Of a DNA stretch of 53,389 bases, positions 1 through 53,389 are shown piece after piece. The notes under the pieces were generated by a model. It made no database searches. It worked only from the letters and a program-made list of their open reading frames with translations, and was not told the origin of the DNA. The first letter of the stretch is position 1. Every line of letters begins with the position of its first letter. The position numbers were made by a program, and so were the translations under genes. The DNA lies in contig WFUT01000060.1 in NCBI GenBank assembly GCA_015484845.1, positions 1 through 53,389 on the forward strand, written 5' to 3'. Origin of the DNA: Desulfobulbaceae bacterium. Its GTDB lineage: Bacteria > Desulfobacterota > Desulfobulbia > Desulfobulbales > Desulfobulbaceae.

Positions 1-2115
1 GCCGTTGCCTGGCGCGGCAACCTGGAGAGCGGCTACCGGGCCTGCCTCTGGTCGCGGTTCGCCTCGCGCATCCTGCTGGAGCTTGCCACCTTCGAAGCGC
101 CCGACCCGGACACCCTGTACCGCAATGCCGGGACAATCGACTGGGACGACCATTTCGACGCCGACACCACCTTTGCCGTTTACTGCACCCTTGCCGAGGC
201 CCGTCTCAGCCACAGCCACTATGCCTCGCTCAGGATCAAGGACGCCATTGTCGACCAGTTCCGCCGCCGAACCGGCAGGCGCCCGAACATCGACGTCCAC
301 CGGCCCGGCATCCGCCTCAACCTCCATGTCCGCGGCACCAGGGCGACCATGGCCCTGGACCTGTCCGGCGACAGCCTGCACCGCCGCGGCTACCGGGCAG
401 GGGGCGGCGAGGCGCCCCTCAAGGAGACCCTGGCCGCGGCCATCGTCCACCTGGCCGGCGTCCGCGGGGTTGGCGCCCTGCCTGCCGACGCCTTTCTTCT
501 CGACCCCATGTGCGGCTCCGGCACCCTGCTCATCGAGGCGGCCCTGATCCTGGGTGACTCGGCACCGGGGTTGCAGCGCAAGACCTTTGGCTTCATGTTC
601 TGGAAACGCCACAACAAGGGACTCTGGCAGCACCTTGTCGGCGAGGCCCTGGAGCGGGAAGAACAGGGCATAGGCCGGGACTGGCCAACGATCATCGGCT
701 ATGACGCTGACCCGCACATGGTGGCCGTGGCCCGGCGCAACATCGAAAACGCCGGCCTGGACGACCGCATCATCGTCCACCAGCGCCAGCTTGCCCGGCT
801 CGAAAGCCCGGGCCGCAACGGGCTGCTGCTCACCAACCCGCCCTATGGCGAACGGCTGTCGGAAAAAGAATCGGTCCGCTTCCTGTACCGCTTTCTGGGC
901 AGGAGGTTCCGGGAGCGGTTTGCGGGCTGGCGCCTGGGTTTCTTCACCGCCAATCCCGACCTGGCCGACATGCTGGGCCTGGCCTGGCAGGAACGGTTCC
1001 GGCTCTACAACGGCCCCCTCAAGTGCCGCCTGCTCACCGCGACCGCGCCCCCGGCCCTGCCCGCCGCCGGGCCGGCCTTTTCCTGGCAACTGCACGCCCA
1101 TGACCTGGAGGGACCGGCGGCCGATTTCGCCAACCGGCTGCGCAAGAACTGCCAGGCCCGCTTTGCCTGGGCACAGGAGCACGAAATCCAGTGCTTCCGG
1201 ATCTACGACGCCGACATGCCCGAGTTCAACATGGCCATTGATCTCTACGAGCAGTGGGTGCACGTGCAGGAGTATGCCCCGCCCGCCAGCGTGGATCCGG
1301 CCAGGGCCAGGGAACGGTTCGCCATGGCCCTGCAGGTGATCCGCACCCTCCTGGGCGTGCCGCACAGCCACATCTTCATCAAGACCAGGCAGCGGCAGAA
1401 GGGCAGACAGCAGTACCAGAAAAAAGAGAAAAAAGCGCCCGGCAAGGAGACAAGAGAGCCCCGGCCGCGGCTCAGGGAGGTGCGCGAGGGCGGCCTGGTC
1501 TTCCTGGCCAACTTCACCGACTACCTGGATACCGGCCTCTTTCTCGACCACCGCAGCACGCGGCAGATGATCCGTGGCCTGGCAGAGGGCAGAAAATTCC
1601 TCAACCTGTTCGCCTACACGGGCACGGCCACGGTCCATGCCGCGGCCGGCGGCGCCCAGGCCACCACCTCCGTGGACCAGTCCGCCACCTACCTGGCCCG
1701 GGCCAGGGCCAACCTGGCGCGCAACGGCTTTGGCGGTCCCCAGCACCAGACCATCCAGGACGACTGCATCAACTGGCTGAGGAACAACCGGGAACGCTAC
1801 GGCCTGATCTTTGTCGATCCGCCCACCTTTTCCAACAGCAAACACAAAAAGCGGGTCTTTGACATCCAGCGCGACCATGTCCTGCTTCTGCACCTGGCCA
1901 TGCAGCGGCTGTCGCGCAGCGGCACCCTGCTCTTTTCCACCAACTTCAGGAAGTTTGCCCTGGCAGACGAGCTGGCGCACGATTTCGAACTCCGGGAGAT
2001 CACGGACCAGACCATTCCCGAGGACTTCCGGGGCAGCAGGAAAATCCACCGCTGCTGGCGCATCCGGCACCGGGACAGGAACAGCGAGGCAGGTTCAAGC
2101 AATGGCAGCATATAA
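1..2115 (+). CDS. rlmL: 23S rRNA (guanine) methyltransferase RlmKL, 5' end outside window
   Basis: Bifunctional enzyme that in E. coli makes m2G2445 and m7G2069 in 23S rRNA. The reading frame is open from base 1, so the N-terminus lies upstream; 704 residues are visible against about 702 for the whole E. coli protein, so little is missing. Order seen: THUMP region, first Rossmann methyltransferase with DPMCGSGT (visible residues 168-175) and NPPYGERL (from 279, the N2-guanine NPPY motif), then a second methyltransferase with VNLTDYLDTGLFLDHR-like sequence (here ANFTDYLDTGLFLDHR) and DPPTFSNSK (from 606). Both halves are intact, so this is the fused gammaproteobacterial-type form rather than separate RlmK and RlmL. 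A Lys/Glu-rich linker lies between the halves. The last 14 bases overlap the next gene, suggesting translational coupling. Confidence 0.95.
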   Translation, partial: AVAWRGNLESGYRACLWSRFASRILLELATFEAPDPDTLYRNAGTIDWDDHFDADTTFAVYCTLAEARLSHSHYASLRIKDAIVDQFRRRTGRRPNIDVHRPGIRLNLHVRGTRATMALDLSGDSLHRRGYRAGGGEAPLKETLAAAIVHLAGVRGVGALPADAFLLDPMCGSGTLLIEAALILGDSAPGLQRKTFGFMFWKRHNKGLWQHLVGEALEREEQGIGRDWPTIIGYDADPHMVAVARRNIENAGLDDRIIVHQRQLARLESPGRNGLLLTNPPYGERLSEKESVRFLYRFLGRRFRERFAGWRLGFFTANPDLADMLGLAWQERFRLYNGPLKCRLLTATAPPALPAAGPAFSWQLHAHDLEGPAADFANRLRKNCQARFAWAQEHEIQCFRIYDADMPEFNMAIDLYEQWVHVQEYAPPASVDPARARERFAMALQVIRTLLGVPHSHIFIKTRQRQKGRQQYQKKEKKAPGKETREPRPRLREVREGGLVFLANFTDYLDTGLFLDHRSTRQMIRGLAEGRKFLNLFAYTGTATVHAAAGGAQATTSVDQSATYLARARANLARNGFGGPQHQTIQDDCINWLRNNRERYGLIFVDPPTFSNSKHKKRVFDIQRDHVLLLHLAMQRLSRSGTLLFSTNFRKFALADELAHDFELREITDQTIPEDFRGSRKIHRCWRIRHRDRNSEAGSSNGSI

Positions 2116-2614
2116 TCCGGCAGAGGAGCTGGTCCAGGTCGTGGACCGGGACAACAGGGAGACAGGGGCGGTGCCGCGCCGCGTCATGCGGCAGCAGCGC
2201 CTGGTCCACCGGGCCAGCTATATCCTGGTCTTCAACCGGGCAGGTGAACTCTTTGTCCAGAAACGGACCATGACCAAGGACGTCTATCCCGGCTACTGGG
2301 ACGTGGCCGCCGGCGGCGTGGTCCTGGCCGGCGAGAGCTACGAAGCGGCGGCGGCCAGGGAACTGGCCGAGGAGCTGGGTGTGCGCGACGCCCGGCTGCG
2401 CCACCTCTTTGATCACTACCACGAGGACAGGGACAACCGGGTCTGGGGCCGGGTCTTTACCTGCGAGCACGAGGGCCCCTTCACCCTGCAGGCAGAGGAG
2501 GTGGAAGAGGGCCGCTTCATGGGCCTGGATGCGGTGCGCACCCTGAGCCGCAGCCAGCCCGTTACCCCGGACGGCCTGGAGATCCTGGAACGGATGGCCC
2601 CTCCGGCGGAATGA
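2102..2614 (+). CDS. Nudix hydrolase (YfcD-like)
   Basis: A 170-residue Nudix family pyrophosphohydrolase. The complete Nudix box GX5EX7REUXEEXGU is at residues 72-94, with REL.EELG around residues 86-93, so metal-dependent cleavage of a nucleoside diphosphate-linked substrate is expected. The N-terminal part (VDRDNRE..AVPRRVMR) resembles the YfcD/isopentenyl-diphosphate isomerase-like Nudix group, but the substrate cannot be read from sequence. The start is the ATG inside the end of rlmL; a longer frame exists upstream but is only a shadow of rlmL. The spacing implies co-transcription with rlmL. Its last 53 bases overlap the end of the convergent regulator gene. Confidence 0.88.
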   Translation: MAAYNPAEELVQVVDRDNRETGAVPRRVMRQQRLVHRASYILVFNRAGELFVQKRTMTKDVYPGYWDVAAGGVVLAGESYEAAAARELAEELGVRDARLRHLFDHYHEDRDNRVWGRVFTCEHEGPFTLQAEEVEEGRFMGLDAVRTLSRSQPVTPDGLEILERMAPPAE

Positions 2615-5600
2615 CCTCTTCTGGCCGGGCGACTCCAGGGGCCGGGCGACGGCGGATGATACGCTGCACAAATTCCTGCAGCGGCCTGCCCGGCGCGACC
2701 CCGAGCTCTTCCCGCAGCACCTCCTCGTAGCGACGGTAGACCTCCACCGCCTTCAGCTCCTGTCCCAGGAAAACATGGCACCGCATGAGCGCGAGACAGG
2801 AATCCTCGTCCCAGGGGTCGAGCGCCATGATCTTGCGATAGAGGTGGATACACTGGTCAAGGTCGCGGCGCTCGAAACAGATCTCTGCCAGGGCCCGCAG
2901 GACCCGGGTATGCAGCATGCCGAGCCGTTCCCGCGGCTCATCGCTCCAGGGGGCGTAGAGATCTTCGGGCAGGAGTTCGCCCCGGCAGCGCGCCGAGGCC
3001 GCCTCGAAACAGAGCAGCGCCCTGGTGCGGTCCCCGGCCCTGTGGTAGGCAAATCCCCTGGCAGCCTCCTCCTCGAAGAGTACCGTGTCGATGGTCGATC
3101 CGGCCGGCAGGCGCAGCCTGTACGTTCTGCCGGTGCACTCAAGGTAGCTCGATTTTGCACGGGCCGGCAGCTCCGGCTCAATGGCGGCCCTGATGGCGCT
3201 GACAGCACTCCACAGGTTCGCCCTGGCCTTGTCCGGGCTGGAGTCCGGCCAGAAGGTTTCCATGAGCTGTTCCGCGGTGAAGAGGGAGTCGGGATGGAGA
3301 CAGAGCATGGCGAAGAGTTCCCTGGCCTTCTGCCGTTTCCATGCCTCCGGGGGCACGGCCTCCTCTCCCCTGGCCAGGGCAAAGGTGCCGAAAAGACGGA
3401 TATGCAGGGGCTCGGGCGGATATTCCCGCAGCAGGCGCGCCATCTTCTCGAACCTGGCCACGGCCTTTTTCCGTTTCACCGAGCGCATGGCCTCCTCGAT
3501 ATGCGGCAGCGCCGGCTTGTAGCCGCTCCTCGCCCAGAGCCCGGCAATGGCCTCCCTGAGCGCGAGCCCGGACCGGGAAAAGAGCGGCACCATGGCCTCG
3601 CAACCCTTCCTGCCCCACGTCCTGCACAGATCCAGGAAATATGGTGTGGCGATCCCCTTCCCCACTGCCTGGAGTGCCAGCTCCATGCCGTCTAGCCGGG
3701 GGTCGTCGGTGAGCAGGAATCCCAGTCCCCTCTCGCTGATCAGGGTCATGGCCCGCTCAAAGCCGGCAGGATCCTGCCCTGAACCCCGTTCACCCTGCAG
3801 CAGGTGGAGATAGAGCAGGATCTGCGCCTCGCGGTGGGCGACCTGCCAGCGCCGGCAGACATCGGCCGCCCGGGTGCAGAAGGTGATGGCCGGACCGCCG
3901 CGTGGCATCCGGCCGCGCAGGCCAAAGGCGGTGTAGGCGGTGAGCGCCATGGGCAGCAGCATGCTCCGCTGGTTCGCCAGGTTCCAGGCCTCGCGCAGCC
4001 CTGTCATCACCGCTCGCGGATCACGGGAAAGCTGGACCCGGGCCAGGAGGCAGATGATCGGCGCCCAGAGCGTGAGATCGCGCGGGGCCAGGGGCTCGGC
4101 CCGGTCAAGCCAGCCGCGGGCCTCTTCCTCACGGCCGAGGACCGAAAGCACAAAGGCGAGGAACGCGATACAGACGGCATGGACGGAGCGGTTTGTCCTG
4201 CCGCTCACCTCTTCCGCCTCCCGGAACCAGGCCATGGCCTCGGTGTAGCGGTGCAGCTCCAGTTGCAACACCCCCTTGAACAACAGGACCCAGCCCAGTC
4301 TTTTCCGCGGATCCCGCGTGCGGAAGGTGGTGATGGCATCATCGAGGATGCGGTCGCTCTCCTCGAACTCGCCGCGCTCCAGGTTGTGGAAAACCGCCTT
4401 GGGCGTGACCAGGTAGCAACGCGCTGTCCGGCCAAGGGGCAGCAGCCTGGAACGGGCTATGGTGGTGATCTGCCGCCACAGACGTTCACACTCGTCGAAG
4501 CGGCAGAGGAGATGCAGTCCAATAACCCGGAACATCATGGCCTCTGCACGGTGCCTGCTGATGAGCCGGGAACGGCGTACCAGCCTCTCTGCCAGGTCCA
4601 CGCCCTCCTGCAGACGGCCCCGCAGCATCAGGACCTCGCAGAGGCGGCAGCCGGCTTCCATCCAGTCCTTTGATCCCGGCCTGGCGTGCTCATGGGCCAG
4701 GACAAGGGCCTGGCGCGCGCGGTCCAGGTCGCCGAGATAGAGATGGGCCTGGCCCATGAGCACGGCCAACCGCGGCTGCTGGGCCACAAAAACACCGGGC
4801 AGCCGGTCGGTCCAGGAGAGCAACAGCTCATACTCCTCATTGGCAAACCATTGCCGGTGGCAGGCAAGAATCAGCTCCACCGCCGCGGGCCACTGTTCCA
4901 GGGCCACCAGGTGGCCCAGGGCCCGGTCGTTGCGCCCGATGGCCCTGAAATAGGCCGCCGCCCCCTGGTGGAGACTCTTCACTCCCGAGCTGCCAAGCAC
5001 GGTGGTTGCCTGGTTCCGGAAAAAATCGGCGTACAGGTGCGCAAACCGCATCTGCCCCTCCTCCTCTCCATCCCCCTGCGGCTCCAGGAAAAAGGCAAAC
5101 GAGGCAAACACCCCTGCCAGCCGCCTGGCCCCGTCGTCCAGGAACCGCTCCAGCAGGGGAATGTCAAAGGGCTGCAGCAGGGACGCTGTACAGAGGATGC
5201 GGCGGATATCCGGAGACAACCCGGCAAGGACCTCGCACTGGATGTACTCGTGCAGGCAGGCGGCCGATGCATCGTCGAACACGGCCCTTCCCTTTTTTCG
5301 CATCTCCAGGCACAGCAGCGCCACACCGGCGGGCCAGCCACCGACCTTGCGCCGAACCTGGTCCGCGCACTCCATTCCCACCGGGCCAAGATCCGCCGAC
5401 AGCAGCCGCCCTGTCTCTCCGAGGTCAAAATGCAGTTCCGGCCCGGCAAGCTCCAGCATTCTTCCCTCCAGGCGGAGAGCAGGCAGGGGCGGCAGGGTGA
5501 GGGGTGAGCGCGATGCAAGCACAATGGCGACAAAGGACGGAAGGCGCCGCAGGAGGAGGGAGACAAGTTCGCCCCAGCGGGGCCGCTGGGCAAGGACCTC

Positions 5601-6011
5601 GCAACCGTCCAGGGCGATGAACGCGGCACTGTCGCCGCTGACCAGGAGTTGGTCCAGCAGGGACTCAAGCCGTTCCCCGGGCAGCGGGTGGACCGTTGCC
5701 CTGTCCCCACCCCTTGCCACCGGACCGGATGCAGGAAAAATTTCCGGCCAGAGCCGGGCGAAAAGGGCTTCCAGTTGCCGGACAAAGACCATGATGTCGG
5801 CGCTGGAACGCGTGAGATCCAGGCAGGCGGTTCTCTCCCCGCAGCACCGCAGGAGCTGACGGACCAGGAAGGTCTTGCCAGTGCCCGGACCGGCGGTGAG
5901 GACCAGCACCGTACCCGGTATGAAATCCGGCAGGATGCTGTTCAGCAGCCTGGTCCGCTCCACCTCGGTGCACCTGTTTCCGGCCATGGGCCGGCCTGTA
6001 TCCCTCTTCAT
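2562..6011 (-). CDS. Large ATPase-TPR-BTAD transcriptional regulator
   Basis: A 1149-residue protein of the MalT/STAND-like and SARP-like regulator type. Near the N-terminus is a P-loop, GPGTGKT (about residues 41-47), followed by an NTPase region with a likely Walker B (FIALDG). The middle (about 380-850) is helical and Ala/Leu/Arg rich, typical of TPR repeats. From about residue 870 comes an OmpR-like winged helix (LHIRLFGTF..., WKRQKARELFAML) and then a bacterial transcriptional activation domain ending near RRYEEVLREELG. Such proteins usually bind a ligand, hydrolyse ATP and activate nearby promoters; the ligand and targets are unknown. The start ATG has AGGA four bases upstream; an internal Met at residue 9 is the alternative. 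It stands divergent to the PEP-CTERM gene, a possible target. Confidence 0.85.
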   Translation of the reverse strand: MKRDTGRPMAGNRCTEVERTRLLNSILPDFIPGTVLVLTAGPGTGKTFLVRQLLRCCGERTACLDLTRSSADIMVFVRQLEALFARLWPEIFPASGPVARGGDRATVHPLPGERLESLLDQLLVSGDSAAFIALDGCEVLAQRPRWGELVSLLLRRLPSFVAIVLASRSPLTLPPLPALRLEGRMLELAGPELHFDLGETGRLLSADLGPVGMECADQVRRKVGGWPAGVALLCLEMRKKGRAVFDDASAACLHEYIQCEVLAGLSPDIRRILCTASLLQPFDIPLLERFLDDGARRLAGVFASFAFFLEPQGDGEEEGQMRFAHLYADFFRNQATTVLGSSGVKSLHQGAAAYFRAIGRNDRALGHLVALEQWPAAVELILACHRQWFANEEYELLLSWTDRLPGVFVAQQPRLAVLMGQAHLYLGDLDRARQALVLAHEHARPGSKDWMEAGCRLCEVLMLRGRLQEGVDLAERLVRRSRLISRHRAEAMMFRVIGLHLLCRFDECERLWRQITTIARSRLLPLGRTARCYLVTPKAVFHNLERGEFEESDRILDDAITTFRTRDPRKRLGWVLLFKGVLQLELHRYTEAMAWFREAEEVSGRTNRSVHAVCIAFLAFVLSVLGREEEARGWLDRAEPLAPRDLTLWAPIICLLARVQLSRDPRAVMTGLREAWNLANQRSMLLPMALTAYTAFGLRGRMPRGGPAITFCTRAADVCRRWQVAHREAQILLYLHLLQGERGSGQDPAGFERAMTLISERGLGFLLTDDPRLDGMELALQAVGKGIATPYFLDLCRTWGRKGCEAMVPLFSRSGLALREAIAGLWARSGYKPALPHIEEAMRSVKRKKAVARFEKMARLLREYPPEPLHIRLFGTFALARGEEAVPPEAWKRQKARELFAMLCLHPDSLFTAEQLMETFWPDSSPDKARANLWSAVSAIRAAIEPELPARAKSSYLECTGRTYRLRLPAGSTIDTVLFEEEAARGFAYHRAGDRTRALLCFEAASARCRGELLPEDLYAPWSDEPRERLGMLHTRVLRALAEICFERRDLDQCIHLYRKIMALDPWDEDSCLALMRCHVFLGQELKAVEVYRRYEEVLREELGVAPGRPLQEFVQRIIRRRPAPGVARPEEVIPPEGPSVPGSPGRPG

Positions 6012-6375
6012 CTATCCTGCCGCTGATCCTGGAACAGATCCCTCTCCGCACTCCCGGCTCACTTCCGGAACAACCGTGGTTGCCTTGGCGCAGCCTGGCA
6101 AATCCGCCCGCGCCTAACCGTCTCCCGAAAGACACATACCCAAAAACAAGAATCCACTTTTTACCATGCAAGACAAATCATCTTGATATCAAAAGAAAAA
6201 ATACTGTCAGTTATCTGCCAGTGCAATATGGAAAATGATAAATAGCGGAAACCCGGAGGTGCAACACTGTACAACGACCCTGCCGGGCAGGGCCGAATCT
6301 CCCATTTCAAGTTTACCACAGGCGGGCAGTATCTGAACAGAATCGTTCAACCCAACAGAAAAAGGAGGCACGCAA
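6012..6375. other. Divergent intergenic region, 364 bp
   Basis: Lies between the large regulator (-) and the PEP-CTERM gene (+). It is clearly more AT-rich than the surroundings from about 6130 to 6245, as expected for divergent promoters, but I cannot fix a good -35/-10 pair. An interrupted palindrome with 7-base arms around a single G (CCCTGCC, 6278-6284; GGCAGGG, 6286-6292) could be an operator. A strong Shine-Dalgarno AAAGGAGG sits just before 6376. No ORF with coding character and no recognisable riboswitch was found. Confidence 0.5.
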
Positions 6376-7032
6376 ATGAAGAAACTCTTGTCCCTCTCCC
6401 TTCTGGCCATGGTCACGACAGTCGGCCAGACAACCGCGCAGGCGGTTCCTGTTCTGTGGTCTTCCGCCGTCGGCGGTAACGACCACTACTACGAGATAAT
6501 CCGGTCCCCGGCCATCACCTGGGACGAGGCCAACGCCGCGGCCAACGCCGGCACCTATAACGGCCTGCAGGGACACCTCGCCACGGTGACGTCCCAGGGA
6601 GAACAGGATTTCATTTCTGATGTTAATTTTGTCGGAGACAGTTATGGCCTCTATGGTGACCTGATCTGGCTGGGTGGATACCAGGACATTCCCGGCTCCA
6701 GCAACAATGACCTGGACGGGGCTGATGCCAACTGGCACTGGGTGACCGGAGAGGCCTGGGACTATACCAACTGGAGCTCCACCGAGCCAAACAACGGCAG
6801 ATGGTTGCCCGGTCAGTACGAGGACTATCTGTCCATGACCCGCGCCTGGTTCAACCCGGGGTATTGGAGTGACAGCATCAACAGCGCACTCCACACCGGA
6901 AACATGAGCGAGGCATATATCATCGAGTATGAACCCGGCCATGCCCCGGTGCCAGAACCGGCCACCATACTCCTCTTTAGCGCCGGTTTTGCGGGACTCG
7001 TTGGCAGCCGGGCCAGGAAAAAGAAAAAATAA
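6376..7032 (+). CDS. PEP-CTERM sorting domain protein with C-type lectin-like fold
   Basis: A 218-residue exported protein. Residues 1-23 are a signal peptide (MKKLLSLSLLAM... ending near AQA). The body shows C-type lectin-like features: WDEANAAA, GHLATVTSQGEQDFI, WLGGYQD, W.WVTGE and EPNN (the sugar/Ca-binding type motif), though without the usual disulphide cysteines. The C-terminus (192-218) is a PEP-CTERM signal: VPEPAT, a hydrophobic helix, then SRARKKKK. Family knowledge: such proteins are processed by an exosortase and attached to the surface or to exopolysaccharide; no exosortase gene is in this window. The start has an excellent ribosome site, AAAGGAGG. It ends 5 bases before the convergent nhaR-like gene. 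Confidence 0.9.
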   Translation: MKKLLSLSLLAMVTTVGQTTAQAVPVLWSSAVGGNDHYYEIIRSPAITWDEANAAANAGTYNGLQGHLATVTSQGEQDFISDVNFVGDSYGLYGDLIWLGGYQDIPGSSNNDLDGADANWHWVTGEAWDYTNWSSTEPNNGRWLPGQYEDYLSMTRAWFNPGYWSDSINSALHTGNMSEAYIIEYEPGHAPVPEPATILLFSAGFAGLVGSRARKKKK

Positions 7033-7037
7033 CATTC

Positions 7038-7934
7038 TCAGACAAAACTGCGCCGGGCGTTGTCGGATATCGCCGTGACCGCCGGGTGGTGGATGACCCG
7101 TTCCACGGAGATGGCGTAGAACCGCTCCCGAACCTGGTCGGTACGGCCGATGACCTCCACCCGGTACTGGCGGACCACCTCCTCTTCGATGATAACCGGG
7201 GCGCTGAACACGCCGTCGCCCTCCTGGGCAAAGGCCTTGAGCAGGGCGCTGTCGGAAAACTCGCCCACCACCTGGGGCGTGATGCCCCGGGAATCGAACC
7301 ACTGGTCGAGCTGGCCGCGCAGGGTGGTCATCTCCATGGGCAGGAGCAGGGGCGCGCCGTGGAGACAGGCGGGAAATTCCCCCTCCAGCTCCCTCGCCAG
7401 GCCCGGCGCGGCAAAGAAGCTCACCCCGCACTCGCCCAGCAGGTGGTTGTAGACCCGTACCGGCAGGTCCCTGCCCACGGGTGAATCGCTTAACACCGCG
7501 TCCAGCCTGTGCATGGTGAGGCTGGCCAGCAGTTCCTCCTTCTTGTCCTCGACGCAGATCAGCCGCACCGGCTCCGGCAACCGGAAGACCGGCTCGAGCA
7601 GCATCCGCACCACCATCTTGGGCAGCACGTCCTCCACCCCGATCCTGAGCGGTATCCGGCCGCTGTCTGCCATGTTCTCCAGGCTGGCCACGAGTTCCCT
7701 GCCAATGGAGAAGATCTCGTCTGCGTAGCGGAAAACGTGGTGTCCCAGCTCGGTGGGCTCCAGGCCCCGGCCGGAACGATGAAAGAGCTTGCCGCCCAGG
7801 GCGTCTTCCAGGCGGGCGATCTGGGTGGAGACCGTGGCCGGCACCAGGTGCAACCGTTTACTGGCCGCGGTGATGGACCCCTCCCGCATGACTGACCAGA
7901 AGTAATACAGATGATGGTAGTTGAGCCATTCCAT
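7038..7934 (-). CDS. nhaR: LysR-type regulator, NhaR-like
   Basis: A 298-residue LysR family protein. The N-terminus MEWLNYHHLYYFW..EGSITAAS matches E. coli NhaR (NYNHLYYFW) closely, and KLFHRSGRGLEPTELG and ECGVSFF are also NhaR-like. The winged helix-turn-helix occupies about residues 1-60, followed by the two-lobed effector domain. In E. coli NhaR activates nhaA in response to sodium; no nhaA is visible here, but cation transport genes follow on the opposite strand. ATG start with AGGAG eight bases upstream. Two ATTGTTC direct repeats 40 bases apart in the upstream region may be its own binding sites. Function as a sodium sensor is inferred, not shown. Confidence 0.85.
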   Translation of the reverse strand: MEWLNYHHLYYFWSVMREGSITAASKRLHLVPATVSTQIARLEDALGGKLFHRSGRGLEPTELGHHVFRYADEIFSIGRELVASLENMADSGRIPLRIGVEDVLPKMVVRMLLEPVFRLPEPVRLICVEDKKEELLASLTMHRLDAVLSDSPVGRDLPVRVYNHLLGECGVSFFAAPGLARELEGEFPACLHGAPLLLPMEMTTLRGQLDQWFDSRGITPQVVGEFSDSALLKAFAQEGDGVFSAPVIIEEEVVRQYRVEVIGRTDQVRERFYAISVERVIHHPAVTAISDNARRSFV

Positions 7935-7968
7935 GCCGCCGCTCCTGATTGTTCGATAATTTCAAAAG

Positions 7969-7996
7969 AGCATACTATTTTTTTCAAATTGTTCAA
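7969..7996 (-). promoter_or_regulatory. Putative sigma70 promoter of the nhaR-like gene
   Basis: On the - strand TTGAAC (7991-7996), a 16-base spacer and TATGCT (7969-7974) lie about 28 bases before the start codon once a normal transcription start is allowed. Four of six bases match consensus in each box. It overlaps the promoter proposed for the divergent hpf leader, so the regulator could control both. The ATTGTTC repeats (7948-7954 and 7988-7994) flank it. Confidence 0.4.
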
Positions 7997-8017
7997 AAGT
8001 GATTTTATGCTTATCCT
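7989..8017 (+). promoter_or_regulatory. Putative promoter of the hpf leader
   Basis: TTGTTC (7989-7994), 17-base spacer, TATCCT (8012-8017) on the + strand, in the most AT-rich part of the gap. It would start a transcript near 8024 with a leader of about 225 bases that includes the whole inverted-repeat element. The -35 box is weak. It overlaps the divergent promoter on the other strand. Confidence 0.35.
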
Positions 8018-8064
8018 GTCTGCATGGAAAACAGCAGGCCCGCGGATCGGGCACAATCAACAGT

Positions 8065-8211
8065 GAAAATGGCCAGCAGCCAGAGGTGACACCGCAGAGC
8101 GGTGTCACGAGGTTGAGGTGGCGCCCGGGCCTGGGGAGAGCCCGGCGGGTGGTTGCTCTTGTTGCACCGCTCTGCGGTGCAACACCTCACCAGGCGCTCT
8201 GCGCCATTTTC
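8065..8211 (+). promoter_or_regulatory. Inverted-repeat-rich structured leader upstream of hpf-like gene
   Basis: A 147-base element with nested perfect inverted repeats. Outer arms: GAAAATGGC (8065-8073) and GCCATTTTC (8203-8211). Inside are GTGACACCG/CGGTGTCAC (8086-8094/8100-8108, loop CAGAG), CCGGGC/GCCCGG (8125-8130/8140-8145) and GTTGCACCGC/GCGGTGCAAC (8161-8170/8174-8183, loop TCT). A further hairpin GGCGC-TCT-GCGCC (8193-8205) would compete with the outer arms. The first and third hairpin tips (GCAGAGC and GCTCTGC) are reverse complements, so they could kiss or pair in an alternative fold. It fills most of the 316-base gap 7935-8250. It may be an RNA leader regulating the downstream gene or a REP-like repeat element; I do not recognise a known riboswitch. 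Confidence 0.6.
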
Positions 8212-8250
8212 GGCTCAACAACCAACCTCACCAATAACCGGGAGCACGCA

Positions 8251-8637
8251 ATGCAAATCAATTTCACAACACGCCAGGTGGAGCTCCACCCGGACACGGT
8301 CACTGCCATGGAACGGCGTCTTCACTTCTCGCTCAGCCGCTTTACCCACGCCATCGACGGGGTCACGGTCCGGATCTCGGACATCAACGGTCCCAAGGGA
8401 GGGCATGACAAGGAATGCCTCATCGTGGTCCGGCTGCGCCAGGGCGGCGAGGTGGTGGTCCAGGGGAACGGCGGCGACTCCATGGCCGTCCTGAACCAGT
8501 GTGCGGACCGGGTGAGCCGCGCCGTGGCCCGGGAGCTCGACCGGCGCCGCAGTACGCCGATCCGCGCCATCCGCCGCCGGCAGACGGCTGCCGGCCACGA
8601 GGAAATGGCCCGGGCCGAGGGTGAAATGGAGGCATGA
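8251..8637 (+). CDS. HPF/RaiA family ribosome-associated protein
   Basis: A 128-residue protein of the S30AE/YfiA type. It shows the family pattern of an N-terminal beta strand (MQINFTTRQVEL), a helix, then V.VRISDINGPKGG.DKEC.IVVRL and a second helix NQCADRVSRAVARELDR. Family members bind the decoding centre of the 30S subunit and hold ribosomes inactive in stress or stationary phase. It lacks the long C-terminal domain of long HPF, so it is a short form; the basic stretch RRRSTPIRAIRRR is unusual and could contact rRNA. A longer frame is open upstream, but ATG 8251 has GGAG eight bases before and matches the family start. It is the first gene after the structured leader. Confidence 0.75.
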   Translation: MQINFTTRQVELHPDTVTAMERRLHFSLSRFTHAIDGVTVRISDINGPKGGHDKECLIVVRLRQGGEVVVQGNGGDSMAVLNQCADRVSRAVARELDRRRSTPIRAIRRRQTAAGHEEMARAEGEMEA

Positions 8638-8651
8638 AACACAGAGAGATT

Positions 8652-8687
8652 CGTCTCATCCGATGAGACGGCAAGAGAAATTTTTTT
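8652..8687 (+). terminator. Hairpin plus T-run between hpf and amphi-Trp genes
   Basis: CGTCTCATC (8652-8660) and GATGAGACG (8662-8670) form a palindrome around one base, giving a 7-bp stem with a 5-base loop. Seven T residues follow at 8681-8687, but 10 bases after the stem rather than directly behind it, so efficiency as an intrinsic terminator is uncertain. It may make expression of the downstream genes partly independent of the hpf-like gene. Confidence 0.4.
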
Positions 8688-8749
8688 CTTCCTTTTCAAC
8701 GTACAGGATTCAGGTAAAAGACAACACATAGCACACGGAGGACTTGACC

Positions 8750-9028
8750 ATGGGACGCGAAAAGGTTCTGTTCAAGAGTGAGGAAAAAAAGAGCAGTGTC
8801 GAGATCGTTTCCATCCTGCGCTCCATTGCCGACAGGATCGAGCAGGGCAGCATGACCCTGCGCCAGGGTGACCAGGAGATCGTGCTCGAGTTTCCGCGGC
8901 AGATGACCCTGGAGCTCAAGGTGGAGGACGAGCAGAAGAAACGCAAGGGCACCAAGAGACAGCTCGAGATCGAGCTGGAGTGGTATCCCGGTGCCGGGGA
9001 CAGCCCTGCCGGGGTGACCATTGCCTGA
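8750..9028 (+). CDS. Amphi-Trp domain protein
   Basis: A 92-residue protein matching the short amphi-Trp family: a helical N-terminus (SVEIVSILRSIADRIEQG), then MTLRQGDQEIVLEFP, MTLELKVEDE and the closing LEIELEWYPG with the typical Trp. The role of the family is not known. A TTG six bases earlier is in frame, but ATG 8750 has GGAGG at 8737-8741 with optimal spacing, so I choose it. It ends 22 bases before the P-type ATPase ATG, which argues for one transcript and perhaps a shared function. Confidence 0.75.
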   Translation: MGREKVLFKSEEKKSSVEIVSILRSIADRIEQGSMTLRQGDQEIVLEFPRQMTLELKVEDEQKKRKGTKRQLEIELEWYPGAGDSPAGVTIA

Positions 9029-9050
9029 CCAACCACCAACCGAGGCCCGC

Positions 9051-11768
9051 ATGAAGATCGCCGCAGATACCCGCTGGCACAGCCTGCCGGCCGGTGAAGT
9101 CATCTCCAGGCTGGAGACAGACCCGGACAGGGGGCTGCTGCCGGACGAGGTCCGGCAGCGGCTCTCCCGTTTCGGCGCCAACGCCCTGACGGCCAGGAGC
9201 GGCAGGCCCGCCTGGCTGCGGTTCCTGCTCCAGTTCCACCAGCCGCTGATCTACATCCTGATCGTCTCGGGCATCATTACCGCCGGCCTGCGGGAGTGGG
9301 TGGACTCGGGCGTGATCTTCGGCGTGGTCCTGGTCAATGCCATCATCGGCTACATCCAGGAGGCCAAGGCGGAAAACGCCCTCGCCGCCCTGGCCGACAC
9401 CATGATCTCCGAGGCCACGGTACTGCGGAGCGGCGAAAAACTGCGCATCCCCTCGACAGAGCTCGTGCCCGGCGACATCGTCCTGCTCCAGGCAGGGGAC
9501 AAGGTGCCGGCCGACCTGCGGCTCCTGCGCTGCCGCGACCTGCAGGTGGACGAATCAGCGCTCACCGGCGAGTCCGTTCCGGTCGAGAAAAACGTGGAGC
9601 CCGGCGAGGCCGACACCGTGCTCGCCGAGCGGCGGAACATGGTCTACGGCTCCACCATGGCCACCTACGGCCAGGGCACCGGTATCGTGGTCGCCACGGG
9701 CGACCGGACCGAGGTCGGCAGGATCTCCAGCCTCATCTCCTCGGCCCAGGACCTGGAGACACCCCTGACCAGGAAGATCACCCAGTTCAGCCATATCCTG
9801 CTCTGGGCCATCCTCGGGCTGGCCGCGGTCACGGTGGGCGTGGGGTTACTGCGCGGCCAGTCGCTCTTTGACATGTTCATGGCCGCCGTGGCCCTGGCCG
9901 TGGGCGCCATCCCCGAGGGGCTGCCCGCCGCGGTCACCATCACCCTGGCCATCGGCGTGGGCCGCATGGCGCGGCGGCGGGCCATCATCCGCAAGCTGCC
10001 CGCCGTGGAGACCCTGGGCTCCACCACGGTGATCTGTTCCGACAAGACCGGCACCCTCACGGAAAACCAGATGACGGTCCAGGCCATCGTGGCCGGAGGG
10101 ATCCACTACGAGGTCAGCGGCGCCGGCTACGCGCCCCTGGGCCGCATCGTCCGCCAGGACGGCATGGAGGAGGACATGGCGCCGGCCCTGGCCGAATGCC
10201 TGCGCGCCGGCATGCTCTGCAACGACTCCAGGCTGCTGGAGCAGGACGGTGCCTGGCAGGTGCAGGGCGATCCCACCGAGGGCGCCCTGCTGGCCGCCGC
10301 TGCCAAGGGCGGCATTGACGCGACAGAGACCGAAAAGTTTCCCCGGCTGGACACCATCCCCTTCGAGTCCGTGCACCAGTACATGGCCACCCTGCACGAC
10401 ACCGGCACGGGCCGGCCGCGGCTGGTCTATGTCAAGGGCGCGGTGGAGCAGGTCCTGGCCCGCTGCGACACCATGCTTGACTCCTCGGGCGGCATCGAGC
10501 CCCTGGACCAGGACACCATCCAGCAGCAGGTCACCCACATGGCGGCCCGCGGCCTGCGGGTGCTGGCCTTTGCCCGCCGGGAGATGGGGCCGGACACCCA
10601 CGAGATCCATCACCAGGACGTGGAGTCGGGCCTGTGCTTTCTCGGCCTGCAGGGCATGATCGACCCGCCCAGGGCCGAGGCGGTGGCGGCGGTCCGGGTC
10701 TGCCGCACCGCCGGGATCAAGGTCAAGATGATCACCGGCGACCACCCGACCACGGCCGCGGCCATTGCCGGCCAGATCGGCCTCTACAGCGGGCCGGTGG
10801 ACGTCACCGGCCCGGGCGGCGTGCTCACCGGCCAGGAGCTGGAACAGATCCCGGACCAGGCCCTGCCCGAGGCGGCCGAGGAGACCAATGTCTTTGCCAG
10901 GGCCACGCCGGAACAGAAGATCCGGCTGGTGCGGGCCCTGCAGTCCCGCGGCCACGTGGTGGCCATGACCGGCGACGGGGTCAACGACGCGCCGGCGCTC
11001 AAGCAGGCCGATATCGGCGTGGCCATGGGTATCACCGGCACCGACGTGGCCAAGGAGGCCGCCGACATGGTGCTCACCGACGACAACTTCAGCTCCATCG
11101 AGGCGGCGGTGGAGGAAGGCCGCGGTGTGTTCGACAACCTGACCAAGTTCATCGTCTGGACCCTGCCCACCAACCTGGGCGAGGGGTTGGTGATCATGGC
11201 CGCCATCTTCCTTGGCGTCACCCTGCCCATCCTGCCGGTGCAGATCCTGTGGATCAACATGACCACTGCCGGTTTCCTGGGCCTGATGCTGGCCTTTGAG
11301 CCCAAGGAGCCCGGCATCATGGAGCGGCCGCCCCGTAGCCCCGACACCCCGATCCTCACCGGCGAGCTGATCATCCGGATCCTGCTGGTGGGCACCCTGC
11401 TCCTCATCGGCGCGTTCGGCCTCTTTACCTGGGAAAGGATGCAGGGCGCCACCCTGGACCAGGCGCGCACCGTGGCGGTCAATGCCTTCGTGATCATGGA
11501 GCTCTTCTACCTGTTCAACTGCCGCTCGCTGAACAGGTCGGTCTTCCAGCTCGGCTTCTTCTCCAACATGTGGGTCTTTGCCGGGGTGACATCCATGCTC
11601 CTGCTCCAGGTGGTCTACACCTACCTGCCGCTGATGAACCGGCTGTTCCAGTCCAGCGCCATCACCGCCGCGTCCTGGGGCCGGATCCTGGTAGCCGGAC
11701 TGGTGGCCTACCTGGTGGTGGAGCTGGAGAAAAGAGTGCGCCGCGGCAGGAAGGCCGCGACCAACTGA
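9051..11768 (+). CDS. P-type cation-transporting ATPase (P2/SERCA-like)
   Basis: A 905-residue inner-membrane cation pump. All catalytic marks are present: TGES (172-175), phosphorylated Asp in DKTGTLT (D331), and GDGVND (641-646). The N-terminus matches the cation ATPase N domain (GLLPDEVRQRLSRFGANAL). Transport residues resemble SERCA in M4 (IPEGLP, E289) and M5 (NLGE, N708 and E711). In M6 the SERCA pattern NxxTD is here NMTTA: N736 is kept but the Asp that binds calcium is Ala740. The ion may therefore not be calcium. ATG 9051 has GAGG just upstream; an in-frame TTG at 9021 overlapping the previous gene is less likely. It is followed by a universal stress protein. Confidence 0.92.
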   Translation: MKIAADTRWHSLPAGEVISRLETDPDRGLLPDEVRQRLSRFGANALTARSGRPAWLRFLLQFHQPLIYILIVSGIITAGLREWVDSGVIFGVVLVNAIIGYIQEAKAENALAALADTMISEATVLRSGEKLRIPSTELVPGDIVLLQAGDKVPADLRLLRCRDLQVDESALTGESVPVEKNVEPGEADTVLAERRNMVYGSTMATYGQGTGIVVATGDRTEVGRISSLISSAQDLETPLTRKITQFSHILLWAILGLAAVTVGVGLLRGQSLFDMFMAAVALAVGAIPEGLPAAVTITLAIGVGRMARRRAIIRKLPAVETLGSTTVICSDKTGTLTENQMTVQAIVAGGIHYEVSGAGYAPLGRIVRQDGMEEDMAPALAECLRAGMLCNDSRLLEQDGAWQVQGDPTEGALLAAAAKGGIDATETEKFPRLDTIPFESVHQYMATLHDTGTGRPRLVYVKGAVEQVLARCDTMLDSSGGIEPLDQDTIQQQVTHMAARGLRVLAFARREMGPDTHEIHHQDVESGLCFLGLQGMIDPPRAEAVAAVRVCRTAGIKVKMITGDHPTTAAAIAGQIGLYSGPVDVTGPGGVLTGQELEQIPDQALPEAAEETNVFARATPEQKIRLVRALQSRGHVVAMTGDGVNDAPALKQADIGVAMGITGTDVAKEAADMVLTDDNFSSIEAAVEEGRGVFDNLTKFIVWTLPTNLGEGLVIMAAIFLGVTLPILPVQILWINMTTAGFLGLMLAFEPKEPGIMERPPRSPDTPILTGELIIRILLVGTLLLIGAFGLFTWERMQGATLDQARTVAVNAFVIMELFYLFNCRSLNRSVFQLGFFSNMWVFAGVTSMLLLQVVYTYLPLMNRLFQSSAITAASWGRILVAGLVAYLVVELEKRVRRGRKAATN

Positions 11769-11814
11769 TCCGGCTTGCACGGGCAACCGGGCAACCGACA
11801 GGGAGGAAATACAG

Positions 11815-12774
11815 ATGAAACGATTTAAAAATATCCTGTTCGTCCATGACGACACCTGCACGGAGCAGGCGGCCCTGCAGCGGGCCATCAACCTGGCCGG
11901 GCACAACCAGGCCGACCTGACCGTGGCCGTGGCCCTTGACCTGCCGCGCGACAGGGGCGGCGACAGGGTCTACGGCCGGCTCAGGCAGGCCATCATAGAT
12001 GACCGGCAGGCACAGATCGACGCCATGATCGCGGAACTGGACAGCGCGGCGGAGATCAGGGGCAAGATCATCGAGGAGAGGGTCTTTCCCGGCGTCATCA
12101 GGGAGGTCCTGCGCAACGGCCATGACCTGGTGATCAAGTGCGCCGAAAAGAGCTCCGGCCTGCACGACCGGATCTTCGGTGGCGCCGACATGCACCTCTT
12201 GCGCAAATGCCCCTGCCCGGTGTGGATCATGCAGGGAGACGGCAAGGAGAACTACGAACGGATCGTTGCCGCGGTGGACATCGGCCAGGCCGAGGACGAC
12301 TCCAACGTGGACATCCTCAACCGCCAGATCCTGGAGATGGCCTCGTCACTGGCCCTGTCCGAGTTCAGCGAGCTGCACATCGTCCACGCCTGGACCGCCT
12401 GGGGCGAGGGCCTGCTCAACACGCCCCGCTTCAGCTTCAGCCATGACACCGAGGTGCAGCAGTGGGTGGAGCAGCAGAAGAGCGAGCACATGGCCAGGAT
12501 GGGCGAGATGATGCAGGAGCTCACCGGTACGCTGGGCGACGACACCCTGGAGTTCCTCAAACCCCAGGTCCATATCATCAAGGGCGAGGCGCACCGGGTG
12601 ATCCCGCAGCTCGTCAGGGAGGTGGATGCCGACCTGGTGGTCATGGGCACCGTGGGCCGGACCGGTATCCCGGGGTTCATCATGGGCAATACCGCCGAGA
12701 CCATCCTCCAGTCCATCGGCTGCTCGGTCCTGGCCGTGAAACCGCCGGGATTCGTCACGCCGGTGACGCTGTAG
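11815..12774 (+). CDS. Tandem universal stress protein (UspE-like)
   Basis: A 319-residue cytoplasmic protein with two Usp domains, about residues 1-140 and 145-319. The second domain ends in the nucleotide-binding pattern G-2x-G-9x-G (GTVGRTGIPGF..GNT) followed by the final strand CSVLAVKP. The first domain has a weaker version (LLRKCPCPVWIM). Family proteins bind ATP or act as stress signalling and adaptor proteins. GGGAGG precedes the ATG at good distance. It is 46 bases behind the P-type ATPase, in the same direction, suggesting shared expression. Its last 20 bases overlap the end of the convergent antiporter gene. Confidence 0.88.
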   Translation: MKRFKNILFVHDDTCTEQAALQRAINLAGHNQADLTVAVALDLPRDRGGDRVYGRLRQAIIDDRQAQIDAMIAELDSAAEIRGKIIEERVFPGVIREVLRNGHDLVIKCAEKSSGLHDRIFGGADMHLLRKCPCPVWIMQGDGKENYERIVAAVDIGQAEDDSNVDILNRQILEMASSLALSEFSELHIVHAWTAWGEGLLNTPRFSFSHDTEVQQWVEQQKSEHMARMGEMMQELTGTLGDDTLEFLKPQVHIIKGEAHRVIPQLVREVDADLVVMGTVGRTGIPGFIMGNTAETILQSIGCSVLAVKPPGFVTPVTL

Positions 12775-14782
12775 GATCCTCCTCCCCTTCCTCCTCCCTG
12801 GCCCGGAACAGGCTGTCCACGGCAGCCACCTGCTCGGGCGTGCCCATCAGGTAGAGCACGTCCCCGGCCGCCAGCGCCATGTCCGGCTCGGGGTTGGCAA
12901 AGGTCTGCCTGCCGCGGCAGACCGCCAGCACCGTGACCCCGTGCCGGCGGCGAAAGCCGGCCTCCTGCAGGGAGCGGCCGACAAGGGGTGCATCCCGGTC
13001 CACCTCCATGGCGCTGATCTCCACGTCCGGTAGGTGGAGGCGGAGATCGGCGACCAGGGACCGGTCGCGGACCGGGGCGCGGAACATCTCGTAGCCGTCC
13101 GAGCGGAGCTGGCCCACGATCTGGTCGATGCGTGTCCTGGGCACCAGGTACCTGGCCAGGACCCGGGAGAAGATCTCCACCGAGGTCTCGAACTCCTCCG
13201 GGATCACCTCGTTGGCACCCAGGTCGTAGAGGGGTTGCATCTCGGAGAGATACCGGGTGCGGATGATCAGGTGGGCCCGGCTGGTGAGCCGGCGCACGCT
13301 CTCGATGATGCCGCGGGTGGCCGCGGGATCGTTGATCGCCACCACCACCACTGTCGCGTTTTCCACGCCGGCATGGCGCAGCACCTCCTCGTGGATGGCG
13401 TCGCCATAGAAGATCGGCTCGCCCTGTTCCCGTTCCTTCCTGACCGTATCCGGTGACATCTCGATGATCACGTAGGGGATCCCTGTCATGCCCGCGGCCC
13501 GGGCCACGTTCCTGCCATTGAGCCCGAAACCGATGATGACCAGGTGGCGATCCAGCCTCTTGCCTGCCCCGTCCGTCTCGGGCAGGGGCCGGAACCCGGC
13601 CCGCAGCCGGGCCGGCAGCGGCAACCGGACGATGCGGTCGGCAAAGCGGGGCGCCAGCTCGATGATGAAGGGGGTCAGGGCCATGGTCAGGATGGCGACG
13701 GCGAGAAAGATCTGGTAGTGGTCCACCAAAAACCCGTTGGCCACGCCGGTGCGGGAGAGGATGAAGGAAAACTCCCCCACCTGGCAGATGCCGAGCCCGG
13801 CCAGGATGGCACTGCGCAGGGGCAGGCCGAGGAGGATGGTCACACTGCCGGTGATCACCGCCTTGAGCAGGAGCACGGCCGCCGAGCCGAGCAGGATGGC
13901 CGGCAGGTTGCCGAACAGGAAACCCGTGTCCAGCAGCATGCCGATGGAGACAAAGAAGAAACTGGTAAAGACGTTGCGAAAGGGCAGGATATTGCCCAGG
14001 GCCTGGTGACTGTACTCGGACTCGGAGATGATCAGGCCGGCGATGAAGGCGCCCAGGGCCAGGGAGAGGCCGGCGCTGGCCGTGAGCCAGGCAATGGCGA
14101 GGCAGATGGTGACCACGCTGAGCAGGAAGAGCTCCTTGCTGCGGGTCCGCGCCACCTGGCGCAGCAGCCAGGGCATCAGCCACTTGGCCGCCACCAGGAC
14201 CAGAACGACAATAGCGATCCCCTTGGCGGCAAAGAGGTAGACCGCCGAGCTGATCTCGTCGGGCCGGTTGCCCGCCAGCAGCGGCGTGACCAGGATCATG
14301 GGCACGATGATCACGTCCTGGAAGAGGAGCATGCCCAGGTCGGTGCGGCCGTGCGGCGTGTCGATCTCGGCCCGCTCCTGGATCATCCTGAGCACGATGG
14401 CGGTGCTGGACAAGGCGATCAGGAAACCGTAGAACACTGCCTCCGGCGCCGCGACCCCGAACCAACGGGCAAGAAAAAACACGGCCAGCACGGTGAGGCC
14501 CACCTGCAGGGTGCCGCCGACCAGGAACTGTTTCCTGATCTCGATGAGCTTCTTGAACGAAAACTCGATACCGATGGTGAAGAGCAACAGGATGATACCG
14601 ATCTCGGCCAGGACCTCGACCTCGTCCACGGCGCCGACCAGGCCGAGACCGTGCGGCCCGGCCACGGTGCCGGTGAGGAGCAGGCCGACCACCGGCGGCA
14701 GGCGCAGGAAGTGGAACAGCAGCAGGACAGCGACCGCAAGGCCGAAGATGATGACGATATCGGTGAGCAGGGGAATATGCAT
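12755..14782 (-). CDS. CPA2 cation:proton antiporter with RCK domain (KefB/YbaL-like)
   Basis: A 675-residue membrane protein. The first ~390 residues hold about 12 hydrophobic segments of the Na/H exchanger fold (PPVVGLLLTGTVAGPHGLGL, LLLFTIGIEFS, ALSSTAIVLRMI). Then follows a TrkA-N/RCK Rossmann domain with IIGFGLNGRNVA and YGDAIHEEVLRHAG, and a TrkA-C domain (VEISAMEVDRDAPLVGRSLQEAGFRR). This is the KefB/KefC/YbaL architecture, expected to exchange K+ or Na+ for protons under control of a nucleotide or other ligand. No Kef quinone-oxidoreductase partner is present. No Shine-Dalgarno is visible; a 9-bp inverted repeat lies directly in front of the start. Charged tail REEEGEEDPTASPA. Confidence 0.88.
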   Translation of the reverse strand: MHIPLLTDIVIIFGLAVAVLLLFHFLRLPPVVGLLLTGTVAGPHGLGLVGAVDEVEVLAEIGIILLLFTIGIEFSFKKLIEIRKQFLVGGTLQVGLTVLAVFFLARWFGVAAPEAVFYGFLIALSSTAIVLRMIQERAEIDTPHGRTDLGMLLFQDVIIVPMILVTPLLAGNRPDEISSAVYLFAAKGIAIVVLVLVAAKWLMPWLLRQVARTRSKELFLLSVVTICLAIAWLTASAGLSLALGAFIAGLIISESEYSHQALGNILPFRNVFTSFFFVSIGMLLDTGFLFGNLPAILLGSAAVLLLKAVITGSVTILLGLPLRSAILAGLGICQVGEFSFILSRTGVANGFLVDHYQIFLAVAILTMALTPFIIELAPRFADRIVRLPLPARLRAGFRPLPETDGAGKRLDRHLVIIGFGLNGRNVARAAGMTGIPYVIIEMSPDTVRKEREQGEPIFYGDAIHEEVLRHAGVENATVVVVAINDPAATRGIIESVRRLTSRAHLIIRTRYLSEMQPLYDLGANEVIPEEFETSVEIFSRVLARYLVPRTRIDQIVGQLRSDGYEMFRAPVRDRSLVADLRLHLPDVEISAMEVDRDAPLVGRSLQEAGFRRRHGVTVLAVCRGRQTFANPEPDMALAAGDVLYLMGTPEQVAAVDSLFRAREEEGEEDPTASPA

Positions 14783-14785
14783 ACC

Positions 14786-14814
14786 AGTGACCGGGTCAGA
14801 GTTTGCCGGTCACT
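14786..14814 (-). promoter_or_regulatory. Inverted repeat in front of the antiporter gene
   Basis: AGTGACCGG (14786-14794) and CCGGTCACT (14806-14814) form a perfect 9-bp inverted repeat with an 11-base spacer, ending three bases before the start codon at 14782. On the - strand a TATAGT at 14812-14817 could be a -10 box overlapping it. It may be an operator or, if transcribed in full, a hairpin sitting where the ribosome site should be. Confidence 0.4.
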
Positions 14815-14840
14815 ATACCATAATCACCTGACGAGGAACA

Positions 14841-14869
14841 TCAAAACAAGGCTGCCCGCCATGGCAGCC
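14841..14869 (-). terminator. Intrinsic terminator of the beta-helix gene
   Basis: Immediately after the stop codon (14873-14875) the - strand reads a 7-bp hairpin (GGCTGCC/GGCAGCC, 14850-14856 with 14863-14869, 6-base loop) followed by TTGTTTT. This fits a short rho-independent terminator. Confidence 0.55.
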
Positions 14870-14872
14870 CCA

Positions 14873-16120
14873 CTACCTGAGCAGGAGCATGTAGACGGGT
14901 TGCAGGAGCATGGCGGCCGGTTCCTGCTGGTCATCGCCGGCACCGCCGCCGGGAGGAACGCTTGCCGGCCGGAACTCGTCGGCGCCGATATCCGGCCCGT
15001 CGCCCATGGGCCTGCTGTCGCCGTCCATGTCGTGCACCACGCCGGCCACGGGCTCGGCGGCGTCGATGCAGGCCGAGCCGGAACGGAGATGGAAATCACC
15101 GGCCACGGGATCGACAAGGCCCGGGTCCGCGGACAGGTGCCCCGGTCCCGCCACAAACCCCGTGTAGTCTGTGCCGCTGTTCTGCCAGACGAGATTGTAC
15201 CGGTTCCCCGAGCAGAAGCGCCCTCCCTGGCTCACCAGGCCATGGATATTCCAGGCAATGATATTGTTCCTGATGTCCAGGAAATCGATTCCCCCGTTCT
15301 GCTGGACCCTGATGGCGGTACCCACCACGGTGTCGCCGTCCACGTCATGGTGGGTGATGGTGTTGTGGAGGATCACGGGCGCGGCATGGTCCCGGATCGA
15401 GATACCGGCATTGGAGTTCCCGTGGATGGTGTTGTTGACGATGGTGGGCGCCGCGTTGCCGCTGATGCCGATACCGGAGCTGTCAATGAGACCGGAACCG
15501 TTGTCGTAGATGTCGTTGCCTTCGGCGACGCCGGTGGCATTGTCCATGAACCCGATCCCCCGGGTGCTGTTGTCGTAGATGACGTTCCCCTGGACAAGGG
15601 GATCGCAGCTCCTGCTCCCGCCCACGGTCATCAGGTGGACGCCGATCCTGTTGCCGTGGACCCGGCAGCCGATGACCCGGCCCGTGGTCACGCCGTTGTC
15701 GTCACCGATCAGGTTGACGCCGATGGCGTCCGTGGCGCCGGTGATCTCCAGGTTTTCGATGCTGCCGGTGAAATCCTTTGCCACGATGACGTGCGAGCCG
15801 GCATCCGCTGACCGGAGCACCGGCCACTGGCCCGCCTCCACCACGCCGACCAGGTGGATTCCCCGCTGCGACGGCGCCACCAGCATGATTGACTCATGGT
15901 AGACGCCGGGACGGATATTGATGGTATCGTCCCCCGAGGCCTCGCGCACGGCGCGGTTCACGCTCAGGAAGGGGTCTGTTGCCGTGCCCGTGCCGTCGTC
16001 GCTGCCACCGGCGCCGTCAACATAGTATTCCGCTCCCCGCGCCGCGGAGGCCGCAAGAAGCAGCAGGAGAAAAAACACCACCCGGATCCCGCTTCCGACC
16101 ATTGTCCTGCCATGCACCAT
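14873..16120 (-). CDS. Secreted right-handed parallel beta-helix protein
   Basis: A 415-residue exported protein. A signal peptide (GIRVVFFLLLLLAASAARGA) is followed by YYVDGAGGSDDGTGTATDPF, the usual opening of pectate lyase-like beta-helix proteins (positions for the first coil), and then many PbH1-type coils: GNVIYDN, GNDIYDNGSG, NNTIHGNSNAG, HNTITHHD, NNIIAWN. The C-terminal part (ACIDAAEP..DMDGDSRP..DIGADEF) is the common cap of this group. No catalytic residues can be assigned, so it may bind or cleave a polysaccharide, or be structural. The end, MLLQPVYMLLLR, is short and hydrophobic. I choose ATG 16120, which is closely preceded by GGGGGAGG, over a TTG seven codons upstream. Confidence 0.85.
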   Translation of the reverse strand: MVHGRTMVGSGIRVVFFLLLLLAASAARGAEYYVDGAGGSDDGTGTATDPFLSVNRAVREASGDDTINIRPGVYHESIMLVAPSQRGIHLVGVVEAGQWPVLRSADAGSHVIVAKDFTGSIENLEITGATDAIGVNLIGDDNGVTTGRVIGCRVHGNRIGVHLMTVGGSRSCDPLVQGNVIYDNSTRGIGFMDNATGVAEGNDIYDNGSGLIDSSGIGISGNAAPTIVNNTIHGNSNAGISIRDHAAPVILHNTITHHDVDGDTVVGTAIRVQQNGGIDFLDIRNNIIAWNIHGLVSQGGRFCSGNRYNLVWQNSGTDYTGFVAGPGHLSADPGLVDPVAGDFHLRSGSACIDAAEPVAGVVHDMDGDSRPMGDGPDIGADEFRPASVPPGGGAGDDQQEPAAMLLQPVYMLLLR

Positions 16121-16639
16121 GTTCCTCCCCCTGTCAGGCAAACACCGCTATCACCCCGCTTCCCGGAGTCACCACCACAAACGTAGCAAATACCGCGCCA
16201 GCACCCCGCAGACGCCCGGACTGCCCGCCGGCCCCTGCCCGCGGATGTCGCCGCCAGCGGCCATGGCAGGGACCTGCCAATACCGATTCTCTTTCTCCCT
16301 CCCTGGCGGCGGCGAACATCCGCCAGCGCTGCCGGGCCCTGCCGCCAACGGGATTTCCGGGGTCTCCGAAAGATAGATTTCATTCGTGTAATTGCCGGCA
16401 AGAGCCGTTCGCCACCTGTTGCCACACCATGGGCAACCGGCGGCCGGCGCTCTGGAAAATCGGAATTCATACTCTTATCACCTTGCTTTTTTGGTAGATA
16501 TTTGCTACCTACTGAATAACGGTTCATTTGCTGTTGTCAGGCCGGCCCGGGCATGAATTCCCTGGCAGACGCCGCGGGCACCTGGCCGTTCAGCGGCATC
16601 CGGTTTCTGATGTTCCGAGATATGCAAAAAGGGGGAGAG
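16121..16639. other. Divergent intergenic region, 519 bp
   Basis: Lies between the beta-helix gene (-) and the first cytochrome gene (+). No ORF in it has convincing coding character. Features seen: a 16-base dyad, TGGCAGG/CCTGCCA with a 2-base centre (16264-16279); a 10-base palindrome TTGCCGGCAA (16392-16401); and an AT-rich patch about 16465-16530 holding GGTAG-7 bases-CTACC (16493-16509). A weak + promoter, TTGCTT (16483-16488) with 17 bases to TACCTA (16506-16511), would give a 5' leader of roughly 120 bases to the cytochrome operon. All of these are suggestive only. Confidence 0.4.
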
Positions 16640-17680
16640 ATGAAGAGAGTGCTACTGACGCTGGTATTCTTCGGCCTTGCGACCATGACAGCGGTGCCGG
16701 TTATGGCCGCGGACCAGGGCCACGGCGCCGCGGTCGCTGCAAAGACCGCCCGGGCCGCCGACGCCGCGCCTGACCAGGCCAAGGCCGACCAGGCCCCTGC
16801 CACGGACCAGGCCCCTGCCGCCCGGCAAAAGACCGCGGACAAGGCCACGGCAGCAGGCAAGGCCGCTGCCACCGGGGCTGGCAGGGGCGAGACGGCCGCT
16901 GCCGCGGCAAAGCCGGCAGCCGGGACAGCAGCAACGCCGGCCAGGGCCGCCGAAGAGCTGAAACCGGTGCCGCTGACCAACAGCGACTGCGTCAAGTGCC
17001 ACTTTGATATCGCCAAGGACCTGGACGCCCATGGCGGCGCCCACCTGGAGGTCAACTGCACCGGCTGTCACCAGGAGCATCCGCCCTCGGGCACCAATGC
17101 CATTCCGAGCTGTTCCGAATGTCACGACCCGGGCGAGAACAAGCATTTCGCCACCAAGGGGTGCACATCGTGCCATAACCCCCACCACCCGCTCGAGCTC
17201 AACTTCACCACCGTGGCCGCAACAAAGCCCGCCTGCCTCACCTGTCACCCGGACAAGGGCAAGGAGATGGCGGCCCATCCCAGCGCCCATGCCGAGCAGG
17301 ACTGCAACTCCTGTCACAACCAGCACGGCCTGGGCCCGGGGCAGTACCAGACCTGCCTGGACTGCCACGAGGGCCACACGCCCGACATGACCATCAAAGA
17401 CTGTCTCAAGTGTCACAAGCCGCACAGCCCCACCGATATCACCTATGGCGATGATATCCCGGTGGCCTTCTGCGCGGCCTGCCACGATGACATCGCCGCC
17501 ACCCTGGCCAAGTCCGGCACCAAGCACAGCGAGATGCGCTGCGTGGAGTGCCACGACGGTCGTCACGGCAAGATCACGCCCTGTGTTGACTGCCACGACC
17601 AGCCCCATGACCCGTACATCCACAAGAAGTTCCCCGAGTGCCTCACCTGCCACCGGGATCCGCACAACCTGGCCCGCTGA
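16640..17680 (+). CDS. Secreted dodecaheme c-type cytochrome
   Basis: A 346-residue protein with 12 CXXCH haem c sites. Signal peptide about residues 1-23 (ending VMA). Residues about 24-110 form a very Ala/Lys/Gln-rich, low-complexity linker with no haem. The haem region follows: one CXXCH (CVKCH), an eight-haem block, then three closing sites (CVECH, CVDCH, CLTCH). Many extra His residues (HNPHHP, HEGH, HKPH) can be distal ligands. The type is the doubled-CXXCH/cytochrome c3-like family; function is electron transfer in the periplasm or outside the cell. GGGGGAG lies just upstream of ATG 16640; an in-frame start at 16553 is less likely because the signal peptide begins here. Confidence 0.9.
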   Translation: MKRVLLTLVFFGLATMTAVPVMAADQGHGAAVAAKTARAADAAPDQAKADQAPATDQAPAARQKTADKATAAGKAAATGAGRGETAAAAAKPAAGTAATPARAAEELKPVPLTNSDCVKCHFDIAKDLDAHGGAHLEVNCTGCHQEHPPSGTNAIPSCSECHDPGENKHFATKGCTSCHNPHHPLELNFTTVAATKPACLTCHPDKGKEMAAHPSAHAEQDCNSCHNQHGLGPGQYQTCLDCHEGHTPDMTIKDCLKCHKPHSPTDITYGDDIPVAFCAACHDDIAATLAKSGTKHSEMRCVECHDGRHGKITPCVDCHDQPHDPYIHKKFPECLTCHRDPHNLAR

Positions 17681-17721
17681 CACGCGGCTGCAAACGCCCC
17701 GTGCAAGCTGACGGCAATCCG

Positions 17722-17743
17722 CCCCCGGCCATCCGGCCGGGGG
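17722..17743 (+). other. GC-rich hairpin between cytochrome genes
   Basis: CCCCCGGCC (17722-17730), loop ATCC, GGCCGGGGG (17735-17743): a 9-bp all-GC hairpin in the 145-base gap between the first two cytochrome genes. There is no T-run, so it is more likely a mRNA stability or processing element than a terminator. Confidence 0.45.
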
Positions 17744-17825
17744 TGCCGGGCCCGCGGAGGAGCGCAGGCCCGCACAGGTGATACAAACAAAATCCAGGTC
17801 CGCCCAGGGACCAGAGGACGTAGGG

Positions 17826-19103
17826 ATGAAACGATTCGGAATACACATCGGCCTGTGTTGCCTGATCCTGCTGTGGTCCGGCACCCTGGCCATGGCAGAG
17901 GTGAAGCCCCTGCCGCTTACCGGCGCAGACTGCATCAAATGCCACTTCGACGAGGTCAAGACCGTCCACAGCCAGGATTCGGCCCACAAGAACGAGCTTG
18001 CCTGTCTCGACTGCCACGAGGGCCATCCGCCCAAGGGCAAGGCCGTGATTCCCAAGTGCTCCAGGTGCCACGACCCGGCCGACAACCCCCACTTTTCCAC
18101 CCCCGGCTGCACCAGGTGCCACAATCCCCATGCCCCCATCGTGACCGACTTTGACAGCCTGGGCGACGCCAAGCCGGTCTGCATCACCTGTCATACCGAT
18201 ATCAGCAAGCAGATGCAGGAGATCCCCAGCGCCCACTCGGAGCAGGACTGCACCGCCTGCCACCACCAGCACGGGCTCGCCAAGGGCCAGTCGGACACCT
18301 GCACCGACTGCCACGAGAAGCACGCGCCCGAGCTGACCCGCAAGGACTGCCTGCGCTGTCACCGGCCGCACCAACCCAACCGCTATACCTGGGACGCGGA
18401 GATCCCCCCTGCCCTCTGCGGTGCCTGCCATGGCGATATTGCCAAAACCTTTGCCAAGAACGGCGCCGCCCACAGGGAGAACCTGGCCTGCACCGACTGC
18501 CACCAGGCGCATCCGCCGCGGAAGGAAAACGTCATACCATCCTGTTCACAGTGCCACGATCCTGCCGAGAAGAAGCACTTTGCCATGAAGAACTGCACCG
18601 GCTGCCACAACCCGCACGAGCCGAAGAAGATCGACTTCAGCGAGGTCAAGTCGGTGCGGCCGGTCTGTCTCTCCTGCCATCCGCAGATCGGCAGGGACAT
18701 GAAGAAACATCCCAGCGCCCACGCCGGGCAGGAGTGCAACAAGTGCCACCGGATCCATGGCCGGCACCTGAGCTGCCTTGACTGCCACGAGGGCCACGAT
18801 GCGTCGATGAAATACAGCGACTGCCTCAAGTGCCACCGGCCCCACTACCCCATGCCGCCGACCTTTGCCAAAAAGGTGGCGCCAAGGCTCTGCGGCGCCT
18901 GCCACGAGGCCGAGTACAAGGCCCTGAAGAGTGACAACAAGAGCAAGCACGGCAAGTTGCAGTGCGTCTACTGCCATACCAGCAGGCACAAGGTCATCCG
19001 CAAGTGCCGCACCTGTCACGGTGAGCCCCACGACGCACCGCTGCACCGGAACTTCCCGGACTGCCACAAGTGCCACGGCAACCCGCACCACCTGAAAAAA
19101 TGA
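17826..19103 (+). CDS. Secreted 20-haem c-type cytochrome
   Basis: A 425-residue protein with 20 CXXCH sites, one haem per about 21 residues. Signal peptide about 1-24 (ending LAMA). Haem 1 (CIKCH) is followed by two copies of an eight-haem block: hems 2-9 from ACLDCHEGH to CGACHGD, and 10-17 from ACTDCHQAH to CGACHEA. Both copies share PP..IP.CS.CHDP, HF...C..CHNPH, PVC..CH, SAH..Q.C..CH and DCL.CHRPH. Three closing sites (CVYCH, CRTCH, CHKCH) match the end of the preceding 12-haem protein. It is thus that protein with one block added and without the Ala-rich linker. Likely a periplasmic or extracellular electron conduit. ATG with GAGG eight bases upstream. Confidence 0.92.
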   Translation: MKRFGIHIGLCCLILLWSGTLAMAEVKPLPLTGADCIKCHFDEVKTVHSQDSAHKNELACLDCHEGHPPKGKAVIPKCSRCHDPADNPHFSTPGCTRCHNPHAPIVTDFDSLGDAKPVCITCHTDISKQMQEIPSAHSEQDCTACHHQHGLAKGQSDTCTDCHEKHAPELTRKDCLRCHRPHQPNRYTWDAEIPPALCGACHGDIAKTFAKNGAAHRENLACTDCHQAHPPRKENVIPSCSQCHDPAEKKHFAMKNCTGCHNPHEPKKIDFSEVKSVRPVCLSCHPQIGRDMKKHPSAHAGQECNKCHRIHGRHLSCLDCHEGHDASMKYSDCLKCHRPHYPMPPTFAKKVAPRLCGACHEAEYKALKSDNKSKHGKLQCVYCHTSRHKVIRKCRTCHGEPHDAPLHRNFPDCHKCHGNPHHLKK

Positions 19104-19143
19104 GCCGCGGAACCGGTCAACATCCTGGGAGCGCGAGGAGAAT

Positions 19144-20010
19144 ATGAGGAGAAAGCAAGCGAGACTATCCGCACTGGTCACGGTCCTGCTGCTGGCAGGC
19201 TGCCTGGTGCTGCTGCCCCCGGCTCCCGCCGCGCAGGCCGCGGACAAGGATCCCTACAGCCAGGACGTCCAACCCCTGCCCCGGGGGATGACCACCGTCG
19301 ACTGCGCCCGCTGCCACTTCGAGATCTTCACCACCATCAAGACGGGCAGGGGCGCGCACCGGATTCCGTGCCGCCAGTGCCACAAGACCTTTCACAGCTT
19401 CCGGCACGGCCTGCGCTACCAGGATGTCCTGCCGCACTGCACCGACTGCCACGATCACCCCCACGGTGACGCCGACCGGATGACCGCCTGCAAGCAGTGC
19501 CACCAGAAACCGCATGCCCCCCTGGCAAGCCTGGACATCGAACAGCTGCAGCCTTTCTGCGCCGACTGCCACGGCGACCAGGCGGCCCAGCTGGCGGACC
19601 ATCCGGGCAGTCACTCGAAACTCGCCTGCAACGACTGCCACAGCGAACGCCACGGCAATATCCCCAGGTGCAGCGAGTGCCACGAAAAACCGCACACCAC
19701 CTATGTCAGCAACAAGGGATGCACGGCCTGCCACCCGGCCCACATGCCGCAGGAAGTCCGCTACGGCACCAGGATCGACAATGCCATCTGCGCCGGCTGT
19801 CACACCGGCATCGGCGCCAGGCTGAAGGCGGGCAGGTCGGCCCACTCCATGTTGCGCTGCGTCTTCTGCCACTCGGAAAAACATGGCACCATCCCGTCCT
19901 GCCAGGACTGTCATGGCATACCGCACTCGGCCGGCATCCTGCAGGGCTTTTCCGACTGCCTGGACTGTCACGGCGATCCCCACAAGCTCTCCCTGGGAGC
20001 GCCCCACTGA
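19144..20010 (+). CDS. Secreted dodecaheme c-type cytochrome, three tetrahaem units
   Basis: A 288-residue protein with 12 CXXCH sites. The N-terminus has a basic start and a hydrophobic core containing LLLAGC, a possible lipobox (Cys20), but hydrophobic sequence continues to an AQA site, so either lipoprotein or ordinary signal peptidase processing is possible. The haem region looks like three four-haem units ending in CH..PH pairs: hems 1-4, 5-8 (CADCH, CNDCH, CSECH, CTACH) and 9-12 (CAGCH, CVFCH, CQDCH, CLDCH). The last unit resembles the C-termini of the two previous cytochromes. GAGGAG precedes the ATG by three bases. It is 40 bases behind the 20-haem gene, so one transcript is likely. 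Confidence 0.9.
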   Translation: MRRKQARLSALVTVLLLAGCLVLLPPAPAAQAADKDPYSQDVQPLPRGMTTVDCARCHFEIFTTIKTGRGAHRIPCRQCHKTFHSFRHGLRYQDVLPHCTDCHDHPHGDADRMTACKQCHQKPHAPLASLDIEQLQPFCADCHGDQAAQLADHPGSHSKLACNDCHSERHGNIPRCSECHEKPHTTYVSNKGCTACHPAHMPQEVRYGTRIDNAICAGCHTGIGARLKAGRSAHSMLRCVFCHSEKHGTIPSCQDCHGIPHSAGILQGFSDCLDCHGDPHKLSLGAPH

Positions 20011-20090
20011 GCAGAGCATGACCGGGCTATGATGCGAATGAATGAAACAGATCGAACCGGACGGCCGGTTCCCAATGGAGGACGGATTCC

Positions 20091-21197
20091 ATGCGCAAGC
20101 TTGGTATAGCTCTCGCCCTGGTACTGGTACTCGCCCTGGTGATCATAGGCCTTGTCTACCGGCAGATCAGCTACAGGATCTGCTGGAACTGCAGTGGTGA
20201 CGAGTATTACAACCGCGCGATCCAGTACGCCTGCAGCGATGTCCCCAAGTACCGCCGGACGGCGCTGAACTTCCTGGACCAGGCCGCCCGGCAGGACCAG
20301 CTCCAGGCCCTGCGCTTCCTGGCCGAACTGTACATGGACAAGCTGCCGCCATCCTACCAGCCGCAGGACAGGGAGCAGCTCACCTGCCTGCGCCGCGACA
20401 TCAGGCCCGACAGGAACAGGGCCATCTCCTCTTTCCAGGCCATCATCGACAGGCTCGAGGGGCAGCCGGACGGCGACCCGACACTGCTGGGCGATATCGG
20501 CCTGCTCTACCTCCACTCGGTAATGCCCAGCGACGATCCCGCCGAGCAGGCCAGGAAATGGTTTGCCAGGGCCGCTGCCGAGGGAAATTACCCGGCCATG
20601 GTCCAGCTGGCCCGGTTTGCCGATGCCAGGGGGGACTATGCCGAGGCCATGAAATGGTTCCAGCAGGCGTCCTCCAACACCCTGGACCCGCAGTCACCGC
20701 TGATGGTGGGCGACTACTTCTTCTACGGCAAGGGAGTGCCGGTGGATTACCGGAAGGCAAAGACCTGGTACCGGAAGGCGCTGGCTGCGGCGGAAAAGGT
20801 TGCCGCCGGAAAAAGCGACGAGGAGAAGAACAGGATCCTGGCCCCGCCCCGGATCCGGCTGGACCTGGTGGAGCGCCGGCTCGCCGGCCAGGGGCAGCGA
20901 CAGCGGGTCACCGTCACCTACCGGCTGGAGGGTACCTTCAGGAACTACTCGGTATTTGTAAAGAAACATCCCGACCGGCCCGTGGGAACGGTGGTCAACA
21001 GGGACGGGGTGATCACGGCCAGGATGAACGGCGACATCGACTTTCTCACCCCGCCAGAAGAGATGGAGAAAAGCGGTTTCAGTTCCATGACCAGGGGCAT
21101 GCACTGGGTGCTTTCAACCTATGCCGCCCACAGTTACAAGGATCCTGACAGCCTGCACTTTGTCTACGTGCTCAGCAGGTGGAAGTCGCGGCAATAG
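20091..21197 (+). CDS. Membrane-anchored Sel1/TPR-like repeat protein
   Basis: A 368-residue protein of unknown function. Residues 4-24 form one transmembrane helix or uncleaved signal anchor. A non-haem CWNC pair follows at about 31-34. The middle (about 40-245) has Sel1-like repeats: ALRFLAELYMDKLPP, LLGDIGLLYLHS, ARKWFARAAAEGNYPAMVQLARFADARGDYAEAMKWFQQA, GDYFFYGKGVPVDYRKAKTWYRKAL. The rest (about 265-368) is a beta-rich region without a recognised domain. It lies 80 bases behind the cytochromes in the same direction and may be an assembly or scaffold protein for them. That role is inference from position only. Confidence 0.75.
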   Translation: MRKLGIALALVLVLALVIIGLVYRQISYRICWNCSGDEYYNRAIQYACSDVPKYRRTALNFLDQAARQDQLQALRFLAELYMDKLPPSYQPQDREQLTCLRRDIRPDRNRAISSFQAIIDRLEGQPDGDPTLLGDIGLLYLHSVMPSDDPAEQARKWFARAAAEGNYPAMVQLARFADARGDYAEAMKWFQQASSNTLDPQSPLMVGDYFFYGKGVPVDYRKAKTWYRKALAAAEKVAAGKSDEEKNRILAPPRIRLDLVERRLAGQGQRQRVTVTYRLEGTFRNYSVFVKKHPDRPVGTVVNRDGVITARMNGDIDFLTPPEEMEKSGFSSMTRGMHWVLSTYAAHSYKDPDSLHFVYVLSRWKSRQ

Positions 21198-21260
21198 GGA
21201 CCGATCCTGTGCGTACCCGCCGCTTCCGCGCCGCTTCTGTCCAGGGGACTCCTGGCCGCG

Positions 21261-21749
21261 TCATGACAGCAGGGCCAGGCAGCATCTCTTGAACTTCCGG
21301 CCCGAGCCGCAGGGACAGGGCTGGTTGCGGCCCACCCGGCCCAGGTCGATGGCCGGCCCGAAACACGGCTCGCCGTCCAGGTAGAGCCAGCAGCCGGTCT
21401 CCGTGCGGACAAAACGACTGATCTCGTGGTGCACCCGCAGCAGGTTTTCCTGCAGGTACCAGGCCCGGAACTCCACCGTTGCCCGATCTTCCCTCCCCTT
21501 CTCCCCTGCGCAGGCCAGCACCTGCAACCGGCGCCAGCGTAGTGCCGTCCCCTCGGTGCGGGCCGGTCTCGTGGACGGGTGCCAGGTGCGGTCCAGGTAG
21601 GCAAAATCACCGCACACGTTGGCGCAGTAGCGGGAGCGCATGAGTTCCTCCGCGCTTGCGGCCTGCCGGCTTCCGCGCAGCAACGGTTCGCAGCAGCGGG
21701 CAAAGGTCCGGCCCGAGCCGCAGGGACAGGGTCCTCCCGCCGGGATCAT
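21261..21749 (-). CDS. ychJ: YchJ family protein with two SEC-C motifs
   Basis: A 162-residue protein like E. coli YchJ. It has a zinc-type SEC-C motif at each end: [13 protein letters not shown] near the start and [13 protein letters not shown] near the end. Between them is the NTF2-like core with ELMRSRYCA...[14 protein letters not shown], the YchJ signature. The exact function is unknown; SEC-C motifs in SecA bind zinc and SecB. The ATG overlaps the rph stop in an ATGA, so translation is coupled to rph. It is the last gene of the long - strand run; no clear terminator follows. Confidence 0.9.
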
Positions 21750-22447
21750 GGCCAGAATCTCCGGACCAGGGCCTCGACGCCGGCCGCGGCCAGGTCGGCC
21801 ATGCGACTGAAGAGCTCCGGCGCAAAGGGCCCGCCCTCGGCCGTGGACTGTGCCTCGATCCAGCGACCGTCGCCGGCCATGACAAAGTTGGCGTCCACCT
21901 GGGCCGCCGAGTCCTCGCTGTAATCCAGGTCGAGCAGGACCTGGTCCGCCACCACGCCGACACTGACAGCGGCCACCGGTAACAGCTCCGGAAGGACCTG
22001 CAGCCGCCCCTCTTCCACCATCCGTTCCAGGGCCCGGCGCACGGCCAGGGCCGCGCCGGTGATGGAGGCGCAGCGCGTGCCGCCGTCGGCATTGATCACG
22101 TCGCAGTCAACGCGCAGGGTGTAACCGTCCAGCTGCCGCAGGTCCACCATCATGCGCAGGGAACGGCCGATGAGCCGCTGGATCTCGTAGGTGCGGCCGC
22201 TCCGGCCGCTGACCGCCTCGCGCCGGCCGCGGCTGTGGGTGGCACAGGGCAGCATGCCGTACTCGGCCGTGATCCAGCCCTGGCCGGCACCCTCGAGAAA
22301 GGGAGGCACCCGGTCCTCCACTGTCACGCCGCAGAGGACGTGTGTGCCACCCATGCGGATCAGCACCGAGCCGTCGGCATGGGGCTGGGCGTCATAGTCG
22401 ATGGTCACCGGGCGTAGTGCATCGGCTGCCCGTCCGTCCTGGCGCAT
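21746..22447 (-). CDS. rph: Ribonuclease PH
   Basis: Phosphorolytic 3'-5' exoribonuclease that trims tRNA precursors. 233 residues, near the usual 238. Starts [13 protein letters not shown] (family: M.R.dGR....lRP), then [58 protein letters not shown] and [18 protein letters not shown], which include the phosphate- and tRNA-binding residues. I choose ATG 22447, with AAGGGAGG four bases upstream; a TTG eight codons earlier is also in frame. Followed by ychJ with an ATGA overlap. Confidence 0.95.
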
Positions 22448-22544
22448 ATATCCTCCCTTGTCAGAAACCAAAAACCGGCGGACAGGGACGCAAAAATGGC
22501 ACCGGCCGCCTGACCGCCTACAACCCGCATCCTGCCCGTCTCCC

Positions 22545-22997
22545 TCACAGGACCACCAGGGTTATCCCCCGGTTGCCCCGATTGGCGTCATGGTGCAGGG
22601 CCAGGAAGGGAAACCGCCGCATGATCTGCCGGCCATGCCCGGTGCGCCGGTGGAAATCCTCGCCAGCCAGGACATCGTTGATCTCGCCCCGCTCCATGAG
22701 ATAGTCGAGCTGCCGCCGGACCTCGGTGCGGATGGCGCCGCCCGTGCCGCTGGAACCGTAGCCGTGGATCAGGGTCAGGACCCGGCAGCCCTGCAGGCGG
22801 GCCAGCTCGAGTTCCTGCCGCAGCCGGTCCAGGGCCTGGCGGACCGTGGGCAGCCCCCTTTCCAGGTTGACGGTCCGGTGCCGCGGTCCCGGCGGGAAGA
22901 GCGGGTCCGAGGCCCGCTCTGCGCCGCAGAAGGGACAGGAGACGAGGGCGGCCTCCATCTCGTTGCCACAGACCTGGCAGATGATCAGCCGTTCCAT
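22545..22997 (-). CDS. Smr domain protein with N-terminal zinc ribbon
   Basis: A 150-residue protein. Residues 7-24 hold CQVCGN and CPFCGA, a four-Cys zinc ribbon. A small Smr (MutS2 C-terminal type) domain follows: [48 protein letters not shown], with the conserved HGxGxxGxG loop. Smr domains bind or nick nucleic acid, and in some bacteria act on stalled ribosome mRNA. The usual D-L-H motif at the domain start is here VNLE, so activity is uncertain. Starts 7 bases after the rel stop, in the same operon. Confidence 0.75.
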
Positions 22998-23004
22998 GGC
23001 CGGC

Positions 23005-25170
23005 TCAGGCCCTGCGGACCTCGATGACCGCGGGCATCTGCCGCAGGTGCTGCTGCAGGACCTGCAGGTGCTTGAGGTCGTTGACCTCGAGAATCACGGC
23101 CAGCTCAATCACATTCTCCGGCGTGATCCTGGACCTGAATTCAACGATCTCGGCATCGTCGGCGCTGATGGTGCCGCTGATCTCGGCCAGGATGTTCTTC
23201 CGGTTTTCGGCCCGGATCAACAGCTCGGAACGGTGCATGGTGCGCGGCGATCCGGCCCAGGCGACATCGAGCCAGCGCCGCGGGTCAGTGGCCCGCAGGT
23301 TGGGACAGTCCGCCTTGTGGATGGAGATGCCCGAACCGGTGGTGATGAAACCGATGATATCGTCGCCCGGCACCGGCTTGCAGCACTGGCTGACCTTGAC
23401 CAGCATGTCATCGACGCCATCGATGTCCAGGGCCTCCCGCTCCTTGTCCCTGCTGCGCTCCGTGCTGCCGGCCCGCCGCGTCTTTTCCAGCAGTTCCTGC
23501 TCGCGCCGCTTCTCTTCCTCCTCCCGGACCTCCTGCGGCAGCAGGGCCCGTTCCAGGTGGGCCGTGGTGATGGCGCCCGATCCCACCTTGACCAGCATAT
23601 CGTCCAGGGAGTTGCAGTGCAGCTCCTTGAGCAGCAACCGCATGTGGCCGCTCTTGATCAGTTTCTTGAGCGAGATGTCGTGCTTTTTCAGCTCCCGCTC
23701 GCAGATCTCGCGGCCCAGCCTCAGGGACCGCTCACGCTCCTCGCGCCGCAACCACTGCCGGATCCTGGTCCTGGCCCGGCCGGTCTTGACCAGCTGCAGC
23801 CAGGCCCGCTTGGGATGCTGGTTCTTGGAGGTGATGATCTCGACGATATCGCCGTTCTGCAGCTCGTGCTTAAGCTGCACCAGTTGGCCGTTGACCTTGG
23901 CGCCGGTGCAGGTGTCGCCCACGGCGGTGTGGATGGAGTAGGCGAAATCGATGGGCGTGGAGCCGCGCGGCAGCTCCCGCACCTCGCCGTCGGGCGTGAG
24001 CACGTAGATGTCCGGCTCAAAGAGCTCGCCGCGCACCGACTCGAGGAACTCGGTGGGATCCTCCACCTCCTGCAGGCTGCGGACCAGCTTCTTCAGCTCC
24101 CGGAACAGGCGGGCGTCGTTGCCGGAGATCTTCTGCCCCTCCTTGTAGGCCCAGTGCGCGGCCACGCCCTCCTGGGCCACCCGGTCCATCTCCTCGGTCC
24201 GGATCTGGATCTCGATGAAGTGGCCCCGGGGCCCGACCACGGTGGTGTGCAGGGACTGGTAGTTGTTGGACTTGGGCGCGCTGATGAAGTCCTTGATCCT
24301 GCCCGGCACCGGCGTCCAGTCGGCATGGACCGTGCCCAGGGCCTCGTAGCACTCCTTGACCGTGCGGACGATGATCCGGAAGGCCACCTTGTCGTAGACC
24401 CGTTCCAGGGGGATCTTCTGGGCCACCAGCTTCTTGTAGATGGAATAAAGATGCTTGGGCCGGCCGATGATCCGTACCGGGTGGATATGATTGCGGCGCA
24501 GCTTGTCGGTGAGGATGGAGATGACCTCTTCCACGTAGGCCTGCCGTTCGTCCAGGGTGGACTCCAGGTGGCCGGTCAGGTCGGCGTACTCCACCGGGAA
24601 CAGGTACTGGAAGGCCAGGTCCTCCAGTTCCCTCTTCATCCAGTCGATACCGAGCCGGCTGGCGAGCGGCGCATAGAGGTCCATGGTCTCGCGGGCCACG
24701 TGCCGCCGCAGCTCCTCGTCGGCCCTGCCCAGGGTCGCCATGTCCTGGAGACGGTCGGCGAGCTTGACCAGGAGGACGCGGATATCGGAGCCCATGGCCA
24801 AAAACAGCTTGCGGATGTTCTCGGCCTGGTGGGTCAGCCGCGAGTTGTACCGGACATTGGTGATCTTGGTGGAACCGTCAACGATGTTGGCCACGTCGCG
24901 GCCGAACAGCTTTTCCAGCTCCCGTTCCGTGGCCACGCCCTCCTTGAGCACGCCATGCAGCAGGCCGGCGACGATGGTGTCGCGGTCGAGCTTCATGGAG
25001 GCCAGGGTGGAGGCGACCTCGAGCAGGTGGTTGATATAGGGATCCCCGCTGGCGTGTTTCTGGCCGGCATGCCGCTGGGTGGCAAACTCGTAGGCCCGGG
25101 TCAGCGGTTCAAGATCAACACCGTGCAGGTAGCTTGCCGCAATGGAATAGAGTCCGTTGAAATCAACCAT
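23005..25170 (-). CDS. RelA/SpoT homologue, (p)ppGpp synthetase with degenerate hydrolase site
   Basis: A 721-residue long RSH protein. Order: HD-fold hydrolase domain (1-150), synthetase (about 210-340; GRPKHLYSIYKK, YDKVAFRIIV, NYQSLHTTVVGP, EIQIRTEEMD), TGS (about 380-445, IYVLTPDGEVRELPRG), helical region, Cys motif (SQCCKPVPGDDIIGF) and C-terminal ACT domain. In the hydrolase, H48, H72 and D139 are kept, but the HD pair reads HG (G73), the ED pair reads KE (76-77), the usual Arg is H39, and the Asn of DRLHN is D143. So synthesis is expected but hydrolysis probably is not. It may work like RelA with a separate hydrolase elsewhere. 28 bases behind proS. Confidence 0.9.
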   Translation of the reverse strand: MVDFNGLYSIAASYLHGVDLEPLTRAYEFATQRHAGQKHASGDPYINHLLEVASTLASMKLDRDTIVAGLLHGVLKEGVATERELEKLFGRDVANIVDGSTKITNVRYNSRLTHQAENIRKLFLAMGSDIRVLLVKLADRLQDMATLGRADEELRRHVARETMDLYAPLASRLGIDWMKRELEDLAFQYLFPVEYADLTGHLESTLDERQAYVEEVISILTDKLRRNHIHPVRIIGRPKHLYSIYKKLVAQKIPLERVYDKVAFRIIVRTVKECYEALGTVHADWTPVPGRIKDFISAPKSNNYQSLHTTVVGPRGHFIEIQIRTEEMDRVAQEGVAAHWAYKEGQKISGNDARLFRELKKLVRSLQEVEDPTEFLESVRGELFEPDIYVLTPDGEVRELPRGSTPIDFAYSIHTAVGDTCTGAKVNGQLVQLKHELQNGDIVEIITSKNQHPKRAWLQLVKTGRARTRIRQWLRREERERSLRLGREICERELKKHDISLKKLIKSGHMRLLLKELHCNSLDDMLVKVGSGAITTAHLERALLPQEVREEEEKRREQELLEKTRRAGSTERSRDKEREALDIDGVDDMLVKVSQCCKPVPGDDIIGFITTGSGISIHKADCPNLRATDPRRWLDVAWAGSPRTMHRSELLIRAENRKNILAEISGTISADDAEIVEFRSRITPENVIELAVILEVNDLKHLQVLQQHLRQMPAVIEVRRA

Positions 25171-25198
25171 GATCCCTGCGGTCAGATAGAAAGATGCA

Positions 25199-26920
25199 TC
25201 ATTGCCGCGCTGCCAGTTCGTCGCGGATCATGGCGCTGATCCGCCCGGCCGCGTCAGCGTATTCCATGGTGGAGGTCTCGCCGGTGGCGCGCGAGCGCAG
25301 CTCGATTCTGCCCTCCTTCTCCCAGGTCCGGCCCACGGTGACCCGGTAGGGGATGCCGATCAGGTCGGCATCCTTGAACTTGGCCCCGGGCCGCTCGTCG
25401 CGGTCGTCGTAGAGCACCTCCAGGCCGGCGGCCCGCAGGTCGTTGTAGAGCTGCTCCGCGGCCCGGCAGGTGGCCTCGTTGTTGACGCCCAGGTTGAGGA
25501 CAATGACCTGGAACGGCGCCAGGGGCAGGGGGAAGATGATGCCATGCTCGTCGTGGTTCTGCTCGATGGCCGCGGCCACCACCCGGCTGACGCCGATGCC
25601 GTAGCACCCCATGACAAAGTGCTTCTCCGTGCCGTCGCTGTCCTGGAAGGTGGCGTTCATGGCCTCGGAATAGCCGGTGCCGAGCTTGAAGATGTGGCCC
25701 ACCTCGATGCCCCGGGTGAGGGTCAGCGCTGCACCGCACTCGGGGCAGCGGTCGTCGGCGGTCACCTGGCGCAGGTCGCCGGTCACATCCGGCCGGAAAT
25801 CGCGGCCCGGGTTGACCCCGGTCAGGTGGTATCCCTTCTCGTTGGCCCCGGCCACAGCATTGACCATGCCCATCACCTCCTGGTCCGCCACCAGCCGGAT
25901 GGTGATATCCACCGGCCCCATGTAGCCGGCAGGCAGCCTGGTCCGCTTCCAGATCTCGTCGTCCGGCATGGGCTCCACCTCGTCGGCGCCGAGCAGGTTT
26001 TTCAGCTTTACCGACTGCACCTCGCGGTCGCCGCGCACCAGGGCGGCCACCGGCTCGCCGTCGGCCAGGTAGACCATGGTCTTGATCACCCGGTCCGGCG
26101 TGGTGCCGAGAAATTCCGCCACCCTCTCCACCTTCTTCATGCCCGGCGTGGCCACCTTGACCATGGCCGCGGCCTCTTCCCGCTCTGCCGGCTCCGGGGG
26201 CAGGACCACGCGCGCCTTTTCCACGTTGGCGGCATAGTCGCAGCCATTGCAGATCACCAGCGTGTCCTCGCCGGTGTCGGCCAGGACCATGAACTCATGG
26301 GAAAACGAGCCGCCAATCGTGCCGCTGTCCGCCTCCACGGCGCGGAATTCCAGGCCCAGGCGGCGAAAGATGCGGTGGTAGGCCTCGCGCATGATCTCGT
26401 AGCTCTTCGAGGCTGCCTCGTCGGAGACATCAAAGGAATAGGCATCCTTCATCACGAACTCGCGGCAGCGCATGAGGCCGAAGCGGGGCCGGATCTCGTC
26501 CCGGAACTTGGTCTGGATCTGGTAGAGGTTGGCCGGCAACTGCCGGTAGGAACGGAGTTCCCGCCGGGCCAGGTCGGTGATCACCTCCTCGTGGGTGGGG
26601 CCGAGGCAGTAGTCGCGCTGGTGGCGGTCCTTGAACCGGAGCAGCTCGGGACCATACTTCTGCCAGCGGCCCGATTCCTGCCAGAGGTCGGCCGGCTGGA
26701 CCATGGGCAGGAGCAACTCCTGGGCCCCGGCGCGGTTCATCTCCTCGCGGACAATGGCCGCCACCTTCTGCAGGGCCAGTAACCCCAGGGGCAGGAAGGT
26801 GTAGAGCCCGGAGGTCAGTTTGCGGATAAAGCCGCCCCGCAGCAGGAGGCGGTGGCTCGCGATCTCGGCCTCGGCCGGGGTCTCGCGGGTGGTGGGGATG
26901 AGCATCTGTGAATAGCGCAT
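25199..26920 (-). CDS. proS: Prolyl-tRNA synthetase, bacterial type
   Basis: Charges tRNA-Pro. 573 residues, matching the usual ~572 of bacterial-type ProRS. N-terminal class II core starts [23 protein letters not shown], with [11 protein letters not shown] (motif 2 region) and [25 protein letters not shown]. An insertion domain that edits Ala-tRNA-Pro lies in the middle ([21 protein letters not shown]). After it come GCYGIGVSR (motif 3) and the anticodon-binding domain (FQVIVLNLG..., [19 protein letters not shown]). Between ispG (41 bases) and rel (28 bases) in one run. Confidence 0.97.
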
Positions 26921-26961
26921 TGCCTTCTTTCCTTGTCAGCAGCCAGGGACCCGGGAGCAAC

Positions 26962-28050
26962 TCAGGATCCCTGTTTTTTTCTTTCCTCGTCCATCTTGTA
27001 CAGCTCTTCCAGGAACACGGGCAGCAGTTCGGCCTCGGGAAGCTTCCTGAAGATCTCGCCCTTCTTGAAGATGATGCCCACGCCGTGGCCGCCGGCGATG
27101 CCGATGTCCGCCTCCCGGGCCTCGCCGGGTCCATTGACCACGCAGCCCATGACCGCGACCTTGAGGTTGCTCTCCATGGTCTGCAGGTGGCGCTCCACCT
27201 CCTCGGCCAGGGGAAAGAGGTCGATGCGGGTCCGGCCGCAGGTCGGGCACGAGATCATCTCTGGCCCGCGCTCGCGGATCCGCAGGGAGCGCAGCAGTTC
27301 ATATCCCACCCGGACCTCCTCCACCGGGTCGCGGGTGAGCGAGATGCGGAAGGTATCGCCTATGCCCTCGAAGAGCAGGATACCCAGGGCGACGCTGGAC
27401 TTGACCGTGCCGGCGATGAGGCCGCCGGCCTCGGTGACCCCGATGTGGAGAGGATAGTCGGTCCGCCCGGCGAGCTGGCGGTAACCGGCAATGGTGGTCA
27501 GGGTGTCCGAGGACTTGATGGAGATCTTGATCTCGAAAAATTCCAGTTCCTCCAGCAGCCGGACATTGCGCAGGGCGCTCTCGATCAGGGCGTCGGGCCG
27601 CTCCGGGGTCGGGTAGCCATGTTCCTTGAGGAGATCCTTTTCAATCGATCCGGAGTTGACCCCCACCCGGATCGGCACGCCGTGGGCGCGGGCCGCGTCC
27701 ACCACCCGCCGCAGCTTGTCCGGTCCGCCCAGGTTGCCGGGATTGATGCGGATGGCCTGGGCGCCGTTTTCCACGGCGGTCACGGCCAGGCGGGAATCGA
27801 AATGGATATCCGCGATGAGCGGGATCCTGATCCGCTCGCGGATGGCGCCAATGGCCGTGGCGGCCTCCTGGCCGGGCACGGCCACCCGGATCAGCTCGCA
27901 GCCCGCCTCCTCCAGGCGGTGGATCTGGGCCACGGTGGCCTCCACGTCACTGGTGTCGGTGTTGGTCATGGACTGCACCGAGATCGGCGCGCCACCGCCA
28001 ATGGCCACGTCGCCGACATGGATCTGCCTGGTTGTTCGCCTCGTGATCAT
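26962..28050 (-). CDS. ispG: 4-hydroxy-3-methylbut-2-enyl diphosphate synthase
   Basis: Iron-sulphur enzyme of the MEP isoprenoid pathway that converts MEcPP to HMBPP. 362 residues. N-terminal TIM barrel with QSMTNTDTSDVEATVAQI, PLIADIHFD and RINPGNLG; C-terminal [4Fe-4S] domain with ISCPTCGRT and MGCVVNGPGE, which supply the three cluster Cys, and the conserved Glu. Its ATG overlaps the tsaB stop in an ATGA, so translation is coupled. With dxr and uppS nearby, three steps from isoprenoid precursor to lipid carrier are in one operon. Confidence 0.97.
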   Translation of the reverse strand: MITRRTTRQIHVGDVAIGGGAPISVQSMTNTDTSDVEATVAQIHRLEEAGCELIRVAVPGQEAATAIGAIRERIRIPLIADIHFDSRLAVTAVENGAQAIRINPGNLGGPDKLRRVVDAARAHGVPIRVGVNSGSIEKDLLKEHGYPTPERPDALIESALRNVRLLEELEFFEIKISIKSSDTLTTIAGYRQLAGRTDYPLHIGVTEAGGLIAGTVKSSVALGILLFEGIGDTFRISLTRDPVEEVRVGYELLRSLRIRERGPEMISCPTCGRTRIDLFPLAEEVERHLQTMESNLKVAVMGCVVNGPGEAREADIGIAGGHGVGIIFKKGEIFRKLPEAELLPVFLEELYKMDEERKKQGS

Positions 28051-28760
28051 GATCGTGCCGATTGTTTCTTTTTCAGGTTCACCTCGGCCTCCGATGCCCG
28101 CACGTAGAGGGGCGCGGCCGTGGCCGGGTCCAGGGTATCGCCCTGTTCCAGCCGTCCGGCGGCCAAGAGGCCGATGCGGGCGGCCCGGGGCTGGGCCAGG
28201 GAGGCCGGCAGAAGGCGCACCAGGGGATGGGAGCGCAGCAGATCGCCACAGGCCGCGACCCCGGGCCCGGCCACCAGCACCGGCTCCCGGAGCCGGGCCA
28301 GCAATTCGCCCGGCCGGATCGCCATGGCCGGGCCGGCGGCCACGGGCACTGCCGCCGGATCAAAGAAGGCGGCATAGACCTCCTGCCTGCGGGCATCGAG
28401 CAGGCAGCAGACCCGCCTCTCCGCCGCGGCGCAGGAGAGAGCGATCCCCTCCAGGGTCGGCACGCCGACAAGGGGACGTTCCGTGGCCATGGCCAGCCCC
28501 TTGGCAGCGGCCATGCCGATGCGCAGGCCGGTAAAGGAGCCGGGGCCGAGCGAGATGCCGATCCCGTCCAGCTCGGACCAGCCCACGCCCACCGATTCCA
28601 GGAGCCAGTCAACGCTGCCCAGGAGCCGCCGTGAGTGGACCGTCTCGGGCTGGAGCGTGCACTCGCCCAGGAGCCGTCCCCCCTGCACGCCGCCCCGGGT
28701 CAGGGCAACGGAGCCGCAGCCGGTGGCGGTCTCGATGGCCAGGATCAGGAGCCCATCCAC
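28047..28760 (-). CDS. tsaB: tRNA t6A biosynthesis protein TsaB
   Basis: Non-catalytic partner of TsaD in making the universal t6A37 of ANN-decoding tRNAs. 237 residues of the ASKHA fold: LLILAIETATGCGSVAL at the start, then ISLGPGSFTGLRIGMAAAKGLA (the GSFTGLRIG signature) and LLDARRQEVYAAFF. The start is a GTG inside the end of rseP (16-base overlap). No other start fits the family N-terminus. The stop overlaps the ispG start. Confidence 0.93.
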   Translation of the reverse strand: MDGLLILAIETATGCGSVALTRGGVQGGRLLGECTLQPETVHSRRLLGSVDWLLESVGVGWSELDGIGISLGPGSFTGLRIGMAAAKGLAMATERPLVGVPTLEGIALSCAAAERRVCCLLDARRQEVYAAFFDPAAVPVAAGPAMAIRPGELLARLREPVLVAGPGVAACGDLLRSHPLVRLLPASLAQPRAARIGLLAAGRLEQGDTLDPATAAPLYVRASEAEVNLKKKQSARS

Positions 28761-29830
28761 CGCTGTACGATCCGCAGGATGTCGTTATAGAAGACAAAGA
28801 GCATCAGGGTGCCGAGCAGGGCGATGCCCAGCCGCTGGGCCATCTCCATGGCCCGGTCGGACAGGGGTTTGCCCCGGATGCCCTCGATGGTCAGGAAGGC
28901 GAGGTGGCCGCCGTCCAGGACCGGCACGGGCAGCAGGTTGAGGATGCCCAGGTTGATGCTGAGCAACCCCATGAAGTAGAGCAGGTTCATCCAGCCGGCC
29001 TCCAGCTGCTGGCCGGCCATCTGGGCGATCCGGATCGGCCCGCCCAGCTCGCTGGCCGGCACGACCCGCTGCAGGATCTTGATAATGCCCATCACGGTCA
29101 GGAAGATCAGGTTCCAGGTCTGGATCAGGGCGGCGCGCACCGATTTGCCCAGCGACGCCTTTTCGTAGCGCACCTTGTCACTGCGGATGATGCCCAGCAT
29201 GTAGCGCTCACCCACCACCTCGCCGAAGATGTCCTTGACCTTTTCCATGGCCGGGGTGGCGCGGATGGTGATCCGTTTGCCACCACGCTCCAGGACCAGG
29301 GTGATCTCCCGTCCCTTGCTCTTGCGGACCAGCTCGGAGACCTGTTCCCAGGTGGTGGTCCCCTGGCCATCGATGGACAGGATCCTGTCGCCGGGCCTTA
29401 TCCCGACCCGTTCCGCCACCGAGCCGGGGGCCACGTTGCCGATGGTGGTGGTGTCCACCGGCTCCGGCAGTCCGGCCAGGGCGAACATGACAAAGAAGAG
29501 GACCAGGGCGAAGAGGAGGTTGAACATCGGGCCGGCAAGAACGATGCAGAACCGCTGCCAGACCGGCTTGTGGGAAAAGGAGCGCCTGCGCTCCCCGGCA
29601 GGGATCTCCTCGCCCGGCTGTTCGCCGAACATCTTGACATAGCCGCCCAGGGGAAAGGCGCTGATCAGGTACTCGGTCTCGCCCCACTTCCTGCCCACCA
29701 CCTTGTTGCCGAAGCCGAGTGAAAACTTGAGCACCCGGACCCCGAAGAGCTTGGCGACAATGAAGTGGCCGAACTCGTGGACAAAGATCAGGACACCGAG
29801 AACAATGACAAATGAGACAAGTGAAATCAT
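28745..29830 (-). CDS. rseP: RIP zinc metalloprotease RseP
   Basis: Site-2 intramembrane protease of the inner membrane. 361 residues. HEFGH (18-22) supplies two zinc ligands and the catalytic Glu; LNLLPVPVLDGGHL near the C-terminus supplies the third (Asp). One PDZ domain in the periplasmic loop (about 125-200; GSVAERVGIRPGDRILSIDG). Three or four transmembrane helices. In other bacteria it cleaves anti-sigma factors such as RseA and leftover signal peptides. No Shine-Dalgarno is evident before the ATG, so coupling to dxr, which ends 39 bases upstream, is possible. Confidence 0.95.
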   Translation of the reverse strand: MISLVSFVIVLGVLIFVHEFGHFIVAKLFGVRVLKFSLGFGNKVVGRKWGETEYLISAFPLGGYVKMFGEQPGEEIPAGERRRSFSHKPVWQRFCIVLAGPMFNLLFALVLFFVMFALAGLPEPVDTTTIGNVAPGSVAERVGIRPGDRILSIDGQGTTTWEQVSELVRKSKGREITLVLERGGKRITIRATPAMEKVKDIFGEVVGERYMLGIIRSDKVRYEKASLGKSVRAALIQTWNLIFLTVMGIIKILQRVVPASELGGPIRIAQMAGQQLEAGWMNLLYFMGLLSINLGILNLLPVPVLDGGHLAFLTIEGIRGKPLSDRAMEMAQRLGIALLGTLMLFVFYNDILRIVQRWMGS

Positions 29831-29869
29831 GGCGTAGTCTGAAATAAGTGCACCGGGGTGGGCGATTGC

Positions 29870-31054
29870 TCAGCCGGCCTGCCGGATGGCCCGGCCACGC
29901 AGGCTGATCTCTTCGCCGGCCCGCTGCCGGGCGACCCGGTCCGCCCGCAGGATGGCCTCCAGGTCGCTGTCCTCTTCCGGGGCGGCTGACTCCAGGGTGG
30001 CGCCCACCACGGCGGCGATATCAGTGAAACCGAGACGGCCATCCAGGAAGGCGTCCACGGCCACCTCGTTGGCGGCATTGAGCATGGCCGGCTTGACGCC
30101 ACCCTGCTCCAGGGCGGCAAAGGCGAGCTGCAGGGCGGGGAACCGCTCGTAGTCCGGCTTTTCAAAACTGAGGTTGCCGCACTGGGACAGGCTGAGACGC
30201 GACAGGCCCAGGTCCATCCGTTCCGGGTAGGACAGGGCGTAGGCAATGGGGATGCGCATGTCGGGTATGCCGAGCTGGGCCACCACGGAGCCGTCCCTGA
30301 ACTCGACCAGGGAGTGGACGATGGACTGGGGATGGACCACCACGCCGATCCGGTCGGCCTGGACGTCAAAGAGCCAGCGCGCCTCGATCACCTCCAGCCC
30401 CTTGTTCATTAGTGTGGCGGAATCAATGGAGATCTTGCGGCCCATGTCCCAGTTGGGGTGGGCCAGGGCCTGTTCCGGGGTCACCGTGGAGAGCTCGGTT
30501 GACCGGCGGCCGTGAAAGGGACCGCCCGAGGCGGTGAGGATGATGCGGGCAACGTCCTGCCGGCGGCCTGCCTCCAGGGCCTGGAAGATGGCGCTGTGCT
30601 CGGAGTCAATGGGCAGCAGGTGCACGCCGTGCTCCCGCACCGCGTCCATGATCAGGCGGCCGGCCATGACCAGGGTCTCCTTGTTGGCCAGGCCGATATC
30701 CTTGCCGGCCCGGATGGCGTCCAGGGTGGGCAGCAGGCCGACGCTCCCCACCACCGCCGAGACCACCATCCGGCACTCCTCCATGGTCGCGATCCGCCGG
30801 TTCCCTTCCTCGCCCCAGAGGATGCGGCCCTTGTACCCGGGCAGCAGCCCGGCCAGGGGCGCCACCAGGTCCTCGTCGGCCACGGAAACGAGCTCTGGCT
30901 CGAACTCCCGCACCTGGCGGGCGAGCTCCTCGATGTTGCGGCCGGCCGCCAGGCCGGTCACCCGGAACCGGTCGGAGAACCGCCGGACCACCGCCAGGAC
31001 ATTGCGGCCGATGGAGCCGGTGGAGCCGAGCAGGGAGATGTTTTTTCTATTCAT
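29870..31054 (-). CDS. dxr: 1-deoxy-D-xylulose 5-phosphate reductoisomerase
   Basis: First committed step of the MEP pathway, NADPH- and metal-dependent conversion of DXP to MEP. 394 residues. N-terminal NADPH-binding [15 protein letters not shown], then [12 protein letters not shown]-type sequence (here [15 protein letters not shown]), [11 protein letters not shown] with the metal-binding Asp and Glu, and TASGGPF and [22 protein letters not shown]-terminal helical domain complete. The start ATG overlaps the cdsA stop in an ATGA. Confidence 0.97.
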
Positions 31055-31848
31055 GCGACCAGTCCATAAGCAAGTAGGTAGTAGAGTACCGGCGCGGTGA
31101 GCAGGATGGAGTCGACCCGGTCCAGGAGACCGCCATGGCCGGCCAGGATCGTGCCCGAATCCTTGCAGCCGGTGGCGCGCTTGATCACCGACTCGGCAAG
31201 GTCGCCGGTGACACCGATGACCACCAGCAGGGCCGCGACCGCTCCCAGCCGCAGCGGATGGACCGAGGGCAGCAGGACCAGGCCGGCAAGCACGGCCAGG
31301 AGCACGCCGCCGGCCAGGCCGCCGATACCGCCGGCCACGGTCTTGCCCGGGCTGATGCTGGGACAGAGCTTTTTCCTGCCAAAGGCGCGACCCGCGTAGT
31401 AGGCGCCGGTGTCGGAGGCGGCGGTGATCACGGTCAGGACAAAGAGCCAGGCCGCGCCGTGCTCCAGGTGCCGGATCAGGACAATGTGCGCGCCGCAGAA
31501 GGAGATGTACACCAGGCCCATGATGGCCAGGGACAGCTTCTCCAGGACGTTGTCAAGGCTCGAGTACCGGCCCAGGACCAGGAAGACGAGACCGAGCAGG
31601 CCGGCGGTCAGGCCGGCGGCCACGGCCTGCGCGGACCCGGCCAGGGAGGCCAGGGCCGGCAGCAGGATGACCCCGGCCCACAGGCCGGACGGCAGGCCGG
31701 GAAAAGAGAGGCCGGTCATGCGGCTGAACTCGAAGAGGGCCCGCCCGATCACCAGGACAATGCAGAGCCAGAACAGGGGGACCGGCGCGAGGGCGAGCAG
31801 GAAGATCCAGCCCGCGGCCATGGCAATGCCTGGAAAAACGCGCCCCAT
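31051..31848 (-). CDS. cdsA: Phosphatidate cytidylyltransferase
   Basis: Makes CDP-diacylglycerol for phospholipid synthesis in the inner membrane. 265 residues, mostly hydrophobic with seven or eight transmembrane segments. The C-terminal signature is clear: S.IKR....KDSG..LAGHGG.LDR.DS. The open frame extends 35 codons upstream into uppS, but ATG 31848, 5 bases after the uppS stop, fits the family; a GTG nine bases earlier is also possible. Coupled to dxr by ATGA. Confidence 0.93.
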
Positions 31849-31853
31849 GAAAC

Positions 31854-32600
31854 TCACCCCTGCAGCTGGGCCCCGGTCTTGCCGAAACGGCGCTGTCGTC
31901 GGCCGTAGGTGGCCAGGGCCTCGAGAAACTCCCTTTTCCTGAAATCGGGCCACATGGTCTCAGTGAAGTAGAGCTCGGAATAGGAGGCCTGCCAGAGCAA
32001 AAAATTGGACAGCCGGTGTTCGCCGCCGGTCCGGATCAGCAGGTCGGGATCGGGCTGCCCCGCGGTGTCCAGGTGCGCGGCCAGCATCTCCTCGTCCAGG
32101 GTTCGCCAGTCCAGTTCACCGGCCACACACTTGCCGGCCAGGACCCGCACGGCCCGCATCATCTCGTTGCGACCACCGTAACTGAGGGCCAGGTTCAGGG
32201 TCATGCCCCGGCAGCGGGCGGTCTGTTCCATGACCGTGGCCAGGGTCTGGCGCACATCGTCGGGCAGCCGCTCCTGCTGGCCAAGGCAGGAGAGGCGGAC
32301 GCCGTTCTTGAGCATGGTCTTCAGCTCGGCCTGCAGGTAGACCTTGAGCAGCCCCATGAGGCCGGAGACCTCCTGTACCGGCCGCTGCCAGTTCTCGGTG
32401 GAAAAGGCGTACAGGGTGAGATAGCGGACCCCGATCTCACGGGCCGTCTCCACCACCGCCCGCACGGAATCCACCCCGGCCTTGTGACCGAACAGGCGGG
32501 GGCGGTTGCGCTGCTCGGCCCAGCGACCGTTGCCGTCCATGATGATGGCGACATGGGTGGGTATATGGCTGATATCCTGCTCAGTCACAGAAGAGTACAT
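31854..32600 (-). CDS. uppS: Undecaprenyl diphosphate synthase
   Basis: cis-Prenyltransferase that makes the C55 carrier lipid for peptidoglycan and surface polysaccharides. 248 residues. HVAIIMDGNGRWAEQR with the catalytic Asp22, GHKAGVDSVR, LTLYAFSTENWQRP and the C-terminal DLLIRTGGEHRLSNFLLWQ.SYSELYF are all present. There is no obvious ribosome site before the ATG, which lies 22 bases after the frr stop. Confidence 0.96.
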   Translation of the reverse strand: MYSSVTEQDISHIPTHVAIIMDGNGRWAEQRNRPRLFGHKAGVDSVRAVVETAREIGVRYLTLYAFSTENWQRPVQEVSGLMGLLKVYLQAELKTMLKNGVRLSCLGQQERLPDDVRQTLATVMEQTARCRGMTLNLALSYGGRNEMMRAVRVLAGKCVAGELDWRTLDEEMLAAHLDTAGQPDPDLLIRTGGEHRLSNFLLWQASYSELYFTETMWPDFRKREFLEALATYGRRQRRFGKTGAQLQG

Positions 32601-32622
32601 TGAAGGGAAAGCAGGGGAGGAA

Positions 32623-33180
32623 TCATACCTCCATGACTTCCTTTTCCTTGGTGGCGGCGATCTCGTCGATCTTCTTGACGAACCGGTCGGTCTCCTTCTG
32701 CGCCTCTTCCTGGAGCCGGTACATGTCGTCCTCGGCGATCTCCTTGTTCTTCTTCTGCTTCTTGAGGGTATCGTTGGCCTCGCGCCGGATATTGCGGATG
32801 GCGACCTTGTGCTCCTCGGCCAGCTTCTTGACCTGCTTCACCAGTTCCCTGCGCCGTTCCTCGGTGAGCGGCGGGATGGAGAGGCGGATCACGTTGCCGT
32901 CGTTGGCCGGGGTCAGCCCCAGGTCCGAGGCCAGGATCGCCTTCTCGATGGCCGGCAGCATCTGGGGATCCCAGGGCTTGACGGCGATCATGCTGGACTC
33001 GGGGATGGTCAGGGTGCCGACCTGGTCAAGGGGCAGCATGGAGCCGTAGGCGTCCACCTTGATCCCGTCCAGCAGGGACAGGGAGGCCCTGCCGGTCCTG
33101 ATGCGCACCAGTTCCCGCTTAAAGGCCTCGACACTGCTTTCCATCTTTTCCTTCAGTTGCTCGATAACGTCATTTGCCAT
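32623..33180 (-). CDS. frr: Ribosome recycling factor
   Basis: Splits post-termination ribosomes together with EF-G. 185 residues, the standard length, beginning MANDVIEQLKEKMESSVEAFKRELVRIRTGRAS; C-terminal helix QEEAQKETDRFVKKIDEIAATKEKEVMEV. The frame is open 14 codons further upstream, but ATG 33180 has AGGAGG seven bases before it and gives the exact family N-terminus. Confidence 0.97.
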   Translation of the reverse strand: MANDVIEQLKEKMESSVEAFKRELVRIRTGRASLSLLDGIKVDAYGSMLPLDQVGTLTIPESSMIAVKPWDPQMLPAIEKAILASDLGLTPANDGNVIRLSIPPLTEERRRELVKQVKKLAEEHKVAIRNIRREANDTLKKQKKNKEIAEDDMYRLQEEAQKETDRFVKKIDEIAATKEKEVMEV

Positions 33181-33220
33181 GACTTCCTCCTCGAGGTTAT
33201 ACGACCTGGTGTGGCTGCGC

Positions 33221-33250
33221 ACCGCCCGCGAGGCGTCCTGCCCGGGCGGT
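33221..33250 (-). other. Hairpin between pyrH and frr
   Basis: ACCGCCCG (33221-33228) and CGGGCGGT (33243-33250) form an 8-bp inverted repeat with a 14-base loop in the 94-base pyrH-frr gap. No T-run follows. It may stabilise or process the mRNA. Confidence 0.3.
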
Positions 33251-33274
33251 ACGGCCGGCCCCTTGCGCCCCGCC

Positions 33275-33982
33275 CTACTCGGTGATCAGCGTGCCCACGT
33301 CCTCGCCGGAGGCGGCGCGGCTGATATTGCCGGGAACCTTCATGTTGAAGACAAAAATGGGCAGGTCATTGTCACGGGCGAGCGAGATACCGGCAGCGTC
33401 CATGACGCGGAGTTCATCCTGCAGCACGCGGGTGTAGGAGAGTTCATCGAACCGGACCGCCCTGGAATCCTTTTCCGGGTCGCGGTCATAGACCCCGTCC
33501 ACGCGGGTGGCCTTCATGATGACATCGGCGTTTATCTCCAGCGCCCTCAGCACCGCGGCCGTGTCGGTGGTGAAGTAGGGATTACCGGTACCGGCGGCAA
33601 AGATGACCACCCTGCCGGCCGCCAGGTGTTCCACGGCCCGGCGGCGGACATAGGGCTCGCAGACATTGCGCATGGTAATGGCCGACATCACCCGGGTGGG
33701 GATCCCCTTTTTCTCCAGGGCGTCCTGCACCGCCAGGGCGTTGATCACCGTGGCCAGCATGCCCATGTTGTCGGCCGAGGCACGGTCCATGCCGCCGGCG
33801 GCCCCGGCCACGCCGCGGAAGATATTGCCGGCGCCGATGACCAGGCCGAGCTGCACCCCGCGCCTGTGCACGGTCCCGATCTCTTCGGCGACAAAGTCGA
33901 CCATCTCCGGACTGATGCCGTAGGATCCCTCGCCGGTCAGGACCTCACCGCTTATTTTCAGAAGAATACGCCCAAACTTCAT
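33275..33982 (-). CDS. pyrH: Uridylate kinase
   Basis: Phosphorylates UMP to UDP; hexameric bacterial enzyme of the amino acid kinase fold. 235 residues. [59 protein letters not shown] and [13 protein letters not shown] are the usual motifs. ATG preceded by GGAGG. It follows a strong hairpin with a T-run behind tsf, so part of its expression may depend on read-through. Confidence 0.97.
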
Positions 33983-34052
33983 ACCGCCGACCTCCGGTTG
34001 CCTGGATCAGGAAAGGCTGGCCCCCGCAGGGACCGCCGCTGCGGGACAGGTG

Positions 34053-34090
34053 AAAAAGACCGGGCCGCCGGCCCTGCCGGACCGGCGGCC
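34053..34090 (-). terminator. Intrinsic terminator or attenuator between tsf and pyrH
   Basis: On the - strand, a 9-bp GC stem (GGCCGCCGG/CCGGCGGCC; 34082-34090 with 34063-34071) with a 10-base loop is followed after a few bases by TTTTT (34053-34057). It starts 15 bases behind the tsf stop. It would partly separate highly expressed rpsB-tsf from the pyrH-to-ychJ run. Confidence 0.6.
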
Positions 34091-34105
34091 GCTGCAGACA
34101 GCGGA

Positions 34106-34699
34106 TCAGGCGCCGACCTGGAAACGGGCAAACCGCTTGATGGAGATATTCTCGCCCATCTTGGCGATCAGCTCGTTGAGCAGGTCCTGGATGGTCAGGT
34201 CGGGATTCTTGACGAACTTCTGCTCGAGCAGACACACCTCGGAGATGTACTTCTCGATCTTGCCGGAAACGATCTTCTCGACAATATTCTCGGGCTTGCC
34301 CGACTCCAGGGCCTGCTTGGTGTAGATCTCCTTTTCCCTCTCGACCAGGTCGGCCGGGACCTCGTCGCGGCTCACCGCCACCGGGTTGGCCGCGGCGATG
34401 TGCATGGCGATGTCGCGGGCAAAGGTCTTGAAGTCATCGGTCTTGGCCACGAAATCGGTCTCGCAGCCGACCTCGACCATGACGCCCAGCTTGCCGCCGG
34501 CATGGATGTAGCACTCGACCACACCCTCGCTGGTGGCGCGGTCGGCCCGCTTGGCGGCAACGGCAAGGCCCTTCTGCCGGAGCAGGTCAATGGCCTTTTC
34601 CATGTCGCCCCCGGTCTCGCCGAGCGCCCTCTTGCAGTCCATCATGCCGGCATTGGTCTTGTCACGCAGTTCCTTGACCATCTGGCTTGTAATTTTCAC
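34106..34699 (-). CDS. tsf: Elongation factor Ts, short form
   Basis: Nucleotide exchange factor of EF-Tu. 197 residues, the short form seen in several bacteria (E. coli has 283); the core with a single-domain middle and a C-terminal IAKMGENISIKRFARF is complete. Starts VKITSQMVKELRDKTNAGMMDCKRAL with TDFVAKTDDF further on. I choose the GTG at 34699, which has AAGGAG nine bases upstream and matches the family start; the open frame runs 35 codons further but is not conserved-looking. Confidence 0.95.
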   Translation of the reverse strand: MKITSQMVKELRDKTNAGMMDCKRALGETGGDMEKAIDLLRQKGLAVAAKRADRATSEGVVECYIHAGGKLGVMVEVGCETDFVAKTDDFKTFARDIAMHIAAANPVAVSRDEVPADLVEREKEIYTKQALESGKPENIVEKIVSGKIEKYISEVCLLEQKFVKNPDLTIQDLLNELIAKMGENISIKRFARFQVGA

Positions 34700-34793
34700 G
34701 ATCACTTTCTCCTTGTCAACAAAGTAGCTCATCAGGCGGCCGCCGCCGGCAGCGGCAACCGCCGATATAGTCCATGATTTTTCCGTATGAAAG

Positions 34794-34812
34794 AAGGGGC
34801 GCAAGGCCCCTT
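34794..34812 (-). other. Hairpin between rpsB and tsf
   Basis: AAGGGGC/GCCCCTT, 7 bp with a 5-base loop, followed on the - strand by CTTTC. A weak terminator or processing site in the 181-base rpsB-tsf spacer. Just upstream on the same strand is TTGACA, but no matching -10 box was found. Confidence 0.35.
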
Positions 34813-34880
34813 GTCAAGACACTATCCGCGCCAGGTGCCCCGCCGTGCCGGGGGCCCTGCCACGGGATCGGGTAACGGGA

Positions 34881-35678
34881 TCACTCGGGAGCCGGGGCGC
34901 TCTCCTCCACGGTCTCGCCGGCGGCAGCGGCCTCGGTGTCCTGGCTCATGGCGCTCTCCAGTTCCTCGACACTGGCCTCCTGCTCCTCGCCGCGCCGGGC
35001 CTTGCCCTCGAGAACGGCATCAGCGATGAGCGAGGTGATCAGCTTGATGGCCCGGATGGCGTCGTCGTTGCCGGGAATGACATAATCGATGCCGTCGGGG
35101 TCGCAGTTGGTGTCGGTGAGGGCGACCACCGGGATCTGCAGCTTGTTGGCCTCGCTGACCGCGATCTCCTCGTTCTTGGGATCAATGACAAAGAGCACAT
35201 CGGGAAGTGAACGGATATTCTTGATGCCACCCAGGTTGCGGTCCAGCTTGATCCGCTCCTTTTCCATCTTCAGGATCTCTTTCTTGGGAAAGCGGTTGAT
35301 GGAACCGTCTTCCTGCATGGCCTCGATCTTCTTGAGCCGGTCAATGGAACGGCGGATGGTCTGGAAGTTGGTCATCATGCCGCCGAGCCAGCGGTGGTTG
35401 ATGAAGTACATGCCGCACCGCTCGGCCTCTTCCCTGATGATGGCCTGCGCCTGGCGCTTGGTGCCGACAAAGAGCACGGTGCCGTCATTGGCGACCACGT
35501 CGACGATGTAGTTGTAGGCCCGGCGGAACATCTTCATGGTCACATCCAGGTTGATGATGTAGATGCCGTTGCGTGGACCGTAGATGTAGGGTTTCATCTT
35601 GGGGTTCCAGCGCCTGGTCTGGTGGCCGAAATGAAGGCCCGCCTCGAGCATCTGCCGCATTGTCACCTTTGCTGCCAT
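34881..35678 (-). CDS. rpsB: 30S ribosomal protein S2
   Basis: 265 residues. [32 protein letters not shown] is the classical N-terminus; [31 protein letters not shown] and [26 protein letters not shown] are further signatures. The C-terminal tail (about 30 residues) is acidic and Ala-rich ([15 protein letters not shown]), longer than in E. coli. AGGAG lies before ATG 35678; the frame is open upstream but not conserved. First gene of the - run towards ychJ. Confidence 0.97.
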
Positions 35679-35775
35679 TACATTCTCCTGTTTTATGGTT
35701 GCTTCCTCCATCCCTGTTTCCGATTCCGCGTGCCAGCGGAACACCAAAGGATCCGAGCGGGATGTGTGTCGTTTC

Positions 35776-35845
35776 GCCGCGGCCAGGGGCCTGCGGCGGT
35801 TGTCGTGGTGAACCTGAAACACTGCCTTGGAAACTGCTTCAGGTT
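35776..35845 (-). promoter_or_regulatory. Putative structured rpsB leader
   Basis: The 240-base gap before rpsB holds two inverted repeats on the - strand: AACCTGAA/TTCAGGTT (35838-35845 with 35811-35818) and a GC-rich hairpin around 35776-35800 (GCCGC...GCGGC with an inner GGCC/GGCC). In other bacteria S2 represses its own mRNA through a leader structure; that this one does so is inference. Confidence 0.35.
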
Positions 35846-35855
35846 GAAACCTTTT

Positions 35856-35884
35856 TTGTTACCACGATCTCTGCCGAATTTCAA
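35856..35884 (-). promoter_or_regulatory. Possible rpsB promoter
   Basis: TTGAAA (35879-35884), 17-base spacer, TAACAA (35856-35861) on the - strand. The -35 is good, the -10 poor. It would give a leader of about 170 bases that contains the inverted repeats described for the gap. Confidence 0.25.
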
Positions 35885-35918
35885 GAAAATCAGCACAATT
35901 CTCACCCGGCGCCATGGC

Positions 35919-36695
35919 TCAGCGGCGGACCAGGGTCCGGCGGTCGCCCAGGACATGGAGCAGCCAGTCATAGCCGAACTTGAGCAGGTCCTCGTCATGG
36001 GCGCGGATACGGCGGCGGCGGTCGCGATCGAGGCGGAACCGGGCCAGCAGGTTGTTGTTCTCCATGTAGGCGCGAAAATCATCGATATTGTAACAGACCA
36101 TGAAGGCCAGCTGCTGACGGGGACCGGCAGCCCCCTCGCCCTGCCACGGGTTGGTGGCGAAAAAGGCGTCCACCTCGGCCCACAGGTCATTGTGCAGGTT
36201 ATAGTCATAGAGATGCTGGTCCCTCTCCCACTGCCTGATGGTATAGGTGCGCTCCTCGTCGTGTCCCTTGCAGTAGGGATGATGGGTCATGAAATAGTGG
36301 ACCCGGAGACGGTCCTTGCCGGTGGTCCGTTCGACCCCCCGCTCCAGCGGATAGGTCCGGCAGGACGAGGGCCGGTCGCGGTAGACGGAACAGCCGCTGT
36401 CGGTGAGAAAGGGGCAGGGATGGTCCTCGCTGTCGGCCATGTTCAGCATCAGGGCCGGGAAATAGGGATGGCTGCCGGGGCCGACCCGGGTATGGCGCCT
36501 GAGAAACTCGGCAGAGTGGAGGCCGAGACAGTTCTTCAGGCGCAGGATATCATAGGGGTAGAGGAACATCTCCACCTTGTGGCAGCAGTGCAGGTAACAG
36601 CTGACACCGGGGTGGCAGTGGAAGTGAAACGGCGCATCGCCGACCCTTGTACGCCCCTCGGGTACCAGCGTGTCCCTGGCTTCATCACTCTTCAT
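35919..36695 (-). CDS. YkgJ family cysteine cluster protein
   Basis: A 258-residue protein of the putative zinc- or iron-chelating YkgJ group. Conserved Cys: CHPGVSCYLHCCH near residue 25-40, then HPCPFLTDSGCSVYRDRPSSCRTYPL (a C-x7-C..C pattern). The C-terminal half has no known domain. Function unknown; members are thought to bind a metal or Fe-S cluster. ATG 36695 has AAGGAGGT at ideal distance; the frame runs further upstream only through the rplQ terminator, so that extension is not real. It stands alone between two ribosomal operons. Confidence 0.82.
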   Translation of the reverse strand: MKSDEARDTLVPEGRTRVGDAPFHFHCHPGVSCYLHCCHKVEMFLYPYDILRLKNCLGLHSAEFLRRHTRVGPGSHPYFPALMLNMADSEDHPCPFLTDSGCSVYRDRPSSCRTYPLERGVERTTGKDRLRVHYFMTHHPYCKGHDEERTYTIRQWERDQHLYDYNLHNDLWAEVDAFFATNPWQGEGAAGPRQQLAFMVCYNIDDFRAYMENNNLLARFRLDRDRRRRIRAHDEDLLKFGYDWLLHVLGDRRTLVRR

Positions 36696-36813
36696 CGTTA
36701 CCTCCTTGCACTCATTCCCCTGCCGGGCAGGCAGGCGGCCACCGGCATATCCTGCAGCGCCCCCGGTCGCGTCCCGGCCGGGGGGTGACAGGAAACAACC
36801 ACTGTCACCGGGT

Positions 36814-36850
36814 ACAAAAAAAGCTGGTATGACCAAGGTCATACCAGCTT
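36814..36850 (-). terminator. Rho-independent terminator of the ribosomal protein supercluster
   Basis: On the - strand, downstream of rplQ, a perfect 14-base inverted repeat (36821-36834 with 36837-36850, e.g. AAGCTGGTAT.../...ATACCAGCTT; 12 bp after allowing a 4-base loop) is followed directly by a T-run (36815-36820). This is the strongest terminator in the window and closes the S10-spc-alpha transcript before the YkgJ-type gene. Confidence 0.85.
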
Positions 36851-36909
36851 CTTGCTCCATGGGCCGTCATGTCCGGGGCCAGGATGCCGGGGCAGGACAG
36901 GCAGGGGCC

Positions 36910-37305
36910 TTACTCCTCTGCGCCGGCCTCCTCTTCCTCGTAGGCCTCCTCGTACCCCACCAGCTCGACAATGGCCATGGGCGCGGCATCGCCGGGCCTG
37001 GTGCCGGTGCGGATGATCCGGGTATAGCCGCCCTGGCGGTCGGCGAACTGGGCGCTGATCTCGTCAAAGAGCTTGGTCACGATGTCCCTGGACCGGATAT
37101 AGGCCAGGGCCTGCCGCCGGGCGTGCAGGTCGCCCCGCTTGCCCAGGGTGATCATCTTTTCCGCGATCCTTCTCGCCTCCTTGGCCTTGGGCACCGTGGT
37201 GACGATGCGCTCGTGCTCGAGAAGGGAAGTCACCATGTTCCGCAGCATCGCCTTGCGGTGTGCGGCCGTACGGCCGAGCTTTCTGCCTGCTTTTCTGTGT
37301 CTCAT
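36910..37305 (-). CDS. rplQ: 50S ribosomal protein L17
   Basis: 131 residues. [29 protein letters not shown] and [27 protein letters not shown] are diagnostic. Ends in a Glu-rich tail ([13 protein letters not shown]). Last gene of the supercluster, 140 bases behind rpoA, with the terminator about 60 bases further on. Confidence 0.97.
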
Positions 37306-37445
37306 TGTCCTGTCCTTGTCCTGAAAATGCCCTGCCGCGGGCGCGTTCCGGGATAATCCTTTCCGTCACAGGGCCGCAGGCTGCCGTACCGTGCGGACGC
37401 TTTTCCCCGTCCCCGGCTGGCCTGGCGCCTGCCCTGGCCTTGCGG

Positions 37446-38492
<1,047 letters not shown>

Positions 38493-38513
38493 GCAGTACC
38501 TGACCTCTATTGG

Positions 38514-39143
38514 TTACTTGGAGTACAACTCGACGATAAGGTGTTCCTGGATCGGCATGGTGATCTCGTCACGGTTGGGCATCGCCTTGACCGTTCCCTG
38601 GAAGCCCTTGGCGTCAAGTTCGAGCCAGCTGGGCACTCCCCGGCGGGCAACACCCTCGAGGTTGTCAACGATCAATGCATTCTTGCGGCTCTTTTCCCGC
38701 AGGGTGATGACATCGCCCGGCTTGACCAGGTAGGAAGGGATATTGACCTTCTTCTGGTTGACCAGGAAGTGGTTGTGCCGTACCAGTTGCCGGGCCTGGC
38801 TCCTCGAGCCGGCAAAACCCAGCCGGTAGATGGTGTTGTCCAGGCGCCGCTCCAGCATGACGAGGAGGTTTTCACCGGTCACGCCCTTGGCGCGGTCCGC
38901 CCTGTGGAAATACTGGCGGAACTGCCCCTCGAGCATGCCGTACATGTGCTTGACCTTCTGTTTCTCCCGCAGCTGAATGGCATAGTTCGACACCTTGCGG
39001 AACCGGTTCTGGCCATGCTGGCCCGGGGCAAATGAACGACGTTCGAAGGAGCACTTGTCCGAGTAGCACCGCTCGCCTTTGAGAAATAATTTCAGGTTTT
39101 CGCGCCTGCACATCCTGCAGGTAGCTCCTGTATATCTGGCCAA
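38514..39143 (-). CDS. rpsD: 30S ribosomal protein S4
   Basis: 209 residues. [31 protein letters not shown] shows the zinc-binding (C+) N-terminus with four Cys; the S4 RNA-binding domain ([39 protein letters not shown]) follows. Start codon is TTG, with GGAGG six bases before it. In E. coli S4 regulates the alpha operon; it is in the same place here. Confidence 0.97.
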
Positions 39144-39224
39144 CTTAAACCTCCATCGAATAACTGCTGCTGATTACCGGTCTGCCACCGGTGAAAGAAA
39201 AACAGCCGATCCCCTGTTTCCAGG

Positions 39225-39623
39225 TTACACCCTTCTCCGCTTGGGCGGCTTGCAGCCGTTATGCGGAATGGGTGTCACGTCAACGATCTTGCTGACATCG
39301 AGTTCCGCCGTGGTCAGGGCGCGAAGCGCGGCCTCCCTGCCGGGTCCCGGTCCCTTGACACGAACCTCAACCTTGCGCATGCCATGCTCCTTTGCCTTGC
39401 TGACAGCGTCGCTCAGTGCATTCTGGGCGGCAAAGGGTGTCGATTTCCTCGACCCCTTGAAGCCCACGACACCGGCGCTCGACCAGGCAATGGTATTGCC
39501 CTGCCGATCGGATATGGTGATGACGGTATTGTTGAAGGTTGAGTAGATGAAAATAATTCCCTCGGGAATATTCTTCTTTTCACGACGCTTGCTCCGACCG
39601 CCGCCTTTTCCTGCCTTTGCCAT
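39225..39623 (-). CDS. rpsK: 30S ribosomal protein S11
   Basis: 132 residues from ATG 39623, which has GGAG upstream. [42 protein letters not shown] and [18 protein letters not shown] are diagnostic. The frame is open 11 codons further upstream without conservation. Between rpsM and rpsD. Confidence 0.97.
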
Positions 39624-39677
39624 GATCACTCCATATGTTGTCCACCCAGCCGGCATAACCGGCGGGACGGGATGAGA

Positions 39678-40046
39678 TTACTTCCTGCGGACAGCAGCGC
39701 CGCGCTTGGGCCCCTTGCGGGTCCGGGCGTTGGTCTTGGTCCGCTGTCCCCGGCAGGGAAGTCCCCGACGGTGCCTGAGTCCCCGGTAGCAGCCAAGGTC
39801 CATCAGCCGCTTGATATCCATGGAGACGATGCGCCTGCGGTCACCCTCGACCACGTATTCCTTTTCGATGATCTTCCGGATCCGGTTGATATCATCGCCG
39901 CTCAGGTCGTCACTGTTCATCTGGTAGGGCAGGTCCGCCTTGTCGAGAATCTGCCGGGCCGTGGTCAGGCCGATGCCGTAGATGTAGGTGAGGGCGCGAT
40001 CCATATGTTTGTTTCGTGGTAAATCTACACCAGCTATACGTGCCAA
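39678..40046 (-). CDS. rpsM: 30S ribosomal protein S13
   Basis: 122 residues. [64 protein letters not shown]. Start codon is TTG with AAGGAG seven bases before it. S13 contacts the 50S subunit and P-site tRNA. Confidence 0.97.
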
Positions 40047-40131
40047 GATCTTACTCCTTGTCTCTTCAATAGCGTCTCAGAATCAGTGTGCCGGGCGCCC
40101 GCATCATGGCGATGCAGCTCGCCCTCCGGCC

Positions 40132-40245
40132 TCATCCCTGCCGCTGCTTATGCTTCTTGTTCTTGCAGGTGACCCGCACAATTCCCTTGCGCTTGATAAT
40201 CTTGCAGTCACTGCACATCTTTTTGACCGATGCCCGTACTTTCAT
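40132..40245 (-). CDS. rpmJ: 50S ribosomal protein L36
   Basis: 37 residues, [20 protein letters not shown].., with zinc ligands C-x2-C-x12-C-x4-H (MCSDC..TCKNKKH), so this is the zinc-containing form. ATG start; lies between infA and rpsM as in many bacteria. Translated here by hand because of its small size. Confidence 0.95.
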
Positions 40246-40317
40246 GACCCTGTCTCCAGTCCGGAGCGTCGCGTTCCGGATCCATGCTGTGGTTGCTCCC
40301 GGCAGCACCGGGATCTG

Positions 40318-40554
40318 CTACTTTCTCTTCTTGCCGCCCTTGGCGCGGAAGGTGACCCTTCCCCTGGTCAGGTCATAGGGGGAGAGTTCCACCGTGACGC
40401 GGTCACCGGGAAGTATCTTGATATAGTGCATCCGCATCTTGCCGGAGATATGGGCAAGCACCTTGTGGCCGTTGTCGAGCTCCACCCGGAACATCGCATT
40501 GGGCAACGGCTCGATGATCGTTCCTTCAACCTCAATGGCCTCTTCTTTCGCCAT
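40318..40554 (-). CDS. infA: Translation initiation factor IF-1
   Basis: 78 residues of the S1/OB fold: [54 protein letters not shown]. The N-terminus [11 protein letters not shown] and C-terminus RAKGGKKRK are usual. Preceded by an AT-rich gap with a near-consensus promoter, so the infA-to-rplQ part can be transcribed on its own. Confidence 0.97.
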
Positions 40555-40595
40555 GATCCCTTCCGTTAAAATAATGTTGGGCGCAAAAAATATTG

Positions 40596-40623
40596 ATTAT
40601 ATCGAACAAATTTATTTTTTCAA
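40596..40623 (-). promoter_or_regulatory. Internal sigma70 promoter in front of infA
   Basis: On the - strand TTGAAA (40618-40623), 16-base spacer and a consensus TATAAT (40596-40601) lie in a markedly AT-rich 160-base gap between map and infA. The leader to infA would be about 35 bases. It is the best-looking promoter in the window and would serve infA-rpmJ-rpsM-rpsK-rpsD-rpoA-rplQ. Confidence 0.7.
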
Positions 40624-40714
40624 CTTTTTTCTCGAAACCAGAAATGACGATACCTCCGCCGGACCGACCCCGCCGGGCGTCGCCCCGGTCACAGTACAGC
40701 CCGCCGCAACCGTC

Positions 40715-41503
40715 TCAGGCGGCCTCTTCCTCCCGCCTGCTCAGGACCAGGGGGCCGTCCGCGGTCGCGGCCACCGAGTGCTCAAAGTGGGCAGAAGGCC
40801 TGCGGTCAGCGGTGACCACGGTCCAGTGGTCGCGCAGCACCTTGACCCGGTGGGTTCCCATGTTGACCATGGGCTCGATGGCCACCACCATGCCCTCCAG
40901 GATCCGCGGCGAGGCCTTGCCCTGGACATAGTTGGGCACCTCGGGCCCCTCGTGCAGCTGCGAGCCGATACCGTGGCCGACAAACTGGCGGACCACGGAA
41001 AAGCCGCTGGCCTCCACGTACTCCTGCACCGCCCTGGAGATATCGGCGATCCGGTTGCCGATGCGCACCTGCCTGATGGCCCGTTCCAGGGACTCCCGGG
41101 TCACGTCGAGGAGCTTGCGGCGCTGCTCGTCGATGCCGTCAACAGCAATGGTCACCGCCGAGTCACCATAGAACCCCCTGTAGCGGGTTCCGAAATCCAC
41201 GGACACGATATCGCCGGCCCGCAGCCTGACCTTCTTTGACGGGATACCGTGCACCACCTGCTCGTTGATGGAGACGCACAGGCTGGCGGGAAAGCCGCGA
41301 TATCCCTTGAAGGCGGGCTCGGCGCCATGGTCGCGGCAGTATTCCTCGGCAAGACGATCGAGCCGCCCGGTGGAAACACCGGGCCGGACCTCCTGCTGGA
41401 GCATGGTGAGGACCCCGGCGACAATCCGGTTGGCCTCACGCATGATCTCGATCTCTTCCGGGGTCTTGACCGTGATGATCTTGTCCTGGTCCGTTGCGGT
41501 CAC
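40715..41503 (-). CDS. map: Methionine aminopeptidase, type I
   Basis: Removes the initiator Met from new proteins; two-metal enzyme. 262 residues. Metal ligands in SVDFGTRYRGFYGDSA (Asp, Asp), GHGIGSQLHEGP (His) and AIEPMV (Glu), plus a late Glu in the FEHSVA segment. Starts at a GTG seven bases behind the secY stop; no ATG fits the family N-terminus. adk, which often lies between secY and map, is absent. Confidence 0.97.
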   Translation of the reverse strand: MTATDQDKIITVKTPEEIEIMREANRIVAGVLTMLQQEVRPGVSTGRLDRLAEEYCRDHGAEPAFKGYRGFPASLCVSINEQVVHGIPSKKVRLRAGDIVSVDFGTRYRGFYGDSAVTIAVDGIDEQRRKLLDVTRESLERAIRQVRIGNRIADISRAVQEYVEASGFSVVRQFVGHGIGSQLHEGPEVPNYVQGKASPRILEGMVVAIEPMVNMGTHRVKVLRDHWTVVTADRRPSAHFEHSVAATADGPLVLSRREEEAA

Positions 41504-41510
41504 CTTGTCC

Positions 41511-42815
41511 TCAACGACGTCCCTTGATGCGACCCGCCTTCATGAAACCGTCGTAGTTACGCATCACCAGGTGCGACTCGATCTGGGAAATGGTGTCTAT
41601 GGCCACGCCGACAACGATCAGCAGGGCCGTGCCGCCGAAATAGAAGGGCACGTTGAACTTGTTGATCAGGATGGTCGGCATGACACAGACCGCACTGAGG
41701 TAGATGGCGCCGACCACGGTGAGCCTGGTCAGCACCTTGTCAATGAACTCGGCCGTCTTCTTGCCGGGCCTGATGCCGGGAATAAAACCACCGTTCTTCT
41801 TCAGGTTCTCGGCCACGTCATCGGGCTTGAAGGTGACAGCGGTATAGAAGAAGCTGAAGAAGACGATCATGGCCACGTACAGGATGTAGTAGTAGATCGT
41901 GCCGGGCGACATGGCGGCCGAGGCCTGCCGCACCCAGTCGACCTTGATGAAGGAGCCGATGGTGGCGGGGAACATCATGATCGAGGAGGCGAAGATAGGC
42001 GGAATAACACCGGAGATGTTGATCTTGAGCGGCAGGTGCGAGGCCTGGCCGCCATAGACCCGGCGTCCCACCACCCGCTTGGCGTACTGGATCGGGATGC
42101 GGCGCTGCGCTGTCTCGACAAAGATGATGAAGACCACCACGGCCACCATCATCACCAGCATGACCGGGATGAAGATCACGGCCAGCTCGCCCGCCTTGAC
42201 CAGCTGCAGGGTGTTGCCAACCGCCGCCGGCATGCGCGCAACGATACCGGCAAAGATGATCAGCGAGATGCCGTTACCGATGCCCCGCTCGGTCATCTGT
42301 TCACCCAGCCACATGATAAAGGCCGTGCCGGAAGTCAGGGTGAGCACGGTCATCAGCTTGAACTGGAGTCCAGGCACCAGGACAATGGCAGCGCCACCCG
42401 GCCCGGTCATGCCCTCGAGGCCGGTGGCGATGAAAAAGCTCTGGATGACGGACAGGCCGACCGTGCCGTACCTGGTGTACTGGGTGATCTTGCGCTGCCC
42501 GGCCTCGCCCTCCTTGGACAGGGCCTCGAGCTGCGGAATGACCACGGTCAGGAGCTGGATGATGATCGAGGCCGAAATGTAGGGCATGATACCCAGGGCA
42601 AAGATCGAGAAATGCGCCAGGGCGCCACCGGAAAACATGTTGAACATCCCGAACAGGGTACCGGCGTTCTTCTCGAAAAATGCTGCCAGTGCTTCACCGT
42701 TGATACCGGGGGTCGGGATCTGCACGCCCATCCTGTAGACAAAAAGCATCAAGAGGGTGAAGATGGCCCTCTTGCGCAGTTCAGGAATGTTTGCAGCACT
42801 GGCGATTCCACTCAT
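41511..42815 (-). CDS. secY: Protein translocase subunit SecY
   Basis: Channel subunit of the Sec translocon. 434 residues with ten transmembrane helices. IPTPGINGEAL in the first loop, the plug region GGALAHFSIFALGIMPYISASIIIQLL, and TAQRRIPIQYAKRVVGRRVYGGQASHLPLKINISGVIPPIFASSI in the cytosolic loop 4-5 region are diagnostic. 3 bases behind rplO. Confidence 0.98.
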   Translation of the reverse strand: MSGIASAANIPELRKRAIFTLLMLFVYRMGVQIPTPGINGEALAAFFEKNAGTLFGMFNMFSGGALAHFSIFALGIMPYISASIIIQLLTVVIPQLEALSKEGEAGQRKITQYTRYGTVGLSVIQSFFIATGLEGMTGPGGAAIVLVPGLQFKLMTVLTLTSGTAFIMWLGEQMTERGIGNGISLIIFAGIVARMPAAVGNTLQLVKAGELAVIFIPVMLVMMVAVVVFIIFVETAQRRIPIQYAKRVVGRRVYGGQASHLPLKINISGVIPPIFASSIMMFPATIGSFIKVDWVRQASAAMSPGTIYYYILYVAMIVFFSFFYTAVTFKPDDVAENLKKNGGFIPGIRPGKKTAEFIDKVLTRLTVVGAIYLSAVCVMPTILINKFNVPFYFGGTALLIVVGVAIDTISQIESHLVMRNYDGFMKAGRIKGRR

Positions 42816-42818
42816 GAC

Positions 42819-43259
42819 CTACTCCTTTACGCTCCCGCCGGCAGCGGTGATCTTGTCGCGTGCGCCACCGCTGACCTTGTCCACCGCCACGGTGACGGCC
42901 TTGGTGATTTCACCGTTGGCCAGCACCTTGACCGGTCCGTCACCCTTGCGGATGATGCCGGCCTCGACAAGGGCCTGCCTGTCCACGGTGGCACCGGCCT
43001 CGAACCGGTCGAGATCGCTCAACGAGACGATGACATACTCTTTCTTGAAGATATTGTTGAAGCCCCGCTTGGGCAGGCGGCGGTGCAACGGCATCTGGCC
43101 GCCCTCGAACCCGGGCTTGGCAGAGTAACCGGACCTGGAACGGGCGCCCTTGTGGCCACGGGTCGCGGTCTTGCCGCGTCCGGAGCCCGGACCGCGGCCA
43201 ACGCGTTTCTTTTTCCTGCGGGCCCCTTTGCTGGGGGAGAGATTGTTTAACTTGAGCAC
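42819..43259 (-). CDS. rplO: 50S ribosomal protein L15
   Basis: 146 residues. [41 protein letters not shown] is the typical basic Gly-rich N-terminus. GTG start at 43259 with GGAGG seven bases upstream; the frame is open 18 codons beyond it, into a gap without conservation. Confidence 0.96.
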
Positions 43260-43438
43260 TGTAATTCCTCCGAAACACAACGCATGGCCAGTGCCACGCG
43301 GTTTCATCAACAAGATCGTGAAGTGGTCGAGGGACGCCGCTTATCCGAGCAGGTGCGATCGTCGCCAGAAAGCCGCAACCTTGCGACCCCGGCATGCCCT
43401 GCGGACAGGCGTGATCACGCGGAGATCGGTTTCCCTGA

Positions 43439-43624
43439 TCACTCTCCCTCTTCCACCCGAACGAGATGCCGGACCTTCTTCACCATGCCACGAATCTCGG
43501 GCGTGTTCTTCCTGGTGACGGTCTTGTGCATCCTGGTCAACCCCAGGCCGACCAGGGTTGCCCTGATCTTCCTGGTGGAACCGATACTGCTCTTTACCTG
43601 GGTAATCGTCATCGTATCACTCAT
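43439..43624 (-). CDS. rpmD: 50S ribosomal protein L30
   Basis: 61 residues. [49 protein letters not shown] is the family pattern. Between rpsE and rplO, with a 179-base gap on the rplO side in which I see nothing clear. Confidence 0.95.
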
Positions 43625-43716
43625 AACTCGTCATCCTTCAGTTCACCGGAAACTGGTCCGGCCCCGTGCGGGGCCACACAGAAGCCTGCTTGGCACAGAG
43701 AAGCGACGTGCTGCTC

Positions 43717-44229
43717 TCAGGCCACCATGTCCTCGACATTGAGGCCGCGCAGGGCGGCGATCTGCTCTGCCGACCGCAGCCGCCTCAACCCGTCAATGGT
43801 CGCCTTGACCAGGTTGTGCGGATTGTTCGACCCCAGGCACTTGGTCAGGATATTCTGGACCCCGGCGGCCTCGAGCACCGCCCGGACAGCGCCACCGGCA
43901 ATGACCCCGGTACCGTCGGAGGCCGGCTTGAGCATGACAGTGCCGGACTTGAACTTGCCCATGATCTCGTGGGGTATGGAGACATCGGTGAGGGCCACTG
44001 CCTGCATGTCCTTCCTGGCCCGCTCGATACCCTTGCGAATGGCCTCCGGCACCTGGTTGGCCTTGCCGAGACCGTACCCGACCTTGCCCTTGCCATCCCC
44101 GACAACGACGATGGCACTGAAGCTGAACCTGCGGCCACCCTTGACGACCTTGGCGACCCGGTTGATAAAGACAATTTTTTCTATGAGCTCTTCTTCGTTC
44201 CCTTCCCTAGCTCGCTTGAAATCAGCCAA
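43717..44229 (-). CDS. rpsE: 30S ribosomal protein S5
   Basis: 170 residues. [53 protein letters not shown] contains the dsRNA-binding-like domain; [30 protein letters not shown] is the C-terminal signature. Start codon is TTG; the only ribosome site candidate is GGGGGTG just upstream. The 238-base gap between rplR and this gene is the longest in the supercluster. Confidence 0.96.
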
Positions 44230-44467
44230 GAGACACCCCCGTTGATTTTCCCTTATCAGAAAACAGAACCCAGAGCACAGCAGGCATCCGGGCCCGCGCC
44301 AGTGGTGCGAACGACCGTCATCCTGTCTCCCCGGGAGCTGTTTTCACTGTTCGTTACGCCCGCGGTCACGGGCATGTACTTCTTCCTTGCCTGTTTAGTG
44401 TACCTGTAACCGGCGGTTCGGCAGCAGCCAGAGCCGGTACCGTCGCCGCGGTCGGCGTGGCGATGGC

Positions 44468-44833
44468 TCAGAATTTCAGCCCGCCTTCCCGGGCACCGTC
44501 GGAGAGCGCCTTGACGCGGCCATGGTAGATGTTGCCGCCCCGGTCAAAGACCACCTCGCTGATACCCGCGTCCATGGCACGCCTGGCAACGAGCAGCCCG
44601 ACCTTTTTTGCCTGCTCGCACTTGCCCTTGCAGTCGGAGCCGTCGAACTCCCGGTCGCCGGTGGACATGGAGACCAGGGTGGCCTGCCGGGTATCGTCGA
44701 TGAGCTGGACGTAGATGTGTCGGTTGGAACGGAATACGCGCATTCTCGGCCTCTCCGCCGTTCCGGTGATCTTTTTCCTGATACGCCGGATCCGTTTCCG
44801 CCGAGCAATTACCTTGGGGTTCGTTTTCGCCAT
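44468..44833 (-). CDS. rplR: 50S ribosomal protein L18
   Basis: 121 residues. [37 protein letters not shown] and the C-terminal [26 protein letters not shown] are diagnostic. Binds 5S rRNA with L5. Confidence 0.97.
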
Positions 44834-44857
44834 GATGCTACCATTTAATGTTCTGTA

Positions 44858-45400
44858 TTATGCCGCAGCGCCGGCCTTGCCGACCTTGCGCACGATGTGC
44901 TCGTCCACGTAGCGGATGCCCTTGCCCTTGTAGGGTTCAGGCTTGCGCACGTCCCGGATCCGCGCAGCGGTCATGCCGACAAGTTCCTTGTCCATCCCCT
45001 CGATGGTGATGGTGTTGTCCTTGTCCACCTCGGCGGCGATACCGTCCGGCAGGATGAACTCCACCGGGTTGGAATAGCCCACATTGAGGGTCAGGGTCGA
45101 CTTGGAGACACTGACCCGGTAGCCGACGCCCTCGACCACGAGCTGTTTCTTGAATCCCTTGTCCACGCCCGTGACCATGTTGTTGACCAGGGTCCGGGTC
45201 ATGCCCCAGAAGGCATAGACCCTCTTGGAGGTCCCCCTGGGCGAGGCGATCACCTGGTCGCCCTCCATCTTCAGTTCGATCTCCGGACGGATATCCCGTT
45301 CAAGGGTTCCCCTGGGACCGGTCACCTTGACATGGGTACCGTTGATCTCGACCTTGACCCCGGCGGGGACAGGAATCGGTTGTTTGCCAATTCTTGACAT
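44858..45400 (-). CDS. rplF: 50S ribosomal protein L6
   Basis: 180 residues. MSRIGKQPIPVPAGVKVEINGTHVKVTGPRGTL at the start and RIRDVRKPEPYKGKGIRYVDEHI near the end. Two similar domains. 24 bases before rplR. Confidence 0.97.
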   Translation of the reverse strand: MSRIGKQPIPVPAGVKVEINGTHVKVTGPRGTLERDIRPEIELKMEGDQVIASPRGTSKRVYAFWGMTRTLVNNMVTGVDKGFKKQLVVEGVGYRVSVSKSTLTLNVGYSNPVEFILPDGIAAEVDKDNTITIEGMDKELVGMTAARIRDVRKPEPYKGKGIRYVDEHIVRKVGKAGAAA

Positions 45401-45430
45401 CTTCTCCTCCTGTTGTCCGAGTGAATGGTG

Positions 45431-45829
45431 TTACCAGACTTCGCACAGGACTTCACCGCCGATGTTGCGCCTGCGCGCCTCGCGATCGGTGATAACGCCC
45501 TGGGAAGTGGTCAGGATGGCAACGCCAAGCCCACTCATCACCTTGGGGATGGTGCCACTCTTTCTGTACTGCCGAAGCCCGGGCTTGCTTACCCTCCGGA
45601 TTCCGGTGATGACCTGCTCATTGTTCGGACCGTACTTGAGGTCGATCTTCAGGGTACCCTGGACACCCTGGTCCAGGACCTGGTAATCCCGGATATACCC
45701 TTCCTCCTTCAGGACCTTTGCCACACCAACCTTGAGCTTGGAAAGCGGCATTTCAACCGAATCGAAACGGGCCGAAACGCCGTTCCTGATCCTGGTGAGC
45801 ATGTCAGCCAGCGGGTCACTCATAGACAT
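45431..45829 (-). CDS. rpsH: 30S ribosomal protein S8
   Basis: 132 residues. DPLADMLTRIRNGVSARFDSVEMPLSKLKVGVAKVLKEEGYI and the end GLGVAILTTSQGVITDREARRRNIGGEVLCEVW are diagnostic. ATG 45829 has AGAGGA eight bases before; a second ATG two codons later is possible. In E. coli S8 regulates the spc operon. Confidence 0.97.
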   Translation of the reverse strand: MSMSDPLADMLTRIRNGVSARFDSVEMPLSKLKVGVAKVLKEEGYIRDYQVLDQGVQGTLKIDLKYGPNNEQVITGIRRVSKPGLRQYRKSGTIPKVMSGLGVAILTTSQGVITDREARRRNIGGEVLCEVW

Positions 45830-45999
45830 CGAACAATTCCTCTTCTAAGTAAACCTGAAGGTCCTCCCGGCGGGACGGACCATTGCAACAATGAAAATCC
45901 GGAGCAGCCTCGCGGCCGTTCCATCTTCCCGGTACGTTTCTCCTGCGGCGCCGACCCGGGCAGCAGGGCCGCCGGATGCCGCAGTCAGCATTCTTCCGC

Positions 46000-46185
46000 C
46001 TACCAGCTGGACTTGGTCACGCCGGTGATCTCTCCCTGCGAGGCGAGTTTTCTGAAACAGAGCCTGCAGATGCCGAACTTTCTGATATAGGCCCTGGAGC
46101 GGCCGCAGAGCGGGCAGCGATTGTAGGCACGGACGCTGAACTTCGGCTGCCGCCTGGCCTTGGCAATGAGCGATTTTTTTGCCAC
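46000..46185 (-). CDS. rpsN: 30S ribosomal protein S14, zinc type
   Basis: 61 residues, the short zinc-binding (type Z) form with CPLC and [47 protein letters not shown] start with AAGGAG seven bases upstream. A 170-base spacer without visible features separates it from rpsH. Confidence 0.96.
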
Positions 46186-46243
46186 AGGATTCTCCTTTCA
46201 ACAAGTATTTCGTCTGACTGCGGTACCCGGTCGTGGGGCACCG

Positions 46244-46783
46244 CTATTTCTTGAACGGCATTCCCATGAGCCGGAGCAGTTCCCTGCCCTGCTCGTCCGT
46301 CCTGGCCGAGGTGACGATGGTGATATTGAGGCCACGGATCTTGTCGATCTTGTCGTAGTCCACCTCGGGGAAAATGATGTGCTCGGTGATGCCCATGGAA
46401 AAATTGCCGTTGCCGTCAAATCCCTTGGGGGAGACACCACGGAAATCACGGACCCGCGGCAGGGCGATGTTGACCAGCTTGGAGATGAAGTCGTACATCT
46501 TTTCCCTGCGCAGGGTCACCCGGACACCGATGGGCATGCCCTCGCGCAGCTTGAAGGTGGCGATCGACTTCTTCGCCCGGGTGACAACGGCCCGCTGGCC
46601 GGCGATCATGGTCAGCTCATTGGCGGCCTTCTCGACGACCTTGGGGTTTTGCACCGCCTCGCCGAGCCCCATGTTGAGAACAACCTTCTCAACCCTGGGA
46701 ATCTCCATGACATTCTTCAACCCGAACTGCTTCTGAAGCTGCGGCCTGTACTCGCGCTCGTATTGTTCTCTCAGCGTTCCCAT
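46244..46783 (-). CDS. rplE: 50S ribosomal protein L5
   Basis: 179 residues. [53 protein letters not shown] and [22 protein letters not shown] are diagnostic. Binds 5S rRNA and contacts P-site tRNA. Confidence 0.97.
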
Positions 46784-46810
46784 CCTATACTCCGTACGCA
46801 GGTAGCTATC

Positions 46811-47149
46811 CTACTTCTTTGACGTTTCGATCGTTGCACCGCAGCTCTTGCAGACCCGTACCTTGGTGCCATCTTCCAGGAACTTCCTGCCGGTCCGCAC
46901 GGTATTTGCACATTCCGGACAGACCAGCATGATATTGGAGATGTGAATGGATGCTTCCTTCTTGATGATCTGTCCAGGCTGGCTCGCGTCAACCGGTTTC
47001 TGGTGTTTGGTGATCATATTGATCCGCTCGACCACGGCCCGGTTCCGTTTCCGGTCGATCTTCAGGATCTTCCCGACCCGGCCCTTGTCCTTGCCGGCAA
47101 TCACTTCAACCTGATCATTAATCCTCAGACTTGTTCGTCCCTGGCGCAT
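46811..47149 (-). CDS. rplX: 50S ribosomal protein L24
   Basis: 112 residues. [43 protein letters not shown] is the KOW-motif region; the C-terminal half has a [18 protein letters not shown] pattern, two CxxC pairs that could bind zinc, common in deltaproteobacterial and some other L24 proteins. Confidence 0.96.
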
Positions 47150-47200
47150 TCTCTCTTCCTCTTGTCTCTCGATTTCCAGTCGTCGTGCTCGGAACCCCTG

Positions 47201-47569
47201 TTAGAGGACCTCCGGTGCGAGAGATATAATCTTCATAAAACCCAGCGATCGCAGTTCACGGGCCACCGGTCCAAAGATACGCGTGCCCACGGGTTCACCC
47301 GAACTGGACAGGAGGACAGCCGCGTTCTCGTCGAAACGGACCGTGGTATCTTCCGGCCGCTTGATCTCCTTGGCCGTCCGAACGACAACGGCGTCCATCA
47401 CGTCGCCTTTCTTGACCTTGGCGTGGGGGATAGCCTCCTTGACGGTCACGACGATGACGTCGCCAATGGAAGCGTACCTGCGCCGGGTGCCGCCAAGGAC
47501 CCTGATGCAGAGCACCTTCTTTGCCCCGGAATTATCGGCGACATTGAGTATGGTTTCAGTTTGAATCAT
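47201..47569 (-). CDS. rplN: 50S ribosomal protein L14
   Basis: 122 residues. [63 protein letters not shown] and [13 protein letters not shown] are diagnostic. Near the subunit interface. Confidence 0.98.
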
Positions 47570-47624
47570 GGTCTCACCTGAAAAACGTTGTTACGGACGG
47601 ATGATGGTATCCTGGATCCTGTGA

Positions 47625-47882
47625 TCAGACCGCGCGCTCTACGATGGCCCGTACCCGCCAACGCTTCTTCTTCGACAGCGGCCGGCACTCTTCGATGAGG
47701 ACGGTGTCGCCGATGTTGCACTGGTTGCCCTCGTCGTGGGCCATGTACTTGACACGGCGACGGATATATTTTCCGTACAGCTTGTGGCGTACCTTTCGTT
47801 CAACGAGGATTACGACACTCTTGTCCATCTTGTTACTGATTACAGCACCCTGCCGGGTCTTCCTGGTCTTGTGATCACTCAT
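47625..47882 (-). CDS. rpsQ: 30S ribosomal protein S17
   Basis: 85 residues. [45 protein letters not shown] and [21 protein letters not shown] are the usual OB-fold signatures. 28 bases behind rpmC. Confidence 0.97.
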
Positions 47883-47910
47883 CTGTACCGATCCGCTGGA
47901 GTAGTTGGTC

Positions 47911-48114
47911 TTAGGCCGGCTGCTCGCCTGCGGCCTGTTCGTTCAAAACGGTCTTCACCCTGGCTATGTCCCGTCGCAGCTGCGCGAGTCGGGCAGGGTT
48001 CTCGAGTCTCCTGATACCGTGCTGGAATTTGAGTTTAAACAGATCCTCACGAAGATCCCTCTCCTTCTTCCGCAGATCTTCGCTACTCAGTGCACGAAGC
48101 TCCTTTGCCTTCAT
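47911..48114 (-). CDS. rpmC: 50S ribosomal protein L29
   Basis: 67 residues. [31 protein letters not shown] and [23 protein letters not shown]. The ATG overlaps the rplP stop in an ATGA. Confidence 0.96.
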
Positions 48115-48527
48115 ATCGTCGTACTCCTCGTGATGACCTTGGTCGGGAAGGGCAGCTTGTAGCCGGCCAGCTTCAGGGCCTCCAGGGCGAGCTCTTCCGG
48201 AACACCTTTGAGTTCGTAGAGTATCTTGCCGGGCCGGATGGTGGCCACCCAGTACTCGGGAGAGCCCTTCCCCTTTCCCATGCGGGTCTCGGCGGGCTTC
48301 TTGGTGATCGGCTTGTCAGGGAAGACCCTGATCCACATCTTGCCGCCACGCTTGACCTTCCTGTTGATGGCAACACGGCCGGCCTCTATCTGCTGCGCCG
48401 TCATCCGGCCACAGCCAACCGCCTTGAGGGCGTAATCACCAAAGGCGATGTGCGAACCCCGCTGGGCGGTTCCGCGCATGCGGCCCTTGTGCTGTTTTCT
48501 GTGTTTTACCTTACGTGGACTTAACAT
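48111..48527 (-). CDS. rplP: 50S ribosomal protein L16
   Basis: 138 residues. [73 protein letters not shown] are diagnostic, including the Arg that is hydroxylated in E. coli ([14 protein letters not shown] region). Translationally coupled to rpmC. Confidence 0.98.
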
Positions 48528-48638
48528 AGTTCATCACTCCTGTTGGAGAATGTGCCGGAGAAGAGGCAGTAGATCTGCTTCCCAGGCCTGAAGTACATGC
48601 TCGTGCGGCTCGCCTCTCCGCGCCCCCCTGCCCTGCCT

Positions 48639-48672
48639 GCAGCAGGTGGGCACGCCCGGGAGAACCTGCTGC
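48639..48672 (-). other. Hairpin directly behind rpsC
   Basis: GCAGCAGGT (48639-48647) and ACCTGCTGC (48664-48672) form a perfect 9-bp stem with a 16-base loop, starting at the base after the rpsC stop codon on the - strand. No T-run. It sits in the 145-base rpsC-rplP spacer and may act in mRNA processing or coupling. Confidence 0.5.
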
Positions 48673-49323
48673 CTACGGGGCGACCGGCATCTCCTGGTCG
48701 GTGAGGATCTCTCCCTTGAAGATCCAGACCTTCACCCCGATGATCCCATAGGTGGTCCTGGCCTCGGCTGTCCCGTAATCGATGTCGGCCCGCAGGGTGT
48801 GCAGGGGGACGCGTCCCTCCTTGAACCACTCCACCCTGGACATCTCGGCACCGCCCAGGCGGCCGGCACAGGAGATCTTGATCCCCTTGACCCCGAAGCG
48901 GAGCGCCGAGTTGATCGCCTTCTTGATGGCCCTGCGAAAGGCGATACGCCGCTCAAGCTGGGTGGCGATGTTCTCTGCCACCAGCTGTGCATCGGCCTCG
49001 GGACGGCGAACCTCCTGGATATCGATGAGGCACTCGCGGTTGAACTTCCGCTCCAGGTCCTTCTTGAGGTTCTCGATCTCAGCGCCCTTCTTGCCGATGA
49101 CGATACCGGGACGGGCAGTGAAGAGCTTGATCCGCACCTTGTCGCCGGTACGCTCGATGATGATCCGGGAAATACCTGCGTGGTAGAGTCTCTTCTTCAG
49201 GTACTTGCGTATCTGCTGATCCTGGTACAGGTTGCTGGCATAGTCCTTGTCCGCATACCATATGGATTCCCAGGAGCGGGTTATACCCAGCCGCAATCCT
49301 ATGGGATTAACTTTTTGTCCCAA
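48673..49323 (-). CDS. rpsC: 30S ribosomal protein S3
   Basis: 216 residues. [18 protein letters not shown] domain [19 protein letters not shown] and [30 protein letters not shown] are diagnostic. Start codon is TTG with GGAGGAG a few bases upstream. S3 lines the mRNA entry channel with S4 and S5. Confidence 0.98.
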
Positions 49324-49380
49324 GGTTCTCCTCCAATGCCTAAGTCGATTGATCTCTGGTGGTTGAGCCGGTTACCCGGA

Positions 49381-49713
49381 TCATGCTTCATCAACAACCA
49401 CGGTGATGTGGCTGGTTCTCTTCAATATCCTGGTCGCCCTGCCCATGGCGCGGGGCCGAAACCTCTTCAGCATGGGACCGCCATCGATCTGGATAGACTT
49501 GATATAGAGGGTGTCCACATCAATGGTGTCGTTCTGGTCCGCATTGGCCACGGCCGACTCGATGACCTTGCGCAGAATGCGGGCAGCCTTCTTGGGCATG
49601 AACCGCAGGGTGGTGATGGCGGTATCCACGTCCATTCCCCGGACCACGTCTGCCACCAGGCGGGCCTTGCGGGGCGAGATACGAATATATTTTGCGACGG
49701 CTCTCGTTTCCAT
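49381..49713 (-). CDS. rplV: 50S ribosomal protein L22
   Basis: 110 residues. YIRISPRKARLVADVVRGMDVDTAITTLRFMPKKAARILRKVIESAVANA and KRFRPRAMGRATRILKRTSHITVVV, the loop that reaches the peptide exit tunnel. Confidence 0.97.
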   Translation of the reverse strand: METRAVAKYIRISPRKARLVADVVRGMDVDTAITTLRFMPKKAARILRKVIESAVANADQNDTIDVDTLYIKSIQIDGGPMLKRFRPRAMGRATRILKRTSHITVVVDEA

Positions 49714-49763
49714 CGAATAACTCCTGAACGAATCTTGCTTCTACCGGATGGCCGCTCCCCGGC

Positions 49764-49796
49764 ACCTGCTCATACCGGCCTGGCCGGCATGCAGGT
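49764..49796 (-). other. Two-part hairpin between rpsS and rplV
   Basis: Outer arms ACCTGC (49764-49769) and GCAGGT (49791-49796), inner arms CCGGCC (49775-49780) and GGCCGG (49782-49787), nested in the 102-base rpsS-rplV spacer. These two genes usually lie close together. No T-run follows. Confidence 0.45.
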
Positions 49797-49815
49797 ATTC
49801 CGGCGGCGACTTTTC

Positions 49816-50091
49816 TTACCGTTTCTTCTTTCTGTCCGCAGCGTGGCCGTAGTAGGTCCTGGTCGGGGAGAATTCTCCCAGCTTGTGACCGACCATGTTC
49901 TCTGTCACGTAGACCGGGATGAACTTCCTGCCGTTATGCACGGCAAAGGTCAGTCCTACCATTTCCGGCGTGATGTCGGAACGCCTGGACCAGGTCTTGA
50001 TCACCTTCCGTGAACCTGATTCCTGCGCCTGCTCAACCTTTTTTACGAGGTGATCATCGACAAAAGGACCCTTTTTTATGGAACGAGCCAT
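49816..50091 (-). CDS. rpsS: 30S ribosomal protein S19
   Basis: 91 residues. [68 protein letters not shown] are diagnostic. 18 bases behind rplB. Confidence 0.98.
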
Positions 50092-50109
50092 ATCGATACT
50101 CTCCTGAAA

Positions 50110-50931
50110 TTACTTACGTTTGGTGATAATATCCCGGTCGGAAGCCTTCCGCTTCCTGGTCTTGTACCCCTTGGTGGGCACGCCCCAGGGAGTACAGGGA
50201 TGCCGGCCACCGGAGCTCTTGCCCTCGCCACCGCCCATGGGATGGTCGATGGGGTTCATGGCCACGCCACGCACCGAGGGCCTCCTGCCCTTCCACCGCG
50301 CCCTGCCGGCCTTGCCGAGTTTCTGGCTGCCATGCTCGGAGTTGCCCACGGCGCCGATGCAGGCCCGGCACTCCTTGTTGAAGCGCCGTACCTCGCCCGA
50401 CGGCAGCTTGACCAGGACGTGGTTGCCGTCCTTGGCCATGAGCTGGGCCGAGGCACCGGCCGAGCGGACCATCTGCGCGCCCTTGCCAATCTTCATCTCC
50501 ACGTTGTGGATGATGGTGCCAAGGGGAATGTTCACCATGGGCAGGCAGTTGCCGGGCTTGATATCGACATCGGGGCCGGACATGACCGTGTCACCGACCG
50601 CCACGCCGTTGGGTGCAAGGATGTAGGACTTCTCGCCGTCGCTGTAGGTCAGCAGTGCAATGTGGGCCGAACGGTTGGGATCGTACTCGATGGCGGTCAC
50701 CCTGGCCGGTACGCCGACCTTGTTGCGCTTCCAGTCGATGATGCGGTATTTGCGCTTGTGGCCGCCTCCCCTGTGCCGGGCCGTGATCCGGCCATAGGAG
50801 TTCCTGCCGCCGGACTTGGTAAGGGGTGCGAGCAGGCTCTTCTCGGGTTTCTTGTCCGAAAGGTCCGGATTGACGATGGATACGTGATGTCTCTTTCCCG
50901 GTGATGTCGGTTTATGGGTCTTGATAGCCAT
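50110..50931 (-). CDS. rplB: 50S ribosomal protein L2
   Basis: 273 residues. [40 protein letters not shown] and the C-terminal [43 protein letters not shown], which includes the conserved His near the peptidyl transferase centre. Confidence 0.98.
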
Positions 50932-51004
50932 TGTTCTTCCTGTTAACTTAAACCTTCAGAGGGAGCAGCGCTTCCTGTTGCCTGCGGCAGGGGATCCCGC
51001 TCTT

Positions 51005-51295
51005 CTACAGTTCTTCGAGGAAATTGATCTCGCCTTCGGAAAGGGTGATGTAGGCCTTCTTCCAGTTGCTGGTCATGCCCACGGACTTGAGACCGACCCG
51101 CTTCCTCTTGCCGTGCATGTTGGCGGTGCGTACGCTGGCAACCTTGACGTTGAACAGGTTCTCTACTGCCTGCTTGATCTCGATCTTGTTGGCCCGGGGG
51201 TTGACCTTGAAGACAACCGTCCCCTGGACTTCCTGGAGGATGTTGCTCTTTTCTGTCAGGCAGGGGCTCTTGACCACATCATACAGAACCTTCAT
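51005..51295 (-). CDS. rplW: 50S ribosomal protein L23
   Basis: 96 residues. VVKSPCLTEKSNILQEVQGTVVFKVNPRANKIEIKQAVENLFNVKVASVRTANMHGKRKRVG. Docking site for SRP and trigger factor at the tunnel exit. ATG overlaps the rplD stop (ATGA). Confidence 0.97.
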   Translation of the reverse strand: MKVLYDVVKSPCLTEKSNILQEVQGTVVFKVNPRANKIEIKQAVENLFNVKVASVRTANMHGKRKRVGLKSVGMTSNWKKAYITLSEGEINFLEEL

Positions 51296-51915
51296 ACCAT
51301 TAACCTCGCTTCAAGCTGTTCCAGGCTTGACTGTACAAGCATCAGCTTGGAATATTTGAGAATATCGTACACATTCAGACCAGCCACCGGCAGAACCTTG
51401 TAGCCGACCACGTTGCGGGACGACAGGCGCAGCTTCTCATCGGGCTCAGCGGTCACCACCAGGCAGTTGTCAAAGTCGAAATTGCCCATCACCTTGACAA
51501 ACTCCCTGCTCTTGATCCCGGGCAGGGTAAAGTCGTCGAGTACCACCAGGTTTCCTTCCTGCCGCCTGGCGCTCAGGGCCATGCGCAGGGCGAGCCGCCG
51601 CACCTTCTTGGGCAGCCGGTAGCTGTAGTCCCTGGGCTTGGGGCCAAAGACAGTGCCGCCGCCACGCCAGATCGGGGAGGTCCTGGAACCGGACCGTGCC
51701 CGGCCGGTGCCCTTCTGCCGCCAGGGCTTGGCGCCGCCGCCGCGAACCTCGCCCCTGGTCTTGGTGGAGGCGGTACCGGCCCGCCGGTTGGCCCGCTGCA
51801 TGCACACGACCTCGTGCAGGACGCCGGGCTTGACCTCGACATCGAACAGCGCGTCATTCAACTCGATCTCTCCGACCTTTTCAGCGGAGGTATTTACAAC
51901 TTCACAAACTGCCAT
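51292..51915 (-). CDS. rplD: 50S ribosomal protein L4
   Basis: 207 residues. [72 protein letters not shown] is the exit-tunnel loop and RNA-binding core. In E. coli L4 regulates the S10 operon. Coupled to rplW. Confidence 0.98.
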
Positions 51916-51977
51916 GGGTATCTCCTTAAACAGCAGCTTTCAGGAATATCTTCCGGCACCCGGCCGCCAAGCCGGGA

Positions 51978-52610
51978 TTACTGCCTGGTGTGGATGCTCA
52001 GCAGCCCGTTCTTTGCCCCGGGCACCGCCCCCTCGACCAGGAGGATATTTTCCTCTTCACGAATATCGACAACCTTCAGGTTCTTCTGGGTCACCACGTT
52101 GTTGCCCATGCGTCCGGGCAGCTTCTTGCCCTTGATGACCCTTCCGGGCCAGGCGCTGCAGCCGATGGAGCCGGGCGCACGATGAAAGCCGGAACCATGC
52201 GACGCCTTGCCGCCGCCAAAGCCGTGCCGTTTCATAACGCCCTGGAAGCCACGGCCCTTGGCCCGGCCGGTGATGTCCACCTTGTCACCGATCTTGAGCA
52301 GCTCGGAGACCATGATCTGCTGGCCCAGTTCGAAGGCATCAGGATCACTGACCCGGAACTCGCGCACGTGGTAGAATCCCTTGCCGCCGGAGCGTTTGAA
52401 ATGTCCGGCCTCGGGCTTGTTCAACCTGGAGGGTTTCTTTTCCAGAAAGCCGACCTGGATGGCATTGTATCCTTCCTTGGCCTCGGTCTTTTTCTGCAGT
52501 ATGGTACAGGGCCCGGCCTCGATCACTGTCACGGGAATGGAGCGGCCATGTTCATTGTAGACGCGTGTCATCCCTATCTTGCGGCCCAGTATTCCTTGTG
52601 TTTTCGGCAT
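51978..52610 (-). CDS. rplC: 50S ribosomal protein L3
   Basis: 210 residues. [30 protein letters not shown] at the start; [54 protein letters not shown] near the peptidyl transferase centre, including the Gln that is methylated in E. coli replaced by the family segment FHRAPGS. Confidence 0.97.
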
Positions 52611-52679
52611 CTGTTTACCTGTTGGCTAAACTCTTAACTAAGCGGTCAACAACCAGTCGCTGCCATCGGCAAGCATGGC

Positions 52680-52994
52680 TTACGGAAGCTTGATCTCCAC
52701 GTCGACGCCGGCAGACAGCTCGAGCTTCATCAGGGCGTCGATGGTCTGCTGCGTGGGCTCGAGGATGTCGAGCAGGCGGCGGTGGGTCCGCATCTCGAAC
52801 TGCTCGCGCGACTTCTTGTCAACATGCGGTGAACGGAGAACCGTGTACTTGTTTATGGTTGTCGGCAGCGGGATGGGACCTGCCACGGTGGCACCGGTCC
52901 GCCGCGCTGTATCAACAATCTCGCGTGTCGACTGATCAAGCAGTTTGTGGTCGTAACCCTTCAGCCTGATACGGATCTTATCTGTGGGGATCAT
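52680..52994 (-). CDS. rpsJ: 30S ribosomal protein S10
   Basis: 104 residues. [40 protein letters not shown] and [23 protein letters not shown] are diagnostic; also the NusE antitermination factor. Followed upstream in transcription by tuf about 100 bases away. Confidence 0.97.
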
Positions 52995-53092
52995 TCTCTT
53001 CCTCTTTCACCAGAATGGTGTTCCGGCCCTCGCTTCAGGGGCGTCTTCCTTCTTGTCTCTTGCCCTGCCCGGCACCACGGCCGCTGGGGCGA

Positions 53093-53389
<297 letters not shown>

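What the first reader, a model, noticed from the sequence alone, without database searches (positions are those of the whole stretch)
16640..19103. 20-haem cytochrome is the adjacent 12-haem cytochrome with an eight-haem block duplicated
By counting CXXCH sites, the first protein has 1 + 8 + 3 = 12 hems and the second 1 + 8 + 8 + 3 = 20. The two eight-haem blocks of the second (about 18001-18431 and 18487-18906) share the same order of local patterns (PP..IP.CS.CHDP; HF...C..CHNPH; PVC..CH; SAH..Q.C..CH; DCL.CHRPH; CGACH), which also match the single block of the first. Together with the third gene the cluster encodes 44 hems. A modular lengthening of a haem chain by eight units next to its parent is a striking way to build a longer conductive protein and could be part of an undescribed periplasm-spanning or extracellular electron path.
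Basis: partly seen in the sequence, partly recalled or inferred. Interest (0 to 1): 0.72.

Follow-up and report, generated by a model that had tools for sequence, protein, structure and literature searches.

The report
Twenty-haem cytochrome lengthened by eight-haem block
A sulfate-reducer-type bacterium carries a conserved four-gene cluster whose second gene encodes a 20-haem electron-carrying protein; that protein is a 12-haem protein with one extra eight-haem segment, added long ago by recombination at a point that can still be located, but the neighbouring 12-haem gene is its relative, not its parent.

Summary
The three genes encode 12, 20 and 12 CXXCH sites. Blocks 18003-18488 and 18489-18962 of the 20-haem protein B align in register with each other and with A's single block, far above shuffles and unrelated multihaem proteins. 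The repeat unit is a tetrahaem module: A is abc, B is ababc. The joint is visible: B's ninth haem is haem-9-like upstream and haem-1-like downstream.

"Copy of the adjacent gene" and "recent" are not supported. B's two blocks (45% identical) differ more from each other than either does from A (55%, 52%), and every orthologue checked has both blocks. The nearest 12-haem version of B is not A but a B-type gene at the same position of the same A-B-C-D cluster in a distant genome.

Four-haem length changes recur in the family: gene C has 8 or 12 haems, C-like relatives 16, and an independent 20-haem relative arose by tetrahaem duplication.

Most likely a periplasmic bis-His haem wire. Close 12-haem relatives sit beside a roughly 700-residue barrel-like outer-membrane protein, and this genome has a homologue elsewhere. 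The physiological role is inferred, not shown.

The parts
16640..17680 (+). Gene A: 346 aa, signal peptide, Ala/Pro-rich linker, 12-haem cytochrome (three tetrahaem modules a-b-c)
   Evidence: Shine-Dalgarno-like stretch before ATG
17057..17539 (+). Eight-haem block of A (haems 2-9)
17826..19103 (+). Gene B: 425 aa, signal peptide, 20-haem cytochrome (modules a-b-a-b-c)
17931..17945 (+). Haem 1 of B; its head region is closest to the 12-haem B of L108 in all 8 orthologues tested
18003..18488 (+). First eight-haem block of B (haems 2-9 plus linker)
18432..18488 (+). Inferred recombination joint: upstream side haem-9-like, downstream side haem-1-like, spacing 24 as between haems 1 and 2
18489..18962 (+). 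Second eight-haem block of B (haems 10-17 plus linker)
18963..19103 (+). Last three haems of B (18-20)
19144..20010 (+). Gene C: 288 aa, 12-haem cytochrome of the same family; the orthologue has 8 haems in five genomes of one clade
20091..21197 (+). Gene D: 368 aa, N-terminal membrane anchor plus Sel1/TPR-type repeats; always downstream of C

Best explanation
B is a secreted (periplasmic) electron wire made of five tandem tetrahaem modules, ababc. It arose long ago from a 12-haem cytochrome (abc). An in-frame crossover joined the region just after haem 9 of one copy to the region just before haem 2 of another, inserting an extra eight-haem stretch. Shown: module order, the joint, its antiquity, and conservation in one gene cluster with a 12-haem paralogue (A), an 8- or 12-haem paralogue (C) and an anchored Sel1-repeat protein (D). 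Inferred: every haem is bis-histidine ligated, the protein has no catalytic site, and A, B and C together carry or store electrons in the periplasm between inner-membrane dehydrogenases and an outer-membrane or periplasmic acceptor, with D as an assembly or docking scaffold. The extra eight haems would lengthen the haem chain from roughly 90 to 150 angstrom by the published length-per-haem relation.
For: Counts and blocks; controls; joint. Conserved ABCD order in nine loci outside the window; flanks differ outside the window's genus. All orthologous 20-haem B proteins checked carry the two-block layout; L084 lacks part of its end because of an assembly gap. A 12-haem B in the same operon position in L108, with head, first block and tail closest to B. 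Repeated four-haem size changes: C 12 versus 8 with its joint right after the first CXXCH of a module, 16-haem C-like proteins, an independent 20-haem protein whose modules 3 and 4 are 66% identical. Conserved free His at least one per haem: 21 for 20 haems in B, 13 for 12 in A. Peptide-minimised: 2.24 kDa per haem in B; such cytochromes fit a linear length-per-haem relation in which about 27 haems span a roughly 200 angstrom periplasm (PMC7096707). Sequence match to MtrA (6R2Q chain A, E 1e-7) and the small tetrahaem cytochrome. Closest 12-haem relatives lie next to a barrel-like protein of about 700 aa in L110, L111 and L112; a homologue sits in a cytochrome-rich contig of this genome.
Against: No porin, quinol oxidoreductase or extracellular cytochrome is in the cluster. 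The barrel family was not found in G014, G042, G106, G108 or G590, which have the cluster (G108 and G590 are each 98% complete). Structure prediction of B failed (mean pLDDT 39), so a continuous haem chain through the joint is not shown. The A model is good (pLDDT 90) but finds no strong fold match, and haems could not be placed. No expression data.
Confidence: 0.6

Rival explanations
1. Fusion or capture rather than self-duplication: the second block of B came from a different 12-haem cytochrome by recombination between paralogues.
For: In the octahaem trees the second block lies outside the group of A, first block and 12-haem B (A plus first block 86/91; A, first block and 12-haem B 94/95).
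Against: Grouping the two B blocks with the 12-haem B is not rejected (p-AU 0.277; two blocks alone 0.336 and 0.166). The second-block branch is long, which can push it outward. The tail of B, downstream of the second block, goes with the 12-haem B.
Confidence: 0.35
2. Copy of the adjacent gene A: B is A with its own block doubled.
For: A is adjacent and each B block is more like A than like the other B block.
Against: Head, first block and tail of B are closer to the 12-haem B of L108 than to A, and A and a B-type gene coexist there as separate genes. So the present A is not the parent of B.
Confidence: 0.08
3. The 12-haem B of L108 is a secondary loss: the cluster's ancestor already had the 20-haem form and one lineage deleted eight haems.
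For: In the A tree L108 pairs with L069, whose B has 20 haems (91/91). With only haems 1-6, the 12-haem B nests inside the first-block group (84/68).
Against: With the whole block it lies outside all first blocks (99/97) and grouping it with L069 has p-AU 0.034. All wider A-like relatives have 12 haems, so a gain of eight must have happened at some point either way.
Confidence: 0.4
4. The cluster is an electron store or promiscuous periplasmic shuttle (haem capacitor) rather than a directed wire.
For: No membrane electron-transfer partner in the cluster; high haem density; Geobacter periplasmic nanowire cytochromes have been discussed as capacitors (PMC10138318).
Against: Strict conservation of module order and operon partners over several families suggests specific partners.
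Confidence: 0.3

Closest known systems
MtrA/DmsE decahaem cytochromes of the Mtr conduit (6R2Q; TIGR03508)
   Same: Best sequence match of B among solved structures; peptide-minimised chains; MtrA itself is thought to come from a duplication, and the small tetrahaem cytochrome superposes twice on it (PMC7198977)
   Different: 12 and 20 haems instead of 10; far below the family cut-off (60.9 and 40.9 against 192.2 bits); no MtrB beside it
GSU1996-type periplasmic nanowire cytochromes of Geobacter
   Same: Single-chain haem wires built from tandem repeated domains (PMC10138318)
   Different: Those are four trihaem domains with one His/Met haem each; here the module is tetrahaem with enough conserved His for all-bis-His ligation
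PCC3/PCC4 clusters of iron oxidisers
   Same: Very-many-haem periplasmic cytochromes with repeat regions (median 21 haems in PCC3); three periplasmic multihaem cytochromes in PCC4 (PMC5566968)
   Different: Those carry a porin and a five-helix inner membrane protein in the cluster; haem counts in PCC4 are 4, 5 and 10; here the fourth gene is a single-anchor Sel1 protein
Oet/Pcc porin-cytochrome conduits of sulfate reducers (PMC10553843)
   Same: Sister 12-haem pairs in L110 and L111 lie beside a barrel-like protein, as a porin-cytochrome conduit would
   Different: The ABCD cluster itself has no barrel; homology to OetA, OetB or OetI was not tested

Membership tests
Doubled-CXXCH / cytochrome c7-c3 superfamily (PF09699, PF14522, PF14537) | Score above curated cut-off | tested here: met
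   A and B exceed all three cut-offs; C exceeds PF14522 and PF14537
DmsE/MtrA decahaem family (TIGR03508) | Curated score 192.2 | tested here: not met
   B 60.9, A 40.9, C 32.1 bits
DmsE/MtrA decahaem family (TIGR03508) | Ten CXXCH sites | tested here: not met
   12, 20, 12 sites
MtrAB-type conduit | MtrB/PioB barrel encoded beside the cytochrome | tested here: not met
   No such gene beside the cluster; only a sub-threshold PF11854 hit of 15.3 bits elsewhere in the genome
GSU1996-type trihaem polymers | Three-haem repeat period | tested here: not met
   Haem spacing repeats every four sites
HmcA hexadecahaem cytochrome (NF045713) | Model match | tested here: not met
   Not among matches of A, B or C at E 0.001
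Porin-cytochrome conduit in general | Outer-membrane barrel plus cytochrome in one cluster | tested here: not met
   Absent beside A-D; barrel-like protein present beside 12-haem relatives in L110, L111, L112; homologue at G000:C82
MtrA-like fold | Extended haem chain with STC-like tetrahaem units | tested here: inconclusive
   Top Foldseek row is the small tetrahaem cytochrome but at E 1.2; no strong match; haems not placed
A-B-C-D cluster described here | Four co-directional genes in the same order | tested here: met
   Present in L046, L067, L048, L049, L050, L083, L084, L069 (with near-duplicate L068) and L108
A-B-C-D cluster described here | All haems bis-His ligated | not testable with these tools
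   Enough conserved free His exist but ligation needs structure or spectroscopy

The most novel reading that the evidence does not exclude
The A-B-C-D operon encodes a dedicated periplasm-spanning haem conductor, not previously described, whose reach is tuned over evolution by adding or deleting tetrahaem modules (12 to 20 in B, 12 to 8 in C) through recombination at module-start positions, and which hands electrons to one of several outer-membrane partners encoded elsewhere.
Probability: 0.25. Interest if true: 0.72.

Novelty: new variant of a known kind. Interest (0 to 1): 0.52.

Why it matters
Multihaem cytochromes are known to be modular, but worked examples in which the joint, the unit and the short and long states can all be read from living genomes are few. 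Here one gene family offers 8, 12, 16 and 20 haems built from the same tetrahaem module, with 12- and 20-haem forms of one protein at the same operon position. That makes a direct test possible of what extra haem-chain length does to electron transfer, and it gives a sequence-based way to date and orient such changes.

Tried and rejected
Structure prediction of B from nine orthologues gave mean pLDDT 39 and was not used. The model of A's core (58 sequences) is confident, but Foldseek and VIA-align gave no strong match; that absence is no evidence of a new fold. The class-level genome search repeated the order-level one and added nothing. The first set of control windows included near-identical orthologues and was replaced (redone). 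Literature searches for haem-chain lengthening by internal duplication in this group found no direct description in the held library; that is weak evidence because most subscription papers are missing. MtrB/PioB in this genome was considered and is below threshold. Recent duplication was rejected on divergence and distribution. No plus-strand terminator-like site lies between A and D, which fits an operon but proves nothing.

Full report
WHAT IS THERE. Three co-directional genes, A (16640-17680), B (17826-19103) and C (19144-20010), encode proteins with 12, 20 and 12 CXXCH sites and no longer-spaced variants. D (20091-21197) follows, a protein with an N-terminal membrane anchor and Sel1/TPR repeats. 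Each start codon has a purine-rich Shine-Dalgarno-like stretch upstream, and no plus-strand terminator-like site lies between A and D, so the four genes are probably one operon. A and B score above the Pfam cut-offs for doubled-CXXCH, cytochrome c7 and c3-type families, and C for the latter two. A, B and C lie far below the DmsE/MtrA decahaem cut-off.

THE UNIT IS FOUR HAEMS. Haem spacing repeats every four sites. Cut that way, A is modules a-b-c, C is three modules, and B is a-b-a-b-c. In pairwise comparison A1 matches B1 and B3, A2 matches B2 and B4, A3 matches B5 and C3, while out-of-register pairs score much lower.

CHANCE AND CONTROLS. The B-B alignment score is 12 standard deviations above shuffles that keep every Cys and His in place; A-B scores are 16-17 above.

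THE JOINT. Profiles of the haem-1, haem-5 and haem-9 regions were built from 36 twelve-haem relatives. In the window's B, the region around haem 9 scores 32.9 bits as haem-9-like against 1.9 as haem-1-like, while the nine residues before haem 10 score 7.2 as haem-1-like against -2.9 as haem-9-like. The spacing is 24, as between haems 1 and 2 of B. In the orthologues the upstream side also scores highest as haem 9 (weakly in L083 and L084, and below zero but still highest in L069) and the downstream side as haem 1. This is what a crossover between the haem-9 region of one copy and the haem-1 region of another leaves. It places the joint at about 18432-18488.

AGE AND DISTRIBUTION. Full-length or near-full-length 20-haem B is found in three genomes of the window's genus, three of other genera in the family (60-62% identity) and two of another family of the order (55-57%). 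Two further near-identical MAGs labelled Deltaproteobacteria have it at 51%. The same A-B-C-D order occurs in all these loci, although the flanking genes differ outside the window's genus. The two B blocks are only 45% identical, less than either is to A. The duplication is therefore old, not recent. The second refuting condition (unrelated haem counts in close homologues) is also not met.

A IS NOT THE PARENT. A phylum-wide search found a genome (G590, locus L108) with the same four-gene cluster in which B has 12 haems. Its block groups with B's first block (99/96), not with A. Its head region is the best match for all eight B orthologues tested, and its tail for six of eight. So B has its own 12-haem counterpart at the same operon position, and A is a sister paralogue beside it. 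Two points stay open. First, the second block of B falls outside A plus first block plus 12-haem B in the best tree (94/95), but grouping the B blocks with the 12-haem B is not rejected (p-AU 0.277), so self-duplication and capture from another 12-haem gene cannot be separated. Second, L108 may be ancestral or secondarily reduced: the A tree pairs it with L069, which has the 20-haem B (91/91), whereas the block tree puts it outside, with p-AU 0.034 against pairing with L069. When only haems 1-6 are used, it nests inside the first-block group (84/68).

SIZE CHANGES RECUR. Gene C has 12 haems in the window's genus, in L069 and in L108, but 8 in G042, G011, G014, G106 and G108. In the aligned sequences the missing stretch begins just after the fifth CXXCH and ends just after the ninth, that is, one module between two module starts. 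C-like relatives with 16 haems follow A-like genes in L060, L090, L101 and L102. In G379 (L109) another 20-haem relative has modules 3 and 4 at 66% identity, the highest in that protein, an independent tetrahaem duplication. Recombination between repeated modules explains all of these; the events were inferred, not observed.

WHAT IT PROBABLY DOES. A and B have signal peptides and C an N-terminal export signal (sequence inspection, not a predictor). B carries 21 fully conserved free histidines for 20 haems, four per module (five in the last), and A carries 13 for 12, enough for bis-His ligation throughout and leaving no obvious catalytic haem. Protein mass per haem is 2.24 kDa in B. Published work shows a linear relation of haem number to chain length in such peptide-minimised cytochromes, with about 27 haems needed to cross a periplasm of about 200 angstrom (PMC7096707). 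By that rule A would be about 90 and B about 150 angstrom long; this is an inference. Sequence search of solved structures gives MtrA and the small tetrahaem cytochrome as nearest; MtrA was itself proposed to stem from a duplication (PMC7198977).

A LINK TO OUTER-MEMBRANE BARRELS. The closest outside 12-haem relatives, in L110 and L111, are followed by a 12-haem C-like gene with a lipobox-like start and a protein of about 700 residues with an export signal, beta-rich character and a C-terminal aromatic residue; L112 has a related protein beside its 12-haem gene. This looks like a porin-cytochrome arrangement, but the barrel is judged from sequence pattern and a weak Pfam match (L112 only), not from structure. 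A homologue of that protein is encoded at G000:C82:26170-28209, among 26-haem, 16-haem, 10-haem and five-haem cytochromes. That suggests, but does not show, that A-B-C could feed an outer-membrane conduit encoded elsewhere in the genome. The barrel family was not detected in five of the genomes that carry the cluster, so it is unlikely to be the obligatory partner.

COMPARISON WITH KNOWN KINDS. Modular single-chain haem wires are known: GSU1996 is four trihaem domains (PMC10138318), PCC3 cytochromes carry many haem repeats (PMC5566968), and larger counts up to 86 haems are reported (PMC12133095). What is added here is a conserved operon with a tetrahaem unit, a located joint, and 12- and 20-haem forms of one protein at the same operon position. 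I rate it a new variant of a known kind.

LIMITS. The named relatives are MAGs and most of the held assemblies are fragmented; L084 has an assembly gap inside B. Trees rest on 73-238 columns rich in invariant Cys and His. The structure of B was not obtained. No expression or biochemical data exist here.

Noticed in passing
G000:C82:12580-31374 (L053): Cytochrome-rich contig of the same genome: 26-haem, 16-haem, 10-haem, 8-haem and several five-haem proteins (one begins its haem region with a CHTMHNS-type motif) around a barrel-like protein of about 717 aa; looks like an extracellular electron transfer locus.
   Followed up: partly
L109:5677-6930 (-): Independent 20-haem cytochrome in another family of the phylum, built by tetrahaem rather than eight-haem duplication (modules 3 and 4 are 66% identical).
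   Followed up: partly
L110:1445-3589, L111:7619-9697, L112:3305-5488: Family of barrel-like proteins of about 700 aa beside 12-haem cytochromes, with essentially no Pfam or NCBIfam name; homologues in this genus, G011, G241, G256, G220 and weakly G071.
   Followed up: partly
window:21746-22471; L062:8508-9260; L054:10357-11136: An RNase-PH-like gene lies close to gene D in the window and also close to 12-haem pairs at other loci in two other genomes; meaning unknown.
   Followed up: no
L051:4515-6418 (G000:C155): A second pair of 12-haem cytochromes of the same family elsewhere in the window's genome, conserved as a pair in several genomes of the family.
   Followed up: partly
L094:1285-4416 and L099:7611-10861: 12-haem pairs next to a histidine kinase, a sigma-54 response regulator and a porin-like gene, suggesting regulated expression of the family in those genomes.
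   Followed up: no
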